A stretch of 64,000 nucleotides of DNA, from contig SCHM01000004.1 in assembly GCA_004123355.1 (NCBI GenBank), positions 7,405,017 to 7,469,016 on the forward strand, in the 5' to 3' direction. Made by a program: the position numbers and the translations under genes. Below the pieces are notes generated by a model. It had not been told where the DNA came from. It searched no databases and worked only from the letters and a program-made list of their open reading frames with translations. This DNA comes from Amphirosellinia nigrospora. Taxonomy: Eukaryota > Ascomycota > Sordariomycetes > Xylariales > Xylariaceae. Below are positions 1 through 64,000 of this stretch, piece after piece (position 1 is the stretch's first letter; each line of letters opens with the position of its first letter).

Positions 1-640
1 ATATTTAAATTAATAAATTATTTTTCGATTTTTTTTTTTTTTAATAATTTTATTAATTTTTTTTTTTTTAGTATAGTTTATTTTTATATATTTTAAAGTT
101 ATATATTATTATTTTTAGTTATTATTAAACGTTAATTTATTAATTAGTTATTTTATCGAATAAATATTAATATTTATTATTTTAATTTTTAAATTTATAA
201 TAATTTTTTTTAATTTTTTTTTAGTTAATATTTATTAATTTAAATTAATAACTAAAAATAGCTAAAATATATTAATTAAACGTTTTAAAAATCGATTAAT
301 TATAAAAATACGCTAGCTATTATATAAAAATAATATTAATACTAAAAAACAATACTAAGTTAATTAGCTTAATTAATATATTTGTATTATTATATATTTT
401 TAATTTTCTAATTATAAACTAAATAGGCTATTTTTTTACTAAATATTAAAAAATTTACTTAAGCAGCTACGGCAGCTTGATACTCTTTTTATCCGCGTAA
501 AAAGGGCTTTTTCCACGCGTGCCGCGCAGTATCTAGCGCACATACAAAGCCACGTGCCACTATGCCATATAGCCACCCAGGCACCAGTGATTACGTAATC
601 TATTATTGGGCCAATTAGGTATTAGATCTATATGCTAATA
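1..640 (-). mobile_element. Ty1/Copia-type LTR retrotransposon (family A, copy 4), 5' end only
   Basis: Fossil of the family that forms the array at 13.2-38.8 kb. Read on the minus strand, it begins with an LTR (640 down to 318) and continues into the untranslated and gag-leading segment (317 down to 1), matching the stretch just inside the 5' LTR of copies 1-3. The rest lies left of the window. Its outer edge abuts family-B sequence, so it was inserted into the B fragment that follows. It is heavily decayed by many RIP changes inside, but much less so in the LTR. The Copia assignment is inherited from copies 1-3. Confidence 0.72.
318..640 (-). repeat. 5' LTR of family A, best-preserved copy
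   Basis: About 323 bp, matching the six LTRs of the array. Bases about 460-630 keep a near-normal GC content, with words such as CCACGCGTGCCGCGC and GCCACGTGCC that are reduced to AT in the other LTRs. It is therefore the closest visible approach to the unmutated LTR. The LTR should hold the element's promoter and polyadenylation signal. No TATA box can be picked out with confidence in such AT-rich sequence. Confidence 0.75.
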
Positions 641-2225
641 TAAATTAATAATATAATAATCGAATAAAAATAATAGCTAAACTAAAATAGCTTTAAAATT
701 TAGTAACTTTTAAATATATATTAATATAGTTAATTTTTTAAAAAGTTTATTTTATAATATTAATAAAAGCTTTTTTTTTTTTTTAAAAAAAAACTAAATT
801 ATTAGCCGATATATATAAACGAAAATTATTTTTTTTATTATTATAGCTTAAAAAAATAAGCAGCAAAATTATATTTAAGCTTATAAAAAAAAACGGAGCT
901 TTTTAATTTTATAAAAATAATTAATAATATAAACTATTTTATATATTAAAATTTATTGAAATTATATTTTATTAAATTAAACGTTTTAAAAGAAAAAAAA
1001 TATAAAATAATAGTTTTTTATATAAATAAAAGCTAAAACGGATAATAATTAGCTATTAATTTAATATAGTTTATTTTATTTTTAAATAAAATATTATTTA
1101 AAAATAAATATTAAAATAATATAATAAACTAAAAAATTTTATTTAATATAAATATATTATAATTTTAAAATTTAAATTAATTATTATAATTTTAATAATA
1201 AATATTTATTATATAAATAAATAAATTATAATTAATATAAATAATTATTAACTTAATATAAAAATTAAAATAAAATTAATAATTAATATATTAAAAGTTT
1301 TAGTTTAACGTTAAATATATTTTAAAAAAAAAAATTTAGTTTTAAATATTTTTTTATATTTATTAATAATTATAAACGTAATAAATAATATAATAATAAA
1401 AAATATTAACTATAGTTTATTAAAAATATTATTAATAAAATTAAATATTTATAGAAATAGAAATATATAAAATAAAAATTAAAAATTAAAACTATAGCAA
1501 AAATATAATATAGATTAAAAATTCGCAAAAATAATCGCTAAAATTAAAAAAATATAAATTAACTATTTTAAATTTAGCAAAAAAAAAAAAAAAATAATAT
1601 AATTCTTTATTTTTATTTATTAGTTATATTTTATATATAATAATAAATAATTTTTAATATTTTTATTATTTAAACGGATAAAAATAATTATATATTTTAA
1701 ATATATATTAAAATAATATTTTAAAAATAGCATATAATAAAAAATATTATTTTAAGCTAAAAAAATATATTATAAATTTTAAAAATTTATAATATATAAT
1801 ATAGCTAAATAAATAAAAAATATTAATAATATTATTTATAATATTTAAATAATATAATAAATCGGTAAAAAATTTAATAAACTAAAACTAATTTAAAAAC
1901 TATCGATATTATTTTATATAATTATAATAAACTTTATTATAAAACTATTAAAAATATTATTTATTAAATTATTTTAATAAATATTTAAATATAATACGTT
2001 TAATATTTTACTAATAATAATATATAAATTTAATAAAAAAACTTTATTAATATTAAAAAATATTAAATATAATAATAAAATAAATAATTATATTAATATT
2101 AATATTATTATTATATAACTAAAAAATATTATATAAATTTATTTTAAACTAAAATTTTAAGTTTATATTAAAGCTATAATAAATATTAGAAAAAAAAATT
2201 AAAAATAATATTAATAGTATTAAAA
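641..2225 (+). mobile_element. Family B large LTR element, internal fragment (copy 3)
   Basis: Aligns along its length with 49,341-51,600 (same strand, once the palindrome there is skipped) and with 57,400 down to about 55,750 (opposite strand). It starts about 3.5 kb inside the element because the family-A LTR abuts it on the left. It stops near 2,225, where the similarity to the nested B copy ends and the Gypsy relic begins. No terminal repeat is present. It is a fossil with many RIP changes. Protein function is not recognisable. Confidence 0.7.
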
Positions 2226-3899
2226 AATTAAACTTTAATAAATAAAAAAACTTAAATTATTACTATTTTAGCTATATATAATATATTAAATATTAAACTA
2301 GTTAATATATAAAAAATAAACTTATAATAAATATAGAAAAAAAAAAATTTTAAAAAAAATAGTTTTTTTTTAAAAAAAATATTTTTAAAAAATATTACTA
2401 ATTATAAAATAAATTTAATAAAAAAGAATTTAAATAAAAAATTTTATTATATATTTATATTTTATATAATAATAAATTTTTTTAATTATAAATAATTTTT
2501 TAAAAATATAAAAATAATATATATATAAATATAAACTAACGATTTATAAAAAAAATTATTAAACTATTTAATTTTATTATTATTATAAACTTTTTTATTA
2601 AAAAATTATAAAATATAATAATAAAAATAAAAAAAATATTAATTAGGTTTTTTATTATTATTAAAAATATATAAAAACTTTTAAAAATAAATTTATAATT
2701 ATTATTAATTTAATTTATAATATAATTTTAAACAAACTATAATTTAAATCTTATAATATTTTATTAAATTATTAATAAAATTATTTAATATTTTTATTTT
2801 AATTATTTTTAATTATAATATTAAATATTATTTAATAATAAATAAAATAAATATATAGCTATAATATTTAGTTTATTAATTTAACGCCGATTAATAAAAC
2901 TATAATTTTAAAATCAAAAAAACGTAACGTTAATAATAAAAAAAAGCAAAATAATATTTAAATAATATAAAACTAAAAATATTTATTTTAAAATATAATA
3001 ATCCGGTATAAAAAAACTTTAATAAAATAAAATAAATAATATCCGATTACTTTTTACTAAAACTTGTTTTTAAAAAATATAAACTATATTTTTTTATAAA
3101 AAATATAATTTCGATTTTTATTTAAAAGTTTAATAAAAAAAATCTTTATTATATAAAATAAAACAATATTAATTAATATAAAAAAAACTAATAATTAAAA
3201 TATTTAGTTTAAATATAATTATTTTTAATATAAATAAAAAAAAACCGGGTAAAAAATATTTATATTATTAATATTAATAAAATTAATAAAATAATTAGAA
3301 AATTAAAAAAAAAATAAAAATAATTTCTTAAAAAAAAAAAAAAAAAATTAAAATAAAAAACGTAAAAAAAATACTTAAAAAATACTAAAACATAATATAC
3401 GTTTTTAACTAAATAAACTTTAATACGTTATTATTATACTATTTATAAATAAACTATAAAATAAAATTTTTTAAAAATAAATTTAAAGCCGATTTAAATT
3501 ATAGCTTTTTATATAAAATATTATTAAATAAATTAAAAGCTATATAAAAATTTTTAATTAAAAATTTATATAAAAGTTTTATTAAATTTAATAATATTTT
3601 ATATAATATATTTATTTTATTTATAAAAAAAATAAATAATAAGCTTTATTTTTATATAAATTATTATAAACTAAATAAAATTATAAAAAAAAACTAATAT
3701 TTATTTTTTTTATTAAAAAAACTTTAGCTTATATTATTAAAATAAAAATTTTTACTTAATTTAATATATAATAAATATTTAATTATATTTATATATTATT
3801 TAAAAATAAAAATTATATAACGTTTTATATAAAATATAATATATTAATATTAATATTATTATTTAATTTTATTAATAAATTTTTAATATTATTAATAAT

Positions 3900-4450
3900 A
3901 TATTAATAATATATTATAATTTTTTAAACAATTTTTATAATAATACGCTAATAATATTATTATTTACTTAAAAATAATAAAAAAATATATTATTATATAT
4001 ATTATATATTAAAATAATTAATTTAAGCCGGATTATAAATTAATTTAAAAAAGTTTAAATTTTATATTATTAAAACTAAATTTTAAGTTATATTATTAAT
4101 ATTAAAAAAATTTAAATAAACTTTATTAAAATTAACGCTATATTAAAATAAAAACTTTTATATTAATTAAAAACGTATATATTTTTTTAGGATTTTATAA
4201 TTTTTATTATAATTTTATTAATATTTAAAGTTATATTATTATATTTTTAAACTAATTAATATAAAAAAGCATACTTTTTATATAAATTAAAAAATATAAA
4301 AAATTATTTTATTAATTTAAAAAAACTTTAATACGTTTTTTTTTTACTAAAATATTTTAATTATAACTTATTAATAAAAATTAAAACCGATTTTTTTTAA
4401 TAACGTTAGTTTTAGCGTATTATTATAATTATATAATAAAATTTAATATT
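3900..4450 (+). pseudogene. Gypsy reverse transcriptase / RNase H relic
   Basis: Family-typical spacing of the reverse-transcriptase catalytic box, followed by the connection segment and the start of RNase H, is still discernible in translation. This is a pol fossil with no coding capacity left. It supports the Ty3/Gypsy call and the plus orientation. The assignment rests on pattern reading of degraded sequence, not on a database match. Confidence 0.55.
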
Positions 4451-4562
4451 TTATATATTTTTCGAAAATATTTTATAATATTAAATTAAACTATAATATT
4501 ATAATAAAAATTATTAATAATTATATTATATTTTAAAAAATAAAAACTTAAACTAATTAATA

Positions 4563-5357
4563 ACGTACTACACAACCCATCCTGGCCACACAACCATCCT
4601 GGCCACTTAGGCTTGGCATTTTACTAAAATTATAATAACTTTACGGAACTAAGCTTAATCGGGAAATAATTTATAAGTTTAATATATAACTATATTTAGT
4701 ATATAAATATAATTTTTTTAATTTTTACGCTAGCTTAATAAGGTTATAAACCCCGGTTTTTAAAATAAGCTAAAAATAAAGCTAAAATAAAATCCTAGTT
4801 AGTACTAGCGTATAATTTACTAAAATTTTAAAAAAATTAAAATTAGATTTATTATGTTTTTTTATACTATTATATTTTTTTCGAATTTTTTAAGCTAAGT
4901 TTAGTATTTTTTTTTATTTTTTAAAGTATAAAATTTTTATTATTTTTTATTATTTTTTAATTTTTTTAATTTTTTTATTTAATTTTTTACATTTTTTTAT
5001 ACTTTAAAAAATAAAAAAATACTAAACCTAGCTTAAAAAATTCGAAAAATTAATATAGTATAAAAAAACATAATAAATCTAATTTTAATTTTTTTAAAAT
5101 TTTAATAAAATTATACGCTAGTACTAACTAGGATTTTATTTAGCTTTATTTTTAGCTTACTTTAAAACCGGGGTTTATACCTTATTAAGCTAGCGTAAAA
5201 ATTAAAAAAATTATATTTATATATTAAATATAGTATATATTAAACTTATAAATTTTTCCCGATTAAGCTTAGTTCCGTAAAGTTATTATAATTTTAGTAA
5301 ATTGCCAAACTTAAGTAGCTAGGATAGTTATGTGGCTAGAATAGTTATATAGTACGT
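4563..5357. mobile_element. Palindromic non-autonomous DNA transposon, Tc1/mariner-like (P1)
   Basis: An almost perfect inverted repeat, with a left arm of 4,563-4,930, a right arm of 4,999-5,357 and a T-rich spacer of about 68 bp. It is flanked on both sides by TA, the target duplication of the IS630/Tc1/mariner superfamily; for the sister copy P3 an empty TA site proves the duplication. The termini begin ACGTAC. The left terminus carries two tandem copies of a 17-bp subterminal motif (CACACAACCATCCTGGC). No transposase is encoded. The left tip is GC-rich and unmutated, while the right tip is partly RIP-changed. It sits inside the Gypsy relic and is therefore younger. Confidence 0.85.
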
Positions 5358-7345
5358 TAGCTATAATAAACTTTTTTAATATTATTATTAATTAAATATT
5401 AAAGTTTTTTAATAAAAATAATATTTTAATTTAAAATAAACTAAATAAATTAATTTTTTTTTAAAATATAACTTTTTAATATTATATTATTTTAAAAAAA
5501 AAAATATTTAGCTAATACTTTATTATAAAAATAAAAAAAACCTAACAATATAAAAAGCTAAAAAAAAAGTAATATTATTTTATAATATTTTAACTAATAA
5601 ATAATATAATATAATTAATTTTATATAAATAAAGTTATACTAAATAAATTTATTAAAATATATAACGAACTAATATTTTATAAAACTATAATTAATTAAA
5701 TAAATTTTTAAAAAAAACTATAAAAACATAAATATAAAATTTACTATTAATAATAAAAAATATATTTATTAAAAAAATATATTATAAATATTTACTATAT
5801 ATTTTAGCAAAAATAAAATATATAAACTTATTATTAATAATTTAAACTAAATAAAAATTATAACTATTATATAGCGAACTATATAAAATATAAACTTATT
5901 AAATATTTAAAAATAAACTTTTAATAAATTTATTTTTTAAATTTAAGCATATATAGCGCTATTTTATTATTAATTTTAAATAAATATTTAAAAATAAATA
6001 TAAATATAATAATATATTAATTATAATAAACTATTTAAATAAATAATATAAATATATATTTTATATTATAAAAATAACTATAAAAACGCTACTAAATATA
6101 TTATAAAAAACTTTTTAAATTTTTAAAATATTTATAACTATAATATTAAACTATAAACTTTAGTTTATTTTTACTTTTATAAATAACTATATAAACTAAT
6201 AAATATAAAATATATTAATTATTAAAATATTATAAAACTAAAATAAATAAAAATTATAAATAAATATATTAACTAAAAATTATAACCGTATATAAATTAT
6301 TATTAAAATAATTAGTTTAAATATATTTATTATAAATTATATTTAAATATAATTTTTTATACTTTAATAAAATTATTTTTTATAAAATTAAAATAAGTTT
6401 TTTAATATTATTTAATTTTAATTAAAAAATCGGACCGTAATAAAAAGCTATAAAAGCTTTTTAAAAAAAAAATAATTTAAATAAATATATAAAAAAAATA
6501 AAAAAATAGTATAATTTATCGAATTAATTAAAAAAACTTATAATATTTAAAAATATATAATTAATTAAACTAATAAAAATTAATATAAACTTAACTTTAA
6601 TAAAAAACTATATATTAATTTAAAAAAAAATAGTTTTAAAAAATAAACCGCTTATTAAATAAGCTAAACTTTTTATAATATATAAAAGTTTAAAATAAAC
6701 AAAAAAAACAAAAATATTTTTATATTAAACGTTTTTTTAATTTAAAAAATATTAAATTATTATTATATAAATTAACTATAAAATATTTTAATAATTTTAT
6801 TATTAAATTAAAAATAAAAAACCTAAAAAAAAATAATAAAACTTAAAAATAAAAAAAATTTTATTATTAAAAAATATAAATATTTTAACTTTACTATTAA
6901 AAGTTATATATATAAATAAATTAAAAAATTAAAACTTTAATAATATATAATATTTAAAAAAAATTTTAAAAATAATATAAAAGTACTAAAAATTTTTATA
7001 ATATAAACTTTAATTTAGCCGGATTTTTAGTAAAACTATAAATATAACTAAAAATAACGAAAAAAATAAATTTAATAAGCTATTTTAAATAATAATAAAG
7101 CAATAGTATAAAAAAAAATAACATAAAAAAAATATATAAATAAAAAAATATAAAATATTATATAATTTAAATATTATATTAAATAAAAAAACTTTAAATA
7201 ATTATAAAAAACTAATATAATAATTTAATAGTATAAAGCTTTACGAAAAATTATATTAATAAAAACCCAAAACGATTTTTTTTTTACTAAAAAGCAATTA
7301 TAATTTTAACCCGGTTAAATTTTTTTTTTCGAAAAAAAATAATTA
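5358..7345 (+). pseudogene. Gypsy RNase H remainder and integrase relic
   Basis: Continuation of the Gypsy pol fossil downstream of P1. Translation around 6,050-6,330 shows the spacing of a Gypsy integrase core C-terminal half: the HPQTDGQ-like neighbourhood and the helix after it. The sequence before it should be the rest of RNase H and the integrase N-terminus, but nothing there is distinctive. It is decayed by many changes. No LTR, polypurine tract or chromodomain could be recognised towards 7.3 kb. Confidence 0.5.
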
Positions 7346-7614
7346 TAAATCTATAAGCTTTAATAATTATATTTTATTATTAGCTATAATACTTATAATT
7401 TTTATTTATAATAACTACTATTTATAATAAATATATAACTATTATTCGTAATAATATAATATAATAAAAAATAAATATTAATAATAAATATAGCTACCCG
7501 CAAGTATTAAGCAGCTATTTATAATATAAACTTAAACTTTTTTTTTTTTACTTTATTTATAAATTTTATATATAATATATTATATATACTAAAGCTTTAT
7601 TTTTTTAAATATAT
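7346..7614. other. Unassigned AT-rich stretch
   Basis: Lies between the last plausible Gypsy sequence and the first base that aligns with family C. It contains a small less-decayed spot near 7,495-7,515 (ACCCGCAAGTATTAAGCAGC). It could be the 3' end of the Gypsy element or a scrap of another repeat. I see no gene or recognisable site. Confidence 0.3.
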
Positions 7615-10600
7615 AAAACGTAACTAATAGTTTAGTTTAATAATAAATTATTTAAATATTTTTATAATTAATTAACGTAATATAAATTAAAATATACTAG
7701 TTTAAAAATATTTTTAATTAAAATATTATTAGTTTTATTTTTTTAATAATTTTATAATATTAACGCGTTAATAAATAATTTAATTTATTTAAAAATTAGT
7801 TAATTATTATAATTAATATTTTTTATAATAATATTTAGTTTTAATTTTAAAGTTTAGTTTTTTTTAATAACGGTTTTTTTTAAATTGTTTTTTTTATATT
7901 TATTTTAAAATTTATTATATAATTTTAATATATTTTTTTTATTATTTTTGCTAATTTTTATACTTTTTTTTAAATAATATTTTTTAATTAATATATTAAT
8001 TATATTTATTATATAGTTAAGCTAGATAATAACTAAATATAAAAATTTAAATAATATTTTATAAAATTATATTTTATAAACTTATATAAAAAAAGCTATT
8101 ATAAAATTTATAGTAAATAAAGCTATTTTTTAATTATTTTAATAATAATTATAAAAAAAACGTAATTTTTAGTTTAAATATTTATAATAATTTTAGTTTA
8201 ATTTATTAATTTATAATATTTTAAAAATAATAATTTTTATATAATATTAAAAATTTTCGCTAGTTTATTAATAAAAACTAATATAATTAAAACTTTTTAT
8301 TAAAATTAATTTTTTTAATAATTTAAAAATTTAAAAAAGTTTTCTATAATATAAATAAATTATTTAAATTATTATTATTATTTATTATATAATATAAATT
8401 ATAATAGTTTGTTTAATTAATTAATTATTATAAATATAAACTTTTTTTTATTTTTATTTATTATTATTTTTTAAAATTTATTATTAAATATTAAAAAAGT
8501 TTTAAAAAAATTAATATAAATTATAATAATTTAAACGTTTTATTATAAAATGTTTTAATAATTAATAATTTAAATAGTTTTTATATATTAATTATAATTT
8601 TTATTAGTTTTAATTATTAATATTATAATATTATAAATTTATAAGTTTTATTTTACCCGGAATAAATAATTATAATATAATTATATATTTTTTTTAAAAT
8701 ATAAATAAATAATTATTTATTTTAAATATTATAAATTATTTTTTATAAATAATTAAACTTTTATTTAAAATTTAATTTTTATTTAAATTAATATAAGTTT
8801 TTTTTTAATAAACTTTTAAATTTAAAAACTATTAGTTTATTATAATTTTATTTATTATAAAAGTTTTAATAGTTAAAATATTAATTATAGCTTTTGCTTT
8901 AAATTTATATATAATAATTATTATATTAGTTATTTTTTTAAATTAAAAGCGTAAATAATAATATTTTTTTTATTTAAAAAAATATTAAATTTATTAATTA
9001 ATTAAAATATAATTATATATTTTTAATTTATTTTTTTTTTTATATTTATAAATTTTTTTACTTTTTTATAAAACGTTAATAATAACGTTTTTAGATTTAA
9101 TAAATATATAATAATAAAATTATAATTAATTATTAGTTTTATTTATTTTATTTATTATAAGTTAATTATTATTTAATATTAAAATATTTAAAAGCTTTAT
9201 AATTAATAATAATTATAAAAAGCTAATTAATTTAATTATTATTTAATTTTAGTTTTTAATATATTAACGTTTTTATTATTATTAATATTTTTTATTATAA
9301 ATTTTATAGTTTAATTTATAATATATAATAATATTTTTATTTATATAAATATTTTATTTATAAAGCTTAACATTTTATTAAAATTATAATAATTTTATAA
9401 AATTAAGCTTAATTAAGCAATAATTTATAAAGCTAATATATAATATAATAATATATAAAATAATTTTTTTTAATTTTTACGCTAGTTTAATAAAGCTATA
9501 TATTTTAGTTTTTAAAATACGTTAAAATAAAGCTAAAATAAAACTTTAGTTAATATTGCGGGTAATTTTAATAAAAATTTTAAAAAGTTAAAATTAAATT
9601 TAATATGTTTTTTTAAACTATATATATTTTTTTCGAATTTTCTAACTATTTTAGTATTTATTTTTACTTTTTAAACTATAAAATTATATTATTTTATTAT
9701 TTTTTTTAAATTTTTAATTTTTAAATTTTTAATTTTTTTATACTTTAAAAAATCAAAAGTAATTTAAAAGTACGTTAAAAATTCGAAAAAAATATATATA
9801 TATAAAAAAACGTATTAAACCTAATTTTAATTTTTAAAACTTTTATTAAAATTACCCGTTAATATTAACTAAGGTTTTATTTTAGCTTTATTTTAGCATA
9901 TTTTAAAAACTAAAATATATAGCTTTATTAAACTAGCGTAAAAAATTAAAAAAAAATTATTTTTATATATTATATATAATTATATATTAGCTTTATAAAT
10001 TATTGCTTAATTAAGCTTAATATAAATTATTATAATTTTAATAAAATATTAAGCTTTTATAAAAAAATATTTATATAAACAAAATGTTTATATATTACAT
10101 TATTATATAATATTTAAAAAAAACTATAATAAATATTATTTTTTTTTAAAAATAAATATTTAATAGCTATTTTATTAAAAACGTTTATTTTAACTTTAGT
10201 TTTTTTTTTATAATTATAATATATTAAAATAAAAATAATAATAAATAAATATTTTTTTATTAAAAGTTTTTTAATATTTTTATATTTATTTAATATATAT
10301 TTTTGTTTTATTAAATTAAACAAAAATTTAGTTATATAATTATATTTTATAATAAATTATTAATAAAAATTATAAAAATTTTATAAATAATTATATATTT
10401 TTTATTATAATAAAGTTTTTTTATTTTTTTATTATAATATTTTTTTAAAATTAATTTTAATATTATTATATTTTATAATAAAGCTAAAATATTTTATTTT
10501 AATAATATAAAATTATATTTTTTAATATTAGCTTAAAAACTATTAGTTTTAAATTGTTTTAATATTTTTATAATATAAATTTAATAATTTTTTAAATTAT

Positions 10601-10855
10601 TTAAAAATACTAATATATTATTTATATAAATATTATAAAATTATTTAAATATTTTTTTAAAATATTATTTATATATTTTTAAAATATCGTTAGTTTATTA
10701 AATAAACTAAAAAATAAAACTTTATATTTATATAATTTATATTTAGTTTTAAATATAATAAAGTTTTTATTATTTAAATATATATAAATTTTATTAAATA
10801 TTTATTAAATATTAATTTTTAAAAGTTTTAGTTTTTATAATATAAGCTAATAGTT
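7615..10855 (-). mobile_element. Repeat family C, unclassified, minus copy, interrupted by palindrome P2
   Basis: Reverse complement aligns with 38,787 to about 40,870 and, upstream of that, with the right end of both array spacers (22,155-22,441 and about 31,320-31,607). Here the two segments are continuous, so this copy shows what family C looks like without the family-A insertion. It is interrupted by P2 at about 9,320-10,100. No conserved protein domain was recognised in either orientation, so the class is open. It is heavily RIP-degraded. Confidence 0.62.
9320..10100. mobile_element. Palindromic DNA transposon P2, strongly RIP-degraded copy
   Basis: Same architecture and length (about 780 bp) as P1 and P3, with arms that pair across a centre near 9,710. 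The outer 50 bp on each side look unrelated at first. They align with the P1/P3 tips position by position if only C-to-T and G-to-A changes are allowed, so the copy is complete. The insertion point corresponds to about 39,240-39,255 in the uninterrupted plus copy of family C. It has no coding capacity. It is probably the oldest of the three copies, judged by decay. Confidence 0.72.
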
Positions 10856-10857
10856 AT

Positions 10858-11150
10858 AAATAACTAATTAAATATAATAAATATAATAAATATAATAGGT
10901 TTTTATAAAACTTATTTAAAGTTATATAATTCGCCCTACCGTATATATATATATAAATCTTTATAAATAAAATTAGCTATTAAATTTTAAATTTAATTTA
11001 ATATTTTTTAATTAATATATAAATAAAACTTTAATTAAAAGTTTTATTTTTATAAAAATATTAATTATAATAATTAAAAAATTAATATTATTTAATTTTA
11101 ATATTTTTTTCGAATAAATATATTAATTTATATAACTTATATTTTTATAT
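10858..11150 (+). repeat. D-type terminal segment, copy 1
   Basis: About 200-290 bp related to 41,405-41,690 (same strand) and to 43,470-43,675 (opposite strand). It begins with a short AATATAATAA microsatellite-like run and includes a small GC patch (CGCCCTACCG, near 10,932). The partner end of this copy was not found before 13.2 kb. It may be the terminus of a DNA transposon or of another LTR element. Confidence 0.5.
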
Positions 11151-13212
11151 AACTAGCTATACTAATTAAAGTTTATTATTTTTTAACTTTAAACCCAGAT
11201 TAATATTAAAATAAAATTTTTAATATTATATTAAATATATTAATATTAAAATAAAACTTTTAATAGTATTAAATTATAATATAAAATAATAATATAGTTA
11301 TTATAGCTAATATAGCTTATATAGCTACCCGAAAAAAAATTACTTTTAACTTTAATAATTTAACTAATTTATATTTTATATTTATAAAAATTTTAAAAAA
11401 TAAATTTTATTAATATTTTTATTTAATTTGTTTTTATATTTATTACTAATATTTATATAGCTAATTATATTATAGCTAAAAAAAAAAAAAAAAAAAAACA
11501 AGTTTTAAAATATTTCCGAAAATTTTATTTTTAATATTTATAAATAGTTCTATAAAACATATTTTAATTTATTTTAATATATTAAAATATAAATTATTTT
11601 ATATAATTAAATTTAAATAATTATTAATAAACTAATTATTTTAACGGTTTAAAATAATAAACTAGGTTTTTATTTTATTATAATTATAAAATTAATAAAG
11701 CTATATTTTAAATTTTAATAGTTATATAAATTAAGCAGTTTTTAATAATATTTATATTAAAAATTATAAAGCTTGTTTTTAAAAAATAAAAATCTAATAT
11801 TTAATATTTTATATTTATAACTATTTAATTTAAAATTTTAACTATAAAAGTAATATTATTAATATTAATTAATATAAATATTGCTAAAAATAATAAACGT
11901 ATTAAAAATTAAATAAAATTAAAATATAAGTTTTTTTTAATAATTTTATTTAAAATAAAATTAATTTTAAAATATAGTTTTAAACTATAATTAATTATTT
12001 AATAATTAATTATAATTAGTTTATTATAAATAGCGTAAAAATAAACAATATTAAATTATATTTAAAAAATAAAATTATTAAAAATTTATAATTTTATTTA
12101 AAAAAAAATTAAACTAAATTATAATATTTAAAAAATTAATAAAATATTTTAAATAATAATATATAAATATTAACTAAAAAAAAAAAAGTTTATATAAAAT
12201 AAATTATTTTTAAATTAAAATTTTTAAAAAAAATTTAAAGCTTTAAAAATAGTTTTATTTATTTTATTAAAAAATAAAATATTTTATTTTTATTATAAAA
12301 AAAAAGTTTTATATTTAATTTTTTATTTGTTTTAAAAATTAAATATTAAATAAATATTTAAATAAAATTTATATTTATAAAACTTTTATTTTATATGCTA
12401 AATAGTTTATTTATAATTTAAAAAAAACTAACGTTAAAAATAAAAGCTATAAAATAGTTTTAAATAATATTAATAGCTTAAATATTAATATTAATATTAA
12501 CTTAAACTATTCGACTTTTTATATTTAATTTAAAAATAATAATTTTTTATTTTTAATAATAATAATAATAATAAATTTTTATATTTTTTAATAAATTAAA
12601 ACTTAATTTATTATAAATAAAATAAAATAATTATTAAAAAAAAATTATTTTTATTATTAAAAATATATTATATTTTAAAAAATATTTAATAAAAGCAAAA
12701 ATAATAGCTAAATAAAAAATACGATTAATTATTTTATACGTTTAATATAAACGAAAAAATAATAAAAAAAAAGTTTTAAAAAAAAATATAAAAAAAGTTT
12801 AACTTTAAAAAAAATAAATTCTTTTTTAACAAAAATATTAACAAATAAAAATATTAATAATAAAAAAGATTTTTTAAATTTATATTTTAAAAAAAAATTA
12901 TTTTTAATATTATATATTTTAATATTAAATAAAAAATATTTATTATTTATAATTATTATTAATATAAAAATAACAAGTATTTTTTTATAAATAAAAAATA
13001 TAAATATATAATAAATAAATTAAACGTTTTTATTAAAAATAAATCTAAATTAAAAATAGTTTTTAAATATAATATTTAGTTTTAATAAAATATTAAAAAA
13101 GCTTTATTAATAAATTTTTATTTAAAAAAAAAACTTTAAAAAAATATTTTTAATTATAATTAAAATAAAATATAATTTTATTATAAATAAAATATTTATA
13201 AAACTTATAATA
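11151..13212. other. Unassigned repeat relic left of the family-A array
   Basis: About 2 kb of RIP-degraded DNA with no match that I could find elsewhere in the window and no recognisable domain. It holds a 20-base poly-A run near 11,480-11,500 and a TAA/AAT microsatellite near 12,550-12,575. Together with the D-type end before it, this could be the body of a roughly 2.3-kb DNA transposon, but no matching terminus was seen. It forms the left flank of family-A copy 1. Confidence 0.35.
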
Positions 13213-13529
13213 TATTAATATATAAATCTAGTATTTAATTAGCTTAATAAATTATATAATTATTAGTGTTTAAGTAGCTATATAGTATAATAGTACGTAG
13301 TTTTATATATGCGCTAAATATTATATAGCACGCGTAAAAAAACTTTTTTATATAAAATAAAAAAAATATTAAACTATTATAGCTATTTAAATAAATTTTT
13401 TAATATTTAATAAAAAATAGCTTATTTAGTTTATAATTAAAAAACTAAAAATATATAATAATATAAATATATTAATTAAACTAATTAATTTAGTATTACT
13501 TTTTAATATTAATATTATTTTATATAATA
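13213..13529 (+). repeat. 5' LTR of family-A copy 1
   Basis: About 317 bp, matching the 3' LTR at 20,178-20,494 and the other family LTRs. Retains CG-containing spots such as GCACGCG. The LTR edges were set by where the 5' and 3' LTR flanks stop agreeing. Confidence 0.75.
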
Positions 13530-14999
13530 ACTAGCGTATTTTTACGATTAATCGATTTTTAAAAAGCTTAATTAGCGTATTTTAGCTATTTTTAATTATT
13601 AATTTAAATTAGTAAATATTAACTAAAAAAAAATTAAAAAAGTTATTATAAATTTAAAAATTAAAATAATAAAATATTAATATTTATTTAATAAAATAAC
13701 TAATTAATAAATTAACGCTTAATAATAATTAAAAGTAATAATATATAATTTAAAATATATAAAAATAAATTATACTAAAAAAAAAAAAATATAATAAAAT
13801 TATTAAAAATTTTAAAAAAAAAATTAAAAAGCAATTTATTAATTATAAATATAAAATAAAACTTATAAAAAATAAATTTAATAAAATTATTAATAATTTA
13901 AAAAAATTAAATAAATTAAATAAAAAGTTAATTTTAGTTAATTTAAATTAATTTAATTAATTAAATTAATTTAGCTAATAAAAATATATTCGAAATATTT
14001 AATAATAAATAATATTATTAAAAAAATAATTAAAAAATATTAAGCTTTTCGGATAAAACGGTAAAAAAAATAAATAAATTTTTTAAAAAGTTTAAATCGA
14101 TCGATTTTAAAAAAAAAAACTAAAGCGTAATTTTATTAAAAAAAAATTTAAAAGCAAAAAAAAAAAAAAATTATTTTTATTCTAAATTTAAACCCGGATT
14201 TATTATTATTATTATTATTATTAAATTTAAAAAAATTTAATAATATTTATATTAAATATAAATATTATTTATTATAAAAAAATTTAAAAAAGTTTTTATT
14301 TATAAATAAAACTAAGCTAAAATAATATAAATTTAAACTAAAACTTAATAAAAAAAACTATTTAAAAAAATTTAAAACTAATTAATATATTAATATAATT
14401 TATACTTTATTATAAAAACTATTAAATATAATTTTAAAAATTTTATTAGTTCGTATAAAAACTAATACTAATATAAATAATTATTAGTATATTAAAACTA
14501 GCTTTTTTAAACTTAATTAAAAATATCGAAAAAAATTATATATATTAAAATTTTTAGCAAAACTTATAATATAATAAACTAAATATATTAAAAAATATAT
14601 AAAATAATATTATTAATTATAAATATAATAAAAAAATTTTTATACTTTTTATATTTAAATTTTTAAAATATAAAACAATATAAAAAACTAAAAAAAATAA
14701 ATATAAATTAATAAATTATAATATTTATAGCTATAATAAAAAATAAAATAATAATTAATATAATATTACTATTAAAATTATAAAGTATAAAAAATATTAT
14801 ATTTAAAATTTAGTTAATAAATTTAATAATAATTTTAAAAACCGTATAAAAAAAAAGCTTAAATTAAAAAACTATAAAAAAAAAAATCTAATAATAATAT
14901 TATTAATAAAAATAAAAATTATAGCAAAAATAATAGCAAAAATAAAAATTATAAATTAAACTTTAAATTTAATTTTAAAAAAAATTATAATAAAAAAAA

Positions 15000-15060
15000 A
15001 GCTTAAATATTTTAAATACAGCTAATAAAGTTATATTATTAAAAATTGCTTTAATAAAAT
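15000..15060 (+). pseudogene. gag zinc-knuckle relic (family A copy 1)
   Basis: The CX2CX4HX4C spacing of a retroviral-type nucleocapsid zinc knuckle is discernible here. The same place is conserved in copy 2 (about 24,205-24,265) and copy 3 (about 33,395-33,450). In living relatives the motif binds the element's RNA during packaging. Here it is a fossil within a gag region that has no coding capacity. Confidence 0.6.
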
Positions 15061-15342
15061 AATAATAATTAAAATTAAAACTTTAAACGATTAAAAATTT
15101 ATAATATTTATAATAAGTTTATAAAATTAAAAATTATTTATAAATTTTAAAAATAATTTTAATTATTTTGTTTATATAAATATAAATATTTTATAAAGTT
15201 TAATAAATCTTTATAATTATAAAATATTATTTTTTTTTATTATATTTAGTTTATTTTTTTTATTTTAAATAATTATAATATTATTAATTATAAACAAAAC
15301 TATATTATATAAAATAATTTTAAGCTAAAAAGTTATTATAGC

Positions 15343-15436
15343 TTAAAAAACTTTAATTAAAAGATTTTAATTTAAAAACTTTAACTTAAAAACTTTAATT
15401 TAAAAGATTTTAATTTAAAAATCTTAACTTAAAAAA
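15343..15436 (+). repeat. 15-bp tandem repeat in the gag/pol leader of copy 1
   Basis: Six consecutive units of about 15 bp with core CTTTAATTTAAAA. The period is a multiple of three, so in the living element it would have encoded a five-residue repeat. Copy 2 has six units at the equivalent place and copy 3 only four. Confidence 0.75.
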
Positions 15437-18400
15437 TAGCTTTAGCTTTAATAATTATACTAGGCTAAAAAAAATAATAATAAATTTATTTATAAAAAAA
15501 TTACTATAAACTTTTTTATAAAAAAAAATAACTATAAACTTATTTGCTATAATAAGCTTATTTATTAATCGAAAAATAATAAATTTTTTATTAAACAAAA
15601 ACTAGCTTTAATAATAATAAATTTAAAAATAATTTAAAACTAATTATTATTAATAATTTAAAGCTAATTATCGAGCTAATTATTAAATAGAAAACTATAA
15701 TAGTAATACTTTTAATTATATTTATTTTTATATTTTTGTTTTTAATAACAATTTTAAACGATTTAAATTAAAAAAACGTATTAAATATTAAAATTATTAG
15801 TAATAGCGGACTAAATATTAAAGTTATTATATAAAAAAACGGTAGTACTTTTAAATATACTTATATTTTAAAGAATTATTATATTTTAATATATAAACGT
15901 TATATTTTATTTAATATAAAGTTAAATATAAAATATATAATAATAAACTAATTTCGAAAAAAAGTTAATAATAATTTAATTAAAAAAACGAAAAAATATA
16001 TAGTTTATATAAAAAGTAAATTTATATAAATTAAAAAAATTAGCATTATTATAAAAAACTTTAAAACTTTTAATAAAAATAAATATAATATAAACGTAGG
16101 ATATATTTTATTTATTTTATTATTTTTATTAAATATATTTTTAAAAAATAACTATATAAAGTAAAAAATTATTTAAATAAATATATTATAAAAAATAGCT
16201 ATAAATAGCTATTATAGATTTTAATATATAACGGCGCGGTTTTTTTTATAAATATATAAAAAAAAAAAACTTTATATAATATATTAACTTTAAAAAAAGC
16301 TATAAAAATTCGCGCTAAGTATAATAAATAAAGTTAAAACGTTAAAAGAATTATTGTTTAAATTATTATTAAAAAAAAAATAAAAATAACTTTTAAAATT
16401 TAAAATAAATTAATTTTTTAGTATTATTAACTATATTATTTTAATATTAAAAATTAATATAAATAATTAAATATATTATAAATATTAATATTAAACTTAA
16501 AAAAATTAAATATTTTTTTACTTTATTTATAATTAAACTAAAGCTAAAAAATATATTTCGAAAAAAGCTATCGAAAAAACTAATTATTTAAAAAAAATAA
16601 TTTAAATAAATTTTAGCTAAATTAAACTAATTTCGATCGAAAAATATAAATATTTTTATTTATAATAAATAATAATAGTAAATATTATATTTTTAAAATA
16701 TATAAAACAAAAATAAAATAAAAAATATTATTAAAGTATATTTATAATAAATAAATAAAAATTAATATTTTAAATATTTTAATTTAATAAAAACTACTAA
16801 AAAAAATATTACGTTTTATATATAAATAATAATAAAAAGTTTAGTATAAAAAATTTAAAAATATTTTATAATAAAATAAAAAAATAATTATTATTTTATT
16901 ATTTATAAATTAATATTAAAATAATATAATTAAAAAATCGATAAATTTTATTTAAAATAAAACTAAAGCTTTATTTTTATAAACTAAATTATTAATTATA
17001 TTTTAAATATATAAAGTTTTAATAATATATATATTTTTAATAGAACTAATTAATTTATAATAAAAAAAATAACTTTAGCTAAAAAATATTTTAATTATTT
17101 AAATTAAAAAAAAATAATAATTTAATTTTAATAATTTATAAATAATAAATATATACTATATAATATTTATTAACGAATTTATATATATATTAGCTAAAAA
17201 ACTAAAAGCTAAAAAAACTAATATTATATTTTTAAATTATAAAAGTATATTTAATTATATAGTTTAGTTTATTAAAAATAATAGAATATTATATATATTA
17301 TACGTAATTTTTTACGAAAATATTAAAAATATAAATAACGTTTATAATTTTAAAAATATTATACGTTTATTATTTTTTAAAATATAGCGTAAATTTAAGC
17401 AGCGTTATTAAAAAATTAAAAATTTTATTTAAATATAAAACTATAATTATAATATTATTAAAAATAATATTATAATAATAAAAACGAACTAAAAAAACGT
17501 AGCTAATTATAAAAATAAATAATAAAACTAACTTTTATTATTAAACGTAATAAAAAAAACTTTAAAAAACTTAGTTAAAAGTTTATATTTACTATATAAA
17601 ATAAATAAAAATTATTTTAATATAATTTATATTTTAAATATAATATTAAGCTAAAAAAATAAAATATATATATAAATAATTTTATAAGCGATTTAAAATA
17701 TAAAGTTAAATAAATAAATTTAAAATTTAAAAAATTAATATAATATTTATAGCTTATAAAAACTAAATTAAATAAATTAAATTATTTTTATATTTTTAAA
17801 AAGCTATTTTTATATAGATTATTTATAAAAATTATTAAAAAAGTTTATAGTAAAAATATTTATTTTTAATAAACTTATTTTAAAAAAATATTTATAAAAA
17901 AAAATAAAAAAAATAACTTAAAGCTATATTTAAAAAAATATATAGTTTATTTAAATATAATATTTTAAAATTTATAAAATATATAAAAATTATTTATAGC
18001 TATTTTATTAATTTTATATAAATATTTAAAAAAAATATTTATTAATTAATAAACTAAATAAATATAAAATTAAAATTTATATTTATAAGTTTATTTAGCG
18101 TAAAAATATTAATTATAATAAAATTTTATTTTTATAGCTTAAATAACGTTATAAAAATTCTAATAGTTTTAATAATTATTTAAAAATAATATATTATTTA
18201 AATCGATTTTATAATAATATATTTTAATAAAGCTTTTTATAAAAAATATTTATAAAATAGTTTAAAATACTAAAAAAATATTTTAAAACTTTTAAATTAA
18301 AATAAAAAAATATAATTAGCTAGTTAAAAAATTATTAAACTAATAAAGCTTTTATATAGTTTTAAGCAATTAAAATATAAATAATAAATTAAAGCTAAAA

Positions 18401-19289
18401 AAATTATAAATAAAATTAAATTTAAATTTATAATTTTTAATATATTATATATATTAATTATAAAATAAAAAAGTTATAATATTTTATATAAATAATTTTT
18501 TAATTATAGAATTTAATTTAAATTATTTAAAAAATATCGCTATAAAAATTAATAAAATAGTTTTAATAAACGATTTAAACTAAACTAATTAGTTTTTAAA
18601 CATATAAATTATAAAAAATAAAATTAATAATAATATAACTTTAATTAAAAGCAATATATAATTAAAATATTTAATTTTATTAGCTTAAGTTTAATATACG
18701 AATATTTATATTTATAAATATTAAAAAGATAATTTATATTATAAAATATAAAAAAAAGCTTATTTTTAAAAATAAAATTTAATTATATTTTTTTATTTAA
18801 TAAGTTAAGTTTTTTTGCTTAAATTATAAAGCTTAATATAAACTTTATTATTTTTATTTAAATAAAATTTATAGCAAATTTTTTTAATAAATATATTAAA
18901 AATATAAATAATTAACTAAATATATAAAAAGTATTTTAAATATATAAATTAAATATAATAAGCTAAAAAAAACTATTTATATAAAATTTATAATAATATA
19001 AGTTTATTTGCTACTATTAATATTATTTTAATATTAAACTTATAAAATAATAATTATTAATAAAATATATTATATTTTTAAATAACGCGTTAATATTATA
19101 ATATTTTAAACTATAATTAGTTATAGCGAAAAATTTTACTAAAAATAAATATATTATAATAAACAAAATAGCAAATAATTTAATATAAATAAAAAACTTT
19201 TTAAATAAACTTAGAATATTATTAAATAATTTTATTATTTTTTATATAATAATATAAAACTATAAATTAGTTTAAATATATAATTATAT

Positions 19290-19440
19290 TAAAGCAAAAA
19301 AATATATAAAAATAATATATTATTATATTAACTAAAAAATATAAGCTAACTATATTAAACTAATATATATAAAATTAAAAAATAATCTAGCTAATAAATT
19401 AATTAAACTATTAAAAAAGCTAAATATTAAAAGTTTTATT
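19290..19440 (+). pseudogene. Copia RNase H C-terminus relic (copy 1)
   Basis: Translation shows the layout of the Ty1/Copia RNase H end: the segment known from the SKHIDIR-like box through to the LADGLTK-like box. It lies close to the 3' LTR, and equivalent segments occur in copies 2 and 3. This is the strongest evidence for the Copia assignment. It is a fossil with no coding capacity. Confidence 0.65.
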
Positions 19441-20177
19441 TTTATTTAATTTATAAATTAAAAAAATTAATAAAAAAATAAATAAACTAAGCTTTTTTAA
19501 AACTTTATATAATAAATAATTAATAACTTAAACTTATTTATTATTATTAAAAAAAAAAGATTATTAATATATTAACTTTTTAAAAAATAATTAATTTAAT
19601 ATTTTAATATTTATAATATTTAAAACTTATAGATTTTATATATAATTAATTCGATTTATTTATTATATAATTAATAAGCTTATTAAATATTAAAAAAATA
19701 ATATTTAACTAAAAATAATTAATATTATTTATTTATTTTTTAAATCTAAAAAAATTTTAAAAGTTTAAATTTAAAAAAATTTAAAGTTTTAAAAAAATAG
19801 CGCTATTTAATTATTTGTTTAATAAATATTTAAATAAATATAAAAAAATAGTATTATTTTATTTTATATATTTTATAAAAAATAAAATATTTTAAAAGTT
19901 TTTTTTTAAACTTTAAAATAAATAAAAATTATATTAAAATTATAATAGTAATAAAAACGTTTATAAACAGCAATTTTAAACTAAATAAAAAAATAAATCT
20001 ATTTAAAACGAAATATATAGCCTGTATATATACGTAAATATTATATTTAGTTTAATTAATTAATTATATATTTTTAGTTATAAAAAAAAGTTTAATTATA
20101 ATATTAAATTAATTTAAAATTTTTTATTATTTTTTTTTTAAAACTTATAATATTATAATATTTATAGCTAAAAAAAA

Positions 20178-20494
20178 TATTAATATATAAATTTAATACT
20201 TAATTAACCTAATAATAAATTATATAATTATTAATACTTAAATAGCTATATAATATAATAGTACGTAGTTTTATATATACGCTAAATATTATGTAATATA
20301 CGTAAAAAAAGCTTTTTTACATAAATAAAAAATATTAAGCTATTATAGCTATTTAAATAGATTTTTTAATATTTAATAAAAAATAACTTATTTAATTTAT
20401 AACTAAAAAACTAAAAATATAATAATATAAATATACTAATTAAACTAACTAACTTAATATTATTTTTTAATATTAATACTATTTTTATATAATA
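20178..20494 (+). repeat. 3' LTR of family-A copy 1
   Basis: About 317 bp and more AT-converted than its 5' partner. It ends in the shared TATATAATA edge, and spacer DNA follows directly. Confidence 0.72.
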
Positions 20495-22441
20495 TATTAT
20501 TTAATTTTTAATATAATTATATTTTTTTATTAAAAATATTTTTTAACTATTTAAAAAACGCGTTTTTAAAACTAATAATTTAAAACGTTTAAATAATATT
20601 TTAAATATATAATATTTAATAATTTAATAATAAAAGTTTTAAAAAAGCTATAAAAAAATATATATATTATATATTATAAATATAATTTATTTTATAAGCT
20701 TATAATATTAAACGGATTTTTATTTTTAAACGTAATATTTAATAAAATATTATAAAAAAGTTAATTAATATTAATTTTTTTAATATAATTATTATATTTA
20801 AAAAAAAACTTTTAAACTAATAAAATAGCTTATAAAAACGCGTTATTTTAAAAAGTTTAATTTAATAATTATTATTATAAAAAACTAGCTAAAATAAATT
20901 ATTAATTAGTTATTATTAAAAATATAAATTTTAACTTTTAAAATATAATAAAATATTTTTATTTATAAATTAGCATTAAAAATATAATAATATAAATTTA
21001 TTAATTATAAAAAAACGTAATAAAATAATATAAAATTAATTAATCGTAAATATTATAATAATTAAAGCTATTTTATTTTTATAATATATATTTTACGAAA
21101 AATAATAAATTTATAATATAAATATATAAAATTAATTTAATTATATAAAATAAATAAAAAACTAAGCTTTTTCTTAAAAAAAAAAAAAAAAAAAACTAAT
21201 TTATAAAATATAAAAATAAATATTTAAAAAATATTATTATTTATTTAAAACTTTAGTAATTAATATAAAGGTATAAAAATTAATATAAAAGTATAATTTT
21301 AAAAGGGTATAACTTTTATAACTTTTATATTAGCTATTTAAAAAATTCCAAAAAATATAAACAAAATACTCGAATTTTTATTATTTTTTACTTTATATAA
21401 TAATATAGCTTAAAGTTTTATAGCCCTAAATATAGCTAAGCTATATTTTAATTTATATTAAAATTTTATTAAAATATAGTTTTTTATAGTTTAGCTATAA
21501 TTTAAACTACTATTTAAAAATATAAAAATATATATTTTTATTATTTTTTAAGCTATATAATAATATATAGCTTTAAGCTTTAGCTATAAAAATAGCTAAA
21601 ATATAATATATTATATAATATAATATTAACCGATTTTTTGCTTTAAATTATATATAATAAATAATATTTAGCTATATTTAAAGCTAAAGCTATAACTTTA
21701 TACTATAAAAAAAAGCAAAAAATAATAAAAATTAAAATATTTTAACTTTAATTTTATAATTTTTTTATAGCTAATATATAGCTAAATAAAAATTATACTT
21801 TTTTAAAGTTATACTCCCGTATTAATTTTTTATGCTTTTATTAATTGTTAAAACTTTAATAAAATAAACTTAAATATTTATATATTTAATTAACCGATAA
21901 ATTATTATATTAAATTAATTTTTAAAAAAAACTAAAACGATTTTTTTAATAATTTGTTTTATTATATATTTTTAAAAAAATTAAAAATAATAAAAAATAT
22001 ATAATAAAAAACCTAAAAAAAAAATTTATTAAACTTAATAGTACGCTTTTTATTATATTTATTTTATTTATGCTTAAAATTAATAAAAAATTAAATTTTA
22101 TATAAATTATTATAAATTAACGTAATAAAAAAAATTAATATATTTAATATTTTTAATTAAAAAAATATTAGCTTATATTATAAAAGCTAAAATTTTTATA
22201 AAAATTAATATTTAATAAATATTAATAAAATTTATATATATTTAAATAATAAAACTTTATTATATTTAAAACTAAATATAAATTATTAAATATAAAGTTT
22301 TATTTTTTAGTTTATTTAATAAACTAATAATATTTTAAAAATATATAAATAATATTTAAAAAAATATTTAAATAATTTTATAATATTTATATAAATAATA
22401 TTTTAATATTTTTAAATTTTAAAAAATTATTAAATTTATAT
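20495..22441 (+). repeat. Array spacer S, first copy
   Basis: About 1.95 kb between family-A copies 1 and 2, repeated at 29,649-31,607. In order it holds an unassigned stretch ending in a poly-A run of about 19 bases (about 21,178-21,195), an imperfect inverted-repeat element R (about 21,250-21,855), an unassigned stretch, and the beginning of family C (22,155-22,441). In the minus copy of family C, that last part continues directly into what here lies beyond copy 3. The spacer was therefore part of the chromosome before the family-A elements arrived. No gene. Confidence 0.75.
21250..21855. mobile_element. Inverted-repeat element R, first copy (MITE-like)
   Basis: About 600 bp with imperfect arms of 200-250 bp. 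Each outer end carries a tandemly doubled motif, ATTAATACGGGAGTATAA in its least mutated form. No coding capacity. The target duplication cannot be read with confidence in this AT-rich context. The second copy is at about 30,420-31,015 within the duplicated spacer, so only one insertion event need have occurred. Confidence 0.58.
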
Positions 22442-22761
22442 TGTTAGCATATATATTTAATATTTAATTAGCCTAGTAATAAATTATATAATTACTAGTG
22501 CTTAAGTAGCTATATAGTATAGTACGTAGTTTTATATATGCGCTAAATATTACGTAATACGCGTAAAAAAAGCTTTTTTTACGCAAGATAAAAAAATATT
22601 AAGCTATTATAGCTACTTAAGCAGATTTTTTAATATTTAATAAAAAAATAGCCTATTTAATTTATAACTAAAAAACTAAAAGTATATAATAATATAAATA
22701 TATTAATTAAACTAACTAATTTAATATTGCTTTTTAATATTAATATTATTTTTATATAATA
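22442..22761 (+). repeat. 5' LTR of family-A copy 2
   Basis: About 320 bp. Begins TGTTAGCATATA, retaining the TG start that other copies have lost. It resembles the 5' LTR of copy 3 more than that of copy 1. Confidence 0.75.
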
Positions 22762-24559
22762 GTTAATATATTTTACAATTAATTGATTTTAAAACGTTTA
22801 ATTAATATATTTTAGCTATTTTTAATTATTAATTTAATCGTTTAATTAATAAATACTAACTAAAAAAAATTAAAAAAAATTATTATAAATTTAAAAATTA
22901 AAATAATAAAATATTAATATTTATTTAATAAAATAATTAATTAATAAATTAACGCTTAATAATAATTAAAAGTAATAATATATAATTTTAAAATATACGA
23001 AAATAAACTATACTAAAAAAAAAAAAAATATAATAAAATTACCGGGGAATTTTAAAAAAAATAAAAAAAATAATCTAATTATAATATATAAAAAAAAATA
23101 AAAAATAATTTTAATAAATTATTAATAATTTAAAAAAAAAATAATTAAATAAAAAGTTAGTTTTAATTAATTTAATTAATTTAATTAATTAATTAATTTA
23201 GCTAATAAAAATATATTCGAAATATTTAATAATAAATAATATTATTAAAAAAATAATTAAAAAATATTAAGCTTTTTAAATAAAAAAAAAAAATAAATAA
23301 GTTTTTTAAAAAGTTTAAATCGATCGATTTTAAAAAAAAAAAAAACCGAAATATATTTTATTAAAAAAAGTTTAAAAGCAAAAAAAAAAAAAAATTATTT
23401 TTATTTAAAATTTAAACTTAAATTTATTAGATTATTATTATTATCGTTAAATTTAAAAAAATTTAATAATATTTATATTAAATATAAATATTATTTATTA
23501 TAAAAAAATTTAAAAAAGTTTTTATTTATAAATAAAATTAAACTAAAATAATATAAATTTAAATTAAAGCTTAATAAAAAAACTATTTAAAAAAGCTTAA
23601 AACTAGTTAATATATTAATATAATTTATATTTTACTATAAAAACTATTAAATATAATTTTAAAAATTTTATTAGTTTATATAAAAATTAATATTAATATA
23701 AATAATTATTAACATATTAAAACTAGCTTTTTTAAACTTAGTTAAAAATATTAAAAAAAATTATATATGCTAAAAATTTTAATAAAACTTATAATATAAT
23801 AAACTAAATATATAAAAAATATATAAAATAATATTATTAATTATAAATATAATAAAAAAATTTATACTTTTTATATTTAAATTTTTTAAAAATATAAAAT
23901 AATATAAAAAACTAAAAAAAAATAAATATAAACTAATAAATTATAATATTTATAACTATAATAAAAAATAAAATAGCTTAATATAATTATATTAAAGTTA
24001 TAAAATATAAAAATGTATATTTAAAATTTAGTTAATAAATTTAATAATAATTTTAAAAACTATATAAAAAAAAACCTAAATTAAAAAACTATAAAAAAAA
24101 AAGTTTAATAATAATATTATTAATAAAATAAAAATTATAGCAAAAATAATAAAAAAAAAATTATAAATTAAACTTTAAATTAATTTTAAAAAAAAAATTA
24201 TAATAAAAAAAAAAAGCTTAAATATTTTAAATATAGCTAATAAAGTTATATTGCTAAAAATTGCTTTAATAAAAATAATAACAATTAAAATTAAAACTTT
24301 AAACGATTAAAAACTTATAATATTTATAATAAACTTATTAAAAATTAAAAATTATTTATAAGCTTTAAAATAACTTTAATTATTTTATTATATAAATATA
24401 AATATTTTATAAAGTTTAATAAATTTATAATTATAAAATATTATTTTTTTTTTTATTATATTTAATTTATTTTTTTTATTTTAAATAATTATAATATTAC
24501 TAATTATAAATAAAACTACGTTATATAAAATAATTTTAAACTAAAAAGTTATTATAGCT

Positions 24560-24652
24560 AAAAAACTTTAATTTAAAAAATTTTAATTTAAAAAACTTTA
24601 ATTTAAAAATTTAACTTAAAAAATTTAATTTAAAAAATTTTAACTTAAAAAT
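24560..24652 (+). repeat. 15-bp tandem repeat, copy 2
   Basis: Six units equivalent to those in copy 1, with fewer residual C and G bases. Confidence 0.72.
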
Positions 24653-27600
24653 AATTTTAGCTTTAATAATTATATTAGCTAAAAAAAAACAATAGTAAAT
24701 TTATTTATAAAAAAATTATATAAACTTTTTTATAAAAAAAAAACACTATAAATTATTTATTATAATAAGCTATTTATTAATCGAAAATAATAGATTTTTT
24801 ATTAAACAAAAGCTAGCTTTAGTAATAATAAATTTAAAAATAATTTAAAGCTAATTATTAAGCTAGTTATTAAACAAAAAACTATAAATAGCATTTTTTA
24901 ATTATATTTATTTTTATATTTTTACTTTTAATAGCAATTTTAAACAACTTAAGTTAAAAAAATATATAAATATTAAAATTATTAGTATATAAATAAATAT
25001 TAAAATTATTATATAAAAAACAATAATATTTTTAAATATATTTATATTTTAAAAAATTATTATATTTTAATATATAAACGTTATATTTTATTTAATATAA
25101 AGTTAAATATAAAAATATATAATAATAAAGCTAATTTTAAAAAAAAATTAATAGTAAATTTAACTAAAAAAAAAAAATATATAGTTTATATAAAAAATAA
25201 ACTATATAAATTAAAAAAATTAATATTATTATAAAAAATTTTAAAACTTTTAATAAAAATAAATATAATATAAACGTAGAAATATATTTATTTATTATTT
25301 TATTAAATATATTTTTAAAAAAACTATATAAAAAAAATTATTTAAATAAATATATTATAAAAAATAGCTATAAAATAGCTATTATAGATTTTAATATATA
25401 ACGGCGCGGTTTTTTTTTATAAATATATAAAAAAAAAAAACTTTATATAATATATTAACTTTAAAAAAACTATAAAAATTCGCGCTAAATATAATAAATA
25501 AAGTTAAAACGTTAAAAGAATTATTATTTAAATTATTATTAAAAAAAAAATAAAAATAACTTTTAAAATTTAAAATAAATTAATTTTTTAGTATTATTAA
25601 CTATATTATTTTAATATTAAAAATTAATATAAATAATTAAATATATTATAAATATTAATATTAAACTTAAAAAATTAAATATTTTTTTTACTTTATTTAT
25701 AATTAAACTAAAGCTAAAAAATATATTTCGAAAAAAGCTATCGAAAAAACTAATTATTTAAAAAAAATAATTTAAATAAATTTTAGCTAAATTAAACTAA
25801 TTTCGATCGAAAAATATAAATATTTTTTATTTATAATAAATAATAATAATAAATATTATATTTTTAAAATATATAAAACAAATAAAATAAAATATTATTA
25901 AAATATATTTATAATAAATAAATAAAAAATTAATATTTTAAATATTTTAATTTAATAAAAACTACTAAAAAATATTACGTTTTATATATAAATATAATAA
26001 AAAGTTTAGTATAAAAAATTTAAAAATATTTTATAATAAAATAAAAATAATAATTATTATTTTATTATTTATAAATTAATATTAAAATAATATAATTAAA
26101 AAATTAATATTTTATTTAAAATAAAGCTAAAGCTTTATTTTTATAAACTAAATTATTAATTATATTTTAAATATATAAAGTTTTAATAATATATATATTT
26201 TTAATAGAACTAATTAATTTATAATAAAAAAATAACTTTAGCTAAAAAATATTTTAATTATTTAAATTAAAAAAAAAATAATAAATTTAATTTTAATAAT
26301 TTATAAATAATAAATATATATTAATAAATTTATTAACGAATTTATATATATATTAGCTAAAAAACTAAAAGCTAAAAAAACTAATATTATATTTTTAAAT
26401 TATAAAAGTATATTTAATTATATAGTTTAATTTATTAAAAATAATAGAATATTATATATATTATACGTAATTTTTTACGAAAATATTAAAAATATAAATA
26501 ACGTTTATAATTTTAAAAATATTATACGTTTATTATTTTTTAAAATATAGCGTAAATTTAAGCAGCGTTATTAAAAAATTAAAAATTTTATTTAAATATA
26601 AAACTATAATTATAATATTATTAAAAATAATATTATAAATAATAAAAACGAACTAAAAAAACGTAGCTAATTATAAAAATAAATAATAAAACTAACTTTT
26701 ATTATTAAACGTAATAAAAAAAAACTTTAAAAAAACTTAGTTAAAAGTTTATATTTACTATATAAAATAAATAAAAATTATTTTAATATAATTTATATTT
26801 TAAATATAATATTAAGCTAAAAAAATAAAATATATATATAAATAATTTTATAAGCGATTTAAAATATAAAGTTAAAATAAATAAATTTAAAATTTAAAAA
26901 ATTAATATAATATTTATAGCTTATAAAAAACTAAATTAAATAAATTAAATTATTTTTATATTTTAAAAAGCTATTTTTATATAGATTATTTATAAAAATT
27001 ATTAAAAAAGTTTATAATAAAAATATTATTTTTAATAAACTTATTTTAAAAAAATATTTATAAAAAAAAATAAAAAAAAATAACTTAAAGCTATATTTAA
27101 AAAATATATAGTTTATTTAAATATAATATTTTAAAATTTATAAAATATATAAAAATTATTTATAGCTATTTTATTAATTTTATATAAATATTTAAAAAAA
27201 ATATTTATTAATTAATAAACTAAATAAATATAAAATTAAATTTATATTTATAAGTTTATTTAGCGTAAAAATATTAATTATAATAAAATTTTTATTTTTA
27301 TAGTTAAATAACGTTATAAAAAATTCTAATAGTTTTAATAATTATTTAAAAATAATATATTATTTAAATCGATTTTATAATAATATATTTTAATAAAGCT
27401 TTTTATAAAAAAATATTTATAAAATAGTTTAAAATACTAAAAAAATATTTTAAAACTTTTAAATTAAAATAAAAAAAATATAATTAGCTAGTTAAAAAAT
27501 TATTAAACTAATAAAGCTTTTATATAGTTTTAAGCAATTAAAAATAAATAATAAATTAAAGCTAAAAAAATTATAAATAAAATTAAATTTAAATTTATAA

Positions 27601-29330
27601 TTTTTAATAATATTATATATATTAATTATAAAATAAAAAAAGTTATAATATTTTATATAAATAATTTTTTAATTATAGAATTTAATTTAAATTATTTAAA
27701 AAATATTGCTATAAAAATTAATAAAATAGTTTTAATAAACGATTTAAACTAAACTAATTAGTTTTTAAACATATAAATTATAAAAAATAAAATTAATAAT
27801 AATATAAGCTTTAATTAAAAGCAATATATTAAAATATTTAATTTTATTAGCTTAAGTTTAATATACGAATATTTTATATTTATAAATATTAAAAATAATT
27901 TATATTATAAAATATAAAAAAAGCTTATTTTTAAAAATAAAATTTAATTATATTTTTTTATTTAATAAGTTAAGTTTTTTTGCTTAAATTATAAAGCTTA
28001 ATATAAACTTTTTATTTTTATTTAAATAAAATTTATAGCAAATTTTTTTAATAAATATATTAAAAATATAAAATAATTAGCTAAATATATAAAAAATATT
28101 TTAAATATATAAATTAAATATAATAAGCTAAAAAAAACTATTTATATAAAATTTATAATAATATAAGTTTATTTGCTACTATTAATATTATTTTATTAAA
28201 CTTATAAAATAATAAATTATTAATAAAAATATTATATTTTTAAATAACGCGTTAATATTATAATATTTTAAACTATAATTAATTATAGCGAAAAATTTTA
28301 CTAAAAATAAATATATTATAATAAACAAAATAGCAAATAATTTAATATAAATAAAAAACTTTTTAAATAAACTTAGAATATTATTAAATAATTTTATTAT
28401 TTTTTATATAATAATATAAAATATAAATTAGTTTAAATATATAATATTTAAAGCAAAAAAATATATAAAAATAATATTTATTATATTAACTAAAAATATA
28501 AGCTAACTATATTAAACTAATATATATAAAATTAAAAAATAATCTAGCTAATAAATTAATTAAACTATTAAAAAAAGCTAAATATTAAAAGTTTTTATTT
28601 TTATTTAATTTATAAATTAAAAAAATTAATAAAAAAAATAATAAAGCTAAGCTTTTTTAAAACTTTATATAATAAATAATTAATAATTAAACTTATTTAT
28701 TATTATTAAAAAAAAAAGATTATTAATATATTAACTTTTTAAAAATAATTAATTTAATATTTAATATTTATAATATTTTAAAACTTATAGATTTTATATA
28801 TAACTATATTTATTTTATTATATAATTAATAAGCTTATTAAATATTAAAAAAAACAATATTTAACTAAAAATAATTAATATTATTTGTTTATTTTTTAAA
28901 TCTAAAAAATTTTAAAAGTTTAAATTTAAAAAAAATTTAAAGTTTTAAAAAAATAGCGCTATTTAATTATTTGTTTAATAAATATTTAAATAAATATAAA
29001 AAAATAGTATTATTTTATTTATATATTTTATAAAAAATAAAATATTTTAAAAGTTTTTTTTTTAAACTTTAAAATAAATAAAAATTATATTAAAATTATA
29101 ATAATAATAAAAACGTTTATAAATAATATTTTAAACTAAATAAAAAAATAAATCCGTTTTAAAACAAAATATAGCCCGTATATATATATAATATTATATT
29201 TAGTTTAATTAATTAATTATATATTTTTATTATAAAAAAAAAGTTTAATTATAATATTAAATTAATTTAAAATTTTTTATTATTTTTTTTTTCGAAACTT
29301 ATAATATTATAATATTTATAGCTAAAAAAA

Positions 29331-29648
29331 TATTAATATATAAATTTAATATTTAATTAACCTAATAATAAATTATATAATTATTAATATTTAAATAGCT
29401 ATATAATATAATAGTATGTAGTTTTATATATATACTAAATATTGCGTAGTATACGTAAAAAAAGCCCTTTTTACGCAAGATAAAAAATATTAAGCTACTA
29501 TAGCTATTTAAGCAGATTTTTTAATATTTAATAAAAAATAACTTATTTAATTTATAACTAAAAAACTAAAAATATAATAATAAATATATACTAATTAAAT
29601 TAATTAATTTAATATTATTTTTTAATATTAATATTATTTTATATAATA
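29331..29648 (+). repeat. 3' LTR of family-A copy 2
   Basis: About 318 bp. Resembles the 3' LTR of copy 1, as expected if the downstream half of copy 2 derives from copy 1. Confidence 0.72.
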
Positions 29649-31607
29649 TATTATTTAATTTTAATAATATAATTATATTTTTTATTAAAAATATTTTTTA
29701 ACTATTTAAAAAACGCGTTTTTTTAAACTAATAAATTTAAAACGTTTAAATAATATTTTAAATATATAATATTTAATAATTTAATAATAAAATTTTAAAA
29801 AGCTATAAAAATATATAATATATATATTATAAATATAATTTTATTTTATAAGCTTATAATATTAAACGGACTTTTATTTTTAAACGTAATATTTAATAAA
29901 ATATTATAAAAAAGTTAATTAATATTAATTTTTTAATATAATTATTATATTTAAAAAAAAATTCTTTAAACTAATAAAATAGCTTATAAAATAACGCGTT
30001 ATTTTTAAAAAAGTTTAATTTAATAATTATTATTATAAAAAACTAGCTAAAATAAACTATTAATTAGTTATTATTAAAATATAAATTTTAACTTTTAAAA
30101 TATATATAAAATATTTTTATTTATAAAATTAGTATAAAAATATAATAAATATAAATTATATTAATTATAAAAAACGTAATAATAATATAATATTAATTAA
30201 TCGTAAATATTATAATAATTAAAGCTATTTTATTTTTATAATATATATTTTGCGAAAAATAATAAATTTATAATATAAATATATATAAAATTAATTTAAT
30301 TATATAAAATAAATAAAAAACTAAGCTTTTTCCCGAAAAAAAAAAAAAAAAAAAACTAATTTATAAAATATAAAAATAAATATTTAAAAAATATTATTAT
30401 TTATTTAAAACTTTAGTAATTAATACGGAAGTATAAAAAATTAATATAAAAGTATAATTTTAAAAGGTATAACTTTTATAACTTTTATTATAGCTATTTA
30501 AAAAATTCCGAAAAATATAAACAAAATATTTAAATTTTTATTATTTTTTACTTTATATAATAGTATAGCTTAAAGTTTTATAGCCCTAAATATAATTAAG
30601 CTATATTTTAATTTATATTAAAATTTTATTAAAAATATAATTTTTTATAGTTTAGCTATAATTTAAACTATTATTTAAAAAATATAAAAATATATATATT
30701 TTTATTATTTTTTAAGCTATATAATAATATATAGCTTTAAACTTTAGCTATAAAAATAGCTAAAATATAATATATTATATAATATAATATAATTAACCGA
30801 TTTTTGCTTTAAATTATATATAATAAATAATATTTTAGCTATATTTAAAGCTAGGGCTATAAATTTTATATAAAAAAAAAGCAAAAATAATAAAAATTAA
30901 AATATTTTAACTTTAATTTTATAATTTTTATATAGTTAATATATAGCTAAATAAAAGTTATATTTTTTTAAAATTATACCTTTATATTAATTTTTTATAT
31001 TTTTATATTAATTGCTAAAACTTTTAATAAAATAAACTTAAATATTTTATTATTTAATTAACCGATAAATTATTATATTAAATTAATTTTTAAAAAAACT
31101 AAAACGATTTTTTTAATAATTTATTTTATATATATTTTTAAAAAATTAAAAATAATAAAAAAATATATAATAAAAAACCTAAAAAAAAAATTTATTAAAT
31201 TTAATAGTACGCTTTTTATTATATTTATTTTATTTATACTTAAAATTAATAAAAAATTAAAATTTTATAAATTATTATAAATTAACGTAATAAAAAAAAA
31301 TTAATATTTAATATTTTAATTAAAAAAATATTAGTTTATATTATAAAAGCTAAAATTTTTATAAAAATTAATATTTAATAAATATTTAATAAAATTTATA
31401 TATATTTAAATAAAACTTTATTATATTTAAAACTAAATATAAATTATATATAATATAAAGTTTTATTTTTTAGTTTATTTAATAAACTAATAATATTTTA
31501 AAAATATATAAATAATATTTTAAAAAATATTTAAATAATTTTTATAATATTTATATAAATAATATTTTAATATTTTTAAATAATTTAAAAAATTATTAAA
31601 TTTATAT
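29649..31607 (+). repeat. Array spacer S', second copy
   Basis: Same order and content as the first spacer: poly-A run near 30,338-30,356, inverted-repeat element R at about 30,420-31,015, and the family-C start at about 31,320-31,607. It differs from the first copy mainly by C/T and G/A alternatives, for instance ACGGAAGTATAA here against ATAAAGGTATAA there. RIP therefore continued after the duplication. No gene. Confidence 0.75.
30420..31015. mobile_element. Inverted-repeat element R, second copy
   Basis: Duplicate of the element in the first spacer, with arms of similar length and quality. Inferred to have been copied as part of the spacer rather than transposed separately, because its position within the spacer is the same. 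Confidence 0.55.
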
Positions 31608-31928
31608 TATTAATATATACGTTTAATATTTAATTAGCCTAGTAATAAATTATATAATTACTAATATTTAGGTAGCTATATAATATAGTAGTACGTAGTT
31701 TTATATATGCGCTAAATATTACGTAGTACGCGTAAAAAAAGCTTTTTTTACGCGGGATAAAAAAATGTTAAGCTGCTATAGCTGCTTAAGCAGATTTTTA
31801 ATATTTAATAAAAAAATAGCTTATTTAATTTATAACTAAAAAACTAAAAATATATAATAATATAAATATATTAATTAAGCTAATTAATTTAATATTACTT
31901 TTTAATATTAATATTATTTTATATAATA
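31608..31928 (+). repeat. 5' LTR of family-A copy 3
   Basis: About 321 bp. Keeps GTAGTACGCG and TTTACGCGGGATAA patches that show the ancestral GC content of the LTR. Confidence 0.74.
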
Positions 31929-33741
31929 ATTAATATATTTTTACGATTAATCAACTTTTAAAACGTTTAATTAATATATTTTAGCTATTTTAATTATTAA
32001 TTTAATCGTTTAATTAATAAATACTAACTAAAAAAAATTAAAAAATTATTATAAATTTAAAAAAAAAAATAAAAATTAATATTTATTTAATAAAATAACT
32101 AATTAATAAATTAACGCTTAATAATAATTAAAATAATAATATATAATTTTAAAATATATAAAAGCAAACTATACTAGAAAAAAAAAAATATAATAAAATT
32201 ACCGGGGATTTTAAAAAAAAAATTAAAAAATAATCTATTAATTATAAATATAAAAAAAATTTATAAAAAATAAGTTTAATAAAATTATTAATAATTTAAA
32301 AAATTAATAAATTAAATAAAAAATTAGTTTTAATTAATTTAATTAATTTAGTTAATTAAATTAATTTAGCTAGTAAAAATATATTCGAAATATTTAATAA
32401 TAAATAATATTATTAAAAAATAATTAAAAAATATTAGATTTTTTAAATAAAGCAATAAAAAAATAAATAAGTTTTTTAAAAGTTTAAATTAATCGATTTA
32501 AAAAAAAAAACCGAAATATAATTTTATTAAAAAAAGTTTAAAAATAAAAAAAAAAAAAAAATTATTTTTATTTAAAATTTAAACTTAAATTTATTAATTT
32601 ATTATTATTATCATTAAATTTAAAAAAATTTAATAATATTTATATTAAATATAAATATTATTTATTATAAAAAAATTTAAAAAAGTTTTTATTTATAAAT
32701 AAAATTAAGCTAAAATAATATAAATTTAAATTAAAGCTCGATAAAAAAAACTATTTAAAAAAAGCTTAAAACTAATTAATATATTAATATAATTTATATT
32801 TTGCTATAAAAACTATTAAATATAATTTTAAAAATTTTATTAGTTTATATAAAAATTAATATTAATATAAATAATTATTAATATATTAAAATTAGCTTTT
32901 TTAAACTTAATTAAAAATATTAAAAAAAAATTATATATATTAAAAATTTTTAATAAAACTTATAATAAAGCTAAATATACTAAAAAATATATATAAAATA
33001 ATATTATTAATTATAAATAATAAAAAAATTTTATACTTTTTATATTTAAATTTTTTAAAAATATAAAATAATATAAAAAACTAAAAAAAAATAAATATAA
33101 ACTAATAAATTATAATATTTATAACTATAATAAAAAATAAATAATAACTTAGTATAATATTATTATTAAAGTTATAAAATATAAAAAATGCTATATTTAA
33201 AATTTAATTAATAAATTTAATAATAATTTTAAAAACTATATAAAAAAAAAACTTAAATTAAAAAACTATAAAAAAAAAAGTTTAGTAATAACGTTATTAA
33301 TAAAATAAAAGTTATAGCAAAAATAATAATAAAAGCAAAAATTATAAATTAAACTTTAAATTTAATTTTAAAAAAAAAATTATAATAAAAAAAAAAGCTT
33401 AAATATTTTAAATATAGCTAATAAAGTTATATTACTAAAAATTGCTTTAATAAAATAGTAACAATTAAAATTAAAACTTTAAACGATTAAAAACTTATAA
33501 TATTTATAATAAGCTTATTAAAAATTAAAAGTTATTTATAAACTTTAAAAATAATTTTAATTATTTTATTTATATAAATATAAATATTTTATAAAGTTTA
33601 ATAAATTTTTATAATTATAAAATATTATTTTTTTTTTATTATATTTAATTTATTTTTTTATTTTAAATAACTATAATATTATTAATTATAAATAAAACTA
33701 CATTATATAAAATAATTTTAAACTAAAAAGTTATTACGGCT

Positions 33742-33808
33742 TAAAAAACTTTAATTTAAAAAATTTTAATTTAAAAAACTTTAATTTAAAAATTTTAACT
33801 TAAAAAAT
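33742..33808 (+). repeat. 15-bp tandem repeat, copy 3
   Basis: Only four units, against six in copies 1 and 2. Contraction or expansion by slippage is the simplest explanation. Confidence 0.7.
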
Positions 33809-36800
33809 AATTTTAGCTTTAATAATTATATTAAGCTAAAAAAAACAATAGTAAATTTATTTATAAAAAAATTATTATAAACTTTTTTATAAAAAAAAAA
33901 TAACTATAAATTTATTTATTATAATAAGCCTATTTATTAATCGAAAAAATAAAGATTTTTTATTAAGCAAAGCTAGCTTTAATAATAATAAATTTAAAAA
34001 TAATTTAAAGCTAATTATTAAGCCGGTTATTAAATAAAAACTATAATAGCAGTATTTTAATTATATTTATTTTATATTTTTGCTTTTAATAACAATTTTA
34101 AACAACTTAAATTAAAAAATATATTAAATATTAAATTATTAATAATAATAAATTAAATATTAAAGTTATATATAAAAAAATAATAATATTTTTAAATATA
34201 TTTATATTTTAAAAAATTATTATATTTTAATATATAAACGTTATATTTATTTAATATAAAATTAAATATAAAAATATATAATAATAAAGCTAATTTTAAA
34301 AAAAATTAATAATAAATTTAACTAAAAAAACGAAAAAATATATAGTTTATATAAAAAAAACCTATATAAATTAAAAAATTAATATATTATAAAAAATTTA
34401 AAACTTTTAATAATAAATATAATATAAACATAAAATATATTTTATTTATTTTATTATTTTTATTAAATATATTTTTAAAAAAATAATTATATAAAATAAA
34501 AAATTATTTAAATAAATATATTATAAAAATAGCTATAAAATACTATTATAAATTTTAATATTTAATAGTATAGTTTTTTTTATAAATATATAAAAAAAAA
34601 AAGCTTTATATAATATATTAATTTTAAAAAAAGCTATAAAAATTCGCGCTAAATAAATAAATAAAATTAAAACGTTAAAAAAATTATTATTTAAATTATT
34701 ATTAAAAAAAAAATAGAAATAACTTTTAAAATTCAAAATAAATTAATTTTTTAATATTATTAGCTATATTATTTTAGTACTAAAAAATTAATATAAATAA
34801 TTAAATATATTATAAATATTAATATTAAACTTAAAAAAATTAAATATTTTTTTGTTTTATTTATAATTAACTAAAGCTAAAAATATATTTCGAAAAAAGC
34901 TATCGAAAAAATTAATTATTTAAAAAAAATAATTTAAATAAATTTTAGCTAAATTAAACTAGTTTCGATCGAAAAACATAAATATTTTTTATTTATAATA
35001 AATAATAATAATAAATATTATATTTTTAAAATATATAAAACAAAAAATAAAACAAAAAATATTATTAAAATATATTTATAATAAATAAATAAAAAATTAA
35101 TATTTTAAATACTTTAACTTAATAAAAACTATTAAAAAAATATTATTTTTATATATAAATAATGTAAAAAGTTCGGTATAAAAATCTAGAAATATTTTAT
35201 AATAATAAAAATAATTATTATTATTTATTATTTATAAATTAATACTAAAACAATATAATTAAAAAATCGATAAATTTTATTTAAAATAAAATTAAAGCTT
35301 TATTTTTATAAACTAAATTACTAATAATATTTTAAATATATAAAGTTTTAATAACTATATATATTTTTAATAAAACTAGTTAATTTATAATAAAAAAATA
35401 ACTTTAGCTAAAAAATATTTTAATTATTTAAATTAAAAAAAAAAATAATTTAATTTTAATAATTTATAAATAATAAATATATTATATAATATTTATTAAT
35501 AAATTTATATATATATTAGCTAAAAAGCTAAAAGTTAAAAAACTAATATTATATTTTTAAATTATAAAAATATATTTAATTATATAGTTTAGTTTATTAA
35601 AAGTAATAAAATATTATATATATTATATATAATTTTTTATAAAAGTATTAAAATATAAATAACGTTTATAATTTTAAAAATATTATATTTATTATTTTTT
35701 AAAATATAATATAAATTTAAGCAGCGTTATTAAAAAATTAAAAATTTTATTTAAATATAAAACTATAATTATAATATTATTAAAAATAATATTATAAATA
35801 ATAAAAAAACTAAAAAATATAACTAACCGCAAAATAATAATAAAACTAATTTTTATTATTAAACGTAATAAAAAATTTTAAAAAAACTTAATTAAAAGCT
35901 TATATTATTATATATAAATAAAAATTATTTTAATATAATTTATATTTAAATATAATATTAAGCTAAAAAAAATAAAATATATATAAATAATTTTATAAGC
36001 AATTTAAAATATAAAACTAAAATAAATAAATTTAAAACTTAAAAAGTTATATAATATTTATATATAAAAGCTAAATTAAATAAATTAAATTATTTTTATA
36101 TTTTAAAAAATTACTTTTATATAAATTATTTATAAAATTATTAAAAAAGTTTATAAAAAATATTATTTTTAATAAATTTATTTTAAAAAAAATATTTATA
36201 AAAAAAATAAAAAAAAATAGCTTAAACTATATTTAAAAAAATACGTAGTTTATTTAAACATAATATTTTAAAATTTATAAAACGTATAAAAATTATTTAT
36301 AGCTATTTTATTAATTTTATATAAATATTTAAAAAAAAATATTTATTAATTAATAAACTAAATAAATATAAAGCTAAAATTTATATTTATAAGTTTATTT
36401 AATATAAAAATATTAATTATAATAAAACTTTTATTTTTATAGCTTAAATAATATTATAAAAAATTTTAATAGCTTTAATAACCGTTCGAAAATAATATAT
36501 TATTTAAATCGATTTTTAATAGTATATTTTAATAAAATTTTTATAAAAAATATTTATAAAATAGTTTAAAATATTAAAAAATATTCGAGATTTTTAAGTT
36601 AAAATAAAAAAAATATAACTAATTAGTTAAAAAAATTATTAAACTAATAAAACTTTTATATACTTTAAATAATTAAAATATAAATAATAAATTAAAGCTA
36701 AAAAATTATAAATAAAATTAAATTTAAGTTTATAATTTTTAATAACGCTATATATATTAATTATAAATAAAAAAAGTTATAATATTTTATATAAATAATT

Positions 36801-38470
36801 TTTAATTATAAAATTTAATTTAAATTATTTAAAAAATATTATAAAAATTAATAAAATAGTTTTAATAAATAATTTAAACTAAACTAACTAGTTTTTAAAC
36901 GTATAAATTATAAAAAACAAAATTAATAATAATATAAGTTTTAATTAAAAATAATATATAACTAAAATATTTAATTTTATTAATTTAAGTTTAATATAAA
37001 AATATTTTATATTTATAAATACTAAAAAAATAATTTATACTATAAAACGTAAAAAAAAACTTATTTTTAAAAATAAATATTTAATTATATTTTTTTATTT
37101 AATAAATTAAGTTTTTTTGCTTAAATTATAAAATTTAATATAAACTTTATTATTTTTATTTAAGCAAAATTTATAATAAATTTTTTTAATAAATATATTA
37201 AAATATAAAACGATTAATTAAATATATAAAAAATATTTTAAATATATAAATTAAATATAATAAACTAAAAAAAAACTATTTATATAAAATTTATAATAAT
37301 ATAGGTTTATTTATTATTATTAATATTATTTTAATATTAAATTTATAAAATAATAAATTATTAATAAAATATATTATATTTTTAATAATATATTAATATT
37401 ATAATATTTTAAATTATAATTAATTATAGCGAAAAATTTTACTAAAAATAAATATATTATAATAAATAAAGCAATAAATAATCTAATATAAATAAAAACT
37501 TTTTAAATAAACTTAAAATACTATTAAATAGTTTTATTATTTTTATATAATAAATAAAGCTATAAATTAGTTTAAATATATAGCTATATTAAAATAAAAA
37601 AATATATAAAAATAATATATTATTATATTAATTAAAAATATAAACTAATTATATTAAGCTAATATATATAAAAATTAAAAAAATAATTTAGCTAATAAGT
37701 TAATTAAACTATTAAAAAAAGCTAAATATTAAAAATTTTTATTTTTATTTAATTTATAAATTAAAAAATTAGTAAAAAAAAAATAAAGCTAAACTTTTTA
37801 AACTTTATATAATAAATAATTAATAGTTTAAATTTATTTATTATTATTAAAAAAAAAAATTATTAATATATTAACTTTTAAAAAATAATTAACTTAATAT
37901 TTTAATATTTATAATATTTTAAAATTTATAGATTTTAATATAATTAATTTAATTTATTTATTATATAATTAATAAGTTTATTAAATAGTAAAAAATAATA
38001 TTTAGCTAGAAATAATTAGTATTATTTATTTATTTTTTAAATTTAAAAAAGTTTTAAAAGTTTAAATCTAAAAAAAATCCGGAGTTTTAAAAAATAACAT
38101 TATTTAGTTATTTATTTAATAAATACTTAAATAAGTATAAAAAAATAACATTATTTTATTTTATATATTTTATAAAAAATAAAATATTTTAAAAGTTTTT
38201 TTTTTAAACTTTAAAATAAATAAAAATTATATTAAATTATAATAATAATAAAAGCGTTTATAAATAACAATTTTAAACTAAATAAAAAATAAGTCCGTTT
38301 TATAATAAAATATATAATATATATACGTAAATATTATATTTAGTTTAATTAGTTAATTATATATTTTTAATTATAAAAAAAAAGTTTAATTATAATAAAT
38401 TAATTTAAAATTTTTTATTAATTTTTTTTTAAAGTTTATAATATTATAATATTTATAGTTAAAAAAAATA

Positions 38471-38786
38471 TATTATATATATTAATATTTAATTAATTTA
38501 ATAATAAATTATATAATTATTAATATTTAAATAGCTATATAGTATAATAGTATATAGCTTTATATATACGCTAAATATTACGTAGTATATATTAAAAAGC
38601 TTTTTTTATATAGGATAAAAAGAATATTAAGCTATTATAGCTGCTTAAGCAAATTTTCTAATATTTAATAAAAAAATAGCTTATTTAATTTATAATTAAA
38701 AATTAAAAATATATAATAATATAAATATACTAATTAAGCTAACTAATTTAATATTATTTTTTAATATTAATATTATTTTTATATAT
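38471..38786 (+). repeat. 3' LTR of family-A copy 3
   Basis: About 316 bp. The final bases differ slightly from the shared LTR edge, so the boundary is uncertain by a few bases. Family C resumes immediately after. Confidence 0.7.
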
Positions 38787-41404
38787 TATAAAAATATTAA
38801 ATAATTTAAAGCTATTAGTTTTTAAACTAATATTAAAAAATATAAATTTTATATTATTAAAATAAAATATTTAGCTTTATTATTAAATAAAATAATATTA
38901 AAGTTAATTTTAAAAAAATTATTATAATAAAAAATAAAAAAACTTTATTATAATAAAAATATATAATTATTTATAAATTTTATAATTTTATTAATAGTTT
39001 ATTATAAATATAGCTATATAATTAAATTTTTATTTAATTTAATAAAAAAAAATATATTTTAAATAAATATAAAAATATTAAAATATTTTAACGAGCTAAA
39101 ATATTTATTTATTTATATTTTATTTAATATATTATAATTATAAAAAAAACTAAAGTTAAAATAAACGCTTTTAATAAAATAGTTGCTAAATATTTATTTA
39201 AAAAAAAAAATAAAAAATAATATTTATTATATTTTTTTAAATATTATATAATATTAAACTAAACTATAAAATTTATAATTAAAAAATATTAATAGTAATA
39301 AAAATATTAATATATTAAAAGCTAAAATTAACTAATAAATAAATTAATTAGCTTTTTATAGTTTTATTAATTATAAAGCTTTTAAATTTTAATATTAAAT
39401 AATAATTAAACTTATAATAAATAAAATAAATAAAACTAATAGCCGATTATAATTTTATTATTATATATTGCTTTAAATTTAAAAACGTTATTATTAATAT
39501 TTTTATAAAAAAATAAAAAAATTTATAAATATAAAAATAAAAAAAAAGTTAAAAAATTTAATTATATTTTAATTAATTAATAAACTTAATATTTTTTTAA
39601 AAAAAAAATATTATTATTTATATTTTAATTTTAAAAAATAACTAATATAATAATTATATATAAATTTAAAACAAAAGTTATAATTAATATTTTAACTATT
39701 AAAGTTTTTTTAATAAATAAAATATTATAATAAAACTAATAGTTTTTAAATTTAAAAATTTATTAAAAAAAAGCTTATATTAATTTAAACGAAAATTAAA
39801 TTTTAAATAAAAATTTAATTATTTATAAAAAATAATTTATAATATTTAAAATAAATAATTTATTTATTTATATTTTAAAAAAAAATATATATTATATTAT
39901 AATTATTTATTTTAAACGAAATAAAATTTATAAACTTATAATATTATAATATTAATAGCTAAACTAATTAAAAATTATAATTAATATATAAAAAACTATT
40001 TAAAATATTAATTTATTAAAATATTTATAATAAAATTTAAATTATTATAATTTATATTAATTTTTTTAAAAAATAATAATAAATAAAAATTAAAAAAAGT
40101 TTATATTTAAACAATTAATTAATTAAATAAGCTATTATAATTAAATTATATAATAAAATTAATAATAGTTTAAGCTATTTATTTATATTATAAAAACTTT
40201 AATTTATATTAGTTTTATTTAAACTAATAAATTTTTTAATATTATATAAAATTATTATTTTTAAAATATTATAAATTAATAAATTAAACTAAAATTATTA
40301 TAAAATATTTAAACTAATATATTTTTTTTATAATTATTATTAAAATATTTAAAAAATAGCTTATTTATTATAAATTTTATAGCGGTTTTTTTACTATATA
40401 AATTTATAAATTATAATTTATAAATATTATTTAGATTTTTATATTTAATTATTATATTTAGTTTAACTATATATTAAATATAGCTAATATATTAATTAAA
40501 AAATATTATTTAAAAAAAAAGCATAAAAATTAATAAAAATAATAAAAAATATATTAAAACTATATAATAAATTTTAAAATAAATATAAAAAAAACAATTT
40601 AAAAAAAAACCGTTATTAAAAAACTAGATTTTAAAATTAAAAACTAATATTTATTATAAAAAAACGTTAATTATAAATAATTAACCGATTTTTAAATAAA
40701 TTAAATTATTTATTAATATATTAATATTATAAAATTATTAAAAAAATAAAACTAATAATATTTTAATTAAAATATTTTTAAACTAATGCGCTTTTAATTT
40801 ATATTATATTAAAAATTATAAAAATACCCGAATAATTTATTATAAGCTAAACTATTAAATAGTTAAAAACGAAATAATAATTTTTAATAAAAAAAAACTT
40901 AAATAAAAAATAAAGCAAATAATAAATATTATAATTTTATTATAAAATTTTTTTTTAATATTAAATAAATTAAAAATAATAAAATTTTAAAAAAATATTT
41001 ACGAATAATTTTAAAAATTTATTTAATTATTATTTAAATTTTATAAAAATAACTTAATTTTATAAAATTATTAAAAAAAATTAAAAAATTAACTAAAGTT
41101 ATAAAAAAAATAAATTCGAAAAAAATTATTTAAATAATAACGTTTTAAAAGTTTATAAAAATTAATATTATTATTCGCGAAAAAAAAACGTAAAAAATTA
41201 AACATAAATAAAATAATATTAAAAAGCATTATTTATTAAGTTATAAAAAAGCTTTAAAATATAGCTATAAATAAAAACTTATAATATAATAGCTTAAAAG
41301 TAAAAACTTAAAATAAATTTTTTTTTTATTAAATAATAACTTTTTAGCAAATATAAAGTTCGATTTAAATTTTATAATAAAATTTTTTTTAAAAAAAATA
41401 ATAT
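38787..41404 (+). mobile_element. Repeat family C, unclassified, plus copy
   Basis: Aligns with the reverse complement of about 10,560 down to 7,615, up to about 40,870. The remaining 0.5 kb has no partner in the window. It provides the uninterrupted version of the site where P2 sits in the minus copy. No domain was recognised. A small GC spot near 41,175 (ATTCGCGAAAA) is palindromic but isolated. Heavily RIP-degraded. Confidence 0.6.
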
Positions 41405-43675
41405 AAATAACTAATTAAATATAATAAATATAATAAATTAATAAGTTTTTATAAAACTTACTTAAAATTATATAATTAGTTTTATTATATATATATAAAA
41501 TTTTTATAAATAAAATTAGCCGCTAAATTTTAAATCTAGTTTAATATTTTTCGATTAATATATAAATAAAACTTTAACTAAAAGCTTACTTTTATAAAAA
41601 TATTAATTATAATATTATATTTTTTTAATTAAAAATATTAAATATTAATTTTTTTATTAATATATTAATTTATAATAATTTATATAAAATTTAAATTTTT
41701 TATTAGTTTTAAATATAAATAAAATAAATATAATAAAAACGTATTATTTAAGTTTTATAAAAAAAGTATAATTAAATAAAAAAAGTTTTTTATCGATAAA
41801 AACTTTTTTATTTTTTATATTTTAAATAAAAAATTTTTTACCCGAATTAAAACTTTTTTATTTTTATTTATTTATTATTATATATATTTAGTTTTAATAT
41901 TTATTTTTTATTATATAAATAATTATAAATTTAATAAAATAATTTAAAATTAAATATTTATATTAAAAATAATAATATATTATAAAAGTTTATTTATAAT
42001 ATAAACTACTAATAAAATAATAGTTTATAACGTTTATAAAATATTAATTAAGTTTTAAATTTAACGATAAAAATTTAAAAAATATAAAGCTTTTTTTATA
42101 AACATATTAAAAATTATTATTTTATATTTATTAAATTTTTATATTTTATTTCGTTTAAAAAAATAATAATAATAAAAAAAGCAAACTATTAATATTATAA
42201 TAAAAGTTTTTATATATTAAAAAAAAAGCAGGTTTTATTTTTAACCGTAATAGTTAAAACGTTAAAACGTAAACTTTTTCGTTAATTTTAATAATAAAAC
42301 AATTTACTACGATTTATTACGATTTATTATAAAAATTAATTATTTTATATTATAATATATAATAATTAAAAATAAATATAAAATAATATATAAAATATTA
42401 AATAAAATATTAAAAATATAACTTTATTATTAAATAAATATAATAAATATAATATTTTAAGCTTATTTTTAAAAATATAAAAAATATTAAAAAAAATATA
42501 AACTTATTTAATAATAAAAAATTTACGCTAGTTAAATTAACTAATTTAAATATAATTATATAAATTAATTTTTAATTTAATTTATTTTATAAATATATTA
42601 ATATTAATTAATACTTTAATAATAATTATAATAATATTATTATTAAATAATTAAGCTTTAAAATAATAAAAAAACTTATTTATTATTAAAAATATAATTA
42701 AAGTTTAATAAAATAATTAATTAATTTTTAAACTTTTTAATATAAAAAGGTTATAATTATATATATATATAAAAGTTTATTAAATTTATTTTATATAAGT
42801 TATTATAACCGATTATTTTAATAAAATATTTTTTTATTTATATTTTATTTTTAAAATATTAAAAGCTATTATTTAAATAAAATTATCGTTAATTTTATAT
42901 TATATATAAATTTTAAATATTTTAATAGTTAAAGTTATATAAAAACTTTACCGATATTATATAAAAATTATATTATAGTAATATTATAAAATAGTTTTAA
43001 TTATTTAAAAAAAAAAAACGGAAAAAAAAACTTTAAAAAGCTTAAAAACTTTTATATATTTTTAATTAATATTTAAGCTTTAAGCTTTAAAATAGCTAAT
43101 ATTTCGTTATAGTTTAATATAAACTTAAAATTAACTTTTAAATATTTTTATATTTTTATTTTTTATTTTAAATAACTATTTAAAAGTTATATATATTTAT
43201 ATAAAACTAATAAAAGCTATAATATTTTAAATTTTATATTAATATTTATTATTTTTTTATATATAATAAAATTTAAAATTAACTTTTAAATAGTTATATA
43301 AAAAGTATTTAAGCTATAAAACTATATAAAAATTTCGCCGGTTTTTTATTATTATTTTATATTTTATTTTTAATTTTAAAATAATATATAAAAATATATA
43401 AATTATATAAACTATATTAAAACTATAAAACTTTAAAAACTATATTAATATTTTATTATTATTTATATTATTATTATTATAATTAGTTTTATAAAAATAA
43501 AGCTTTTAGTTAAGGTTTTATTTATATATTAATCGAAAAATATTAAGCTAAATCTAAAATTTAGCAGCTAATTTTATTTATAAAGATTTTATATTATATA
43601 TAATAAAGCTAATTATATAACTTTAAGTAAATTTTATAAAAACTTATTATATATTTATATTTATTATATTTAGTT
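41405..43675. mobile_element. D element, about 2.3 kb, inverted ends
   Basis: Bases 41,405-41,640 reappear inverted at 43,470-43,675, giving terminal arms of about 200 bp. A third copy of this end lies at 10,858-11,070. The interior (42.0-43.4 kb) has no recognised domain. It includes GC remnants near 42,230-42,320 and a stretch near 43,130-43,330 where a 20-bp motif occurs twice. It could be a DNA transposon or two opposed copies of another repeat. The first member of direct repeat E lies inside it. Confidence 0.5.
41748..41985 (+). repeat. Direct repeat E, left copy
   Basis: About 235 bp repeated in the same direction at 43,973-44,206. Contains ATCGATAAAAACTTTTTTA and several T-rich blocks. 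The two copies are 2.2 kb apart. They could be short terminal repeats of a small element or two separate insertions. Confidence 0.65.
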
Positions 43676-43818
43676 TAATAGCGTATAATTTATTAATTTT
43701 AAAATTATTAAATTATTAAACGAAGTTTATATAAACGTTATTTTAAAAATAACGTCCTATAGATAATATTTAGCTTATTAAATATATTTTAAAAATAATA
43801 TTTTTAAAATATATTATA
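43676..43818 (+). repeat. Solo family-B LTR
   Basis: About 143 bp matching the LTRs at 51,694-51,838 and 62,086-62,230 in the same orientation. No family-B interior is found on either side. Solo LTRs normally arise by recombination between the two LTRs of one element. The flanking bases resemble a short duplication (TAGTT/AGTTA) but this is not exact. It lies at or just inside the outer edge of the D right arm. Confidence 0.68.
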
Positions 43819-43972
43819 GTTAACTATTTATAACTATTATAAAAAGCTAAAATTAATTTTTAAATAATTATATAAAAGCTATATAAAGCTATATAACTAT
43901 AAAAAACTATATTAATATTTTGAAAATATTTATAAACTAGTTTTTAAAAAAAAAATTTTTTATTATTATTTA
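43819..43972. other. Short unassigned stretch
   Basis: Continues sequence resembling the outer flank of the D ends (TATAACTATTATAAAAAGC, near 43,830). Nothing else is recognisable. Confidence 0.3.
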
Positions 43973-44206
43973 ATATTTAAATTTATAAAAAAAATATAAC
44001 TAAATAAAAAAAAGTTTTTTTATCGATAAATTTTTTTTTATTTTTTATATTTTAAATAAAAAATTTTTTTATTTAAATTAAAAATTTTTTTATTTTTATT
44101 ATTATTATATATATTTAATTTTTAATATTTATTTTATATTATATAAATAATTATAAATTTAATAAAATAATTTAAAATTAAATATTTTATATTAAAATAA
44201 TAATAT
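43973..44206 (+). repeat. Direct repeat E, right copy
   Basis: Matches 41,748-41,985 over its length, with C/T and G/A differences and homopolymer-length changes. Confidence 0.65.
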
Positions 44207-44686
44207 AATATAAATAAATTATAAAATTTTATTTTTAATTTTTTTTTATATAAATTATATTAAATTTAATTATTTAATAATTATATATTATATTAAATTT
44301 AATTATTTAATATTATTTATTTATTATATTTATAATTATTTTATTTTTTTATTTTTTTAATTTAATATTAATTAAAATATTTTATTTTTATATTATAAAT
44401 TAATATTATTATTATAAACTTTATTTAAATATAATTTTATTAAATTATTTTAAAAAAAATTATAATTATTATAAAATTAATTATTATATTAATATAATAA
44501 ATATAATAATATTTTTTATAAAATATTTATTTATAATTTTTTTAGTTTATTTTTTATTTTTTATTATAATATTTTAAACATAATTTTAAATTTTTAAATT
44601 TTTAAAGCTTTAAATTAATTATAATAAATATAGTTTTTAAATTAATTATAAAAATATATTTTTTAAGTTTTAAGTTTTTTTTTTTT
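44207..44686. other. Unassigned AT-rich stretch
   Basis: Almost pure A and T with scarcely any C or G, including a short direct duplication of AATTATTTAATAT-type sequence near 44,265-44,320. No gene, no recognised element. Confidence 0.3.
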
Positions 44687-44905
44687 AAACGTTTTAGCTA
44701 GTTTATAAAGTTTTTTTTAAACTTATTAATAAACTTAAGCTTTTTAAAATGTTTTTTTTTTAAAACGTTTTAATTAGTTTTATATAGTTTTTTTTAAACT
44801 TATTATAAATTTAAGCTTTTTTTTAAAAAAAAAAATTTTAAATATTTTAATTAGTTTATAAATTTTTTTAAATTTATTAATAATTTAAGCTTTTTTTAAA
44901 AAAAA
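44687..44905 (+). repeat. 76-bp tandem triplication
   Basis: Three consecutive units of about 76-77 bp beginning AAACGTTTTA (44,687 and 44,763) or AAATATTTTA (44,840). Each contains TTAGTTTATA-like and TTAAGCTTTTT blocks. The first unit keeps the most C and G, and the third is the most AT-converted. It is a minisatellite of unknown role, possibly an internal repeat of an unrecognised element. Confidence 0.68.
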
Positions 44906-45261
44906 TAAAAATTTAATATATTATAAAAATTAATATATTTAATAATAACGTTATTATTTAAAATATAAAATTTATAGTTATATTTAAAATTAAAAATAAT
45001 TCGTAATTATATTTAAAATTTAAAATAATAATTTATATTTATTAAAAAAACTTTTTTAATTTTATTTAAATTAAAATCGGTTTAAAAATTTTAATATTAC
45101 GGTTAATTTTTTTAACCTAAAATAAAAATTAATTATTGCTATAATATTTAATTTTTTAATTTTATTTTATAGTTTAAAATTATAATTTAATTATAAAATA
45201 ATAATATATTTTAATATATATTATTATTATTAATAAAATAAATATATAAAAAATATTATAT
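44906..45261. other. Unassigned AT-rich stretch with short internal repeats
   Basis: Contains two near-copies of a 25-30-bp block around 44,955-45,030 (TTATATTTAAAATT core) and a few CG remnants near 45,075-45,105. No gene or recognised element. Confidence 0.3.
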
Positions 45262-45845
45262 ATTAATATTTATATTTATAAATAAATTTATTATTATTAA
45301 TTAAATAGCTAAATATTTTATAATATAATTATATAATTATATAAAAAAATAAAATATTATAGGTAATAAATTAAAATAAAATAATAAGTTTTATTATATA
45401 TAATTTATTAAAAAAAACGAACTAATATAATAATATAATTATAATTTATTATTAATTTAAATATATAGTTTTTAAAAACTTAATATTTTTATTTTTAAAT
45501 TAAAAAGCTTTAATATAAATATTTAATTTTAAATTATTTATTAAATTTATAATTATTTATATATAAAAAAATAATATTAAAAACTAAAATATATATTAAA
45601 AGCTTTTTAATTTAAAGTAAAAATATTTAAGTTTTTAAAAACTATATATTTAAGTTAATAAATAAATTATAATTGCTAGTTATTTTAGTTTATTTTTTTT
45701 AATAAATTTATATAATAAAACTTGCTATTTTATTTTAATTTATTAATTATAATATTTTATTTTTTTATATAATTATATAATTATATTATAAAAATATTCG
45801 GCTGTTTAATTAATAATAATAATAAATTTATTTATAAATATAAAC
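45262..45845. mobile_element. Palindromic element Q
   Basis: Inverted repeat with arms of about 275 bp around a centre near 45,550. The arms pair closely, and most differences are C/T or G/A. Residual GC (GAATATTCGGCTG on the right arm, ACGAAC on the left) shows that the two arms decayed differently. It has no coding capacity and is unrelated in sequence to P or R. Its right edge coincides with the start of the family-B LTR at 45,846, so B may have inserted at or within it. If so, part of Q may lie beyond the window. Confidence 0.7.
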
Positions 45846-45989
45846 TATAATATTATTTTAAAAATATTATTTTTAAAATAATATTTAATAAACTAAATAT
45901 TATTTATAAAACGTTATTTTTAAAATAACGTTTAATATAAACTTAGCTTAATAATTAAATAATTTTAAAATTAATAAATTATATTATTA
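45846..45989 (+). repeat. 5' LTR of the host family-B copy
   Basis: About 144 bp, the reverse complement of the LTRs at 51,694-51,838 and 62,086-62,230. Contains two short self-complementary blocks around AACGTTATTTTTAAAATAACGTT. Confidence 0.7.
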
Positions 45990-48900
45990 TTTAATAATTA
46001 GTAATTAATAGTTATTAATTTTTTTTTTTTTTTTAATTATAAAACTTTTAGTTTATTTAGTAAAAATATTATTTTTTAAACGATTTGCTTTAATTAATTA
46101 AACAAATAAAAGTCCGATCTATTTTAATTAGTTTTAAAAACTTAACTATTATTAACGATAATAATAATAATATTATTATTTAAATTATTAACGTTTTAAT
46201 TTTATTATATAATTTTAAACTATTAACCGATAAATTAATATTTTGCCCGGTTTATATTTTAATATATTTTTATTTTTTTTTAGTTTTTTTTTAATTATTT
46301 AATTTAATATATTTAAACGTATATTAATATATTATAATATTAAAAAACAATTTTTATTTTTTTTGTTTTTTAAACGATTTTTTACGTTATAAAAATATTA
46401 CGTTATTAATCCGGCAAATAATAATATTATTAACTAATTAAAATATTATTTATAAATATTATAATTTATTTAAATTTAAATTAAATTTAAATTTAATATA
46501 ATAGCAATAGTATAGTTTTTAGATCCGAAAATATTAATTTTTTAAATTTAATAATATTTATATAATTTATATATAATTTATTTAGTTATATATAGCGTTT
46601 ATATATAATTTATATATAATTTGCCCGGTTATATTATTAATTTTTATATTTTTAAATATTTTTTTTTTATTATTTTATTTAAAATATTATTTTATATTTA
46701 ATTAAAATACTATTTATAGTTTTATTATTTTATTTATTTTTATTTTATAAAATTATTTTTTAAATTTATTTTTTATTATTAAATATTTATATTTTTATAA
46801 AAAAATAGCTATTTATTTTAAGTTTAAAAGTTTAATAAATTTATATTTTAATATATATTAAAGTTTTTATAACTTTTTTTTAATTAATTTTATTAACGAA
46901 TAATTAAGTTATAATTATAAAAAACGAATTATTTTATAAACTAGATTTTAAATAGTTATATTATTTAATATTATAATTAAATAAATAATTATATATTTAA
47001 TTAAACTATTATAATAATTTTTTATTTATAATTATTAAATCGGTATTATTAAATATAAATAGTATTTAATATTAATTTAAAAGTTTTAATAAATATTTTT
47101 TTTTATTTATTTTAATATTTTTTAAAAAACTTAGCGTAAAATAGCTTAATATATAGCTTAATTAATAAAAATAATAAAAATAATAAAAATAATATATATT
47201 ATTATAATTTAAACTATATATTTAAAACTAAGCTATATTTCGATTTAAACTATAATATATTTAAATATTTAAGCTAATTTTTAATTTTAATTTAGTTTTA
47301 AACTTATTAAAATATTTTATTTTATTTTTATATTTTTTTATTTTAGCAAGCAAATAATAATATTATTAAATAAAAAATATAATAAAAAGCTATAAAAATT
47401 ATTTTAGCTATAAAAATAATAATAGCTAAAAATTTTATTAAAATATTAATAAAAATATTTTAAACACGGCTAAAATAATAGCTAAATATTTAATAATAAA
47501 AATAACGTTTAAAAATAACTAAAAAATATAGTTAATAAGCTATTTTAATCCGAATTTTCTAAAGTTTTATAAAATTAAAAAATATATTATATTAATAATA
47601 ATATATATTATAGAATATTTATTTATTTATAACGTTTATAAAATAATAATTTTAAACTTTATTAAATAAAAAATTTTATAAAATAATTTTTTTAATTTTT
47701 TTAAAAAAAAGCTTAAATATAATATATTAAAATATTTAATAAAATTATAAAAATAGCTATAAAATAAAGTTTTAAATTTATATTATAAAAAATTAATTTT
47801 AAATATTATTAAAATATTACGGACGCTTTTTAAAATATACTAGGAAATTTATATATAAAAGCAAAATTTTAAAAAATATATTTATTATATATAAATAATA
47901 AAAATAATTTAAAACTATTATAACTATAATATAAATATAAAGTTTTAATTTATAATATATATAAAATATATTATATTTAAACTTTTAATAAATTTATAAT
48001 AAACTAATAATAATTATAAGTTTAAATATTTTTTTAATATATTTAAAAAGCAAACAAAAATTATATTATATAATATTTATAGTTTATAAAATATAAATTA
48101 AACTATAATAAACATAGTTTATTTTGTTTTAACGTATTATTTAATTTTATAAATAATAAATATTTTTATACTTTTTAAAACTTTAATTATTAATTTAATA
48201 TTTATAGTTAATTTTTTAATTAATTAAATAATTAATATTAATATAATAAAATATATTAATTAAAACGTAAATAATTAGAATAAATATTTTTTATAATAAA
48301 AATAATAAATATTGTTTTTATAATTAAAAATATAATATTAAATATATATAAATAGCTAAAAATTTTTATAAACTATTAATAATATAATAAATATAGCAAA
48401 AATAAAATTTACGTAATAGCTATAAAAAATAATAAAATTTATATAATAGCTATAAAAGCTTTCGTAGTAAATAAAATTATAAAATAATAAAAGCTATTAT
48501 AAACGTAGCAAATAAAATAAACGTTTTTGCTATATTTATTATTTATTTTAACAAATATATTATTAATAAATTAAGCTTTAATAAATATTAGTTAAAAAAA
48601 TATAAAATATAATATATATAAAATATTATAAAAATAAAAAAAAAAATATAATATAAATAAAACTAGTTAAAAGTTAATAAAATTAAATTATTATTATAGC
48701 CCGGCTATATATTTTAAAAATTAAAAACTAAAAGCTAATAAATAAAGTTTTAAATAAAATATATTATAAAAACAAAATATATATATAAACAAACTAATAT
48801 TATTTAAATATTTAATATTTATAATATAGCGAACAATAAATAATAAACGTAAAAATAAATAATAATCGATTTATAATTATTAAATAAAGTAGTAATTTCG

Positions 48901-49965
48901 GACTATTATTTATTGTTTATTTTAAAAGCTATTATTATATAAATTTAAAAATATTATTATATAATAATTATAAATTATAAAAAATTTTATTATTAGTTTT
49001 TAATATAACTAAATTATTATAATCGAATAATTATTATATCGCTTAAAAAATTAAAAATATATATATATAATATTAATAATTTAAAAATAATTCCGGCTAT
49101 ATATAACGATTATAAATAAAAAGCTTTTATTATATATATTTACGCAAAATTTATATAAATAATATTATTATTTATTTTAAAATAATTAAAAAATATTTTT
49201 AGTATATAAAACTATTTTAAATATATATAATAAAATTAATTTAAAGCTAAAACTAATAAATTATTTATAATATATTTAATAATAAATTATTAAAATTTAT
49301 AATAAATAGTTATAAATTAATAATAATAAATAATTAAATAAAAATAATAGCTAAATTAAAATAGCTTTAAAATTTAGTAATTTTTAAAATATATATTAGA
49401 TAATTAGTTTTTTAAAAAAGTTTATTTTATAATATTAATAAAAGCTTTTTTTTTTTTTTTAAAAAAATTAAATTATTAGCTAATATATATAAAACAAAAA
49501 CTATTTTTTTTATTATTATAGCCCGAAAAAAAAGCAATAAAAATTATATTTAAATTTATAAAAAAAAAAACAAAACTTTTTAATTTTATAAAATAGTTAA
49601 TAAATATAAACTATTTTATATATTAAAACTTATTTAAATTATATTTTATTAAATTAAACGCTTTAAAAAAAAAAATATAAAATAATAGTTTTTTATATAA
49701 ATAAAAACTAAAACGGATAATAATTAGCTATTAATTTAATATAGTTTATTTTATTTTTAAATAAAACGTTATTTAAAAGCAAATATTAATATAATATAAT
49801 AAACTAAAAATATTTTATTTAATATAAATATAATTATATATAATTTAATAATAATATTTATTAATTATTAAATAATAAAAAAATTATTAATTAAATAAAT
49901 TTATAATTAATAAATATTATTAAGTTTAATATAAAACTAATAATAACGTTAATATATTTATTATA

Positions 49966-50767
49966 ACGTACTATATAACTATTTTGGCCATATAATTATC
50001 TTAGCTACTTAGGCTTGGCATTTTATTAAAATTATAATAACTTTACGGAACTAAACTTAATCGGGAAATAATTTATAGGTTTAATATATAACTATATTTA
50101 GTATATAAATATAATTTTTTTAATTTTTTACGCTAGCTTAATAAGGTTATAAACCCCGGTTTTTAAAGTAAGCTAAAAATAAAGCTAAAATAAAATCCTA
50201 GTTAGTACTAGCGTATAATTTTATTAAAATTTTAAAAAAATTAAAATTAGATTTATTATGTTTTTTATACTATATATATTTTTTTCGAATTTTTTAAGCT
50301 AGGTTTAGTATTTTTTTTATTTTTTAAAGTGTAAAATTTTATTATTTTTTATTATTTTTTAATTTTTTTAATTTTTTTTATTTAATTTTTTATATTTTTT
50401 TATACTTTAAAAAATAAAAAGAAATACTAAACCTAGCTTAGAAAATTCGAAAAAATAATATATATAAAAAAACATAATAAATTTAATTTTAATTTTTTTA
50501 AAATTTTAGTAAAATTATACGCTAGTACTAACTAGGATTTTATTTTAGCTTTATTTTTAGCTTACTTTAAAAACCGGGGTTTATAACTTTATTAAGCTAG
50601 CGTAAAAAATTAAAAAAATTATATTTATATACTAAATATAGTTATATATTAAACCTATAAATTATTTCCCGATTAAGCTTAGTTCCGTAAAATTATTATA
50701 ATTTTAGTAAAATGCCAAGCTTAAGTAGCTAGGATGGTTGTGTGGCCAGGATGGTTGTGTGGTACGT
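49966..50767. mobile_element. Palindromic non-autonomous DNA transposon, Tc1/mariner-like (P3)
   Basis: About 802 bp, with arms 49,966-50,333 and 50,400-50,767. It is flanked by TA on both sides. The same site without insertion is present in the nested B copy (TA at 56,692-56,693, opposite strand) with flanks matching base for base, so the TA duplication is directly demonstrated. The right tip preserves the ACGTACCACACAACC terminus and both 17-bp subterminal repeats; the left tip is RIP-altered. No transposase gene. Sister copies are P1 and P2. Confidence 0.88.
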
Positions 50768-51693
50768 TAGTTTTAGTTTAATATTAAATATATTTTTAAA
50801 AAAATAAATTTAGTTTTAAATACTTTTTTACGTTTATTAATAATTATAAATATAAATAATATAATATAAAAAATATTAACTATAGTTTATTTAAAAATAT
50901 TATTAATAAAATTAAATATTTTATAAAAACGGAAATATATATAAATAAAAACTAAAAGTTAAAATTATAGCAAGGTTATATTATAGATCGGAAATTTATA
51001 AAAATAATCGCAAAAATTAAAAAATATAAATTAGCTATTTTAGATTTAGCATAAATAAAAAAAAAAAACAATATAGTTTTTTATTTTTATTTATTAATTA
51101 TATTTTTATATATAATAATAAATAGTTTTTTATATTTTTAATATTTAGATAAATAAAAACAATTATATATTTTAAATATATATTAAAATAATATTTTAAA
51201 AATAATATATAAAAAATATTATTTCGGGCTAAAAAAATATATTACAAACTTTAAAAATTTATAATATATAATATAGCTAAATAAATAAAAAATATTAATA
51301 ATATTATTTATAATATTTAAATAATATAATAAATTAGTAAAAATATTTAATAAACTAAAATTAATTTAAAAACTATTAATTTTTTATATAATTATAATAA
51401 ATTTATTATAAAATTATTAAAAATATTATTAATTAAATTATTTAATAAATATTTAAATATAATATATTCGATATTATTAATTAATATATAAATTTAATAA
51501 AAAAACTTTATTAATATTAAAAATATTAAATATATGATAATAAAGTAAGCAATTATATTAACAATATTAATAAGCTATTATTTATAAACCGATAATTAAA
51601 ACGAACAATATAATTAAAATATTAAGATTATTATTTAATATTATATAGCAATAAATTTAAAATTAATATAATTAAATATTATATTTATATTAT

Positions 51694-51838
51694 TAATAGC
51701 GTATAGTTTGTTAATTTTAAAGTTGTTAAATTATTAAGCTAAGTTTATACTAAACGTTGTTTTAAAAATAACGTTCTACGGATAATATTTAGCTTACTAA
51801 ACACTATTTAAAACAGTATTTTTTAAAATAGCGTTATA
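51694..51838 (-). repeat. 3' LTR of the nested family-B element
   Basis: 145 bp, the same length as its partner at 62,086-62,230. Begins and ends with TA, as TG...CA termini would after RIP. Keeps CTACGGATAATATTTAGC and AATAGCGTTATA blocks. Confidence 0.75.
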
Positions 51839-51842
51839 TTTG

Positions 51843-51851
51843 CCCCCCCCC
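51843..51851 (-). other. Probable polypurine tract (G9 on the minus strand)
   Basis: Nine consecutive C on the plus strand, four bases inside the LTR. On the minus strand this is a purine run directly upstream of the 3' LTR, where plus-strand DNA synthesis is primed in LTR elements. It is the longest G/C homopolymer in the window. Confidence 0.65.
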
Positions 51852-54702
51852 TAGAAAATAAAATAACGTCCTTATTATTACTATTGCTATATTCTTCTCG
51901 ATTAAACTATTACTTATATTATTTTTTTATTGCTATCTTTATTATTATAATTTTTATTTTTTATATTATTTTTTTTTTATTTTTTTTATTATTATTTTTA
52001 TTTTTATTATTGTTTATATTTTTATTAACAATTTTTGTCCGTTTTAATATTATTATTATTATTTAAATCGGAGATATTAAACCGAACATAGCGTTTAATT
52101 TTATATTTTTTTTTTTCGTTATCTCCGAACATTTTGCTATTATTATTGTTTTTTTCGTTTTTTTATCGGTTTAGCCAAAAAAAGCTTTAAATTATATAAT
52201 AAAGCTCGTTAAAAAAAAACAAAAATATTAATAAAAATTATTATTATCTAAAATATATCGGTTTATTTAAAAAATAAAAATAAAAACATAAATAAATATT
52301 ATTATTATTATAAAAAATATCGTCGTAAAATATATTATTATTATATAATATTATTATTATAAAAATATTATTATTATTATAAAAAATATTAGTTTAATAA
52401 AACTAGTTTAAAACGTTAATTAAAACGTCCGTAAACTTAAAAAATATTTATAAACTTAAAAAAATAATTAAAAAATATTTCGTAATATAATATTATATAT
52501 TTTTATTTCAACAGTATTATTTATTTTTGCTTTAATATATATATTTCGTAGCATAGTTATTTTAAATAAATAATAATAATTTAATAGTTTTTATTACTAT
52601 TAATAAATCGTTATTATTATTATTATTTTTATTTAACGATTTATAATAACGCTTAATTATTATTTTAATAGTATATTTGTTTAGCGTTATTATTATTAAT
52701 AGTTTTTTATTTTTTATAGTTTTTACTAGTTTTAATATTATTATTATTAACTTTAATAAAAATAATATTTTTATAGTTTATTTATTTAATAAATATTAAT
52801 AATTAGTTAAGTTATAGCTTAAATTATAATATTTATAAAATTATTATAGTTACATTATTAATAAATTATTTCCGGATAATATTATTATTAATAAAAAACT
52901 AATAAATAATTATTAAACGGATTAAAATCTTAGTTATATTTTTAAATAATTATATTAGTCGGCGGTTTTATTATTTAAAAATTTTATTTTTAAATTTTAA
53001 TTACGTTTATAACTTTTTAATTTAATATTTTAGCTTTTATTTTTTTTTAAATAGCTTTTTTTATTATTATTTTAATATTATTTTATAAAAAGTTTATTTT
53101 ATTTAATAAATTTTTATTTTAATAATATATTTATTAATTTTAGCGTTTAATATTTTATATTATATTTTTAATTTAATATTTTTAAATTTTATAGCTTCGA
53201 TTTTTTTTTAAACTTTTTTATATTATTTTATTAAATATTTATTATTTTAATATTTATTAAAAATATTTTTATTATTACTAAAAACTTTATATATAATATT
53301 ATTTTAAACTTTTATAACGTTTTTTATATTATTTAAACCGAGCGAAATATTATTTTTATTTATTAAATAGAAAATTAGTTAAAATATAAAATAAAATATT
53401 TTTTTATATTATTATTAAATAGTTTAATAAGTTTATTATTATTTATAATTAAAAGTTAATTTATTTTAGTTATTAATTTTATAACTAATTTATTATTTAT
53501 AATTATTATTTTAAATATTAAAACTAATATTTTAGTATTTTATATATAGCTTTAAAACTATAAGCTATATAAAACTAGTTTTAGTTAAAAAATATTTTAT
53601 TATATTTAATAAAGTATTAAATTTATAAATTACGCTACTAAATATATAAAGCTTTAATTTTTTTATATTTAAAACGTTTAGTTTAATATTAACTATTTTA
53701 AAACGTATATTTAAACAATAAGCTATAATATTTTTAATTTTTTTTTAATTTTTAAATAAACTTTAAACTTTAAAATTATTAGTTAAAAGCGATTCGCGTT
53801 AGATTACTAACTATTTATTAAATATTATTGCTTAATTAAATTAAATATTTTAAAAATATTAGTTTTAATAGTTTTATATAGTATTATATATTTAGTAATA
53901 ATGTTTATATTTTTATATAATAATAGTTTGTTTTAATAATAAATTTAGTTTTTTATTTTAAAATTTTTTACGAAATTTTTAAAGTTTTCGACCTTATTAA
54001 TAACAGCTACGTAATTATTATACGCTTTTTTTTAGCTCGCTTTTTTAACCTATTGTTTATATTTTATATACGTTAAATAAATTCTTTTATTATAATTAAA
54101 CGTTAGTTCTAAAATCTTTTGTTTTATTAAAAAATTAACTATATTATAGTTAAAATATAGATTTATTCGTACAATTTAATCCCGGTTAATAAACGTTATT
54201 TTAAATATATCCGCGCAAAATTATAATTATAATATTTAATTATTACCGATATATAATAAAATAATAATGCTTAATTATTATACGCCTATTTATAAAATAT
54301 ATTATTCGTAATATTTAAACATAATAATATCGTTTATAATAATAGTATTAATATATATATAGTGCGTAATAATATACAAATATAAAAATGCTTATAATAT
54401 TATATAAGTACGAAAAATACATAATATTATAAAAATATTAAAATAATATTTTAGTAAAATATAGTAATAATATTATTATAAATATTATTTTTTAGTAAAA
54501 ATAGTTTTATGCTTTATTTAAATATATATTTATTTTTTACGCTAATAATGTTTTTAGTAAGATTTATATAGTTATTTTTAGTATTATATTTATAGTTTTT
54601 TAATTTTTAATTTTTTTATAGCTATACTATTATTTTTAGCTTTACTTTTATTAAACTAGTGTTTTAATTTAAGCTTTTTTAAGCTTTATTAAATATTTTT
54701 AT

Positions 54703-54992
54703 AGTTACGCTTCACACACTCGAAGAGACAGGCTCCGGCATATGTGGTATATTGCATATAAATCTACAGATAGAGTAGGAAGAAGGAAGGTCTAAGTCTA
54801 CAATACAGGCAACTGCTTAAATACTCGCGTGGGCAGCTGCATTCACTGCCAGTGCCTGCCTTCATTCACTGCAACTGCATTCACTGCGAATGGCAGTCAC
54901 GCATTCACTGCAAGTGGCAGTTACTGCAAGTAGAGATTACGGGTGCTGTGGCTAGTGGTGGGCACAGCCACCAGAGCCGCAGATCCGTAACT
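54703..54992. mobile_element. GC-normal 290-bp non-autonomous DNA element (MITE-like) that escaped RIP
   Basis: The only stretch of this length with ordinary base composition and abundant CA and TG. Ends are the inverted repeat AGTTACG...CGTAACT, flanked by TTTAT on both sides. A longer, indel-blurred duplication of about 8 bp, as in hAT elements, is possible. The host B copy has the unoccupied site at about 62,885-62,900, which confirms an insertion. Inside lies a GCATTCACTGC-type repeat of about 24 bp, four copies (54,840-54,930). No open frame of note. Family unknown. Being under about 400 bp may have shielded it from RIP, or it arrived after RIP ceased. Confidence 0.8.
54840..54935 (+). 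repeat. Minisatellite inside the 290-bp element
   Basis: Four occurrences of CATTCACTGC at spacings of about 15-25 bp, the last two within a clearer 24-bp unit that also contains GGCAGT. It lies centrally to rightward in the element and retains an unmutated sequence. Confidence 0.7.
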
Positions 54993-56684
54993 TTTATTAT
55001 ATTTTTACACTAAATTAATAACGTTTTCTATTAGTAATACTTTAAATACTATTTATTATATTAAGCTTTAAAACCTTTTTATTTAATTAAATATTTTAAT
55101 AACGGATGTTTTTTTAAACGATTAATTTTTTTAGCGAAAATATTATCGATTTTATATAATATTTATTTATTATTATTTTTTTCGATAAAAATACGTCCTA
55201 ATACTAGTTTTTACCTCTAGAAAAAGTTAACCCCTTTTAGTACTAAATATAACTATACTATAAATATACTTTATAAATTTTTTAATATTATAAAATTTAG
55301 TTTATATGCTAGCTTATTTATTTTTATTAATATAATAAATAGTTCGGTTTTTTATATAAACTATTTATAAAAAAGTTTTTAAACAAATAGTATTTTTTTA
55401 AAATTATAAAAAACTTTATTTTTAATATTAAATTATATAAAATTATACTTAGCGTTATATTATATTTTAGCGTTTATTACTAAATTATATTATAATTTCT
55501 ATGTTTTATTAATATAATTTTAATATAATTAAAAATTTATAATATTATCGGGTATTTTTAAAATTAATAACGCTTTATAACTTAAAACCTAGTACTAATT
55601 CGTTTAATAATATTTTAATAACTATAAACTTAATATTATTTATATTATACTTACTATAAATATAAATCTAATTATATTAATTTTAAATTTATTATTAATA
55701 ATATTAAATAATAATTTAATATTTTAATTATATTATTTGCTTTAACTATTAATTTATAAATAATAGCTTATTAATACTGCTAATATTATCTTTATTTTAT
55801 TTATAATATTTATTATAGCTCTAATATAAACTTAAAATTTTAGTTTAAAATAAATTTATATAATATTTTTTAATTATATAATAATAATATTAATATTAAT
55901 ATAATTATTTTTTTATTATTATATTTAATATTTTTTAATATTAATAAAGTTTTTTTGCTAAATTTATATATTATTATTAATAAAATATTAAACGTTATAC
56001 CGGGTATTTATTAAAACAATTTAATAAATAATATTTTAGTAGTTTTATAATAAAGTTTATATATAACTATATAAAATAGTATTAACGGCTTTTAAATCGG
56101 TTTTAGTTATTAAATATTTTCTGCGATTTATTATATTATTTAAATATTATAAATAATATATTAATATTTTTTATTTATTTAGCTATATTATATATTATAA
56201 ATCTTTAAAATTTGTAGTATATTTTTTTAGCTTAAAATAATATTTTTTATCGTACGTTATTTTTAAAATATTATTTAGTATATATTAGGATATATAATTA
56301 TTTTTATCCGTTTAAATATTAAAAATATAAAAAACTATTTATTATTATATATAAAAATATAACTAATAAGTAAAAACGGAGAAATATATTATTTTTTTTT
56401 TTTTTTTGCTAAATTTAAAATAACTAATTTACGTTTTTTAATTTCTGCGATTATTTTTGCGAATTTCTAATTTATAGTATAACCTTGCTATAGTTTTAAT
56501 TTTTAGTTTTATTTATATATATTTTTATTTCCGTAAAATATCCGATTTTATTAATAATATTTTTAAACGAACTATAATTAACATTTTTTATTATTATATT
56601 ATTTATTACGTTTATAATTATTAATAAACGCGAAAAAATATTTAAAACTAGATTTATTTTTTTAAAAATATATTTAATATTAAA

Positions 56685-56715
56685 CTAAAACTATAATAAA
56701 TATATTAACGTTATT
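56685..56715. other. Empty TA target site corresponding to P3
   Basis: In the nested B copy the sequence on either side of TA (56,692-56,693) matches, in reverse complement, the two flanks of P3. It shows the state before the transposon inserted into the host B copy. Confidence 0.82.
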
Positions 56716-59700
56716 ATTAGCTTATATTAAACTTAATAATATTTATTAATTATAGATTTATTTAATTAATAATTTTTTTTATTATTTAATAATTAATAAT
56801 ATTATTATTAAAATTATATATAATTATATTTAAACTTTAAAATTATAATATATTTATATTAAATAAATATTTTTAGTTTTATTATATTATATTAATGCTT
56901 ATTTTTAAATAATGTTTTTTTAAAATAAAATAAGCTATATTAAATTAATAGTTAATTATTGTTTATTTTAGCTTTTATTTATATAAAAAACTATTATTTT
57001 ATATTTTTTTTTTTTAAAACATTTAATTTAATAAAATATAATTTAAATAAATTTTAATATATAAATAGTTTATATTTATTAATTATTTTTATAAAATTAA
57101 AAAGTTTTATTTTTTTTTTTTTTATAAGTTCGAATATAATTTCGCTGTTTATTTTTTCGGGCTATAATAGTAAAAAAAATAGTTTTTATTTTACGTATAT
57201 TAGCTAGCAATTTAGTTTTTTTTTTAAAAAAAAAAAAGCTTTTATTAATACTATAAAATAAACTTTTTTAAAAAACTAATTATATTAATATATATTTTAA
57301 AAGTTGCTAAATTTTAAAGTTATTTTAGTTTAACTATTATTTTTATTTAATTATTTATTATTATTAATTTATAATTATTTATTATAAATTTTAATAATTT
57401 TACTGCTAAATATATTACGAATAATTTATTAGTTTTTAATTTAAAATTAATTTTATTATATATATTTAAAATAGCTTTATATACTAGAAAATTTTTCGGC
57501 TATTTTAAAATAAATAATAATATTATTTATATAAATTTTTGCGTAATATATATAGTAAAAGCTTTTTGTTTATAAATCGTTATATATAGCTAGAGCTATT
57601 TTTAAATTTTATTAACGCTATATACGATATTTTTAATTTTTTAAATAATATAATAATTATTTAATTATAATAATTTAGTTATACTAAAAACTAATAATAA
57701 AATTTTTTATAATTTATAATTATTACGTAATAATATTTTTAAATCCGTATAATAATAGCTTTTAAAATAAACAATAAATAATAATCTAAAATTATTATTT
57801 TATTTAATAATTATAAATTAATTATTATTTATTTTTTATATTTATTATTTACTATTTGTTATATTATAAATATTAAATATTTAAATAATATTAGTTTATT
57901 TATATATATATTTTATTTTTTAATATATTTTATTTAAAATTTTATTTACTAGCTTTTAGTTTTAATTCTTAAAGTATATAGCCGGGCTATAGTAGTAATT
58001 TAATTTTGCTAACTTTTAACTAGTTTTATTTATATTATATTTTTTTTCTATTTTTATAATATTTTATATATGCTATATTTTATGTTTTTTTAATATTATT
58101 TTTAGTTGTTCTATATATATAAGTTAATTATATATATATAAATATTATTTTTAGTCCGAATAAAAAAGAAATTTTTAAAATATTAAGCGCTAAAAAAAAA
58201 TAATTTTTCTAATATATTATGTTTAGGTTTATTTTTTATTATTACTATTTAAATATTTTTTTAGTAGCGTTTTTTAAAGCTAATATAGTTATAATATTAT
58301 TTGTTAGGTTAAATTTTTACGCAAGCTATAAATTTACGTTATTTTTTTTAGTAATAATATTTTTATTTTTACCGGTTATAATATATATATTTATATTAGC
58401 TTATTTTATATTATTAATAAGTATTTTTTTGTAGTTTAATAATATTTATTTTTATTTTATATTTAATTTAAATTAGCTTATTTATATAGTTAATAAAAAT
58501 AATTTTTAAGTTTTTTAAATTTATATTAAAGTCTAATATATTTAGTTTAAATATATAATTTTATATAGAACTTTTAATATTTAAAAAGATTTATATATTT
58601 ATTATATTGCTATTATTATATATAATAAACTTATTATTTTATTGCTATATATTTTTTGGCTATATTTGATTTTTTTTTTTATTTTATAATAAAATATTAT
58701 TATTTATACGATTTTATTATAATAATTTAGCTTAAAAATTAATATTAATATTATATTTTATTTAAAACTTTATTTTAAATAATATATTTAATCGAATTTA
58801 TTTTTAGTTATATTATTATTTTAATTAAACCGTTTTTATTTATATTATTTATAGTTTTTTTTAAAATTAATATTAAATAATACGTTTTATTAAACTAATT
58901 ATTTTACCGATATTACGTATATTTAAAGTTTATTTAGTTTAAATTTATACTTTAGTATAATTTTATAACTTATTTATAGTCGCTAAATTTAATAGCTTTA
59001 TTAAATATATTATTATATTTTATATTTTTACTTTATTATATTACGCTTATATATTAATATAAAATAAATATTTAAAGTATATTAAAGCTTTATTTATAGT
59101 TATATAATAATAGTTTAAATATTTCGTCCGATATAAAAACGTTTATTTTAAAAGCTTTGCTTAATATAGTTTATTATTTTTAGTTTTATTTACTAGTTTA
59201 TTTTAAAATATATATTTTAATAATATTATCGTATAATATTAAATAAAAATTTATTTTATTTAAAATTTTTATTTATAATTATAATAAATAAATATTTATA
59301 TCGCTAGCTAATTAGTTTTTAAATAGTTATATTAGTTTTATTAAGTAAAAAAAATAATAATTAGTTTATTTTTCTGTTAAAATATTTTATAAAATTTTTT
59401 TCGTTTTTTTTTTAACTTTATTTATTATATATAGCTTTTTTTTTAACTTTTATTCCTAGGATTAAATATCCTAATTATTTAATGCTAATATTATTTTATT
59501 TTTTTTACGGCGTATATACTATTTAATATTTATTAGGGCTTAATTTACCGATAATATATTTGCTAAAACGGGCGATAAATATAGCAAAACGTTTATTTTA
59601 TTTATTACGTTTATAATAGCTTTTATTATTTTTTAATTTTATTTATTATAAAGTTTCTATAACTATTACGTAAATTTTATTATTTTTTAAAGCTATTACG

Positions 59701-62085
59701 TAACTTTATTATTTTTAGCTACGTTTTTATTATTATAGTTTATAAAAGATTTTCGGCTATTTTATATATATCTAATATTATATTTTTAATTATAAAAATA
59801 ATATTTATTATTTTTATTATAAAATAATATTTACTCCGATTATTTTATTTTAATTAATATATTTTATTATATTGATATTATTATTTAATTAATTAAAAGT
59901 TAATTATAATACTAAATTAATAGTTAAAATTTTAAAAAGCATAAAGTATTTATTATTTATAGAATTAAATATATGCTAAAGCAAATAAACTATATTATTA
60001 TAGCTTAATTTATATTTTATAAACTATAAATATTATATATATAATTTTTATTTATTTTTTAAATATATTAAAAAAATATTTAAACTTATAATTATTATAG
60101 CTTATTATAAATTTACTAAAATTTAAATATAATATATTTATATATACGTTATAAACTAAACTTTATATTTATATTATAGTTATAATAGTTCTAGATTATT
60201 TTATTATTTATATATAATAAGCATATTTTTTAAAATTTTCGTTTTTATATAGGTTTTTTAGTATATTTTAAAAAGCGTTTATAATATTCTAGCAATATTT
60301 AAAATTAATTTTGCGTAATATAATTTAAAACTTTATTTTATAGCTACTTTTATAACTTTATCGAATATTTTAATATATTATATTTAAGCTTTTTTTTAAA
60401 AAAAGTTAAAAAAAAATTATCCTATAAATTTTTTGCTTAATAAAGTTTAAAGCATATTTTATAATATTATAAATAAATAAATATTTTATTAATATATTAT
60501 TATTAAGCGTAAATATTTTTTTAGTTTTATAAAACTTTAGAAAATTTAGATTAAAATAGTTTATTAATTATATTTTTTAGTTATTTTTAAACGTTATTTT
60601 TTATTAAATGTTTAGCTTATTTTTAGCTACGTTTAAAATATTTTTTATTAATTTTAATAAAATTTTTAACTATTATTGTTTTTATAGCTAAAATAATTTT
60701 TATAGCTTTTTGCTATATTTTTTTATTTAGTAGCGTTATTATTTTGTTTGCTAAAGTAAAAAAAATATAAAATAAAATAAAATACTTTAGTAAGTTTAAA
60801 AAAACTAAGTTAAAATTAAAGATTAGTTTAAATAATTTAAAAGCTATATATAGTTTAAATTAAATATAGCTTTAGTTTTAAGCATATATAGTTTAAACTA
60901 TAATAAATATATATTTTTATTATTTTTATTATTTTTACTAACTAAGCTGTTTATTAGGCTATTTTACGCTAAGCTTTTTTAAAAAAGTATTTATTAAAAT
61001 TTCTAAGTTAGTACTAAAATTATTTATATATAATAATACCGATTTAGTAATTATAAATAAAAAGTTATTATAATAGCTTAGTTAAATATATAGTTATTTA
61101 TTTAGGTTATAATATTATAAGCAGTATAGCTGTTTAAATCTAGTTTATAAATAATTTATTTTTTATAGCTATAATTTAGTTGTTTATTAATAGGGTTAAT
61201 TAAAAAGGGTTATAAAATTTTAATATATTGAAATATAAACTTATTAAGCTTTTAAACTTAAATAAATAGCTTTTTTTTGCAAAAATACAAATATTTAATA
61301 ATAAAGATAAACTTAAAGAATAATTTTATAAAATAAAATAAACAAAATAGTAAAACTATAAACGGTTTTTAATTAATATAAAATAATATTTTAAATAAAA
61401 ACAAAAAGAATATTCGAAAATATAAAAGTTAATAATATAACCGGGCGAGTTATATATAAGTTATATATAAAAAAATTAGTAATATAACCAGGCGAGTATA
61501 TAAATTATATATAAATACTATTAAATCTAAAAAGTTAACATTTTTAGATTTAAAAATTATATTATTATTATTTATACTAAATTTAAGTTCGAATTTAAAT
61601 TTTTAAGCAAGTTATAATATTTATAAATAACGTTTTAACTAGTTAATAATATTATTACTTGCCGGATTAATAATATATTTAATATTTTTATAACGTAAAA
61701 AAGTTATCCGAAAAAAAAAAAAATAAAAATTTTTTTAATATTATAATATTAATAATATATTCGAATATATTAAATCGATAATTAATTAAAAAAAAAATAA
61801 AAAAAAATAAAAGTATATTAAATATAAACTAGGCAAAAATATTAACTTATCGGTTAATAGTTTAAGGTTATATAAAATTAAAGCGTTAATAGTTTAAATA
61901 ATATATTATTATTATTATATATTATAATAGTTAGGTTTTTAAAACTAGCTAAAATAAATCGGACTTTTGCTCGTTTAATTAATTAAAATAAGTCGTTTAA
62001 AAAATAATATTTCTACCGAATAAACTAAAAGTTTCGTAATTAAAAAAAAAAAAAAGTCGGCAACTATTAATCGCTAGCTATTAAA

Positions 62086-62230
62086 TAATAGCGTATAGTT
62101 TATTAATTCTAAAATTATTAAATTATTAAACTAAGTTTATACTAAACGTTGTTTTAAAAATAACGTTTTACGGATAATATTTAGCTTATTAAATATTATC
62201 TTAAAGATAGTATTTTAAAATAGCGTTATA
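62086..62230 (-). repeat. 5' LTR of the nested family-B element
   Basis: 145 bp, matching the 3' LTR. The adjoining internal sequence (62,085 leftward on the minus strand, with GCTAGCGATTAATAGTTGCC) is where a primer-binding site would lie. I could not match it to a tRNA end. ATTAT follows directly on the outer side. Confidence 0.75.
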
Positions 62231-64000
62231 ATTATAATATAATATAAATAATGCTAAATTTATAGTTATTAAAATTATTAAATAAATTAATGCTAAACTT
62301 TAAGCTATAAATATATTATTAATTTTAAAAATATTTAATAATATTATAAATTTTTAATTATATTAAAAGTTATATAGCAAAATATAAAAATTATAATATA
62401 ATTTATAATAATAAACGCTAAAATACGGTATAATATTAAATATAATTTTATATAATTTAATATTAAAAATAAAGTTTTTTTACGATTTTATAAAAAATAT
62501 TATTTATTTAAAAAAAATTTTTATAAATAGTTTATATAAAAAACCAGACTGTTTATTATATTAGCGAAAATAAATAAACTAACGTATAAATTAAACTTTT
62601 TATAATATTAAAAAGTTTATAAAATATATTTATAGTATAGTTATATTTAATATTAAAAAAAGTTAATTTTTTTTAAAAGTAAAAACTAATATTAAAATAT
62701 ATTTTTATCGAAAAAAACAATAAATAAATATTATACGAAATCAATAATATTTTCGCTAAAAAGATTAATTATTTAAAAAATATTTATTATTAAAATATTT
62801 AATTAAATAAAAAAGCTTTAAAGTTTAATATAATAAATAGTATTTAAAATATTATTAATAAAAAACGCTGCTAATTTAATATAAAAATATAATAAAAAAT
62901 ATTTAATAAAGTTTAAAACGCTTAAATTAAAATATTAGTTTAATAAAAATAAAGTTAAAAATAATAATATAGCTATAAAAAAGTTAAAAATTAAAAAACT
63001 ATAAATATAGTACTAAAAATAACTATATAAATCCTATTAAAAATATTATTAATATAAAAAATAAATATATTTAAGTAGGGTATAAAACTATTTTTACTAA
63101 AAATAGTATTTATAATATTTATTATATTTTATTAAAATATTATTTTTATTTTTTAATATTGCGTACTTTTATATTTATATAATATTATAAGTATTTTTAT
63201 TTTTATACTATTATATATTATATATATTTATATATTATTATAAAGAATATAGTTATAATTATAATAATATTATTATATTTAAATACTATAAATAATATAT
63301 TTTACGAATAAGTATATATAATTAAGTATTATTATTATTTTATTATATATTAATAATAATTAAGCATTATAATTATAACTTTTACGTAAATATATTTAAA
63401 ATAACGTTTATTAACCGGAACTAAATCGTATAAATAAATCTATATTTTAATTATAATATAATCGATTTTTTAATAAAATAAAAGATTTTAAAATTAATTT
63501 TAATTATAGTAAAAAATTTGCTTAATATATATAAAAATAAATAATAAGTTAAAAAAGCAAGCTAAAAAAAATATATATAATAATTATATAGCCGCTATTA
63601 ATAAAGTTAAAAACTTTAAAAACTTTATAAAAAACTTTAAAATAAAAACTAAATTTATTATTAAAAAACTATTATTATATAAAATATAAATATTATTATT
63701 AATATATAATATTATAAAACTATTAAAAACTAGTATTTTTAAAATATTTAATTTAATTAAGCAATAATATTTAAAAAATAGTTAATAATTTAGCGTAAAT
63801 TGTTTTTAACTAATAGCTTTTAAAGTTTAAAGTTTATTTAAAAATTAAAAAAATTAAAAAATATTATAGTTTATTGTTTAAATATACGTTTTAAAATAAT
63901 TAATATTAAATTAAACGTTTTAATATATAAAAAAATCGAAGCTTTACGTATATTTAATAGTATAATTTATAAATTTAATATTTTACCGAATATAATAAAA
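62231..64000 (+). mobile_element. Family B host copy, segment right of the nested insertion
   Basis: Reverse complement of about 55,660 down to 53,600 in the nested copy, without the 290-bp element. It contains that element's empty site near 62,890. The element continues beyond the window. Translation in the best frame shows Q/K/L-rich runs but no domain that I recognise. Strongly decayed. Confidence 0.7.

Follow-up and report, generated by a model that had tools for sequence, protein, structure and literature searches.

A short GC-normal island in RIP-mutated DNA of Amphirosellinia nigrospora is a chromovirus solo LTR that was probably too short for efficient RIP

The 290-bp element at positions 54703-54992 of the window, i.e., the 64,000-nucleotide stretch C6:7405017-7469016 of the 48.1 Mb genome (11 contigs), is a solo LTR of a Ty3/gypsy chromovirus, and it has probably stayed un-mutated because it is too short for efficient RIP. 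The RIP state of the LTRs in this family tracks whether they are solo or attached to internal sequence, which favours escape by shortness. The features discussed below are listed in Table 1.

Table 1. Coordinates of the solo LTR, its parent element and related features (window positions unless a contig is given)
Feature	Position	Strand	Basis or remark
Solo LTR, 290 bp	54703..54992	- (element sense is the minus strand)	95% identity to both LTRs of the intact 6,848-bp copy
Left target-site duplication TTTAT	54698..54702		
Right target-site duplication TTTAT	54993..54997		
Terminal inverted repeat AGTTACG	54703..54709		LTR end, not TG..CA
Terminal inverted repeat CGTAACT	54986..54992		
Four GCAGTGAAT cores, the "24-bp minisatellite"	54841..54911	-	Sequence reading, spacing and period analysis
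TATTTAA, possible promoter box	54817..54823	-	Motif also at LTR position 173 of the intact copy
ATCTGTAGAT	54762..54771	-	Complement of the first 10 nt beyond the 5' LTR of the intact copy
RIP-saturated copy of the chromovirus	2108..7625	+	Element positions from about 1,880-2,020 to the 3' end
RIP-saturated 3' LTR of that copy	7341..7625	+	106 of 138 C/G sites mutated
Empty insertion site in the inverted host copy (B)	62892..62896	-	
Intact un-mutated copy, 6,848 bp	C4:4988194-4995041		

The insert has a GC content of 0.50 between flanks of 0.12 and 0.13, it is exactly 290 bp long, and its ends are 7-bp inverted repeats. The initial annotation, which described an un-RIPed element with short inverted termini and a target duplication inside RIP-mutated DNA, is thus confirmed to the base. 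The element is a single LTR with the duplication present and no internal sequence adjoining. In the rows that align base 1 to base 290 the LTR ends are AG..CT; TG..CA ends are usual in LTR retrotransposons, though not universal. The 24-bp minisatellite noticed earlier within the element is a period-24 similarity (21 of 24 columns), the spacings of its four cores being 24, 15 and 23 bp.

The insertion site is also found empty. The empty counterpart noted at about 62,890 lies at about 62,892 in the inverted B copy of the host repeat, in an alignment of 596 columns with 513 identities, 61 transitions and 4 transversions. The host repeat has 20 other near-full copies with 78-88% identity, and the insert is absent from all nine copies examined, namely B and eight picked among these 20. 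The T run at the insertion site is longer by one base in eight of the nine, and the ninth (L153) has three extra bases near it, so the joined flanks match, but not letter by letter. At the target, the other host copies are AT-rich, with a GC content of 0.06-0.10.

The host itself had been taken for a retroelement, a view that is not confirmed. Its numerous near-full copies include several near contig ends. When the chromovirus internal region was compared with the window, the 12 best matches on each strand all fell outside the host stretch. The nearest match, at 56,881, scores 0.71 and is no better than the control, which reaches 0.73. A relationship between the host and the chromovirus was therefore rejected, and the host is left unclassified. 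The repeat occupies window positions 53595-55693 and about 62218-64000, the copies near contig ends are on C1, C5, C7, C9 and C10, and it is possibly a subtelomeric repeat rather than a retroelement.

The parent of the solo LTR is represented by an intact, un-mutated copy on another contig. Its two LTRs are identical over 296 bp, in the same orientation and 6.55 kb apart, and TAAAT outside both ends is its target duplication. The coding strand is opposite to the window orientation and contains frames of 527 aa (gag position), 654 aa (reverse transcriptase) and 811 aa (RNase H, integrase and chromodomain). The domains follow the pol order of reverse transcriptase, RNase H and integrase (RVT_1; RT_RNaseH_2 and RT_RNaseH; Integrase_H2C2; rve). 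The intact copy has a frame break, with reverse transcriptase in one frame and RNase H-integrase in another that overlaps it. A chromodomain at the integrase C-terminus matches Pfam Chromo above the cutoff (E 4.8e-7), and this region matches CBX7 and HP1 chains in PDB. The polypurine stretch GAGGGGGGT adjoins the 3' LTR on its upstream side. From the paired LTRs, the reverse transcriptase, RNase H, integrase and chromodomain, and the polypurine tract it follows that the parent is a Ty3/gypsy chromovirus with unusual LTR ends, AG..CT, and that the window feature is its solo LTR.

In its LTRs, 5-bp duplications, domain order, polypurine tract and possible self-complementary primer site, the element resembles other fungal chromoviruses. 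It differs in its LTR ends and in that no Pfam gag domain was found in the 527-aa frame and likewise no protease match. This frame (L031 5382-6965, minus strand) matches HeLo below the cutoff (PF14479; E 1.1e-4; 22.6 bits, cutoff 23.2). The Tf1/sushi group is the self-priming group among fungal chromoviruses. Here, the first 10 nt past the 5' LTR are complementary at 10 of 10 positions to LTR position 226, and inspection by eye revealed no TGG, as in a tRNA primer site, next to the 5' LTR. Of the 6,246 internal 10-mers, five, among them this one, find their complement within the LTR, so that the complementarity of ATCTGTAGAT is a weak lead towards possible Tf1-type self-priming.

Relatives of the LTR are dispersed in the genome. 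A DNA search with the 290-bp element gives at least 41 matches (the best 40 of 157 candidates scored), its 26-base end pattern occurs at 49 places with up to three mismatches, while the reversed control occurs at none, and 67 matched places, fragments included, were mapped from 68 loci. A perfect 5-bp duplication flanks 25 of the 47 complete copies, where 0.70 are expected on re-pairing the flanks; this length falls within the 4-6 bp of Ty3/gypsy elements. The 25 duplications have T in 19 and A in 3 at position 2 (p 0.0009), and A in 17 and T in 5 at position 4 (p 0.017). This is a symmetric target preference, often seen with integrases.

These copies bear directly on what kind of sequence the insert is. 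That the host repeat captured an ordinary host fragment has a negligible probability: nothing in favour of it was found, and it is refuted by the dozens of copies that are scattered over the genome, share sharp ends and have duplications. The element is a mobile insertion, as the initial annotation held. That annotation also proposed that many near-identical copies with short duplications would show a recently active MITE, with an 8-bp duplication supporting hAT. Many relatives with short duplications do exist, and the short inverted ends and near-identical copies would suit a MITE moved by the transposase of hAT or another cut-and-paste superfamily. However, the duplication is 5 bp, the flanks match over 8 bp in only one of the 47 complete copies, the inverted ends are no longer than 7 bp, and both LTRs of a gag-pol element consist of this sequence, which also adjoins that element's mutated internal ends at dozens of sites. 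The 5-bp duplications and paired LTRs thus lead us to reject a MITE or hAT origin, which we regard as very improbable; the parent is an LTR retrotransposon.

Some insertions have informative surroundings. Both 500-bp flanks are below 25% GC in 19 of the 27 solos and at least one is in 22, while neither is in five; the AT-rich flanks fit chromodomain-guided insertion into heterochromatin, the counts describing solos alone without a claim of enrichment. Three LTRs (L019, L054 and L057) abut sequence that starts with AGTTACGGAG or its RIP-mutated form and shares their end motif; it may belong to a related LTR family that inserted next to them. Two LTR remnants (L040 and L043, on C1 and C9) have flanks in common, tgtgcagttggt and ttagcaatactt, so both are probably inside a larger duplicated GC-normal unit.

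The window also shows what happens to longer copies of the same element. When it is compared with the intact copy, counting transitions as matches, 4,702 bases of the saturated copy can be aligned with 54% identity and 830 gap columns. The differences comprise 68 transversions and 2,094 transitions, 2,058 of them C-to-T or G-to-A, and the GC content falls from 0.524 in the intact copy to 0.088. The mutated fraction is 0.96 in CA, 0.84 in CT, 0.83 in CG and 0.76 in CC context. In the attached copies, C-to-T and G-to-A changes are far above all others, as in RIP-mutated repeats. A search of the window's first 9 kb did not recover the 5' part of the saturated copy. Its mutated sequence is common, as a 901-bp piece has at least 39 other close copies with 88-93% identity (the best 40 of 2,388 candidates scored); an overlapping 801-bp piece of the intact copy has five other matches, at 65-69%.

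Two further observations concern this part of the window. At about 4,597-5,461 the RIP-mutated copy contains some 0.87 kb with no match in the intact copy, possibly a nested insertion. At about 7,600-10,800 a weaker purine/pyrimidine match in the opposite orientation reaches 0.82 over 150 bp, against up to 0.73 in the control, and suggests a second, more distant RIP-mutated relative.

The contrast between lone and attached LTRs was examined at 61 places. Of these, 27 are solos that have a duplication and 15 are attached LTRs; the rest are the intact pair and 17 others with neither a duplication nor internal sequence adjoining. The median fraction of mutated C/G sites is 0.03 in the 27 solos and 0.24 in the 15 attached LTRs (p = 6e-7, intact pair and others excluded). 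The fraction is below 0.15 in 25 of 27 solos and 14 of 17 others but in only one of 15 attached LTRs. The exceptions are two solos with RIP-like mutation at 0.20 and 0.33, one attached LTR at only 0.11, and the intact copy, which is not mutated at all.

As these 61 places came from an un-mutated query, two samples were added by way of mutated internal sequence. On the 5' side, 20 of at least 40 listed places were fetched and the LTR was located at 19; on the 3' side the numbers are the same, leaving out places beside LTRs found with the saturated query. None of these 38 attached LTRs is mutated below 0.15, the least mutated reaching 0.23. Fisher's test of 25/27 solos against 0/38 attached gives 5e-16; solos and attached LTRs were sampled differently, so the weight lies on the pattern and not on this figure. 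The reverse search, with the saturated LTR of the window, gave 40 full matches (the best 40 of 309 candidates scored, 14 short weak matches excluded). All 39 of those fetched adjoin internal sequence, 32 as 3' and seven as 5' LTRs, which with the window's own 3' LTR makes 40 of 40; their flank scores are at least 42, compared with at most 28 in the null. Because the solos were collected with an un-mutated LTR as query, mutated ones among them could be under-represented. The two sets also differ in subfamily make-up, since 12 of 27 solos but 9 of 75 attached copies belong to a short length class.

Mutation is uneven along the attached LTRs. The 19 5' LTRs (among L108-L127) have mutated fractions of 0.31 at the outer end but 0.85 and 0.68 close to the internal region, i.e., RIP tends to fade towards the outer side, perhaps because the mutated repeat ends there. 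Less of a slope is seen in the 19 3' LTRs, with 0.58 at the inner end, 0.51 at the outer end and 0.78 between. The bin with peak mutation is also the highest in solos (0.16), so part of the rise reflects sequence or subfamily differences and not the distance from the edge.

The initial annotation had offered two reasons for the normal composition, a length below the RIP threshold and arrival after RIP had ended; the former is now better supported, the latter less so. An unlikely but real possibility is that RIP had already ceased or become weaker in the lineage by the time the LTR arrived or became solo. It would agree with the un-mutated full-length copy with identical LTRs and with the AT-rich target in the other host copies. 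The age of the LTRs can be judged from transversions, which RIP does not make, here in the 27 solos and 75 attached LTRs with complete ends, a set that excludes the 15 attached LTRs of the 61 places. Overall the distances are 0.0060 among solos, 0.0069 among attached LTRs and 0.0064 between them (p = 0.62), so that solos are as diverse as the RIP-mutated attached LTRs, contrary to a late arrival. Solos and attached LTRs also agree in the frequency of a polymorphism at LTR position 193 (11 of 27 and 30 of 75). When neighbours are ranked by transversions, the nearest ones include an attached copy for 26 of 27 solos, which also speaks against a late arrival.

The length classes, however, differ. 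In the long class, to which the window copy belongs, diversity is lower in solos than in attached LTRs (0.0027 and 0.0066, 15 and 66 sequences, one-sided p = 0.017), which fits a later arrival or alignment error in saturated copies. Attached LTRs of this class that are less than 60% mutated have 0.0035 (19 copies), close to the solos, so misaligned saturated copies may account for part of the attached excess. The short class shows the opposite, with the higher diversity in solos (0.0089 against 0.0040; 12 and 9 sequences), which speaks against a late arrival. The long-class result weakens the claim that solos are as old as the mutated copies, and as its solos are less diverse, a later arrival is possible for the window copy. 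For the LTR family as a whole, escape by length is the better explanation.

We suggest the following course of events. A Ty3/gypsy chromodomain retrotransposon inserted into AT-rich DNA that RIP had probably mutated beforehand, making the 5-bp duplication. Judging from the anatomy, recombination between its LTRs would have removed the internal region and left one LTR, presumably before RIP acted on it. Longer copies, recognised as repeats, were mutated at most C/G sites. A lone LTR of about 290 bp would lie below the size for effective RIP and so would have kept its normal composition despite more than 40 similar copies; its length, not recent arrival, would then be the cause of the sparing. 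Premeiotic loss of linked repeats, as in Neurospora, would offer a route to solos before RIP.

The proposed threshold can be compared with known systems. RIP in Neurospora crassa is described as requiring about 400 bp for linked or 1 kb for unlinked repeats with more than 80% identity (cited in PMC5555474), and as inefficient on repeats shorter than about 500 bp, with next to no effect on those under about 200 bp (PMC9970103), so that 290 bp falls between the latter two limits. RIP in N. crassa agrees with our data in C-to-T change on both strands, CpA as the most affected context and the sparing of short repeats, while the window copy differs in being nearly saturated in every context, from CA to CC. 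In Zymoseptoria tritici, MITEs likely escape RIP by shortness (PMC9970103); they are, like the solo LTR, short, GC-normal, multi-copy and little affected by RIP. Here, however, the spared unit is a solo LTR, often in RIP-mutated DNA, and the same sequence is mutated when attached. Fungal solo LTRs are well described, e.g., the 468 reported for Paracoccidioides (PMC4427930). In the main texts of the open PMC literature we found no solo-versus-attached comparison of RIP within one LTR family, as far as the passages covered of PMC9910759, PMC4427930, PMC7584455, PMC5445492, PMC3562529, PMC6660238, PMC8105982, PMC3599309 and PMC9970103 show.

That short repeats escape RIP is already known, and the useful part of our results is the contrast between solo and attached LTRs within one family. 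The same sequence of about 290 bp occurs alone or joined to about 6 kb of repeat in one genome, and its mutation state follows this context, which provides a within-family test of the RIP length threshold outside Neurospora; the un-mutated copy serves as a reference for measuring RIP base by base. It can be speculated, tentatively, that LTR-LTR recombination races RIP. Copies that pop out early would be too short to be recognised, so RIP would select for solo LTRs, and these would persist as un-mutated, possibly promoter-bearing islands in saturated heterochromatin, where the chromodomain may guide new insertions.
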